From the NCBI GenBank assembly GCA_945897985.1, contig CAMDGN010000006.1:1-38279 (forward strand): a DNA stretch of 38,279 nt. Reading direction: 5' to 3'. A program made the translations under genes and the position numbers. Shown in pieces: positions 1 through 38,279 of the stretch (its first letter is position 1; every line of letters starts with the position of its first letter). The notes beneath the pieces are model-generated. The model did no database searches. It was given only the letters and a program-made list of their open reading frames with translations, and had not been told where the DNA came from. This stretch comes from a candidate division WWE3 bacterium (GTDB lineage: Bacteria; Patescibacteriota; WWE3; UBA101185; UBA10185).

Positions 1-1020
1 TTTGGTTGGATCTTTTGAGAATTCCTTAATTAAGGAAATTAATTCTTTGGATTTTTGTTTATTTTCGTCCGAAGCAAGAAGATCAGTGTATCCTTCTTCG
101 AAACCTTTGTTTTTAGATATTTTTGTAAATTCATTTTCGGCCATAAGTGCTGCAAGTTCATCAGCTCTTTGATCGGATCTTTTTCTAAATTCATTTCTAT
201 CGTTGGCAAATACTTCCTCGGCAGGTAAACCTTTGATAGTATCTAGCATTCTGAATTTTTCGTAATTTTTATTATATGAGAATTTTATTTTCCCCCATTG
301 TTGTTTGAACCAGTTTCCAGTTAAAGCTGCTTCTTGGGCCATATCTTCCGCTGTTCTCTGTCTTTCTCTAATGAATTCTTTTCTCTCTTGTTCAGTGAGT
401 TGGCCGATTGCTATATCAAAATTAATATCCTCGATTTTTGCATCTGGGATCTCTTTTGTTTTTTCTTTCCCCTCAGTATCTTCTGGGGTTTCTACGATTG
501 GGGCAACAGGTTTAGGTTTTTCAATTGCTTTAGGTATGGTCGGTATTGGTGTAGTTTCTGTAACTGGTTGCTTTTCGGCTGAGGTTTCCTTGGCTTTTGG
601 ATCTCGGTAGGCAGATGCTGCATAATTAAAATCATCACGGTTGGATCCCTTCGGGTCAAGCTGGTTCATTGGGTTTTGAGTAGTTGCAGTTTTATCCAAA
701 ATCGATCGGTTATATTTTCCTAATAGCTGAACTGGTTCAGGGCTATCTTGGGTTGGAGCTTTTTCATTTGTTTCGCCATAAGCAAAAGCTACTCTATTGA
801 ACTCTACTCTATTTTTCGCGTTACTATCTAAAACATTTGGGTTATCTGGTTTGGATTCAGGTTTTGTTGCAGGTCTGTAACCAAAGCTATTATATGAATC
901 ATCCGAAGTTGTTGGTGAGGAAGTACTCGGGCTTGTTCCCGGTTTATTATTAAAGGGCTGTTTATTTCTTGGAGCTCTACCACCATCTTTGGCAGAAGGT
1001 GAAGGTGTAATTGATTCCAT
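1..1020 (-). CDS. Partial hypothetical protein (runs off the left edge), low-complexity Pro/Thr/Lys-rich N-terminal half followed by a charged, probably helical region
   Basis: Not in the ORF track because no stop lies inside the window. I checked every codon of this frame (positions congruent to 1 mod 3, minus strand): no TAA/TAG/TGA from ATG at 1020 to position 1. Starts MESITPSPSAKDGGRAPRNKQPFNNKPGTSPSTSSPTTSDD... Confidence 0.8.
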   Translation of the reverse strand, partial: MESITPSPSAKDGGRAPRNKQPFNNKPGTSPSTSSPTTSDDSYNSFGYRPATKPESKPDNPNVLDSNAKNRVEFNRVAFAYGETNEKAPTQDSPEPVQLLGKYNRSILDKTATTQNPMNQLDPKGSNRDDFNYAASAYRDPKAKETSAEKQPVTETTPIPTIPKAIEKPKPVAPIVETPEDTEGKEKTKEIPDAKIEDINFDIAIGQLTEQERKEFIRERQRTAEDMAQEAALTGNWFKQQWGKIKFSYNKNYEKFRMLDTIKGLPAEEVFANDRNEFRKRSDQRADELAALMAENEFTKISKNKGFEEGYTDLLASDENKQKSKELISLIKEFSKDPTK

Positions 1021-1028
1021 TAAGACTC

Positions 1029-1057
1029 ATTCTGGCTGGATTATTGAGCAAAGTCAA
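1029..1057 (-). promoter_or_regulatory. Possible promoter of the 1-1020 ORF: TTGACT-17-CAGAAT, 8 nt before ATG
   Basis: Minus strand TTGACT TTGCTCAATAATCCAGC CAGAAT GAGTCTTA ATG. Confidence 0.4.
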
Positions 1058-1061
1058 GTTA

Positions 1062-2105
1062 CTAGATTTGATAGAGGTCGTGAGATTCTGATTCTCTCAT
1101 ACCCGCTGTTGAGATTGCAACAAACTTGGCATTTTTTTGTAATTCTGAGATGTTAAATCCTCCAGAGTAAGAGATTCCTGAAGAGATTCCGGCTTTTAGT
1201 TTTTCTATTAAATCTTCCAAACTTCCTTTGTATAAAACAGCGCCACTCACTCCCTCAATATGTTTAAGGTAGTTTTTATCATTCTTTATATTTTCTAGAT
1301 GTTTTTCTTTTTGTTCAGCGGATGTTGATCCAAAATATTTTTTGAATTTTTTACCGTTTGATTCAACAATTTCTCCTGGAGTTTCATCAGTTCCCGCTAA
1401 CATATTTCCAAGCATAACAGCTGAGGCTCCAGCAGCTAAAGCTTTGACAATATCTCCTGAGTTTTTTATTCCTCCATCAGCAATAATCGTTTTATTAAAC
1501 TCTTTTGCAGCTCTTGAAGCTTCAAGTATCGCGGTAAGTTGTGGTACACCGTGTCCGGTTTCGATCCTAGTTGTACAAATTGATCCAGGACCAACACCAA
1601 CTTTTACCACATCAGCCCCCATTTCAAATAAATCTTTGGCTGCTTCGTAGGTGGCAACATTACCAGCAATTAAGGTTGTGTTAGGAAAATTTTGTTTGAT
1701 TTCTTTGGTGACCTCGAGCACTCTTTCCATGTGACCATGAGCTACATCTATAACTAAGCAATCAACCCTATTTTCAACTAGAGCCCTCGCTCTTTCAAGA
1801 TAGTCCCCTTTTATTCCAATTGAAGCTCCAACCTTAACATTTTCTTTTTTAATTTCTTTTAGCATTTCAATTTGAATATCAGATGTATTAAATCTAGGTA
1901 AGATAGAGATTCCGCCCAGCTTAGCCAAAGCTAAAGCCATTTTAATTCCGGTGACTGAATCCATGTTGGCCGAACAAATTGGTAGATCTAAAGATAAATT
2001 TTCGGATAGCTTAGACTGAAGTGAAACTTCACTTCTAGATTTAACTTTTGATTTCTGTGGGGTTAGCAGAACATCGTCATAAGAATATGTAATATCAAAT
2101 GGCAC
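1062..2105 (-). CDS. IMP dehydrogenase / GMP reductase family protein without CBS domains (GTG start)
   Basis: YSYDDVLLTPQKS N-terminus, ANMDSVTG, GVGPGSICTTRIETGHGVPQ, ADGGIKNSGDIVKALAAGASAVMLGNMLAGTDETPGE; 347 aa with no CBS-pair insertion. Confidence 0.9.
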   Translation of the reverse strand: MPFDITYSYDDVLLTPQKSKVKSRSEVSLQSKLSENLSLDLPICSANMDSVTGIKMALALAKLGGISILPRFNTSDIQIEMLKEIKKENVKVGASIGIKGDYLERARALVENRVDCLVIDVAHGHMERVLEVTKEIKQNFPNTTLIAGNVATYEAAKDLFEMGADVVKVGVGPGSICTTRIETGHGVPQLTAILEASRAAKEFNKTIIADGGIKNSGDIVKALAAGASAVMLGNMLAGTDETPGEIVESNGKKFKKYFGSTSAEQKEKHLENIKNDKNYLKHIEGVSGAVLYKGSLEDLIEKLKAGISSGISYSGGFNISELQKNAKFVAISTAGMRESESHDLYQI

Positions 2106-2112
2106 GAGTATT

Positions 2113-2141
2113 ACTTTAACTATTTAAAAATTATTTGTCAA
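2113..2141 (-). promoter_or_regulatory. Putative leaderless promoter of the IMPDH/GMPR gene: TTGACA-17-TAAAGT, 7 nt before GTG
   Basis: Minus strand TTGACA AATAATTTTTAAATAGT TAAAGT AATACTC GTG; the -35 lies in the 3' end of rnhB. Confidence 0.7.
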
Positions 2142-2804
2142 TAAAGATAATCTAGTCATGGATTTAATTGGTTCGAACGATTTTCTGTGAATACTAGAAA
2201 AGCCGCACCTTTTGATTGTTTCAATATGGGCGGCGGTTCCATACCCTTTGTGTGAATCAAAGCCGTAAATTTTAAATTCATCCTGCTCCCCTACTTTTTT
2301 CATAAGTTCGTCTCTATAAAATTTCGCAATAATCGAGGCAGATGCTATTGCAAGCGAGGTGTTATCCCCTTTTATTAGACTTGATTGTTTGTGAGAGTCT
2401 ATCTCTTTGATTCTAAAAGCGTCGATTAAAACAAAATCAATTCTTTTAGCATAGGCGTACATGTAATTTTTTAAAAAAGAATTATTTGTAACTTTGGAGA
2501 TTCCCATACTATCAATATCGTTATTTGAGGCTTCGTCTACTGCGTAAAAATACGCAATTTCTTTGATGAAAGCTGACAATTCTTCTCTTTTTTTCTCAGA
2601 AAGTTTTTTTGAGTCTTTGATTTGGTTAATTCTTTTTAATATTTCTGGATTTTTTGATAACTCAACTAGATTTTCAATATCGTAAACCACAATTGCAGTA
2701 ACTAATGGACCAGCTAAACATCCTCTTCCCACCTCGTCGATTCCCCCAATGAATCTATGGTTTTGATTTTTATAAATATTGATTTCAAAATCCATTAAGC
2801 TCAT
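2124..2804 (-). CDS. rnhB: Ribonuclease HII
   Basis: GGIDEVGRGCLAGPLVTAIVV, KDSKKLSEKKREEL, SIIAKFYRDELM, YGFDSHKGYGTAAH. Confidence 0.95.
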   Translation of the reverse strand: MSLMDFEINIYKNQNHRFIGGIDEVGRGCLAGPLVTAIVVYDIENLVELSKNPEILKRINQIKDSKKLSEKKREELSAFIKEIAYFYAVDEASNNDIDSMGISKVTNNSFLKNYMYAYAKRIDFVLIDAFRIKEIDSHKQSSLIKGDNTSLAIASASIIAKFYRDELMKKVGEQDEFKIYGFDSHKGYGTAAHIETIKRCGFSSIHRKSFEPIKSMTRLSLLTNNF

Positions 2805-3816
2805 GAATGCAGGTTAGAACCAAATTAATAGCTGTACTTATATTTTCAGATTCAACTTGAGCCCCTGCCGCCAGTAAATGTCCTCCCCCGCCTAGTTTGA
2901 TAGCCATATCTCTAACAGGAAAATTCCACCCAGCACAAGATCTGAAACTGATATTAAATAAATTCGGATTTAACAAATCTTGGGTAACCGAAAAGACAAA
3001 TTTTGTTTTTTCAATATTTCTAATTAAGTTGGCTCCGTTAGTTGTTTCTGAAAAAGTATGACTCACTCCGGATTCTTCTCTTTCATTGCTTGTCATAGAT
3101 GTGTATGCAAAATCATTTTTATAAACTAGATTATTTAGATATATTTTTTGTAAGTTGTATTCCTCAAGTGGTTTGTGGGATTCTAAGCTATCTATAATTT
3201 TAAAATACTCTTCATTACCAAAGATGCTGCAATAATCTTGAATAATTTGCAGTGATTGAATAAATTTATGATCCTTATGCTTAAAAAACCCTGAATCCCC
3301 CAACATTCCGATGATAATAAATTCGAAATTCCCTTTTTTAATTTCGATGTTTGCAGATTTTAAAATTTCATAAACTATTGATGAGGCCGATAGGTTTGAT
3401 GTATCAACGTAATTTAGACCTTTTGACTCAAGATTGCTCATATGGTGGTCTACAACCGCTACGGAAATGAAATCTGGCAATTTGAAGTCTTTAATGTTTG
3501 TTGTTCTGGAGAATTCAGGAAAATCAATAAATATGAGTAAATCCCCTACCCTATAATCAAATTCAGCTGGATCCACGACCTGTAGTTTATCTCCAAGAAT
3601 TTCTTTTATCTTTAAATAGATATTTGCAGAAGGTTCGTCTTTGGTTAGAATTTTTAATTCAGCCTTTGGATTATATTTTTCAATAAAATTTATAAATCCT
3701 AAATTAGAACCAATTGAGTCTAGATCTGGGGATTTATGAAAAAATTGGATAACCCTTGAAGCTTTAGAAGTTTGTTCTGCCAAATTTGTAACAAATTCAG
3801 GCAGATTCTGGTTCAT
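2785..3816 (-). CDS. DHH/DHHA1 family phosphoesterase (NrnA-like oligoribonuclease/pAp phosphatase)
   Basis: VVDHHMSN motif and C-terminal GGGGHLLAAGA; overlaps the rnhB start. Confidence 0.88.
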   Translation of the reverse strand: MNQNLPEFVTNLAEQTSKASRVIQFFHKSPDLDSIGSNLGFINFIEKYNPKAELKILTKDEPSANIYLKIKEILGDKLQVVDPAEFDYRVGDLLIFIDFPEFSRTTNIKDFKLPDFISVAVVDHHMSNLESKGLNYVDTSNLSASSIVYEILKSANIEIKKGNFEFIIIGMLGDSGFFKHKDHKFIQSLQIIQDYCSIFGNEEYFKIIDSLESHKPLEEYNLQKIYLNNLVYKNDFAYTSMTSNEREESGVSHTFSETTNGANLIRNIEKTKFVFSVTQDLLNPNLFNISFRSCAGWNFPVRDMAIKLGGGGHLLAAGAQVESENISTAINLVLTCIHELNGF

Positions 3817-6422
3817 TATTCTGAGTCTTCAGCAGCGTTTAAGATATCAACTAAATCTTCGGAAGCGTCCATAAATGCAGCTCCTACAAGGTGATCTCCA
3901 GAGTCAAGTTTAATAAGTCTGACACCGATTGTAGATCTTCCCATTTCAGGAATTGATTTTGCTGCAAGTCTAATAACCTTACCTGATTTAGAAGCAAGCA
4001 AGACATCATTTGAATAATCTTTAGCTACAACTCTAGTCGCAACTACATTCCCAGTTTTATCAGATACTTTATAAGTAATAATTCCTGAGCCGCCTCTAGT
4101 TTGAGTTTTATATTCATCTAGAGGTGTCTTTTTTCCATAACCTAGCTCGGTAACAACTACCAGTGATGCGTCAGCTTGCGATTTTGCAATAACATCCATA
4201 GCAATTAATTTGTGTGATTTAAGAAGCTTTACCCCTCCAACTCCAGATGCGGATCTTCCCATTGGTCTTACGTCGTCTTCTGAGAATCTAATTGATTGCC
4301 CTTTGTCTGATACTAAAATGATATCGTCGTCCCCGCAGGTAAGTTTGGCAGCAATTAGAGTGTCTCCATCGGTTAGGTTAATAGCAATAATTCCGTTATT
4401 TCTAATATTAGCGAACTCTGTAATTGAAGTTTTCTTAACCTTACCTTGTGTTGTTCCAAGTACAACATAGCAGCTTTTGTCATCGAATATATCGTTTGAA
4501 GCTGTAATAAACTCTTCAACTTTCTCGTCTTGTGAAATGTTTAAGAAATTAACTATTGCTGTTCCTTTAGCTATTCTTGAGGATTCAGGGATATCCCAAA
4601 CTTTCAATTTGTAAACTTTACCTTTAGTTGTAAAGAACATTGCAAAGTCGTGGGTTGAGCAAACTCTGATTTGATCAATATTATCTTCTTCTCTTAAAGT
4701 TTGTCCTGAAACTCCTTTTCCTCCTCTACCCTGCTTTCTGTATGAATCTGGCTTTAGTCTCTTGATGTATCCATTTTCAGAGATTGAGATGATGCAAGGC
4801 TCATTAACCACTAAATCTTCATCTGTTAATTCCCCAAGTTTTCCTTTAACGACTTTAGTTCTTCTATCATCTTTATACTTATTTTTGATTTCAAGATTTT
4901 CTCTTTTTACTTCATCAAGGATTCTCTTAGGTGAAGCTAGAAGATCCCTACAATCTTTGATAATTGCTTGGATTTGATTTAACTCTTCCTCAATCTTATA
5001 TCTTTCAAGCGCAGAAAGTTTTCTTAATTGTAGGTCTAAAATAGCTTGAGCTTGTAAATCTGAAAATTCAAATCTTTTAATAAGGCCAGATCTAGCCTCA
5101 TCAGTATCTTTAGCTCCTCTAATGATTTTAATTACCTCATCAATGAAATCAACAGCAATTTTAAGTCCCATTAAGAGATGTTCTCTATCTAAAGCTTTTC
5201 TTAAAATGTATTGAGTTCTTTTTATAACAACAAGTTGTCTATGTTTTACAAATTCTTCAAGAATTGCTTTAAGTCCCATAACTTTTGGCTCGTTATGAAC
5301 TAGCATGACCATATTAGCGTTAAATGCGGTTTGAAGTTGTGTATATTTATATAGTTGGTTTTGGATTTTTTGAGCCATGGCGTCTTTTTTGAGCTCAATC
5401 ACAATTCTAATTCCGAGTTTATTAGTTTCATCTCTAAGATCTGAGATTCCAATGATTTTTTTATCTTTAACACAGTCGGCGATTTTTTCAATTAAGGTTG
5501 ATTTGTTGACTTGGTATGGAATTTCAGTGACGATAATTGAGGTTTTACCTTTTTTATCATCCTCAACTGTCATTTTAGCCCTAGCTACAACTCTACCCTT
5601 TCCTACAGCATAGATCTGCATTATATCTTTTTGATCGTAGATAATTCCGCCAGTTGGAAAGTCGGGACCTTTAACGTGTTTTACAAGATCCTCGATAGTT
5701 GCATGGGAGGTGAATACTGGTTTGGACACCTGTTCCAAGTCGGTTTTCTCTGGAGGAGTTCCAATTTCGTCTGCTTTTTCGATAAGCTCGTTAATTCCAT
5801 CACAAACTTCGGCTAGGTTATGAGGAGGTATGTTTGTTGCCATACCTACAGCAATACCTACAGCTCCGTTTAATAGGATATTAGGGATAGCTGATGGTAG
5901 GAATGTGGGTTCTTCGTTTTGAAGGTCGTTGATTTCGAATTTAACAGTATCTTTGTCGATATCTCGAAGTAGCTCTTCAGCAATCTTTGACATCTTGGAT
6001 TCGGTGTACCTCATCGCCGCAGCCCCGTCTCCGTCTACGTTACCGAAATTTCCTTGTCCAAGAATTAATGGATATCTTAATGAGAAGTCTTGAGCCATTC
6101 TGACTAAGGCTTCATAAACTGACATGTCTCCGTGTGGGTGATAGGATTTTAGAACCTCTCCGACAACAGCGGCACATTTAGAAAATCTTGCGTCAGGAGT
6201 CATGCCTTGTTCCTTCATCGCGTAGATGATTCTTCTTTGAACTGGTTTTAAACCATCTCTAATATCAGGAAGAGATCTTGAAACGATAACTGACATGGCA
6301 TAGTCAAGAAAGGCTCGTTCCATTTCGTTAGAAATCTCTGCTGGCTCAACGCCTCCCGCTTCAATTTCTAAAGATTCGAATTCTTCATTGTTTTCTAGAT
6401 TTTGGTTTAATTGATCATCCAT
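3816..6422 (-). CDS. gyrA: DNA gyrase subunit A
   Basis: [54 protein letters not shown], GyrA-box-like QGRGGKGV and C-terminal beta-pinwheel repeats. Confidence 0.97.
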
Positions 6423-6428
6423 TTTTTG

Positions 6429-6458
6429 CTTTTATTGTTTTTAATTAAGTGCGTTCAA
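6429..6458 (-). promoter_or_regulatory. Putative gyrA promoter: TTGAAC-18-TAAAAG, 6 nt before ATG
   Basis: Read on the minus strand: TTGAAC GCACTTAATTAAAAACAA TAAAAG CAAAAA ATG. Confidence 0.4.
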
Positions 6459-6464
6459 GAGAAT

Positions 6465-7010
6465 TTATTTACTAAATTTTTCTTGGTAAGTTTTGATGGA
6501 TTTTTCGATAAGTTCGTATGCTGCTGCAGCATCTTTGAACTCTCCTACTTTAACAGTGTCTTTACCTGTTTGAGGTATTTTATAAAGTTCCATAAATGAC
6601 TTTAGGTCTTTTCTTTCGTACTCTGTTAAATCGTTAATTGATTTAACATTTTTATATCTTGGGTCTTTGTCGGCTACACAGATAATTTTTGAATCAGCCT
6701 CCCCGTTATCTTCCATTTCCATAACTCCCACTACCCTACCTTTAACTAAAGTTCCAGGTAGTAAGTTACCAGAACAGAAAACTACTGCATCAAGCGGATC
6801 GTTATCCCCTTCGTTCCAAGTTCCTGGAACATCACAGTAAGCAACTGGGTAGAATAAAGGTCCATAAAGAACCCTGTCTAATTCAAGGATTCCGTATTCA
6901 TGATTAAATTCGTATTTAGTGTAATCGCCTTTAGCAATTTCAACAAGAACGTTAATAATTTCGGGAGCTTTATCTTGTTTGATTTTATGAAATAAGTTTG
7001 TTTCGTTCAT
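6465..7010 (-). CDS. ppa: Inorganic pyrophosphatase
   Basis: KYEFNHEYGILELDRVL, GTWNEGDNDPLDAVVF, DKDPRYKNVKSINDL. Confidence 0.95.
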   Translation of the reverse strand: MNETNLFHKIKQDKAPEIINVLVEIAKGDYTKYEFNHEYGILELDRVLYGPLFYPVAYCDVPGTWNEGDNDPLDAVVFCSGNLLPGTLVKGRVVGVMEMEDNGEADSKIICVADKDPRYKNVKSINDLTEYERKDLKSFMELYKIPQTGKDTVKVGEFKDAAAAYELIEKSIKTYQEKFSK

Positions 7011-7016
7011 TGCTAA

Positions 7017-7044
7017 ATTTTACTAAATTAAACTCAATAGTCAA
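7017..7044 (-). promoter_or_regulatory. Putative leaderless ppa promoter: TTGACT-16-TAAAAT, 6 nt before ATG
   Basis: Minus strand: TTGACT ATTGAGTTTAATTTAG TAAAAT TTAGCA ATG. Confidence 0.65.
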
Positions 7045-7093
7045 ATGAATTTTTCTATCAAATACCCAATTTTGTTGAAAATCCAACGAATTA

Positions 7094-7137
7094 GGGGCGA
7101 AAAACTAGTGGAATTGCTATTCCATGTTTTTCGCCCC
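7094..7137 (-). terminator. Long hairpin 5 bp past the stop of the 7143-7334 ORF: 12-bp perfect outer stem plus 6-bp inner stem
   Basis: GGGGCGAAAAAC TAG TGGAAT TGCT ATTCCA T GTTTTTCGCCCC; no clear U-tract after it on either strand. Confidence 0.7.
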
Positions 7138-7142
7138 AAGTC

Positions 7143-7334
7143 TTAGGATTCCCGATCCTTCCATTCTCTACTTGATTCCTTTTCAGACTCACTCTTGATC
7201 TTTTTCACCCATCCTCTTGTCCAAAGGTCCAGGATAAATACCCCAAGAAATAGAAGAACTAGCAGAATCGAGATAGTAGCAATTCCAGAAAGCACTAACA
7301 GAAAGAATTGGTTAAGATATTCTCCGTCTGTCAT
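7143..7334 (-). CDS. Small single-TM membrane protein, 63 aa (start moved from 7358 to 7334)
   Basis: MTDGEYLNQFFLLVLSGIATISILLVLLFLGVFILDLWTRGW...; strong SD GGAGGAGGG just upstream of ATG 7334; TATAAT at 7368-7373. Confidence 0.7.
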   Translation of the reverse strand: MTDGEYLNQFFLLVLSGIATISILLVLLFLGVFILDLWTRGWVKKIKSESEKESSREWKDRES

Positions 7335-7367
7335 ACAACCCTCCTCCTCGAGAATCAATATATAAAA

Positions 7368-7373
7368 ATTATA
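7368..7373 (-). promoter_or_regulatory. -10 element TATAAT for the 63-aa membrane protein gene
   Basis: Consensus TATAAT on the minus strand followed by a short leader with SD. Confidence 0.5.
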
Positions 7374-7380
7374 CTCCTAA

Positions 7381-8673
7381 TTATTCTGTGATATAGACTG
7401 GCATTTCAACTTCTGCCCAATCGAAAAGTTCTTTGGCTTGGCCCTTTAAAACTTGAATGCACCCGCCTGTAGCTGGGCTTCCAATAGTTTCTGGATCTCT
7501 GGAGTAGATGATTCCGTTGTAGTCCATGTGATATGGGACTTCATGGAATCCAAAATAATAGGGACCATTGATGGTTCCAAGAGGTAGATACCACGGCATA
7601 TACCAACTATTAGTATATGAAATTGTCATTGGCACTTTATTTAGTACTTTGTAATTTCCAGCTGGGGTTTCCCAAGTTACACCTGTTGAAATTAATAAGG
7701 TTTTTTTCAACTCCCCATTCTCAAACAGGTAAGCCCTCTGTTGGGATTTATTTACTTCAACAAATTTAGGGTGCAGCGTGGTTCTTAAGGAAAAACTACC
7801 ACTTATCGGTAGAATAAAAGTTTTACTCGAGTTCTCCTCTGTTAGCCTGAATAGAAGGTAGTTAGCTAGTTTAGTTCCGGCAGCTTTGAAATTTATTTCG
7901 GTCGGGAATTTTCTAAGCTCGTTCTCCTTAATTAAATAGTTTTCAATTTTATTATTATTGATTTTTAGTACTTCTTTTTGGTTTTGGTACGTTTTGTCTA
8001 TAAATGATTCAATTACTGTTTTCGAGGCTGATATTTCCATTCTTCCAGCCTTAATGGTTAAAGGTGTAGCCAGAATCTGCTCTTTTAACTTAGTATTAGC
8101 ATTCTGATTTTGAGAGTCTTTAAATGTTTCCACGAATTTTGGGTAAATTCTTGGTTCTGCAAACGCAGATAAACTTTGATAATTTAGTTTGGAAAGGAAG
8201 TCTTTCTCATCCAATGTAATGCTTGAACTATCTCCTAGGGCGTAAAATTCGTTAGTTTCTAAATTAATATTGGGAGCATTTTTTAAATAATCGAATTCTT
8301 TATTAAGTTTATCCTTAAATTGTTCAAATTTTTTTCTATCAACAACTTGGTTTTTCTTATTATCAATAGATACCCCAATCTCAGAGAGGCTTAGCTTTAC
8401 ACTTTTCTGCGGATAATTTACATAGATACTTCTTGAGTTAATAAAACTTAATTCTTTTTCACTGATTGGGAAATAATTAAATTCACGCAGTTGCTTAACA
8501 AAAGCTAAATTATCGAAATAGCCGTTGAATTGATCTGTGTAAATTTGCAATTCGTTAGGTTTGTACGAGAAGTACAGAAATACAAAAGCAATTGCAATCA
8601 AAACAATAGATCTAGCTGTTTTATAAAAGGCAGGCATTGCTTTTATATTAAAGAAAAGTGGATTTAATATCAA
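7381..8673 (-). CDS. L,D-transpeptidase (YkuD domain) with N-terminal TM anchor
   Basis: KPFV-like KSQQRAYLFENGELKKTLLISTG, WYLPLGTINGPYYFGFHEVPY, SPATGGCIQVLKGQAKELFDW. Confidence 0.9.
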   Translation of the reverse strand: MILNPLFFNIKAMPAFYKTARSIVLIAIAFVFLYFSYKPNELQIYTDQFNGYFDNLAFVKQLREFNYFPISEKELSFINSRSIYVNYPQKSVKLSLSEIGVSIDNKKNQVVDRKKFEQFKDKLNKEFDYLKNAPNINLETNEFYALGDSSSITLDEKDFLSKLNYQSLSAFAEPRIYPKFVETFKDSQNQNANTKLKEQILATPLTIKAGRMEISASKTVIESFIDKTYQNQKEVLKINNNKIENYLIKENELRKFPTEINFKAAGTKLANYLLFRLTEENSSKTFILPISGSFSLRTTLHPKFVEVNKSQQRAYLFENGELKKTLLISTGVTWETPAGNYKVLNKVPMTISYTNSWYMPWYLPLGTINGPYYFGFHEVPYHMDYNGIIYSRDPETIGSPATGGCIQVLKGQAKELFDWAEVEMPVYITE

Positions 8674-10634
8674 CCAGCTATATCGATGTTAGCTTTTTTG
8701 GCATTGGCTTGGATAAACTTCTTTCGAGGTAGAACTTCGTCACCCATTAGAACTGAGAAGACATTGTCAGCCCTGCTTGCGTCAGCGATTACAACTTGCT
8801 TTAATCTTCTGGTTTTTGGGTTCATAGTGGTCTCCCATAACTCATCGGCATTCATTTCCCCAAGTCCTTTAAACCTTTGAGTGATTATCTTTTTATCTGA
8901 GTTTTCTTTCATGAAGATATCCCTATCCGAGTCAGTGAAAAGATATTTTTTATTCTTTCCCCAAGTGGCTTTGTATAGAGGTGGGACAGCAACATAGACA
9001 TGCCCATTATCAAGCAAGGGCCTCATATGCCTAAAGAAGAAGGTTAGATAAAGAGTCATAATGTGAGACCCGTCGATATCGGCATCAGACATGATCACGA
9101 TTTTTCCATATCTTAATTTATCTGGGTTGTAATGATCTCCAATTCCAGCCCCGATGGCTACAATTAGCATTTTGAATTTTTCTGAAGAAACAACTTTATC
9201 AAGTCTCTCACCTTCAGTGTTATTAACCTTACCAAAAATTGGCAAGATGGCTTGGGTTTTTCTGTCTCTTCCCTGCTTTGCAGAACCGCCCGCAGAGTCT
9301 CCCTCAACAATAAATATTTCAGTTTTTTTGCTATCTTTTTCAGAACAGTCTGCAAGTTTTCCAGGTAGAACTCCCCCACCTTCAAGAGCTGTTTTTCTGA
9401 TTACAGTTTCTCTGGCAGCTTTAGCGGCCATTCTAGCTTTCATCGCTAGGATGTTTTTCTCAAGGATTGCTTTAGCTTCTTTTGGATTTTCTTCGAAGAA
9501 ATCATTGATTGCTGATTTTGTAATTTGCTCAACTAAAGGTCTAACAAACGAATTTCCAAGTTTATTTTTGGTTTGTCCTTCGAATTGAAGTTCTTCTGAT
9601 TGAAGTTTAACTGAGATAACTGCTGTTAATCCCTCGTTAATGTCATCAGGTGTTAGAGCTTCCGCTTCTTTTAAATAACCTTGCTTTTTAGCATAGTCAT
9701 TAATTGATCTAGTTAATGCGGTTTTGAAACCTGTTAAGTGAGATCCACCTTCAGCAGTTTTAATGTGGTTTGCGAAACTTAGAAAGTTATCGGTATAAGT
9801 ATCATTGTATTGGAATGCAGCTTCAACATAAAGTTCGTCTGTAGATTTCAAAATATAAAATGGTGTTTGATTGATTAGTTTTTTATTTCTATTTAAACTC
9901 TTTAAGAACGTTTTAACGCCTCCTTCGAAGTAGTAGGTATAGTATCTATCAGTCCTGTGATCAATAATTTCAAATTTAACTTTAGCTGTTAGATAGGCGT
10001 ATTCTCTAAGTTGACTTTCAAAATGTTCGTATTTGAAATCAGTTGTGTCGAAAATAGTTTTATCAGGTTTGAATTGAACAATTGTTCCTGAAGTGTAATC
10101 CCAATCGGAAGGTTTTAATGGGTTTTCAACTCCCTTAAGAAGAGTCTCCCCTTCTTTGTAAGGCCTAACTGGTCCTATGACATTTCCACCGTCCTTAAAT
10201 TCTTGTATTACAGTTTCTCCGTTTCTTCGGGAAACAACTCTACAGTATTCAGATAATGCATTAACAACAGAAGCACCTACTCCGTGAAGACCTGAGGAAA
10301 CTTTGTATCCCCCACCTCCAAATTTTCCTCCTCCGTGTAATACGGTGAAAGCAATTTCAAGTCCAGTTTTGTTGTATTTTTTATTTAAGTCAAATGGAAT
10401 TCCTCTTCCGTTATCATAAATTGCAACAGACCCATCTTTAAAGAAAACTAGTTTGATATGGTTTGCATATCCAGCCAAAGCTTCATCCATGGAATTATTG
10501 ACTATTTCTGTAATACAGTGGTGAAGACCTGTTTGACCAGTCGACCCAATGTACATTCCAGGTCGTTTTCGGACTGCTTCTAAACCTTCTAAAATTTGGA
10601 TTGATTCGGATGAATAATTATTATTGGAACTCAT
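8670..10634 (-). CDS. gyrB: DNA gyrase subunit B
   Basis: EAVRKRPGMYIGSTGQTGLHH, NSMDEALAGYA, SGLHGVGASVVNALS, IVEGDSAGGSAKQGRDRKTQAILP, QRFKGLGEMNADELWETTM; overlaps the transpeptidase start. Confidence 0.97.
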   Translation of the reverse strand: MSSNNNYSSESIQILEGLEAVRKRPGMYIGSTGQTGLHHCITEIVNNSMDEALAGYANHIKLVFFKDGSVAIYDNGRGIPFDLNKKYNKTGLEIAFTVLHGGGKFGGGGYKVSSGLHGVGASVVNALSEYCRVVSRRNGETVIQEFKDGGNVIGPVRPYKEGETLLKGVENPLKPSDWDYTSGTIVQFKPDKTIFDTTDFKYEHFESQLREYAYLTAKVKFEIIDHRTDRYYTYYFEGGVKTFLKSLNRNKKLINQTPFYILKSTDELYVEAAFQYNDTYTDNFLSFANHIKTAEGGSHLTGFKTALTRSINDYAKKQGYLKEAEALTPDDINEGLTAVISVKLQSEELQFEGQTKNKLGNSFVRPLVEQITKSAINDFFEENPKEAKAILEKNILAMKARMAAKAARETVIRKTALEGGGVLPGKLADCSEKDSKKTEIFIVEGDSAGGSAKQGRDRKTQAILPIFGKVNNTEGERLDKVVSSEKFKMLIVAIGAGIGDHYNPDKLRYGKIVIMSDADIDGSHIMTLYLTFFFRHMRPLLDNGHVYVAVPPLYKATWGKNKKYLFTDSDRDIFMKENSDKKIITQRFKGLGEMNADELWETTMNPKTRRLKQVVIADASRADNVFSVLMGDEVLPRKKFIQANAKKANIDIAG

Positions 10635-10645
10635 ATTACTTAGCC

Positions 10646-10651
10646 ATTATA
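10646..10651 (-). promoter_or_regulatory. -10 TATAAT upstream of gyrB (11 nt gap to ATG)
   Basis: Minus strand TATAATGGCTAAGTAATATG inside the 30-bp holB-like/gyrB gap. Confidence 0.5.
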
Positions 10652-10664
10652 CATTTTTCTAATT

Positions 10665-11291
10665 TTATTTGAAGTTGATAACTAGATTTTCTAAAGCCAA
10701 CCTCGTGTTTAGGTTGAATTTAGACAGGTTTTCGATGGTTGAGATTAGTAAGTTAAGGTTTTCTGATCCCATCTTATTTTCTGAATTTTTGAGTGTTTTG
10801 AGGATATTTGTGAGGTAATCCAATATCTCTTCCTTATCCTGTTTGGATAGGGTTTCCATATAATCAAATCTCTCAGCTAAAGTCATTTTTAAGAAATCTG
10901 ATTCCACAATGGTTTTTTCTTCTCCTTTTAATTTTATTTTGGCGCATCTTGATAGAATTGTAGGAAGAAAAGACTCAATAGAGTTTCCTTCAAGAAAAAT
11001 CTGAGCGTACTCTGGAGGTTCTTCTAAAATTTTAAGAAGTGAGTTTTGAGCTTCAGTTGTTAGAAGATTGGCTTCTTTAATTACAACAATTTTTATTCTT
11101 CCTAACGGTTTAATTTTAAGAAAATTTGAGATAGGCCTGACTTCCTCAATTCCGATACTTTTTTTAGTTTTAGTCCTCTCAATTATTCTAAGATCTGGAT
11201 TATGTTCCCATTTAAAATTAGCTAAGGATTTTTTAATTTCCTCTACCCTACTCTCGCTATTTGATCCATAAATTAATGTCGAAATACTCAT
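10665..11291 (-). CDS. DNA polymerase III delta'-like (HolB/clamp-loader) protein, short, degenerate P-loop
   Basis: LKIKPLGRIKIVVIKEANLLTTEAQNSLLKILEEPPEYAQIFLEGNSIESFLPTILSRCAKIKL. Confidence 0.85.
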   Translation of the reverse strand: MSISTLIYGSNSESRVEEIKKSLANFKWEHNPDLRIIERTKTKKSIGIEEVRPISNFLKIKPLGRIKIVVIKEANLLTTEAQNSLLKILEEPPEYAQIFLEGNSIESFLPTILSRCAKIKLKGEEKTIVESDFLKMTLAERFDYMETLSKQDKEEILDYLTNILKTLKNSENKMGSENLNLLISTIENLSKFNLNTRLALENLVINFK

Positions 11292-11307
11292 AAAAATTTT
11301 TATTAAA

Positions 11308-11316
11308 TGTTATTAT
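11308..11316 (+). promoter_or_regulatory. Extended -10 TGT-TATTAT, 7 nt before pilB ATG
   Basis: TGTTATTAT TTTATTA ATG. Confidence 0.5.
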
Positions 11317-11323
11317 TTTATTA

Positions 11324-13099
11324 ATGCCTGCAACTTTTAGTAATTATAAATCAATAGAAGAGATTCTTTTAGATTTAGGTAAAATCACACAACAACAACT
11401 AGAAGCAATTAGAATTACCAGTGTAAATACTGGTCAATCTACCAAAGATACTATTAGAGATGGCAATTACATCACAGCTGAAGATTATGCACTCGCCTAT
11501 TCTAAAGCATACAACGTTGAATACGTATCGTTAAAAGGAAAGAAAATTGACCCCGCGCTGTTTGACGTGCTCCCTCTAGATTATATTAAAAAATACGAAG
11601 CAGTTCCATTTAATAGAACATCTGAAGTTCTTCAAGTTGCGATGACTGATCCAGTTAATCTGGAAGTTATCGAGTTCATTGAAAGAAAAGCTGGATTAAA
11701 GGTCATCGCTTATGTAACAACCAAAGCAGACATCTCCGCTGTCTTAGAAGAAGGAAAGACTAAGACACTTTCGGAAGATGTAACTAAAGCTCTACAAGAG
11801 ATTTCGACAACTACGGAAGCTTTAAAAATTGACGGTAGTGGTACGTTAACCAAAGACGACGCAATCTTAAAAGATGCTCCTGTAGCAAGAATTGTTGGAA
11901 TGATCATTGAAACTGCTGTTAAACTCGGTGCTTCTGATATTCATTTAGAACCTGCTGAAGAAACAGTTAGACTAAGATATAGAATCGACGGGGTTTTAGA
12001 AGAAAGAAGAACCTTCCCCAAAGAAATGTCGGATACAATTGCCGCCAGAATCAAAGTTCTTTCGGGACTTAAAATTGATGAGAAAAGAATTCCTCAGGAC
12101 GGTAGATTCAAAGTTCAAGTTGGTGAAGCGTTTACCGACCTCAGAGTCTCTACGCTCCCGACAGTTTATGGCGAGAAAATTGTTATTAGGCTTCTTAAAG
12201 AAGAATCTACAGTTTACACTTTTCAAGAGCTTGGAATGAGGGGTTTAACAATTAGAAGATTTGAGGAAACATTACTCAGGCCAGTCGGAATGTTACTTGT
12301 AACTGGTCCAACAGGTTCAGGTAAAACAGTGACACTTGCCTCTGCTCTTCAAAAATTAAATACTTCTAAGGTTAATATTGTGACCATTGAGGATCCTGTA
12401 GAAATTAGAGTTAAAGGCGTAAATCAAGTTCAGGTTAATGTTAAAGCTGGGTTAACTTTTGCCTCTGCCTTAAGATCATTTCTTAGACAGGATCCAAACA
12501 TCGTCATGGTTGGAGAAATTAGAGATGAGGAAACAGCCGCTCTAGGTATTCAAGCTGCGCTAACAGGCCACATGGTTCTTTCCACTCTGCATACTAATTC
12601 ATCGGCCGGGGCTATACCTAGATTATTAGATATGAAAGTAGAAAATTACTTACTCTCCTCTACTCTAAATGGAATCTTGGCTCAAAGATTAATTAGAAAA
12701 CTTTGTTCTAACTGCAGAGAGGAATATGACGCTCCAGAAGATATAAAAACCATGATTAAAGAAGCTCTTAAAGAGATTCAAACTAGCCAAGTTATTGAGA
12801 GTAAGGACAAGGGTGTTTATGAAGCTGTACAACAAGTAGAAGCTGGAAATTTTAAATTATATCGACCTGTTGGTTGTGATAAATGTAACAACATTGGTTA
12901 CAAAGGTCGAGTTGGAATTTTTGAATTCCTACAAATCACTCCTGAAATTTCTAAAGCTACACTTGAGAAAAGATCTTCCCAAGAAATTGAAATTATTGCT
13001 AAAAATGAAGGAATGCTTACCTTACTACAAGATGGATTTTTGAAATGTATTGACGGTACCACTAACCTTTCTGAAGTATTAAGGGTCGCTTACGAGTAA
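11324..13099 (+). CDS. pilB: Type IV pilus assembly ATPase PilB (GspE family)
   Basis: DIHLEPAEETVRLRYRIDGVL, GPTGSGKTVTLASAL, QDPNIVMVGEIRDEETA, LSTLHTNSS, Zn-binding CSNC...CDKC. Confidence 0.96.
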   Translation: MPATFSNYKSIEEILLDLGKITQQQLEAIRITSVNTGQSTKDTIRDGNYITAEDYALAYSKAYNVEYVSLKGKKIDPALFDVLPLDYIKKYEAVPFNRTSEVLQVAMTDPVNLEVIEFIERKAGLKVIAYVTTKADISAVLEEGKTKTLSEDVTKALQEISTTTEALKIDGSGTLTKDDAILKDAPVARIVGMIIETAVKLGASDIHLEPAEETVRLRYRIDGVLEERRTFPKEMSDTIAARIKVLSGLKIDEKRIPQDGRFKVQVGEAFTDLRVSTLPTVYGEKIVIRLLKEESTVYTFQELGMRGLTIRRFEETLLRPVGMLLVTGPTGSGKTVTLASALQKLNTSKVNIVTIEDPVEIRVKGVNQVQVNVKAGLTFASALRSFLRQDPNIVMVGEIRDEETAALGIQAALTGHMVLSTLHTNSSAGAIPRLLDMKVENYLLSSTLNGILAQRLIRKLCSNCREEYDAPEDIKTMIKEALKEIQTSQVIESKDKGVYEAVQQVEAGNFKLYRPVGCDKCNNIGYKGRVGIFEFLQITPEISKATLEKRSSQEIEIIAKNEGMLTLLQDGFLKCIDGTTNLSEVLRVAYE

Positions 13100-13104
13100 C
13101 TTGG

Positions 13105-13133
13105 TTGCAAATCGTAAATAATTTAACTATATT
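13105..13133 (+). promoter_or_regulatory. Putative leaderless pilT promoter: TTGCAA-17-TATATT, 6 nt before ATG
   Basis: TTGCAA ATCGTAAATAATTTAAC TATATT TAATGT ATG. Confidence 0.6.
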
Positions 13134-13139
13134 TAATGT

Positions 13140-14204
13140 ATGCCTTTTAATTTAAAAGAAATAATTGACGCAGTTGTGAATGATGGAGCTTCGGACTTAC
13201 ATTTTTCTGTAGGTCTTCCTCCCCTATTTAGAGTTAAGAAGCAGTTAGTAACTAAAGAAGGTTACACAGCTCTTACAACTGATGACATAAATTATTTTCT
13301 GTCTCAAATTCTTTCTGAAGAGCAAAGAAAACTTTTTGAAATAAACAAGGAATTATTCATGTCAGTTAATTTTGGAAATAACGTTAGGTTCAGGGTTACG
13401 GTGTTTAACACCAAAGGCGGGTATCCGGCTGTTGCGTTACGAACTATTCCCTTCCATAGTCCTGATTTAGACAAATTAAATCTTCCTCCAATTGTTAAAA
13501 AAGCTGCAGATTTCAAGCAAGGCTTGATTTTAGTAACTGGTCCAACAGGTCAAGGAAAATCAACAACAATTGCAGGAATTATTGAAAAAATAAACGAAGT
13601 AAGAAACGAGCACATCGTTACTATAGAAGACCCAATCGAATTCTTATTCGAATCAAAAAAAAGTTTCATTCAACAAATGGAAGTTTCGATAGACACCTTA
13701 TCCTGGAATTCGTCATTAAAATCAATTTCTAGAGTTGATCCGGATGTTGTCATGGTTGGTGAAATTAATGATACTGAATCATTACTAACCGCCTTAAACT
13801 TAGCTGAAACTGGTCACTTAGTTCTTTCAACCTTGCATACCAACTCAGCCTCACAGACCGTTGATAGAGTAATATCTTCATTCCCTGAGGCCATGCAGTC
13901 TCAAGTTCGAAACCAACTTTCCCTAGTTTTAGAAATGGTTATTTCTCAAAGACTGGTTGAAACAATTGACGGGGATATTCTTCCGGCTTGTGAAGTTTTA
14001 ATTTCAAATTCAGCCACTAGAAATTTAATTCGAGAAAATAAAATTTATGCAATTGATAATATTATTGCAACATCGGCTAATCTTGGAATGATCACACTAG
14101 ACTCTTCTCTAGCTGAACTTGTTAATTCTGGAAAAGTAAGCTTAAACAATGCAATTAGGTATTCTCTATCACCTGAGAACTTAACACGAATGGTCAAAAA
14201 ATAA
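13140..14204 (+). CDS. pilT: PilT-family twitching/retraction ATPase (divergent arginine motifs)
   Basis: GPTGQGKSTTIAGII, VTIEDPIEFLFE, DPDVVMVGEINDTESLLTALNLAETGHLVLSTLHTNSA. Confidence 0.9.
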   Translation: MPFNLKEIIDAVVNDGASDLHFSVGLPPLFRVKKQLVTKEGYTALTTDDINYFLSQILSEEQRKLFEINKELFMSVNFGNNVRFRVTVFNTKGGYPAVALRTIPFHSPDLDKLNLPPIVKKAADFKQGLILVTGPTGQGKSTTIAGIIEKINEVRNEHIVTIEDPIEFLFESKKSFIQQMEVSIDTLSWNSSLKSISRVDPDVVMVGEINDTESLLTALNLAETGHLVLSTLHTNSASQTVDRVISSFPEAMQSQVRNQLSLVLEMVISQRLVETIDGDILPACEVLISNSATRNLIRENKIYAIDNIIATSANLGMITLDSSLAELVNSGKVSLNNAIRYSLSPENLTRMVKK

Positions 14205-15412
14205 TGGCAATCTTTACTTTCTCGGCAAAAGATAATTTAGGCGCATCTAAATTTGGAACAGTTGAAGCCAATGATAGAGACTCAGCTTTACAACTTTTAA
14301 AAAACCAAAATTTGGTCGTGATTTCAATTCAAGAAAAGCAAGCCTCTTTTGCGGATAAACTTTTTAAATTTGGAGGTGTTTCTGAGGATGAGGTTACAAC
14401 TTTCACTCGTGAATTCTCCGTTATGATTTCTTCGGGTCTTCCAATTAACAAAGCTTTAAATATCTGCGTTAATCAGTTTGAAGGTAAGAACTTTAAAGAG
14501 GTTTTACTTGAAATCTCCAAAGACATTGATTCCGGTACTTCTCTTTCTGGTGCGTTTGCCAGATTTCCAGATGTATTTGACACATCCTATATTTCATTAG
14601 TTAGAGCTGGAGAATCATCTGGAAAATTAGAAGTTGTTTTAAAAAGATTAGCTGAATCTTACGAGGCAATCAGAGACTTAAAATCCAGGCTTAAAGCTGC
14701 TCTTATCTACCCAGCCATTGTACTTGTAGTTATGTTTTTAGTAATTCTAGTTTTGGTTGTGTATGTGATTCCAAAACTTACTGAGATTTTTGTATCAATA
14801 AATCAACCCCTTCCTTGGCATACTCAATTTTTAGTAAATGTTTCTTCATTTGTAACATCCTTTTGGTATTTATTGTTTGCAATTGTACTCGCTTTATTTT
14901 TTGGAATTAGATACTACCTCTCAACAATCGAGGGTCAAATGATGCTTTCAACTTTAATTTATAAAATTCCTGTAATTGGAAAAGTTGTTAAACAAACTGA
15001 ACTTGCAAATTATATGAGAACTTTAGCTCTTCTTGTTTCTGCAGGTGTTCAAATTACTGAAGCACTAATTATTGTTTCTAAAGTTTCAAATAATCCTCAA
15101 TTATCAAAAGCTTCAATCGAAGCATCTAAGTTTGTTGAAAAAGGAAATGCTCTTTCTGATTACTTAAGATCAAATACTTTTTTTGATCCAATCATTTCTT
15201 CGATGGCAAAAATTGGAGAAGAAACTGGTCAGATGGATGAACTTCTCTATAAAGTTGCAGATAATTACTCAAACGAATCCTCTTATGCAATTAAGGGGTT
15301 GTCAGCTTCCCTAGAACCTATTATATTAGTTATTCTAGGTATTTCAGTAGGTAGTATAGTTTTATCTGTGATCACTCCAATCTATGGTTTGATTGGTAAT
15401 TTATCACAGTAA
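14204..15412 (+). CDS. pilC: Type IV pilus inner-membrane platform protein PilC (GspF family)
   Basis: FTREFSVMISSGLPINKALNI, SLVRAGESSGKLEVVLKRLAE, three TM segments, IGEETGQMDELLYKVADNY. Confidence 0.95.
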   Translation: MAIFTFSAKDNLGASKFGTVEANDRDSALQLLKNQNLVVISIQEKQASFADKLFKFGGVSEDEVTTFTREFSVMISSGLPINKALNICVNQFEGKNFKEVLLEISKDIDSGTSLSGAFARFPDVFDTSYISLVRAGESSGKLEVVLKRLAESYEAIRDLKSRLKAALIYPAIVLVVMFLVILVLVVYVIPKLTEIFVSINQPLPWHTQFLVNVSSFVTSFWYLLFAIVLALFFGIRYYLSTIEGQMMLSTLIYKIPVIGKVVKQTELANYMRTLALLVSAGVQITEALIIVSKVSNNPQLSKASIEASKFVEKGNALSDYLRSNTFFDPIISSMAKIGEETGQMDELLYKVADNYSNESSYAIKGLSASLEPIILVILGISVGSIVLSVITPIYGLIGNLSQ

Positions 15413-15429
15413 GAAAGGAAATAAAAAAA

Positions 15430-15975
15430 ATGAAAAATAATAACAAAGGTTTTACATTGATCGAGTTAGTTATCGTAATTGCAATTATTGCTGTTCTTGG
15501 TACAGCAGTATTCTTAAACATTAGGCCAGGAGAAATTTTAGCTAATTCTAGGAATGCAACTAGAAAATCAGACGTACAAAATTTAGTTAACGCAATTAAC
15601 AAAGGTCTTGTTAGTGGGGATATAGCTCTAATCTCATCAAACGGTTGGAAATCTTCTGCTGATGCAAGTGCAAGTTTTGTAGTAACTGGAACAGGTTTTG
15701 TACCTTTTAATCAGGTTATTGCAAATGGAACAGCTAAATTAGATTTAAACAAGCTTCCATCCGATCCACTAAATGGAAACGCAATCGCAAATATTGGCGA
15801 TGTGGTTCAAAAAGTAGCTGGGACAGCTACCTATAAAGTTGCTTATTGCTCAGATGGTAAGGATTTTGAAGTTGAAGTTTACTTAGAAAATGATACTAAA
15901 AATGAAATGATTAATGATGGTGGTAATAATCCTACTGCTTACGAAGTTGGTTCTAATGTATTAGTTTGCCAATAA
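15430..15975 (+). CDS. Type IV prepilin (candidate major pilin)
   Basis: GFTLIELVIVIAIIAVLGTAVF class III signal; AGGAAA SD upstream. Confidence 0.92.
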   Translation: MKNNNKGFTLIELVIVIAIIAVLGTAVFLNIRPGEILANSRNATRKSDVQNLVNAINKGLVSGDIALISSNGWKSSADASASFVVTGTGFVPFNQVIANGTAKLDLNKLPSDPLNGNAIANIGDVVQKVAGTATYKVAYCSDGKDFEVEVYLENDTKNEMINDGGNNPTAYEVGSNVLVCQ

Positions 15976-15983
15976 ACTATCTC

Positions 15984-16724
15984 ATGGAATTTTTGAACTA
16001 TATATTAGTTGGAGGAACCGGTCTTTTGACCGGTTCTTTTCTAAATGTTGTCTCTGATAGATTGTTTCACAAAAAAGATTTTGTTACTGGCCGGTCAAAG
16101 TGTGATCATTGTCACAAAACTTTAAGTGCCTGGGATTTAATACCGGTTCTTTCTTTTATCCTTTTAGGGGGCAAATGTCGCTACTGTCATAAAAAGCTTG
16201 ATATTCTCTACCCTATTTCAGAAATATTAACTTCCGCAGTATTTATTTTTTTATACTATTTAATTTTAATTAAAAACTTAGAAGTCTCCTTTATCCCTTA
16301 TTATTTAATTGCTTTTTCTCTTTTTATTATTGTTTTTCTATCCGACTATAAATATTATGAAGTTCCTTTTGGGATTGTTGTTTCAGGAACTGTTTTCTCT
16401 ACTCTTTATAGATATTTAGTAATTGGAAATTTAAATTACGATAATTTATTTATTGAACTAGCTTCTACTCTTGGTATTGGATTGTTCTTTTTCTTGATAA
16501 TTTATCTTTCAAAAGGAGGTATGGGTGGTGGAGACTTAAAACTTTCCTTCTTTATTTCCCTATTTCTAGGTTTTCCAAAAAATGTTTTTGCAATTTATTA
16601 CGCTTTTGTGATTGGTGGGATTTTTGCGATTATTCTTTTGATTCTTGGTAAAAAAGGTTACAAAGCAAAAATCCCTTTTGGCCCTTTTATGATAATTGGT
16701 GTTTTAGTTAGTTTGATTCTTTAA
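15984..16724 (+). CDS. pilD: Prepilin peptidase PilD
   Basis: GSFLNVVSDRL, CDHCHKTLSAWDLIPVLSFILLGGKCRYCHKKL, GMGGGDLKLSFF; ATG at 15984 preferred over the TTG at 15966 in the track. Confidence 0.93.
   Translation: MEFLNYILVGGTGLLTGSFLNVVSDRLFHKKDFVTGRSKCDHCHKTLSAWDLIPVLSFILLGGKCRYCHKKLDILYPISEILTSAVFIFLYYLILIKNLEVSFIPYYLIAFSLFIIVFLSDYKYYEVPFGIVVSGTVFSTLYRYLVIGNLNYDNLFIELASTLGIGLFFFLIIYLSKGGMGGGDLKLSFFISLFLGFPKNVFAIYYAFVIGGIFAIILLILGKKGYKAKIPFGPFMIIGVLVSLIL
16015..16040 (+). terminator. Terminator-like hairpin inside the 5' end of pilD
   Basis: GAACCGGTC TTTT GACCGGTTC followed by TTTTCTAAA: 9-bp perfect stem, T4 loop, short T-run. Confidence 0.5.
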
Positions 16725-17424
16725 TTTCAAAACCTGGAAGAATAAAGCTTTCAAAGTAGTCTTGATTGTTTAGGTCAGAAAACTCTCCCTCAACGTAGAT
16801 CATTATATTGTTTTTTGTTAGAGTCCAAATATAGCTGTTCTTATTTGTGCTATTACTAATAAATTTATCAATCGAATTGCCAGAGGAAGTTTTTGTTACC
16901 AAGTATTTGTATACCTCATCTGTAAGGACAATATTGTCAATTACTGTTTCGGGTTCTCTTGTAAGGAAATTGTTTAGAAGTTTTTCTTTTCCAATTTTAG
17001 TAGCTGTAATATAACTATTACTAAATCCACCCTCAGCAATATCAATCTCTCCTTTTTCGTTTGAGATAAGTTGAAATTTAAAAACTTTAGCTTTGTTTGA
17101 CTCATCAAGTGCTATTTCCCCTACCCTACCGTTTTCCTTATACGACCATTTTTCAGGAATATATAGGTCGACATTAACGAGAAAATTATTTTTGATTGTT
17201 TTAACAGGTTGAGTACCTTCGCTTAATATAATTGGGCTAGCATTTTGCGCATCTTCCTCAGATTTAAATAGGTTTGGTTTATTAATCTCAATTTCTGTTA
17301 CTTCAGTTTGTTTCTCTTCTTTAGGAGTGTTTGTAAAACTAAAATTTCCCCAGTAAACTAAACCTAAAATTGCAGAAATTGTGATTATCGAAACAAGAAC
17401 TGATATTATTAAATACTTTTTCAT
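16708..17424 (-). CDS. Hypothetical membrane-anchored extracytoplasmic protein
   Basis: N-terminal TM (MKKYLIISVLVSIITISAILGLVYW) then soluble domain; overlaps the pilD 3' end tail-to-tail by 17 bp. Confidence 0.7.
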   Translation of the reverse strand: MKKYLIISVLVSIITISAILGLVYWGNFSFTNTPKEEKQTEVTEIEINKPNLFKSEEDAQNASPIILSEGTQPVKTIKNNFLVNVDLYIPEKWSYKENGRVGEIALDESNKAKVFKFQLISNEKGEIDIAEGGFSNSYITATKIGKEKLLNNFLTREPETVIDNIVLTDEVYKYLVTKTSSGNSIDKFISNSTNKNSYIWTLTKNNIMIYVEGEFSDLNNQDYFESFILPGFEIKESN

Positions 17425-17430
17425 ATATTT

Positions 17431-17439
17431 ACTGTAGCA
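17431..17439 (-). promoter_or_regulatory. Extended -10 TGC-TACAGT, 6 nt before ATG of the 16708-17424 gene
   Basis: Minus strand TGCTACAGT AAATAT ATG. Confidence 0.5.
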
Positions 17440-17457
17440 AAATTAAATAAATTTCGA

Positions 17458-17463
17458 TACACT
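17458..17463 (+). promoter_or_regulatory. -10 TACACT, 7 nt before ATG of the 17471 gene
   Basis: TACACT AAAACTA ATG. Confidence 0.45.
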
Positions 17464-17470
17464 AAAACTA

Positions 17471-20002
17471 ATGTCACTGCTCAAAAGATTTATAATTGTT
17501 AATATTATTTTAATTTCAGGTCTTTTATTTTATTTAAGCTATCTGTCTTTGTATCCACAAGGTGCTACACAATCTCCAGAGAAAAATGAAGTTTTAGCAG
17601 CAACTACACAAGAATTCAATTCTTTTGCTCTAGCTACAATTAATCAATACCCTGTAATTTCATATCCAGATGGAAGATCCGTTCCTTTTCAGGACAGGTT
17701 TGCTATTATCCGAAAATATTCCTCTCCATCTAAATTTACAAACCATCTTTGTAATAGTGTAGATGAAAGAAGTGATGCTTGGAAAAATGGTACAAGTTGT
17801 ACTGGGTATACTAATAATTATAACCCAACATTTATTAAATTAAATTTTGACGACAGTGAGAAGTTGATGTTGTATGCTTATTATGGTCTTTATGCGATTG
17901 ATTCTGGAGAAAAAAATATTGTTGAATGGCAATCGGCTCACATTGATAGAATACAAAACGCAACAGCTGTATACCCTTGTGGCTGGACTTATGATCCTTC
18001 TTCAGTTATACCGGTAAAGTCTGGATCAAATTTTTATTTATTCTCAAAATTTAGTGGACATCAAAGGACAAATGATTCAAGGTGTTTACAGTTTTATGAT
18101 GAATATACAAACAGAGCAAGTTATTCTCAAGCCAATGGTAGGTTGTATCTAGGATACGAAATTAACTCTGATGGAAAGTTAAATACTAAGTCTTACACAC
18201 GAACCACTGTTGCCCCATATACAAATTTCGCAATTGGAGGTCCTTTTGGACCTGGTCCTAAAAATGCCACTTTATATGCAACTTCACCGACTGCAGATAT
18301 TTATGGTTGTAAAGCTTATGACTCAAATAAAAGATGTATTTCAGTTCAAGGTGTAGCTCTACAAACTGTGACTACAGTTCCTACAAAATCTGTTCAAGGA
18401 ACTTGTAAAACCTGGGGTACGCGATCACCAGAATATGTAAAATGTACCTATTCCTCTCAGTGGGTAATTAATAACCTTCAATCAGTATTTGTAGGTTGCA
18501 ACCCTTCTGCAGGTCAATATCCTAAATGTCCTAATACAGTTGTACAGCGTTGTGACGTTACTGGGGCTTATATACTTTGTGAGAACCAAACTATGCCATG
18601 TTCATACACTCAAGAGCCAACTGGGGCATATTCCCAACAATGCGCAGCGTATAACTACACAATAGTACCCGGAAGTTTTAAGACTGCTGTTAACTCCCCT
18701 ATTTTCTCAAATTTCAAAGATTTTAACCCTAATCTAAAAACTTGGAATACAAATTCAACAGCAACTCCAGCCGATTACAATCCATACAAAGATGAAACAG
18801 CAACTAATTCAACAGCCAATGCTCTAAACTTCACCAAAGATTTAAATTCCACTGTTTTTACTTCTAATAACTATATGTTTAAGGTTACTGTGCCTTCTGT
18901 AGGAAAGTTGAATGTTAAGAGATACCCTCTTAACACAACAACTTATAATCCCGGTTCGTCTTCTTATATTCAAACCTCAACTTATAGTACCAATTTAACT
19001 TTAGGAAGTAGTTTAAATACTAAATATTCCCTACACTATTATCAAAATGATATTTACTTAATGGCTTCAGGTTCTACAACTTATAATTTTTGGAAACTTA
19101 AAAATTTAAATACTACTGGCGCAAATATTGAAGTTTCTGACTTATCGGATGAAATATCCTCAAAGATAACTACAGGTACTCCAAAAGCTTTTGGTATTGT
19201 TTCTGGTAAGGTTTATGTAATTGTTGGAAATCGGGTTTATTACGCGACAATCAGTGGTGGTGGAGGTACAGTCGTTCCAGACTCAAACTATGGAAACTTT
19301 GAAGTAAATGGATCTGTTTATACCAGCAAAGATTTAACAGAAAAATTTATTGTTACTAATCCTTCCAAAAAGCTTGAAGGAAACTATGTTACTAGCGCTT
19401 CAACTGTAACTGGTACTAACATCAAGAGTGTGAAAGGAGCAACCTTTAGTTTTGATTACCCAACCACCCTGCCAAAAACCCTTTTTAACTTCACTGTTTA
19501 TTCAAACTCTTTTAATAAATTTAATTTATTGGTTGGATCTTCGACAGCCCAGGACCCAAACCCCTTAGCCTCTCCAAATTATGTTTCTATCTCCCCTGCT
19601 TCATCTAACAAATTTGAAATTATTTACATTTCACAAAATAGAGGGGTGAAGATCGATTTAAAGAATACTAATTTAAACAATGTTAACTTCAAACTTGATA
19701 AATATATTTTTGTAAATTTAGACAAATCAAACAATTCAAGAATTAACTTTACTCTGGATTGTTCTAATGCTACATATTCTGCATATTCAGTTATATGTAC
19801 AAAAGGCAATAAATTCTATATGAAAGGTGCTCTACTTGGTCAATTTACAATAGTAGGCTCTATTTTAGACACAATGACCACAACTAGATTTATAAATGTA
19901 TCTGAGAATCCTGACTTACTTTTAAATATTATCCCAGAGCTTAGATCTAAAAAATATCCAATGGTTACAACTTCTAAAGTTAACTTGAAATATAGTCAGT
20001 AG
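17471..20002 (+). CDS. Large secreted/anchored Cys-rich protein in the T4P locus; candidate pilus-associated adhesin (PilY1-like position, no recognised homology)
   Basis: 843 aa, N-terminal hydrophobic segment, 16 Cys (14 in the N-terminal half), Asn/Thr/Ser-rich, immediately upstream of PilX-like and prepilin genes. Confidence 0.75.
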   Translation: MSLLKRFIIVNIILISGLLFYLSYLSLYPQGATQSPEKNEVLAATTQEFNSFALATINQYPVISYPDGRSVPFQDRFAIIRKYSSPSKFTNHLCNSVDERSDAWKNGTSCTGYTNNYNPTFIKLNFDDSEKLMLYAYYGLYAIDSGEKNIVEWQSAHIDRIQNATAVYPCGWTYDPSSVIPVKSGSNFYLFSKFSGHQRTNDSRCLQFYDEYTNRASYSQANGRLYLGYEINSDGKLNTKSYTRTTVAPYTNFAIGGPFGPGPKNATLYATSPTADIYGCKAYDSNKRCISVQGVALQTVTTVPTKSVQGTCKTWGTRSPEYVKCTYSSQWVINNLQSVFVGCNPSAGQYPKCPNTVVQRCDVTGAYILCENQTMPCSYTQEPTGAYSQQCAAYNYTIVPGSFKTAVNSPIFSNFKDFNPNLKTWNTNSTATPADYNPYKDETATNSTANALNFTKDLNSTVFTSNNYMFKVTVPSVGKLNVKRYPLNTTTYNPGSSSYIQTSTYSTNLTLGSSLNTKYSLHYYQNDIYLMASGSTTYNFWKLKNLNTTGANIEVSDLSDEISSKITTGTPKAFGIVSGKVYVIVGNRVYYATISGGGGTVVPDSNYGNFEVNGSVYTSKDLTEKFIVTNPSKKLEGNYVTSASTVTGTNIKSVKGATFSFDYPTTLPKTLFNFTVYSNSFNKFNLLVGSSTAQDPNPLASPNYVSISPASSNKFEIIYISQNRGVKIDLKNTNLNNVNFKLDKYIFVNLDKSNNSRINFTLDCSNATYSAYSVICTKGNKFYMKGALLGQFTIVGSILDTMTTTRFINVSENPDLLLNIIPELRSKKYPMVTTSKVNLKYSQ

Positions 20003-20028
20003 GAGTAGTATTTGTATTTAGAATAATT

Positions 20029-20034
20029 TATAGT
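20029..20034 (+). promoter_or_regulatory. -10 TATAGT, 7 nt before ATG of the PilX-like gene
   Basis: TATAGT AAAAGTA ATG. Confidence 0.45.
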
Positions 20035-20041
20035 AAAAGTA

Positions 20042-20893
20042 ATGCCTAAACAAAATAAAATAAACAATCAAGGTCAGGTTCTTCTAATTGTTGTAATTTC
20101 TCTTGCTGTTTTATTAGGGGTGGGTCTTAGCATCTCCTCTGGTACTTTATCTTCTATTACTAGAACTTCTAGAACCGATTCATTACAGAAAGTTACTGCA
20201 GCGGCCGAAGGTGGGCTTGAATCCTACCTACTCAAAACTGATGATCAATTAAAGCAAGTTCTTGCAAGCAGCAGCTCCACTGCAACCCAAAGCTATAATG
20301 AGTCAGATACAAAAGCCATCATCACTGTTTCTAAAGTTACCGCTGGAGATACTGGAATTACTTTTGATACATTAGATCCAGGTGAAGTTGCTACTTTTTA
20401 TTTTGCAGACGATCCATCTGCTGTAACTAAAGCTGGAAAAACAGCCTGTATTAAGATTTCAACCGACACCCCAAATCCAGAATATATTCTTAATGTGATA
20501 GTTAAAAATCCCAATACTCTTGCGACCTTTAAATCTGTTTCAGATATAGATTACGATGCAACAACTACTAATAACTTTTTAATGGAGAAATACATTTATT
20601 CAGGAACTGGTTTTGTTAGAAGCGTAAGCCCTACTTCTTGTACTGGTGGATACCAATTCACTGACGCGGCTCTACTAAGAATTCATCCACTAACTAAATC
20701 TCTATCCAACTTAGTTATCAGCGTTGTTACCTCCTCAGATACCGGTTTAAAAAATATTACCCAAGGTTACAGAATTGTTTCCAAAGGAGAATTTATTAGC
20801 GCTGGGGACGCTACAGTTCGAACAATCGATGCTGTTAAGTATTTAGATTCCCCAAGCAACATGTTTGATTATGCTGCTTTTGTGGATTATTAA
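20042..20893 (+). CDS. PilX N-terminal-like minor pilin
   Basis: NNQGQVLLIVVISLAVLLGVGLSISSGTLSSITRTSRTDSLQKVTAAAEGGLESYL. Confidence 0.75.
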   Translation: MPKQNKINNQGQVLLIVVISLAVLLGVGLSISSGTLSSITRTSRTDSLQKVTAAAEGGLESYLLKTDDQLKQVLASSSSTATQSYNESDTKAIITVSKVTAGDTGITFDTLDPGEVATFYFADDPSAVTKAGKTACIKISTDTPNPEYILNVIVKNPNTLATFKSVSDIDYDATTTNNFLMEKYIYSGTGFVRSVSPTSCTGGYQFTDAALLRIHPLTKSLSNLVISVVTSSDTGLKNITQGYRIVSKGEFISAGDATVRTIDAVKYLDSPSNMFDYAAFVDY

Positions 20894-20894
20894 A

Positions 20895-21347
20895 ATGAAA
20901 AAAAATCACGGTTTTACACTTATCGAACTTGTTATTGTAATTGCTATTATTGCGGTACTTGCTACAACTATAGTTTCAATTATTAATCCAGTTGAATACC
21001 AAAAAGTTGCAAGAGACACTGTTCGACTTTCAAGCTTAAATTCGATTTCTCAAGCGCTTGAACTCTATTTTGCAGAATATAAATCATACCCTGATGCTTT
21101 GGCTAACGGAACAATAGACTTGAGTGCCTATAATTCAAGAATTTCTTGGGACGATCCTTCAAATTGTAAATATAAGTATGAGAAAGTTAGTGATAGTGCT
21201 TATAATTTATACGCTACTAAGGAGTCTAAATCCTTTAGTGCTCCAGCCGGACAGTTTTTAGTTAAAATTGTTAATGATCCAGCGGTTGTGATGAATTGTA
21301 ATGTACAAAATTTAAAAGAAGTTATTAGGATCTCAAATCAGCAGTAA
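20895..21347 (+). CDS. Type IV prepilin (start moved to ATG 20895)
   Basis: MKKNHGFTLIELVIVIAIIAVLATTIVSIINPVEYQKVARDTVRLSSLNSISQALELYF. Confidence 0.9.
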   Translation: MKKNHGFTLIELVIVIAIIAVLATTIVSIINPVEYQKVARDTVRLSSLNSISQALELYFAEYKSYPDALANGTIDLSAYNSRISWDDPSNCKYKYEKVSDSAYNLYATKESKSFSAPAGQFLVKIVNDPAVVMNCNVQNLKEVIRISNQQ

Positions 21348-21790
21348 TGTTAAATAAAGGTTTCACTTTAGTTGAACTTGTTATTTCAATCATGATTATT
21401 GCAATCATTACAACTATTGCAGTTCCTGGTGTTATATCTTACCAAAATAAACAACTTGAAGATCAGTTTGTAAATCAAATTATCAACCAACTTAGAAGTT
21501 TGGAAAATATTTCTTTAACTAAAGACATCAGTACCAAAATATCTTTTGCGTCTGGAGCTATCAATTTTTGTGAAGTTGAAAGTACCAATTGTAAGGTGTT
21601 AGCTGTTCCCTCCTCTTTGACCGACACAGTTTCTTTAACAAACGGTAGTTTTTACTTTGACAGGTATGCAAATTTATTAGATTCAGGTAAATCAGCTGTA
21701 ACTGTCGATACATATTCTATTACAACTAAGTCGTATAAAATTATTATTAATAAATATGGAGATATTTCAAAAGAATTTATCCAAAATTAA
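21347..21790 (+). CDS. Minor prepilin (GspH/FimT-like)
   Basis: MLNKGFTLVELVISIMIIAIITTIAVPGVISY. Confidence 0.85.
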   Translation: MLNKGFTLVELVISIMIIAIITTIAVPGVISYQNKQLEDQFVNQIINQLRSLENISLTKDISTKISFASGAINFCEVESTNCKVLAVPSSLTDTVSLTNGSFYFDRYANLLDSGKSAVTVDTYSITTKSYKIIINKYGDISKEFIQN

Positions 21791-22241
21791 AAACTCTAAC
21801 GAAGGAATTGGTTTAATTGAGACAATTCTAGCAGTGATGTTTTCAATTTTTCTAATTGTAGCTCTAATTACTTTAACTAATTTTAATATTAGAAACTCAA
21901 CTTTAGCTGATGAAAACCGAAAAGCTATTAACTCCGCCAACAGCTTAGTTGAATCACTGAGATCTCTTAAAGATAGTGAAGCTATCGGTTTTACAACTTT
22001 TAGAACTGAAGTTACTTCTGAATGTGTAGCTACGGATTGTATCGTGACAGGAAATACTGCTAATAATATAGTTGGACCAATAACCTTTGATCAGACTACT
22101 GAGTATCCTATAAGTTACTTCAGGGCAGTCCAAGTTTCAAATGACGAGATTAAAATAAATATAAATACTATATGGAAAATTGGTTCTAAGACCTTCTCCT
22201 CCCCTCTTTCAACCACATTCTCTAACTGGAGGGCAAAATAA
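21756..22241 (+). CDS. Minor prepilin (PilV/GspI-like)
   Basis: NEGIGLIETILAVMFSIFLIVALITLTNFNIRNS; 35-bp overlap with the upstream gene. Confidence 0.75.
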   Translation: MEIFQKNLSKIKNSNEGIGLIETILAVMFSIFLIVALITLTNFNIRNSTLADENRKAINSANSLVESLRSLKDSEAIGFTTFRTEVTSECVATDCIVTGNTANNIVGPITFDQTTEYPISYFRAVQVSNDEIKININTIWKIGSKTFSSPLSTTFSNWRAK

Positions 22242-22242
22242 A

Positions 22243-22710
22243 ATGAAAAGAAATTCTGGATTCACCTTAGTTGAATTGTTAGTTACCCTTGGTTTAATTA
22301 GCATTATTTTAGTTGTTTCATCTGAATTTTTAATTAATCTGGTTAATACTTCCGTTAAAATTCAGTCCAAAAATGAGGTTGAGCAAAATTATAATTTTAT
22401 AGTTACTAAAATGACCAAAATTATTCAAGATTCCAATTCAGTTGTTCTTGATGGTTCCGATTTAGTTGCCAGCAAAGATGGTGTAGACTACAGATTTGCT
22501 TTGGTTGGTAATTCTTTAACTTTGAACGGTTTGGAATTAAGCTCCTTAAGTGTCTTACAAATTACTAATACTTCAGTTTTTTCAATCATCTCTAACAATC
22601 CGCAACAAGTAAAAATAAATTTTAGGATAGAAAAAGACGCTGGAACCAAGTTTGAATCTTCTCAAGAAGTTAAAAGAACAATTACTTTAAGAAGGTCGTA
22701 TAAAAACTAA
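22243..22710 (+). CDS. Minor prepilin (PilW/GspJ-like; start moved to ATG 22243)
   Basis: MKRNSGFTLVELLVTLGLISIILVVSSEFLINLV. Confidence 0.85.
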   Translation: MKRNSGFTLVELLVTLGLISIILVVSSEFLINLVNTSVKIQSKNEVEQNYNFIVTKMTKIIQDSNSVVLDGSDLVASKDGVDYRFALVGNSLTLNGLELSSLSVLQITNTSVFSIISNNPQQVKINFRIEKDAGTKFESSQEVKRTITLRRSYKN

Positions 22711-22718
22711 ATTTTAGT

Positions 22719-22724
22719 TATAAT
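22719..22724 (+). promoter_or_regulatory. -10 TATAAT, 7 nt before pilM ATG
   Basis: TATAAT AAATAAT ATG. Confidence 0.55.
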
Positions 22725-22731
22725 AAATAAT

Positions 22732-23757
22732 ATGTCACACATTGGTTTAGATTTAGGTTCTCATAGCATTAAATGCATTGAGTTAGATTTAATCAATAAA
22801 AACCCAACTTTAGTCAATTTTTCTGTTCTTGAATCTGATAAATTAAAACTAGACTTTAATAAAGAAGACTCAGTTAATATGTATGTTTCAAAAATTAAAG
22901 AATTTTTTTCTGAAACAAACTTTAAATCCCGAGAAGTAAATTTAAGCCTTCCTGACACTGACGTTTTTGTTAGCGTTCAGGTGTTGCCTAAAATGAATCC
23001 TACCGAACTTAGAAACTACATCTCTTTGCAAGCTAATGATATTTTTCCTGAAAATATTTCTAATCTAACTTATGACTTTAAAATTTTAGGTGAGAAAGAA
23101 GGCCAGAAATTAGAGGTACTCGTAGTTGGCGCTAAAAGGGATAAAGTTGAGAAGTACATAAACATGGTTAAAAGATGTGATTTAACTCCAAAACTAATTG
23201 AAGCAAGAAGCATATCTCTATCAAGGGTTGTAGCTCCACTTGATAATCCAAACCCAGTTATGGTTTTGGACTTTGGCTATAACAGCTCTACTCTTCAGAT
23301 ATCCTACAAACAAACACCAAGATTTATTAAATCTATCGCAATTGGTTCTAATTCGTTCAATAGAGCTTTGGTTCAAAACCTGAACCTATCCCTAATTCAA
23401 GCTGATGAATTTAAAAAGTCATACGGAATGGATCCCCATGTTGCTGAAGGTCGTGTTTATACATATCTAAAGCCTTTAGTTGATTCATATATTCTTGATA
23501 TCAAAAGGTCAATTGTATATTTCAATGAAAAAAATAAAGGTATGGATATTTCAGAAATCTATTTATCGGGCGGATTGGCTAATATGCCGGGACTTAGAGA
23601 ATATTTGGAAAAAAACTTAAATTACAAAGTTGAAGTTTTTGATATTTTTTCTAGAATTAGAGTATCATCAGAGTTGAAAAAGTATGAAAGTGAGTTGTTC
23701 CACATTTCCCCTCTTTTAACAACTGCTGTAGGGACAGCTGGAATTGATATGTTATGA
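22732..23757 (+). CDS. pilM: Type IV pilus assembly protein PilM
   Basis: IGLDLGSHSIKCIEL, VMVLDFGYNSSTLQI, IYLSGGLANMPGLREYLEKNL. Confidence 0.93.
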   Translation: MSHIGLDLGSHSIKCIELDLINKNPTLVNFSVLESDKLKLDFNKEDSVNMYVSKIKEFFSETNFKSREVNLSLPDTDVFVSVQVLPKMNPTELRNYISLQANDIFPENISNLTYDFKILGEKEGQKLEVLVVGAKRDKVEKYINMVKRCDLTPKLIEARSISLSRVVAPLDNPNPVMVLDFGYNSSTLQISYKQTPRFIKSIAIGSNSFNRALVQNLNLSLIQADEFKKSYGMDPHVAEGRVYTYLKPLVDSYILDIKRSIVYFNEKNKGMDISEIYLSGGLANMPGLREYLEKNLNYKVEVFDIFSRIRVSSELKKYESELFHISPLLTTAVGTAGIDML

Positions 23758-24317
23758 ATGAATTAAATTTAATTACACCTGAAGAAAAATTTGAACAAAA
23801 CACCTCTAATGTTTTTAAAGTTTTAAATATTCTATTTATCTCCCTTTTATTGGTAACTATTGGTTTTTCAATCTATGCTTATAAGAATAATCAAGTTTTG
23901 GTATCCCAAAAGAATGCCTTAGTGTCACAAATAGATTCTTTAAAGTCTGATATATCCGGGTATACCACTGAAGAGCTCCTACTTAGAAATATTGATATTA
24001 AATATACAACTTATTCTGCAACTAGAAAAAATACAGTAAATTACGCCGAGGTTATTAAAGAAATTTATGCTAGAACCGAAGGGACATCCATTACTGTAAA
24101 AGACATTATATTTACTCAAAACAAAAATGAAGTTTCAGTAAAAGTTATAACTGAGGCTGATCAATTCACAAAATTTGTAAGCAATATGAAGTCTAATGAC
24201 TTTAAAGATTCAAAATATCCTAAACTTTTCAGTTCTTCTGAAAAGAATGAAGAAGTTAACCAAGCAACAAAAGAGTATATAGTTTATGTAAATTTTAATC
24301 CGGCAGAAATAAAATGA
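23754..24317 (+). CDS. PilN-like T4P assembly protein
   Basis: Position after pilM; N-terminal NLITPEEKFE then single TM and coiled coil. Confidence 0.75.
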   Translation: MNELNLITPEEKFEQNTSNVFKVLNILFISLLLVTIGFSIYAYKNNQVLVSQKNALVSQIDSLKSDISGYTTEELLLRNIDIKYTTYSATRKNTVNYAEVIKEIYARTEGTSITVKDIIFTQNKNEVSVKVITEADQFTKFVSNMKSNDFKDSKYPKLFSSSEKNEEVNQATKEYIVYVNFNPAEIK

Positions 24318-24964
24318 ATAACTTACCAAAAGTAGACTTCTCTAAACTATTAAATGATTTGATTATCCCTATTATTTCTGTGACTATCACACTGATTCTC
24401 TACTTTATTTTTATTGGGCCCTATCTTACTTTAAATTCGACTTTTAAAAAGGATAAGATTGATTTTGAAGCTATGATTACAGGCATGGAAGCTAAAAAAA
24501 AGATTCTATCTGACACACGATCTAACCTAGAAACTTTAAAGAAATATGAATCTAGACTTACCTCTCTTGTTCCAACCGACGCTAATGCTTCTGACTTGGT
24601 TGGTGTTTTAGATACTCTTTCTCGAGTAAATAACTTTTCGGTTGTTGAAGAGAATAAAAATGTTGTTTCGCCAGAAAACGCTAAAAAGAAGATTAGTGAG
24701 GTTAGATTTAACGGAAAAACTGCCGGCATGCTCTCCGCAGTAAATTTTATTTCTGAAGTAACCTACTTCCCTACTAAAGTATTCAATATAACAAAACTTG
24801 AGATAACCAATAATTATGATGATAAATTTACTAGAGTTTCATTTAATGCAATTTCAAACTATAACCCTGATAAAGCTGTAATAAATATTGAAGCTAGCGT
24901 GACTGACTATTTAAATAACAAATCTTTTGTAGATGAAATGGAAGCGTTGATTTCCAAAAATTAA
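24314..24964 (+). CDS. PilO-like T4P assembly protein
   Basis: Position after PilN-like gene, N-terminal TM, coiled coil, ferredoxin-like C-terminal region. Confidence 0.7.
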   Translation: MNNLPKVDFSKLLNDLIIPIISVTITLILYFIFIGPYLTLNSTFKKDKIDFEAMITGMEAKKKILSDTRSNLETLKKYESRLTSLVPTDANASDLVGVLDTLSRVNNFSVVEENKNVVSPENAKKKISEVRFNGKTAGMLSAVNFISEVTYFPTKVFNITKLEITNNYDDKFTRVSFNAISNYNPDKAVINIEASVTDYLNNKSFVDEMEALISKN

Positions 24965-25600
24965 TTAAAATTTTCTCGAGTTTTGTTTTTTCCAGTTTTC
25001 AATTTCTTTGTGGTTTCCCGAAATTAAAACATCTGGAACTTTCCACCCTTTAAATTCTTCAGGCCTAGTATATTGTGGGTGCTCTAAAGTATCTTCCGAA
25101 AAAGATTCTTTTTGAGTTACTTCTTCCTCTAATATTCCTGGTAGTAATCTAACGATACTTTCAAGAATGGTTATAGCTGGGGCTTCCCCACCGGCACAAA
25201 CAAAATTTCCGATTGAAATTTCTTTAGTGGCTAGATTGTCGATAATTCTTTGATCGATACCCTCATACCTCCCGCAAATAAATGTTAATGATTTCTTTTC
25301 ACTTAATTCTTGAGCTAATGACTGTTTAAAGGTCTCTCCCTTTGGAGTTAAAGCAATAACCTCTTCCCTATTTGAAATAGATTCTAGAGCTTTATATAGA
25401 GGCTCAGGCCTAAGTATCATACCGGTTCCCCCACCATAAGGTTTATCGTCGACAGTCCCTCTTTCATCAAGAGCAAAATCCTTTAGGTTTATAATATTTA
25501 ATTTTATAAGATTATTTTTGATAGCTCTATTAAAAGGTAAAACGTTTTTAAATTCTTCAAATAATTTTGGAAATAAGGTGATTATATTAATTTCAAGCAT
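24965..25600 (-). CDS. trmD: tRNA (guanine-N1-)-methyltransferase
   Basis: DDKPYGGGTGMILRPEPL, ICGRYEGIDQRI, EISIGNFVCAGGEAPA, HPQYTRPEEFKGWKVPDVLISGNH. Confidence 0.96.
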   Translation of the reverse strand: MLEINIITLFPKLFEEFKNVLPFNRAIKNNLIKLNIINLKDFALDERGTVDDKPYGGGTGMILRPEPLYKALESISNREEVIALTPKGETFKQSLAQELSEKKSLTFICGRYEGIDQRIIDNLATKEISIGNFVCAGGEAPAITILESIVRLLPGILEEEVTQKESFSEDTLEHPQYTRPEEFKGWKVPDVLISGNHKEIENWKKQNSRKF

Positions 25601-25614
25601 TTGATTTAAGAGTA

Positions 25615-25935
25615 TTACTCTTGAGCGGCAGCAGCTTCTGCTTGTTTTTTAGCCTTGGCAGCAGCTTTTTTTTCAGCCTTTGGGTTATAAGGTTTGAATG
25701 TGTATTTATCTTCTAAAATATCAGTAACTGCTTGGGAGATCATAGCTCCTTTTTTCTTCCATTCAGCTACTTTTTCTTTTTCGATGTTTACTGAATAAGG
25801 TTTAACGTTTGGATTAAAAGTACCTAGAATCTCAAGATACTCACCAGTTCTTTTAGATCTGGTTGGAACAGCTACTACTTTATATGTAGGTGCGTATTTT
25901 TTTCCGATTTTAGCTAGCCTGATACTTACTGACAT
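25615..25935 (-). CDS. rpsP: 30S ribosomal protein S16
   Basis: VSIRLAKIGKKYAPTYKVVAVPTRSKRTGEYLEILGTFNP. Confidence 0.96.
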   Translation of the reverse strand: MSVSIRLAKIGKKYAPTYKVVAVPTRSKRTGEYLEILGTFNPNVKPYSVNIEKEKVAEWKKKGAMISQAVTDILEDKYTFKPYNPKAEKKAAAKAKKQAEAAAAQE

Positions 25936-25942
25936 AGTGGCA

Positions 25943-25971
25943 ATATTACCAAATTTATCTCAATTTGTCTA
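25943..25971 (-). promoter_or_regulatory. Putative leaderless rpsP promoter: TAGACA-17-TGG-TAATAT, 7 nt before ATG
   Basis: Minus strand TAGACA AATTGAGATAAATTTGG TAATAT TGCCACT ATG; lies over the 3' end of rnc. Confidence 0.65.
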
Positions 25972-26653
25972 ATCCTTTTGCAGCAGCATCTTGTTCGGCT
26001 TTTTGCTTTGAGGTTCCCAAGCCCTCACTAAATAGCTCCCCGTTCACATAAACCCCTACTTTGAAGTTCTTTTCGTGTTCAGAGCCCCAAGATTCGATAA
26101 TTTTATAGTTTGGAGTGGTTTTCTTGACTTCTTGGATTTTTTCTTGAAATTTAGTCTTAGCGTCTTTGTATGTATTCTTTTCAACATTCTCCTCTATTTT
26201 GTAGAATAGGCTGTCAATTAGAAATTTTTCACAGGCCTCCACACCCTTTTCTAAGTAAAGTGCTCCTAAAAATGATTCATATGTGTTCGCTAGGAGGTAT
26301 TCTCTTTCCCTGCCTCCGGTTGCTTCCTCCCCTTTTGAAAGTAAGAGATGCTTTCCAAATCCTAGTTTTCCAGCTTCTTTAGCAAGTGAAGAAGTTTTAA
26401 CAATTGATGCCCTAAGGTTGGTTAGATCACCTTCAGGTAACTCTGTGAATTTAGAATAAAGGTGTTTACTTGAGAGAAATTGTAGAACTGCATCCCCTAA
26501 AAACTCTAGTCTTTCGTTTGAAGGCAGAGTGTAAGCTGGGTGCTCATTAAGGTACGATCTGTGTGTAAAGGCTGTTTGAAACAGATCAACATCTGTTAAA
26601 TCGAAATTTAATTCTTCATTTAAATTTTCAAGCAAAGTCATTTTATCAGTCAA
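25955..26653 (-). CDS. rnc: Ribonuclease III
   Basis: FTHRSYLNEHP, NERLEFLGDAVLQFLSSKHLY, ANTYESFLGALYLEKG, dsRBD at the C-terminus. Confidence 0.96.
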   Translation of the reverse strand: MTDKMTLLENLNEELNFDLTDVDLFQTAFTHRSYLNEHPAYTLPSNERLEFLGDAVLQFLSSKHLYSKFTELPEGDLTNLRASIVKTSSLAKEAGKLGFGKHLLLSKGEEATGGREREYLLANTYESFLGALYLEKGVEACEKFLIDSLFYKIEENVEKNTYKDAKTKFQEKIQEVKKTTPNYKIIESWGSEHEKNFKVGVYVNGELFSEGLGTSKQKAEQDAAAKGLDKLR

Positions 26654-26921
26654 ATTTTAAAGCTTCGTAGATATAGCCAACTAGTTCTTGAACTGTAAGT
26701 TCTTCTAGTTCCTCTTCAATGCTTTCAATAAGATCCTCGTATTCAAATTTATATTTATCTGAAACGTCTAATAAGAAGTCTTGAACTTCTAGAGTTCCTA
26801 GGTTTAAGTCATCGCCTAGAATAGCGTTGTTTGATAGTTCGTCCTCTTCAACTCCGTACTTGTCGACTAATATTTTAACAATATCATTATATACATCTTC
26901 TTTTGTAATTCTTTCTTTCAT
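26646..26921 (-). CDS. Acyl-carrier-protein-like protein lacking the canonical DSL serine
   Basis: YGVEEDELSNNAILGDDLNLGTLEVQDFLLDVSDKY; location next to rnc as in acpP-rnc loci. Confidence 0.75.
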   Translation of the reverse strand: MKERITKEDVYNDIVKILVDKYGVEEDELSNNAILGDDLNLGTLEVQDFLLDVSDKYKFEYEDLIESIEEELEELTVQELVGYIYEALKFD

Positions 26922-26933
26922 AATTTCCTTTCC

Positions 26934-27341
26934 TTAGGATATCACCGATCCTAAAACTCCATGAATGAATTTACTTGAGTTATCATTTCCGAATTCTTTG
27001 GCTAATTCGACAGCCTCGTCAATGATAATTGAGGGCTCGTTGGTCTTATCAATTAACAATTCAAAAATAGCAATTCTTAGAATAATTAAATCTATCTTTG
27101 AAATGTTCTTGATAGGCCAATCTTTGGCGTGAGCAGATATTTGTTCATCAAGCTCTTCTACACTTTCTTTAACACCATTATAAAGTTTATAGTATAAATC
27201 ACTATCGTAATCTATATTGCTTACTTCTTCTTTGTATAAAATTGTGGAATAAATTTCTTCTTCTTCTGCAAACATGAAACAAAACAGGTTTGTTAAGGCA
27301 AGGACTCGGGCATTATGTCTATTGTCTTGTCGGTTTATCAT
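26934..27341 (-). CDS. nusB: Transcription antitermination factor NusB (start moved to ATG 27341)
   Basis: MINRQDNRHNARVLALTNLFCF, NISKIDLIILRIAIFELL, PSIIIDEAVELAKEFGNDNSSKFIHGVLGS. Confidence 0.9.
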   Translation of the reverse strand: MINRQDNRHNARVLALTNLFCFMFAEEEEIYSTILYKEEVSNIDYDSDLYYKLYNGVKESVEELDEQISAHAKDWPIKNISKIDLIILRIAIFELLIDKTNEPSIIIDEAVELAKEFGNDNSSKFIHGVLGSVIS

Positions 27342-27357
27342 TATAGAAGTGGTATTT

Positions 27358-27507
27358 TTACTTACCGCATTCAGCACAGATTCTGTGAGGAAGCTTTAAA
27401 GCGCCACACAGTTTACACTTAATAGAGTTAACTATTTTTGCAAAATAGTGAGCGTTTCTTTTTTTCTTAGTTCTTGATTTACTATGTCGTCTTTTTGGTA
27501 CTGCCAT
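27358..27507 (-). CDS. rpmF: 50S ribosomal protein L32 (49 aa, missed by the ORF track)
   Basis: Read from the sequence: MAVPKRRHSKSRTKKKRNAHYFAKIVNSIKCKLCGALKLPHRICAECGK*; Zn ribbon CxxC..CxxC. Confidence 0.95.
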   Translation of the reverse strand: MAVPKRRHSKSRTKKKRNAHYFAKIVNSIKCKLCGALKLPHRICAECGK

Positions 27508-27525
27508 AAATTATCCTTTAAGTGA

Positions 27526-27554
27526 AATATACTTAAATTTACCTTATTTGTCAA
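27526..27554 (-). promoter_or_regulatory. rpmF promoter: TTGACA-17-TATATT
   Basis: Minus strand TTGACA AATAAGGTAAATTTAAG TATATT then short leader TCACTTAAAGGATAATTT ATG. Confidence 0.75.
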
Positions 27555-27556
27555 TG

Positions 27557-28120
27557 TTATTTATCTTTTAATTTTAGAAAAGTGACGATTGTCAGGGAGT
27601 ATTTTCTCTCATCATAGATTTCCAGATTTAGATTTTGAATCAATTCTTTGATATCGTTGCCTCCATGAAAAAATACCACAATTCCCCCCGGGTTTAGAGT
27701 GTCTGAAATAAGTTGTAGTAAGAATTTATGGTGCCGATCTTCGTAATAGGGGTCAAGGAACACAATATCAAAATTTTTATCAGTGTTTCCAGCAAAAGTA
27801 ATCGCTTTAGTGCCGTGCGCCTCGGCCTTAGTGTCGACTTTTAAAGCAAAAGCATTTTCTTTTGTAGCTTCGATGCTTGATCTATTTTCATCTACAAAAT
27901 CAACAAAACGAGCTCCTCTGGAGATACTTTCAAATCCTAAAATTCCACTGCCTGAGAAAAGATCTAAAACTGCTGCATCTTCAATCTTATCCCCGATAAT
28001 CATGAAAATAGCTTGTCTGATCATATCCCTTACAAATCTAAGATCTGGGTTACTTCTGGGTAATTTTAATTTTCGGTTTCTAAGCTCACCGCTTGAAATT
28101 CTAGGAGTATTGTTCAACAT
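27557..28120 (-). CDS. rsmD: 16S rRNA (guanine966-N2)-methyltransferase RsmD-like
   Basis: RISSGELRNRKLKLP, RFVRDMIRQAIFMII, AAVLDLFSGSGILGFESISRGA, FDIVFLDPYYED. Confidence 0.9.
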   Translation of the reverse strand: MLNNTPRISSGELRNRKLKLPRSNPDLRFVRDMIRQAIFMIIGDKIEDAAVLDLFSGSGILGFESISRGARFVDFVDENRSSIEATKENAFALKVDTKAEAHGTKAITFAGNTDKNFDIVFLDPYYEDRHHKFLLQLISDTLNPGGIVVFFHGGNDIKELIQNLNLEIYDERKYSLTIVTFLKLKDK

Positions 28121-28143
28121 ATATAGGTTATTTTATCATCAAA

Positions 28144-28181
28144 TGGGGGGATTTTGGCTCTAAAAAGCCAAAATCCCCCCA
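28144..28181 (-). terminator. Perfect 16-bp hairpin 3' of the fasciclin gene
   Basis: TGGGGGGATTTTGGCT CTAAAA AGCCAAAATCCCCCCA. Confidence 0.75.
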
Positions 28182-28202
28182 TATCTTATGAAATTTTACC
28201 TA

Positions 28203-28601
28203 TTATGGAAGTAAAACTGTGTCGATAACGTGAATTACCCCGTTTGAACATTCAATATCTGGAGTAATAACGTGTGACTGGTTAATCATAACCCCGTTAG
28301 TAGTATCAACTTTAAGCATTCCTCCTTCTAGTGAAGGTGCTTCAGTCATTCCTGAAACATCGGATGCCATAACTTTACCTGATACAACATGGTAAGTTAA
28401 AATCTTAGTTAATTTTTCTTTGTCTGCTAAAAGTCCTTCAACAGTTCCTTCTGGTAGTTTGGCGAAAGCCTCATCTGTAGGCGCAAATACTGTGAATGGT
28501 CCAGCACCGTTTAAGGTTTCAACCAATCCTGCAGCTTGAACTGCTGCTACTAAAGTTTTAAAGTTTCCTGCATTTACTGCGGTTTCAACAATAGTGTTCA
28601 T
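28203..28601 (-). CDS. Single fasciclin (FAS1) domain protein without signal peptide
   Basis: [44 protein letters not shown]...[21 protein letters not shown] at 28611-28617. Confidence 0.95.
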
Positions 28602-28670
28602 ATATAAATACTCCTTTCATGAAAAATATACTAAATTTATAATTGCATATTTCTTCCTTGATAGGTAGGT

Positions 28671-30686
28671 TTAATTGTTCCAGATATTTTCGCTTGAACT
28701 GGACTTGTATAAAGCCCTTAGTTTTGGGTATTTGTCTAATTTTGGAAGTAAATTCGAAGCTTCTATTTTGGCTTTTTCTAAAATGTATAAATTGGTCAAA
28801 TCAGCAAATTTGAAATTTTTAAACCCTGACTGCATTCTTCCAGTTACGTCTCCTTCTCCCCTGATTTTCAGGTCAATCTCAGCTAATTCAAGTCCGTTTG
28901 AATATTTTTCCAAATTTTTAAGCCTTTCCATAGAATTTTTATTGCCAGTTGAGGGACTAACTACACAAAAACCTTCTTTAGATCCCCTTCCTACTCTACC
29001 TCTAAGTTGATGAAGTGAGGCTAGTCCGTATCTTTCAGCTGACTCAATCACAATAATTGTGGCGTCTGGTATATCCACACCCACTTCAATTACAGGTGTA
29101 GAAACAAGAATTTGAATTTCACCGCTTCGAAATTTTCTAATAATCTCTTCTTTTTCAATTGGTTTTAATTTGCCATGAAGTAAACCAACTTTTTTATCTT
29201 TAAAAATTCCAGTTGATAGTATCCCAAACTCCTTTATAGCTGATTTTACTTGGGAAAACTCTTCTGCCTCTGATTCATTAATAAAAGGACAGACTATAAA
29301 AGTGGGTTCGTTTTTTTCCAGAATCCATTTGTACATATCGTCACGCTTGTTTGGGTAGATAACATAAGTGGTGATTTTTTTATCTTTATTTGGAGGGGCT
29401 TCAAGGACTGATATTTCTAGGTCCCCGTATAATGTCAGGGCAAAAGTTCTAGGAATGGGTGTTGCAGTCATAGTCAGTAGGTTGGGAACAACTTTTTGAT
29501 TATAGATGTTTAGAATTTTTGATCTTTGCTCTACTCCAAACCTGTGTTGTTCATCAACAATTACTAAGGCTACATCTTTTACATCTTGAAAATCAAATAA
29601 AATAGCGTGGGTTCCAATACAGATATCAAAATCAGTTTCAGCTAATTTTATTTTTGAACCCCCTACTTTTAATATTATTTGAGTACCATGAGGCTCAAGA
29701 TATTTTTTGAAACTTTCGAAGTGCTGTCTGGCTAAAATTTCGGTTGGGGCTAAGTATAAAACTTTATAACCGTTTAAAACTGTAAGTTGTGAAGCCATAA
29801 CCGCCACCATAGTTTTTCCAGTTCCCACATCTCCCTCTAAAAGTCGGTTCATGGGGGTTGATTTGACTAAATCTTTCGAGATTTCGCTAACTGATTTCTC
29901 CTGCGTTTGGGTTAATTTAAAAGGAAGGGAGTTTCTGACTTCGGTTAATTCTTTAGAAAAATCCCTTATTTCATGCGCTGTAAGTTTTTGAGCCCACTTA
30001 TCTTTTCTTTCCTCGACCTTTAAAAGTTCTAAAAGAAGTTCATCAAATTGCAGTCTTTCGATTAGTTTTTCACTATCTTGCCCCGGCTTTGGAAAATGAA
30101 GGTGATAAAGAGTGTCTCTTAGCTCTTGAAACTGATATTTATTTATAATTTCAAGCGGTAGATGCTCTTCAATCTCTGAGTTTTCAAAGGCAAACTTAAT
30201 CTTATCTCTTAAAAACTTTGAGTTTACTCCCTCTGTTTCTGGATATACCCCTAAAATTTCTCCATCATTTTTTGGCTCATCCTCAATTTTTTTAATCGCT
30301 GGTGCAGTTAGTGAAAGTTTACTTCCGCTTGGTTTAACGACTCCTGTTAGTTGATAGTTCTCCCCTACTTCTAATGACTTAACTAAGTAGTGCATGTTAA
30401 ACCATACTAAATCGAGTTTCCCCGTTTCATCTTTAAGAACTCCTTTGGTTAATCTTTTTCTATTTCTAGTAAAAACATTATCCACAGAAAGTAGCATTCC
30501 GTTTACCGTCACACTCTCATTGGGCTGCAATTCTTTTATTTTTTTTAAATTTGAGTAATCTTCATACCGAGAAGGTATATGAAAAAGCAGGTCTTTAACG
30601 GTATTTATTCCTAGTTTTGATAGAAAGAATTCATATTTAGGGCCTATTTTAGGTATTTTAGAAACTTTGCTAAGTAAATCAAGCAT
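28671..30686 (-). CDS. recG: ATP-dependent DNA helicase RecG
   Basis: RLLEGDVGTGKTMVAVMA, IVDEQHRFGVEQR, TMTATPIPRTFALTLYGDL, HQLRGRVGRGSKEGFC. Confidence 0.96.
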   Translation of the reverse strand: MLDLLSKVSKIPKIGPKYEFFLSKLGINTVKDLLFHIPSRYEDYSNLKKIKELQPNESVTVNGMLLSVDNVFTRNRKRLTKGVLKDETGKLDLVWFNMHYLVKSLEVGENYQLTGVVKPSGSKLSLTAPAIKKIEDEPKNDGEILGVYPETEGVNSKFLRDKIKFAFENSEIEEHLPLEIINKYQFQELRDTLYHLHFPKPGQDSEKLIERLQFDELLLELLKVEERKDKWAQKLTAHEIRDFSKELTEVRNSLPFKLTQTQEKSVSEISKDLVKSTPMNRLLEGDVGTGKTMVAVMASQLTVLNGYKVLYLAPTEILARQHFESFKKYLEPHGTQIILKVGGSKIKLAETDFDICIGTHAILFDFQDVKDVALVIVDEQHRFGVEQRSKILNIYNQKVVPNLLTMTATPIPRTFALTLYGDLEISVLEAPPNKDKKITTYVIYPNKRDDMYKWILEKNEPTFIVCPFINESEAEEFSQVKSAIKEFGILSTGIFKDKKVGLLHGKLKPIEKEEIIRKFRSGEIQILVSTPVIEVGVDIPDATIIVIESAERYGLASLHQLRGRVGRGSKEGFCVVSPSTGNKNSMERLKNLEKYSNGLELAEIDLKIRGEGDVTGRMQSGFKNFKFADLTNLYILEKAKIEASNLLPKLDKYPKLRALYKSSSSENIWNN

Positions 30687-30805
30687 TATTGAAAGAACAG
30701 TGAGATATATGGTAAAAATGACCCAAGTAAAAAGAAAATAGTTATGGCAATAATTATTATTTTATTTCTAAATTCTCGATTTCTAAATTTCTTAAAAAAT
30801 TTCAT
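30686..30805 (-). CDS. 39-aa basic single-TM microprotein between tyrS and recG (missed by ORF track)
   Basis: MKFFKKFRNREFRNKIIIIAITIFFLLGSFLPYISLFFQ*; ATG directly follows tyrS TAA (TAAATG), and its own TAA overlaps recG ATG (TAATG). Confidence 0.75.
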   Translation of the reverse strand: MKFFKKFRNREFRNKIIIIAITIFFLLGSFLPYISLFFQ

Positions 30806-31999
30806 TTAAATAATCCTTAGATAAATTTTCTTACCGAATTTTACACTATCGCCTTTTTTAATCATAAAGTTTAAATCATTAGTTTTTTGGGAGTTAACTT
30901 CCAATCCGTTTTGCTCAATTACTTTTTTAATTTCAGAACTAGAGACATCTGTAAGATTTTCTTTTAAGAAATCTAGAATTCTAATTGAATCCCCAGCAAT
31001 ACTAATATCTAAAACTTGGTTTTCGGAAAAGTTTTTATTTTGAACAGTATGCTCGAATTCAGTTTGGCATTGATTTGCTTCTTCTTCAGAATAATTTTCT
31101 GTTACTAAAGTGAAAGCTAGTAATTTTTTGTAAACCATTGGGTTGGCGTTATTTTTAGTAAGGTCTGTTTCAATTATTGAGATTTCTTCAAGTCCTAGGT
31201 TTGAGAGAGCCACAAAGCATTTAACGATAACATCATCCCCAAGAGTCATAACACCTGAATAAAGATCGTAAGGATTACCACTAGCAAAAAAGATTGCATT
31301 TCCTTCTGATTTTCCAATCTTCTTTCCTTTTGAATCGGTCAGCATTGGAACTGTAATCACAAATTTATCTTTGTTTTTCATTTTTTTAAGAAGATCTCTT
31401 CCTATCATCATGTTAAACATTTGGTCGGTTCCACCTATCTCGGCATCAACATCCATGGCTACACTGTCAAATCCCTGCATTAAAGGGTAAAAGAACTCAT
31501 GAAGATAGATGGGTTGATTCTTTCTAATTCTTTCTTGGAACATATCTCTTTCTATTAATTGTTCGTGGGTTAAATTTGAGGCTATTTTTATAACTTCTTC
31601 AAAATTAAGTTTTGACAACCAGTCATAGTTATTTAGAATTTTAGCTGGATTTGGTCCGTCAAATTTTAAAATTTTTGAAACTTGTTTTTGAATACTTTGG
31701 GCATTTTTTGAAACTTCTTCTACTGTTAATTGTTTTCTAACATTTAATTTATCAGGATCCCCAATTGTTGCAGTCATGCCTCCCATTAGAACAATAACTT
31801 CAAAACCTGCTTCTTGCAAATGTTGCAGTTTCTTTAAAACTGCTAGGTGCCCGATATGAAGCTCTGGAGCTGTAGGATCGATTCCATGATAGATTCTTAG
31901 TTTTTGACCAGATTTTATTTTTGAAATGAGGAAGTCTTTTGAAGGTAGAACCTCAGCGATATTCCTAAATAATACTTCTTCTAATTTTAAATCATCCAT
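30806..31999 (-). CDS. tyrS: Tyrosyl-tRNA synthetase
   Basis: GIDPTAPELHIGHLAVLKKLQ, GGTDQMFNMMIGRDLLKK, KKIGKSEGNAIFF, C-terminal S4-like domain. Confidence 0.95.
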   Translation of the reverse strand: MDDLKLEEVLFRNIAEVLPSKDFLISKIKSGQKLRIYHGIDPTAPELHIGHLAVLKKLQHLQEAGFEVIVLMGGMTATIGDPDKLNVRKQLTVEEVSKNAQSIQKQVSKILKFDGPNPAKILNNYDWLSKLNFEEVIKIASNLTHEQLIERDMFQERIRKNQPIYLHEFFYPLMQGFDSVAMDVDAEIGGTDQMFNMMIGRDLLKKMKNKDKFVITVPMLTDSKGKKIGKSEGNAIFFASGNPYDLYSGVMTLGDDVIVKCFVALSNLGLEEISIIETDLTKNNANPMVYKKLLAFTLVTENYSEEEANQCQTEFEHTVQNKNFSENQVLDISIAGDSIRILDFLKENLTDVSSSEIKKVIEQNGLEVNSQKTNDLNFMIKKGDSVKFGKKIYLRII

Positions 32000-32005
32000 T
32001 TTTTA

Positions 32006-32014
32006 ATTTTACCA
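32006..32014 (-). promoter_or_regulatory. Extended -10 TGG-TAAAAT, 6 nt before tyrS ATG
   Basis: Minus strand TGGTAAAAT TAAAAA ATG. Confidence 0.55.
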
Positions 32015-32053
32015 CTAAGACTAGAATAATGATTTCCAAATAAACCGGCTACT

Positions 32054-32062
32054 TGGTATACT
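32054..32062 (+). promoter_or_regulatory. Extended -10 TGG-TATACT, 6 nt before the GTG of the PBP gene
   Basis: TGGTATACT AAATAT GTG. Confidence 0.6.
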
Positions 32063-32068
32063 AAATAT

Positions 32069-34738
32069 GTGAAATTCGATCTTAAGAAGTTCTCAAAAAT
32101 TAAATTTGGCTTTAAAAAAGAACAAGCTAAAGTTAAATCTGTCGGCAATTCTGCTTCTAAATTTGAGCTTTATAACGAAATTATAAGCAAGATGTCTGGC
32201 ATTTTAATTGCAGTCATTGTTGTTATATTTGTGGTTTTTATCTACTATTCCAAGGATCTACCGGATCCAAATAAATTATCCACCAGAGGAAATGAAACCG
32301 GTACAAAGCTTCTTGATAGAAATGGAAATTCCATTTTCGAGTTATATGGAGATAAGAATCGAGTTTTAATCAAGCTTGAAGAGGTTCCTGAGAATATAAT
32401 TAATGCCACAATGTCAGCCGAAGATGCTGAGTTTTACATTCACAGTGGATTCTCGCTTAGAGGTATGGCTAGAGCTGTTAGAAACACAGTAACCGGAGAA
32501 GGTCTTCAAGGAGGTTCCACCTTGACTCAACAAGTTGTTAAGAATTCTCTACTTACCCAGGATCGAACAATTGATCGAAAAATTAAGGAGCTTATCCTTT
32601 CTTTACAAATTGAATCAAAGTATTCAAAATCAGACATTTTGCAAATGTACTTCAATGAAACCCCCTATGGTGGTCAGAATTACGGTATTTACTCGGCTTC
32701 CAAAGCTTATTTCGCTAAGGATCCTAAAGATTTATCCCTATCTGAATCGGCGTATCTTGCCGGCCTTCCTCAAAGACCTTCCTACTACTCCCCGTATTCT
32801 TCGAATAAAGAAGCGGGAATTGGAAGAAGAAACACGGTTTTATACTTAATGAGGACTAACGGGTGGGTTAGTAAAGATGGAAACAGAAATTATATTTCTG
32901 AAGAAGAATACCAAAATGCACTAAATGAAAAACTCAATTTCAAACCTTCCGCCGCAATTTTTAAAGCTCCTCATTTTGTATTTTATGTTAAAGATAAATT
33001 GATGGAGCAATACGGAGAAGACGTTGTTGAGAACGGTGGATTACAAGTTAAAACAACATTAGATCTTGGAATTCAGGAAAATGCTGAAAAAATTATGGGA
33101 CAAGTTCTTGAGAAGGAGAAAGTTTACGGGGTTGGTAACGCTGCTGAAGTTATCTTAGACACTAAAACTGGACAAGTTTTATCCTTGATTGGCTCTAAAA
33201 ATTACTTTGGAAATGCCGAACCTGAAGGATGCGAAACCGCCACTACAGGAGAGAAGGGATGTACCTTTGACCCATACTTTAATGTTGCTGTTGCCAGCAG
33301 GCAGCCTGGTTCTGCCATTAAACCCATCACTTACGCCGGTCTAATAGAAAACGGGTTTTCGCCTGCATTTACTTTCTTAGATGTTCCAACAACTTTTACA
33401 GGAGAAGGGGTTGGTGATAACAAAGCCTATACACCAGTTAATTATGATGGAACCTACAAAGGCCCTGCCTCACTACGAAAATCATTAGGTAACTCTCTTA
33501 ACATTCCCGCTGTTAAAGCCTTAAGTATTTTAGGTTTAGATAAATTTTTAGATTTATCAAAGAAGATGGGTATTACAACTTTTCAGGATAAAACACGATT
33601 TGGTTTATCCCTAACTCTTGGAGGTGGTGAGACAAAACTTATAGAACTTACTTCTGCTTATACAGTGTTTGGAAATAAAGGAATCTATAACGAACCTGTT
33701 TACATTTTAGAAATTAAAGATTCACAAGGAAATGTTATTTACGCAGCTCCCGATCAAAGAGGCCAGAGAGCCCTTTCTGAAGAAACAGCTTTTATTATTT
33801 CTGATGTTCTAGCTGATGATGGTGCCAGAAGCGCTGTGTTTGGTTTTGGATCACCACTTAAAATTCCAAACCATCAAGTGGCTGTAAAAACAGGTACCAC
33901 AAATAATAAAAGAGATAACTATGCTGTTGGTTACTCCCCTTCTTACACCGTGGGTGTATGGGTTGGAAATTCAAATAACCAACCTCTAAATTCTGCAATT
34001 GCTTCAGGAGTTTCTGGGGCTACTCCAATTTGGTCTGAAACTATGAAGTTCCTACTGAAAGATAAACCTACAACTGGTGGGAATGTTGAGAAATTTAACC
34101 CAACTTCAAACTTAATAAAAATCGAAGTTGACGAGAGATCCGGGTTACTCCCATATAAAGATTTTCCTAAAAGAAGTGAGTGGTTTGTTAAAGGAACCGA
34201 ACCTCAGTCGCCTAGCGAATGGTATAAGACTATAGAATACTGCACTATTGATGGAAGAATTGCCAATGAGGATTGTAAGAACGCTGGAGAAACCAAAACC
34301 AAAACATTTATTGGAATCACTGACTATAGACCAGAGTGGCAAAATTACACAGACGCTTGGTTACAAGAGAATTATGGAAAAGATTCTACTTATTTCCCTC
34401 CTACTATAACCTCAAAGCTATCATTTAACGATGATAAGCCTGAGGATATGGATCCTTATATTAGAATTGTTGCTCCAAAAGAGAATTCAAATGTTCCTGC
34501 CAGTTTCAGAATTTCAACTGAAATCTCATCTTCTGAGAAAATTAAGAAAGTAAGATTCTATTTAGATGGAAGCGAGGTTGGTTCTGATACTTCTTCCCCA
34601 TTTGGTTTTACCTTTAATTTAAATACCAATCAATTTGGTTCCCATAAATTTAAAGCCAAGGCTACTGACGATAATGATAATGAAGGTGAGCACGAAGTTA
34701 CTTTAAATGTAATTTCTGCACTTGAAGAAGACAAATAA
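32069..34738 (+). CDS. Class A penicillin-binding protein (GT51 transglycosylase + transpeptidase, C-terminal Ig-like region; GTG start)
   Basis: SAEDAEFYIHSGFSLRGMARA, GGSTLTQQVVKNSLL, SRQPGSAIKP (SxxK), SLGNSLN (SxN), VKTGTTNNKRDNYAVGYSP (KTG). Confidence 0.95.
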   Translation: MKFDLKKFSKIKFGFKKEQAKVKSVGNSASKFELYNEIISKMSGILIAVIVVIFVVFIYYSKDLPDPNKLSTRGNETGTKLLDRNGNSIFELYGDKNRVLIKLEEVPENIINATMSAEDAEFYIHSGFSLRGMARAVRNTVTGEGLQGGSTLTQQVVKNSLLTQDRTIDRKIKELILSLQIESKYSKSDILQMYFNETPYGGQNYGIYSASKAYFAKDPKDLSLSESAYLAGLPQRPSYYSPYSSNKEAGIGRRNTVLYLMRTNGWVSKDGNRNYISEEEYQNALNEKLNFKPSAAIFKAPHFVFYVKDKLMEQYGEDVVENGGLQVKTTLDLGIQENAEKIMGQVLEKEKVYGVGNAAEVILDTKTGQVLSLIGSKNYFGNAEPEGCETATTGEKGCTFDPYFNVAVASRQPGSAIKPITYAGLIENGFSPAFTFLDVPTTFTGEGVGDNKAYTPVNYDGTYKGPASLRKSLGNSLNIPAVKALSILGLDKFLDLSKKMGITTFQDKTRFGLSLTLGGGETKLIELTSAYTVFGNKGIYNEPVYILEIKDSQGNVIYAAPDQRGQRALSEETAFIISDVLADDGARSAVFGFGSPLKIPNHQVAVKTGTTNNKRDNYAVGYSPSYTVGVWVGNSNNQPLNSAIASGVSGATPIWSETMKFLLKDKPTTGGNVEKFNPTSNLIKIEVDERSGLLPYKDFPKRSEWFVKGTEPQSPSEWYKTIEYCTIDGRIANEDCKNAGETKTKTFIGITDYRPEWQNYTDAWLQENYGKDSTYFPPTITSKLSFNDDKPEDMDPYIRIVAPKENSNVPASFRISTEISSSEKIKKVRFYLDGSEVGSDTSSPFGFTFNLNTNQFGSHKFKAKATDDNDNEGEHEVTLNVISALEEDK

Positions 34739-34803
34739 TTCAATCTTTTTAAATTTTTATAAATTATAATATTTTTGGAAATAGACGTTTAGAAAATAGA
34801 TCT

Positions 34804-36678
34804 CTAGGAGATAAAAGTTACATTAAACCTCTTTGAGGTATTACCCATTATTTCTTCTCTAATTTTCTTAGATTCATTGGGATAAGCTGTGTAAAATCTA
34901 AAGGTTACTTTTCTATTTGATCCATCAATAAACTCACCCAGAAACTCTATTTTAGCAACCAGTGGTGATACGTTTTTTGCATATTCAATAATTTCCCCAT
35001 TTTGAGAATCAATATGAGAAACAAAAGTTAGATCTTCTTTTGATAGATTTTCAAATTCTGTAACCACGTATGATTTAAACGAAGTTAACTTGATTAAATC
35101 ATTTATTTTCAATTCAGCAAAATTGCCATTAAAGTATCCAAGCTCTCTTTCATTTGAAAATATTGAGATATGTTTGGAGGATGTTTTCAACACAAAAGCG
35201 ATGTTTAAATTGGACAATATTAAGTCGATAACTCTTCTAATATATTCACTGTTTTTTTGATTGTCTCCCGATTCATACATTATTCCTACAACTTTTTCTT
35301 CAATTAAATTTTCACCCTCTTTGGAGTAAACATTTCCAATCTCGAAGATCTTAATTTCAGATTTCCCATGTTTTGAGTAACTTTTTAAAACATTCTGAAG
35401 CGTTTCTTTGATAGAAAGTCTTAATGAATCCTTTTCACTGTTTACTGAATTTAAAAATGCTATCCTTGATTCTACTCCGTCGAATTTAACAATTGGATCG
35501 GTAATATGTTCATGAAAGCCGCTTGAGATAAGTAAATCTGTAATTTTTGCCTCAAATTTAAGAGTTGCTGGGGTGATATCGGTGGGTGGGTAGTTGTTGA
35601 TTGGCTGAGGTTTAATTTTTGAATATCCATAAATTCTGATTACATCAGCAACTAAATCATCCTCAACTTCTACGTCCGTTCTAAAAAAAGGAACTTGGAC
35701 TTTTATTTTATTATCTTTATTTTCTATAATTTCGTATTCTAGTGCCTCAAGGATTTTTTCAGCTTGATCAAAATAATAATTTTCACCGGAAATCAAATCT
35801 AGTCTCTCTTTGTGTAGGGTCATAATTCTCGGATGGTACTTTTCTTTTTCAAAGTCATCGTTTTCAAATGCCTCTCCGCCACAATGTTCTAAAATTAAAT
35901 CTGTTGCTCTAATTATGGCCAAATCTACTAACTCAGGAGATAAGAATTTCTCAGATCTAAGCACAGTTTCATTTCTAATCCCAACCTCTCTTGAGGTTCT
36001 TCTAATGCTTGCTTGATCATAATTACCTGAGTCTAGGATGATATTAGTTGTATTTTCAGTAACTCCGGTTCTAAGTCCACCAACGATTCCTCCGATGCAG
36101 ATTGGATTTCCATTTTCTGATAAAACTAAAGTACCTTCTTTAAGTTTCATTAAAGAGCTATCTAAGGTTTGGATAGTTTCATTTTCGGCAGTTTCACGAA
36201 GCACAATTTCTTTTTTCTCAAATTTATCAATATCCTGGGCATGAAGCGGTTGTCCCATTTCCACCATCACATAGTTTGTAATATCAACAATATTGTTGAT
36301 TACAGGAAGTCCGTAGGCCGCAAGTCTATCCTGGATGAATTTGGGACTCTCCCCTACTTTTACATCTTTAATGACTCTGGTTCTGAACCTATTAACTTTA
36401 TCTGATTTGATATGAATAAATAATTCTTCTGTTTTTTTCAATTTTTGAGAAATAAGTTTGGGAAAATGTAATTTTAAATCTTCAAATGCAGCTATGTCTC
36501 TAGCACAGCCGATAATTGAAAGCCAATCAGCTCGGTCCATTCTATGTTCTAGGTCTAATACTTCCCCATAGATTGGTTTATCAAGCATTAGCCCAATTTC
36601 TGTGAAAGCTTTAGCTAACTCTTTTGGAGATTTTGAGGTATGGATATAATCTTTTAACCAAACTAAGGGTATTATCAT
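34804..36678 (-). CDS. pheT: Phenylalanyl-tRNA synthetase beta subunit, short form without the N-terminal EMAP/tRNA-binding insertion
   Basis: B3/B4 region PLHAQDIDKFEKKEIVLRETAENETIQTLDSS, B5 region VEDDLVADVIRIYGYSKI; GLMLDKPIYGEVLDLEHRMDRADWLSIIGCARDIAAF. Confidence 0.9.
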   Translation of the reverse strand: MIIPLVWLKDYIHTSKSPKELAKAFTEIGLMLDKPIYGEVLDLEHRMDRADWLSIIGCARDIAAFEDLKLHFPKLISQKLKKTEELFIHIKSDKVNRFRTRVIKDVKVGESPKFIQDRLAAYGLPVINNIVDITNYVMVEMGQPLHAQDIDKFEKKEIVLRETAENETIQTLDSSLMKLKEGTLVLSENGNPICIGGIVGGLRTGVTENTTNIILDSGNYDQASIRRTSREVGIRNETVLRSEKFLSPELVDLAIIRATDLILEHCGGEAFENDDFEKEKYHPRIMTLHKERLDLISGENYYFDQAEKILEALEYEIIENKDNKIKVQVPFFRTDVEVEDDLVADVIRIYGYSKIKPQPINNYPPTDITPATLKFEAKITDLLISSGFHEHITDPIVKFDGVESRIAFLNSVNSEKDSLRLSIKETLQNVLKSYSKHGKSEIKIFEIGNVYSKEGENLIEEKVVGIMYESGDNQKNSEYIRRVIDLILSNLNIAFVLKTSSKHISIFSNERELGYFNGNFAELKINDLIKLTSFKSYVVTEFENLSKEDLTFVSHIDSQNGEIIEYAKNVSPLVAKIEFLGEFIDGSNRKVTFRFYTAYPNESKKIREEIMGNTSKRFNVTFIS

Positions 36679-37652
36679 TTGTAAATTATTCCTCCACCGT
36701 ATAATTTTCTGATATCGTCAATTTTATATCTTTGCATAACTAGCCTATCAAGACCCATTCCAAAAGCAAAACCAGTATAAACCTCCGGATCTATACCACA
36801 CATTTTTAGTGTGTTGTAATGAATCATCCCTGACCCTAGAACTTCAATGTACCCTCTATATTTACATACTGAACAGCCCTCACCTCTGCAGAATCTACAT
36901 TGAATATCGGTTCCAAGGCCTGGAGAAACTTCTGGATAGTATTTATATCTAAATCTTAATACAACATCGTCTCCAAATAAATGATGATGAAAATCGGTTA
37001 GTGTTTGAATTAAGTTTTTAATTGTAATTCCTTTATCTACAACCACGCCCTGGTATTGATAAAAGAATGAAGAGTTGGTTGCGGTTAAGGTTTCGTTTCT
37101 AAAACATTTGCCTGGAACCACAACTCTGATTGGCGGCTGATTTTCAGTTAGTACTCTAGTTTCAACGCTCGAGGTATGGGTTCTAAGCAGTACTCCTGGG
37201 TTTATATACAAGGAGTCTTGTAAGTCGGTAGCTGGGTGATTCTCCGGAAGGTTTAATTTTCTAAAGTTGTATTCCTCGGTCTCGATTTCTGGTCCTTCAA
37301 CTACGGAAAATCCATAAAATTTGAAGAAGTTATTCATTTCTCTAATTGTTTCGGTTGTCGGATGTAAATATCCCTTTTCCCCTTTGGTAAGTTTGATAGT
37401 TTCATCGATTAGTAGTTTACTTGATTCATCGATTAAATTAATGTTCTCTTCTAGTTCCTTGGAAAGTGAATTGATCTTAGGTCCCCAGACTTTTCTTTCC
37501 TCAATACCTAATCTGGGGATTTCTTTGATTAATCCGGTAATTAGTCCAGTGTTTTTTGAAAAGTATTTTAGATAAATTTCATCTTTACCTAAAATTGATA
37601 CATCTTTTTCAAACAGGTTTCTTATTTCGAGTATTTTTTGATTAATATCCAC
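36675..37652 (-). CDS. pheS: Phenylalanyl-tRNA synthetase alpha subunit (GTG start)
   Basis: HPTTETIREMNNFFKFYGFSVVEGPEIETEEYNF, LRTHTSSVETRVL, CRFCRGEGCSVCKYRGYIEVLGSGMIH, GFAFGMGLDRLVMQRYKIDDIRKLY. Confidence 0.96.
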   Translation of the reverse strand: MDINQKILEIRNLFEKDVSILGKDEIYLKYFSKNTGLITGLIKEIPRLGIEERKVWGPKINSLSKELEENINLIDESSKLLIDETIKLTKGEKGYLHPTTETIREMNNFFKFYGFSVVEGPEIETEEYNFRKLNLPENHPATDLQDSLYINPGVLLRTHTSSVETRVLTENQPPIRVVVPGKCFRNETLTATNSSFFYQYQGVVVDKGITIKNLIQTLTDFHHHLFGDDVVLRFRYKYYPEVSPGLGTDIQCRFCRGEGCSVCKYRGYIEVLGSGMIHYNTLKMCGIDPEVYTGFAFGMGLDRLVMQRYKIDDIRKLYGGGIIYK

Positions 37653-37659
37653 TGTATGT

Positions 37660-37665
37660 ATTTTA
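37660..37665 (-). promoter_or_regulatory. -10 TAAAAT, 7 nt before pheS GTG
   Basis: Minus strand TAAAAT ACATACA GTG. Confidence 0.5.
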
Positions 37666-37694
37666 CTAACATTTTCTTGATTTTACTATTATAT

Positions 37695-37703
37695 TGATAT
37701 AAT
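37695..37703 (+). promoter_or_regulatory. Extended -10 TGA-TATAAT for the 37734 ORF
   Basis: TGATATAAT then a ~25-nt leader carrying AAAGGAGAGGT SD (37720-37730). Confidence 0.65.
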
Positions 37704-37733
37704 TAGGGGCATTAATATTAAAGGAGAGGTGCT

Positions 37734-38210
37734 ATGAGCTACGACTTTAGTGTCTTCCCAGACGGCTCTAAGATTTCAAACAGTCTCTTAGTGTTGCATC
37801 TCGAGCAAATCTACGACATGCTAGGGACATGGGAAGGTAAGGGCATTTTGTTCTTTTGCACTCACTTAGTTAAGTTTGGTCAAATTCCTAAGGATGCTGG
37901 AAAGCCGGATGTTTCTGAGTACAAAAGAGTTCTTTCTGAAAATGGATTGATGTCCTCCCCTGTGAGGAATAATAAAATTGTTCTTGCAAAGAGTTTTGAG
38001 AGGACACTGATTAGTGTTGATCTTCAGAATAACTTGTATAACAAACTTTATCAAAACATCGTCCAACAAAAGAGGGTTGGTTTTAAGTTAGTTATCAATT
38101 TGAACCAGTACAATTCTCTAACTAACGAGTATCTAGATCCGGTGGAGGCTAAATCGGACGCTGAATTTAATATTTCCCCCAGCATTGTGGCATTTATTAA
38201 TTCATTGTAA
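37734..38210 (+). CDS. Hypothetical soluble protein, 158 aa
   Basis: Strong SD AAAGGAGAGG upstream of ATG, consensus -10, 3' hairpin; no family recognised. Confidence 0.8.
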   Translation: MSYDFSVFPDGSKISNSLLVLHLEQIYDMLGTWEGKGILFFCTHLVKFGQIPKDAGKPDVSEYKRVLSENGLMSSPVRNNKIVLAKSFERTLISVDLQNNLYNKLYQNIVQQKRVGFKLVINLNQYNSLTNEYLDPVEAKSDAEFNISPSIVAFINSL

Positions 38211-38226
38211 TTTACGAGTCACAAAA

Positions 38227-38261
38227 AAGGCGGATGGAATTTATAAAATTCCATCCGCCTT
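38227..38261 (+). terminator. Perfect 16-bp hairpin 3' of the 37734 ORF
   Basis: AAGGCGGATGGAATTT ATA AAATTCCATCCGCCTT followed by AACGTTTTT. Confidence 0.8.
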
Positions 38262-38279
38262 AACGTTTTTAAATCAGCT

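Follow-up and report, generated by a model that had tools for sequence, protein, structure and literature searches.

A cysteine-rich protein paired with a Glu5-less PilX-like prepilin in a Katanobacteria type IV pilus cluster: a candidate tip adhesin

How the ultra-small Patescibacteria choose a host and attach to it is largely open, and the 38,279-nucleotide stretch of DNA analyzed here (the window) raises the question of whether one large protein encoded among its type IV pilus genes takes part in that contact. Sequence comparison places the window in the WWE3/Katanobacteria family (CPR/Patescibacteria), as a divergent representative; its PilM is about 28 to 35% identical to PilM proteins of genomes from the same family, which a scan with those proteins identified as candidate division WWE3. 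A sequence-only reading had singled out a cysteine-rich open reading frame (ORF) at positions 17471 to 20002 of the forward strand, here called W, as a candidate pilus tip adhesin. The ORF proved to be real, with an ATG start and 843 amino acids, and every motif quoted from it was present, at residues 168 to 391.

W and its pilus gene neighborhood

The pilus neighborhood described for W was confirmed. Genes for PilB, PilT, PilC, a pilin, and PilD (11324 to 16724) precede it on the same forward strand, and a PilX-like prepilin, four minor prepilin-like ORFs, PilM, PilN, and PilO follow on that strand. Only 39 nucleotides separate W from the gene for the PilX/GspK-like prepilin (20042 to 20893, 283 amino acids), the sole type-1 PilX copy in the window genome. 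Its mature N terminus reads QVLLI and lacks Glu5, and in the relatives the same kind of prepilin is the partner of a cysteine-rich protein. The minor prepilin-like ORFs span 20865 to 22710 (20865 to 21347, 21347 to 21790, 21756 to 22241, and 22180 to 22710), the third being assigned solely by sequence similarity to relatives. The TTG starts listed at 20865 and 22180 are probably too far upstream, as ATG codons near 20895 and 22243 yield normal prepilin leaders. PilM, assigned by TIGR01175, and PilN and PilO, assigned by position, lie at 22732 to 24964. A divergently oriented gene on the reverse strand (16708 to 17424) shares a short intergenic region with W; its product of 238 amino acids is free of cysteine and has a hydrophobic segment near the N terminus.

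Both W and the PilX-like gene are preceded on the forward strand by a −10-like box 13 nucleotides ahead of the start codon, TACACT (17458 to 17463) and TATAGT (20029 to 20034), respectively, the former fitting a leaderless-type promoter. The pattern TANNNT occurs 12 to 14 nucleotides ahead of the start codon in 17 of the 36 window genes, whereas each of 16 other offset bins has it in 1 to 8 genes. Shine-Dalgarno sequences are present in few of the 36. Leaderless-type promoters thus appear to be common in the window genome.

The two halves of W differ in composition, as the sequence-only reading had stated. Fourteen of the 16 cysteines lie between residues 94 and 391 (17750 to 18643), the remaining two being residues 764 and 776, which gives a cysteine density of 3.3% in the N part and 0.5% in the C part. 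Among the 36 ORFs of the window, W has the most cysteines (16) and the highest cysteine fraction (1.90%); the runner-up in fraction reaches 1.85% with just 6 cysteines. The C-terminal half (residues 422 to 843, 18734 to 19999) is rich in Asn, Thr, and Ser, which make up 35% of its residues versus 26% in the first half. The GC and GC3 values of W are those of the neighboring genes.

That W is secreted, as had been claimed, is supported in part. A hydrophobic helix at residues 3 to 25 (17477 to 17545) would serve as a Sec signal or signal-anchor and is predicted with confidence, but no canonical cleavage site follows it. The closest candidate made of small residues, LAA at residues 42 to 44, lies about 15 residues past the helix, so that the helix might equally remain uncleaved as a membrane anchor; in many relatives, the signal region ends in YA or YAA. 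W lacks the class III signal (GFxxxE type) of type IV prepilins, with no match to N_methyl or prepilin models. Structure prediction had been suggested as a check, and the AlphaFold model, which was made from the single sequence, is confident in the N-terminal helix alone and otherwise uninformative (pLDDT, 32.7), giving no usable fold. Three-stranded meanders at about residues 460 to 593 of that model gave a hint of a propeller, which at this pLDDT was not taken as evidence. In searches of W and its halves with hmmscan, no adhesive module was recognized, and PF05567 was missing at thresholds up to an E value of 10; the sequence-only reading had recognized no familiar PilY1 beta-propeller motif in W.

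A search for VKOR and DsbA genes had also been proposed, and the outcome was divided. The window genome, which is 92% complete, encodes two DsbA-like proteins with CxxC motifs (CPYC and CPFC), but VKOR was not found in it; 16 of 41 relatives have VKOR. Judging from this gene content, oxidative folding of W is plausible.

The slot beside PilX in relatives

In sequence, W is an orphan. Pattern scanning and tblastn found no relatives in a collection of 84,980 species, and there were no matches in collections of viral contigs, plasmids, and genome contigs or in PDB, Pfam, NCBIfam, and PHROGs. A six-frame search of 142 relatives returned a single 88-residue match (E value, 0.008), which contained internal stops and was judged to be noise, and no homolog was found in a phylum-wide sample of 380 genomes that partly overlaps the 142; in total, over 400 genomes of the same phylum were searched. 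No second copy was found in W's own genome, nor was there a conserved ortholog away from type IV pilus genes, the situation that the sequence-only reading had considered incompatible with its proposal. The neighbors of W, unlike W itself, keep normal similarity to relatives.

The position of W is more informative than its sequence. In the relatives, the slot immediately ahead of the type-1 PilX-like prepilin gene encodes a large secreted protein, 553 to 1368 amino acids long with 12 to 80 cysteines in the complete ones, the exception being a protein of 333 amino acids with 2 cysteines in genome G016. Most of these proteins have about 3 to 12% cysteine in the N part and 0 to 3% in the C part. 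W likewise lies directly upstream of a type-1 PilX-like prepilin and has the cysteine-rich N part and cysteine-poor C part of the relatives' PilX partners. As in the window, PilX has no Glu5 in any of the relatives read. In one locus (L070, within 9307 to 11865), two stretches of the cysteine-rich protein of genome G012 translate to X, reflecting masked or unresolved bases.

The relatives' slot proteins have in common a C-terminal domain of about 280 amino acids, here termed CT. It is present in 26 of the 26 other family genomes and in 68 of 143 sampled genomes, and in the same search it was not detected in the window's own genome. Iterated profiles gathered 75 CT ORFs in the fetched loci, some of which overlap. 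A CT-domain protein or CT fragment was found directly upstream of all 29 type-1 PilX genes examined, 25 of them by an adjacency rule (gaps of −58 to +105 nucleotides), 2 with slightly larger overlaps (L072 and L079), and 2 cut by contig ends. The head-PilX pair is detached from the main cluster in L088 to L092 and duplicated in L063, L068, and L076, and this relocation and duplication as a unit suggests that the two genes form a cognate cassette that can be exchanged. Microgenomates retain the PilX-CT pair as well, which means that synteny can find such heads where sequence search fails. Separately, cysteine-poor CT proteins of about 620 to 660 amino acids adjoin PilM in further genomes, both within the class and outside it (for example, L121, 2732 to 4660; L130, 7617 to 9575; L094, 2520 to 4394; and L095, 6359 to 8260), and a similar second CT protein occurs elsewhere in many family genomes.

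An AlphaFold model of CT made from a 35-sequence alignment (pLDDT, 84; pTM, 0.87) is read as a predicted beta-helix followed by a C-terminal helix. A fold search against the PDB gave no significant match, the top one being the ice-binding beta-helix 6eio (E value, 0.085). Three of 35 CT members match Pfam DUF7305 (PF23981), with a best E value of 2.4e-6, a sequence relationship that would be distant at best. The N-terminal parts of the relatives' proteins are modular and carry CBM60, TSP_1 (TSP1), PKD, cadherin-like, Ig-like, fn3, GBS_Bsp-like, PA14, and F5/8C domains.

Comparison of evolutionary rates with pilus genes, another check proposed in advance, came out in favor of the adhesin reading. 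In congeneric pairs in which PilB and PilM are 95 to 96% identical, the slot protein is only 47 to 54% identical, with 36 to 48% in the N part and 54 to 63% in CT; PilX, PilV, and PilW in the same pairs are 58 to 77% identical. As measured in the relatives, the slot protein is therefore, by a wide margin, the fastest evolving of the proteins compared in the cluster.

A diverged head or a replacement

Does W carry a CT domain that has changed beyond recognition? By eye, residues 600 to 843 looked collinear with CT (GSVYTS, VYSNSFNKFNLL, FEIIYIS, GALLG, and NPDLLLNIIPEL). Formal tests gave this no support, and CT homology is for that reason not claimed for W, although its C-terminal half occupies the position of CT. 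The controlled tests leave W as either an exceptionally diverged member or a replacement, both of which are sub-cases of the tip-head reading developed below.

Divergence would mean that W keeps the CT fold, with a C-terminal beta-helix docking on PilX, beneath an eroded sequence. The position, partner, length, and cysteine layout of W match those of the relatives, and MAFFT places residues 600 to 843 along the CT blocks in order. Over the last 95 columns, an end-anchored score of the W tail against CT was equaled by 7 of 250 shuffles, a borderline result, and by 5 of 350 unrelated tails. Yet profile search, iterated profiles, and HHalign found no CT in W, a motif-chain score of the tail was no better than that of shuffles, and the full-length score was equaled by 15 of 300 shuffles, with other windows of W scoring as well. 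Moreover, Microgenomates with a similarly distant PilM still show a detectable CT. We consider divergence a serious possibility that falls somewhat short of even odds.

Alternatively, the lineage may have lost its CT protein and recruited another, nonhomologous secreted beta-rich protein into the slot. The window genome is the sole family member without CT, W is an orphan beside neighbors of ordinary similarity, and ComEC as well as VKOR went undetected in this genome, which makes the lineage look remodeled. The missing ComEC, VKOR, and CT proteins could, however, reflect either additional reduction in this lineage or incompleteness of the 92% complete assembly (G000). Against replacement stand the exact retention of the slot and cysteine layout and a base composition in W without sign of transfer, and we regard it as rather doubtful. 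A bolder form would hold that the conserved tip socket of Katanobacteria pili, the Glu5-less PilX, takes exchangeable, fast-evolving adhesin heads and that here an unrelated cysteine-rich protein of new fold has taken over from the usual beta-helix head and would decide the cells to which the bacterium attaches; in that full form, the idea is speculative and, in our view, unlikely.

A candidate tip head and its known counterparts

The slot that W occupies is that of the relatives' fast-changing, sticky surface protein, paired with a pilin predicted to cap the pilus, and W is thus probably the component with which the pilus contacts other cells. We put the chance that it is a tip adhesin or priming subunit, PilY1-like in working but not PilY1 by any test made, at about two in three. 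The adhesin reading fared well for the relatives, in which the protein in the same place is adhesin-like, cysteine-rich, paired with a Glu5-less PilX, the fastest evolving, and equipped with carbohydrate-binding and cell-adhesion modules; W itself is a putative adhesin. Counting against a tip head are the lack in W of CT, which the 26 other family genomes have, of any recognized module, and of a canonical cleavage site.

As a tip head, W would be a non-pilin exported by Sec and then oxidatively folded, and it would sit on the adjacently encoded Glu5-less PilX-like prepilin. This prepilin and the other minor prepilins would start the pilus and would therefore end up at its tip. GspK/PilX-type pilins have been placed at the tip, since docking onto an existing filament is not expected of them (PMC5207764). 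The cysteine-rich N-terminal half of W would be exposed, fast changing, and in contact with another cell or surface, and the C-terminal half, which is the CT domain in relatives, would hold the head on PilX. Extension of the pilus would be powered by PilB and retraction by PilT. By analogy, we infer the tip location, the docking by the C-terminal half, and the binding of a ligand by W.

W could instead act solely in assembly, priming, or stopping retraction of the pilus and bind nothing outside the cell. PilY1 primes pili in Myxococcus xanthus (PMC7541494), and a Glu5-less PilX as partner is what a priming complex would call for. Such a factor would be expected to be conserved like PilB and PilC, yet no protein compared changes faster than that of the slot, which in relatives also carries modules for binding carbohydrates and cells; this makes a purely assembly-related role distinctly unlikely. 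It is quite improbable that W has nothing to do with the pilus and is a secreted or surface protein encoded in the cluster by chance, as its want of a recognized domain or homolog might suggest, since a comparable protein fills the slot throughout the family. Least probable of all is a competence pilus with W as its DNA or polymer receptor: two minor prepilins show below-cutoff similarity, one to the ComGD model and the other to ComGF, and ComEC occurs in 22 of 25 relatives, but it was not found in this 92% complete genome, while all 17 other high-quality genomes of that search have it, which makes a DNA uptake role less likely.

The family-level pattern, in which a conserved Glu5-less PilX serves as the proposed socket for a variable head of two parts, is a more valuable result than W itself, and no description of it was found in the limited collection of literature searched. 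It directs the question of host choice to one slot beside the Glu5-less PilX, which holds the most divergent, adhesin-like surface protein in the Katanobacteria genomes examined, and host recognition becomes a testable two-gene question.

The closest functional parallel for the tip-head reading is PilY1 (PF05567) with PilX of M. xanthus. There, as here, a large exported non-pilin is encoded among minor prepilin genes, including a Glu5-less PilX, and a variable N-terminal part accompanies a C-terminal part proposed to dock (PMC7541494). The M. xanthus PilX lacks Glu5, has been placed uppermost in the priming complex, and stabilizes PilY1, whose conserved C-terminal domain was modeled onto the minor pilins with the variable N-terminal domain outward (PMC7541494). 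Unlike PilY1, W has many cysteines and its gene lies upstream of pilX; the conserved C-terminal domain of its relatives is a predicted beta-helix and not a propeller. PF05567 was found in none of 42 genomes of the group, in a weak search in which control genomes also gave no match.

The CT-domain proteins of Katanobacteria and Microgenomates, near DUF7305 (PF23981), share with W the slot, the PilX partner, and the cysteine layout and differ from it in having a detectable CT. Tapirins of Caldicellulosiruptor are adhesins with a beta-helix domain, and their genes belong to a type IV pilus locus. CT gave weak, nonsignificant fold matches to tapirins, and the window PilX weakly matches the tapirin N terminus (E value, 0.0016). 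The tapirin model NF051896 (NCBIfam) had no match on W, and a link through PilX fails for the family, as that model matches 1 of 21 PilX-like proteins and 0 of 35 CT domains. PilX1 and PilX2 of Saccharibacteria (TM7x) are likewise subunits of a patescibacterial pilus that bear additional beta-rich domains. PilX2 carries a propeller and is a putative adhesin, and its deletion lowers host binding by about half (PMC12206443). The extra domain of the TM7x proteins is described as part of a minor pilin, whereas here the head and the prepilin are encoded by two genes.
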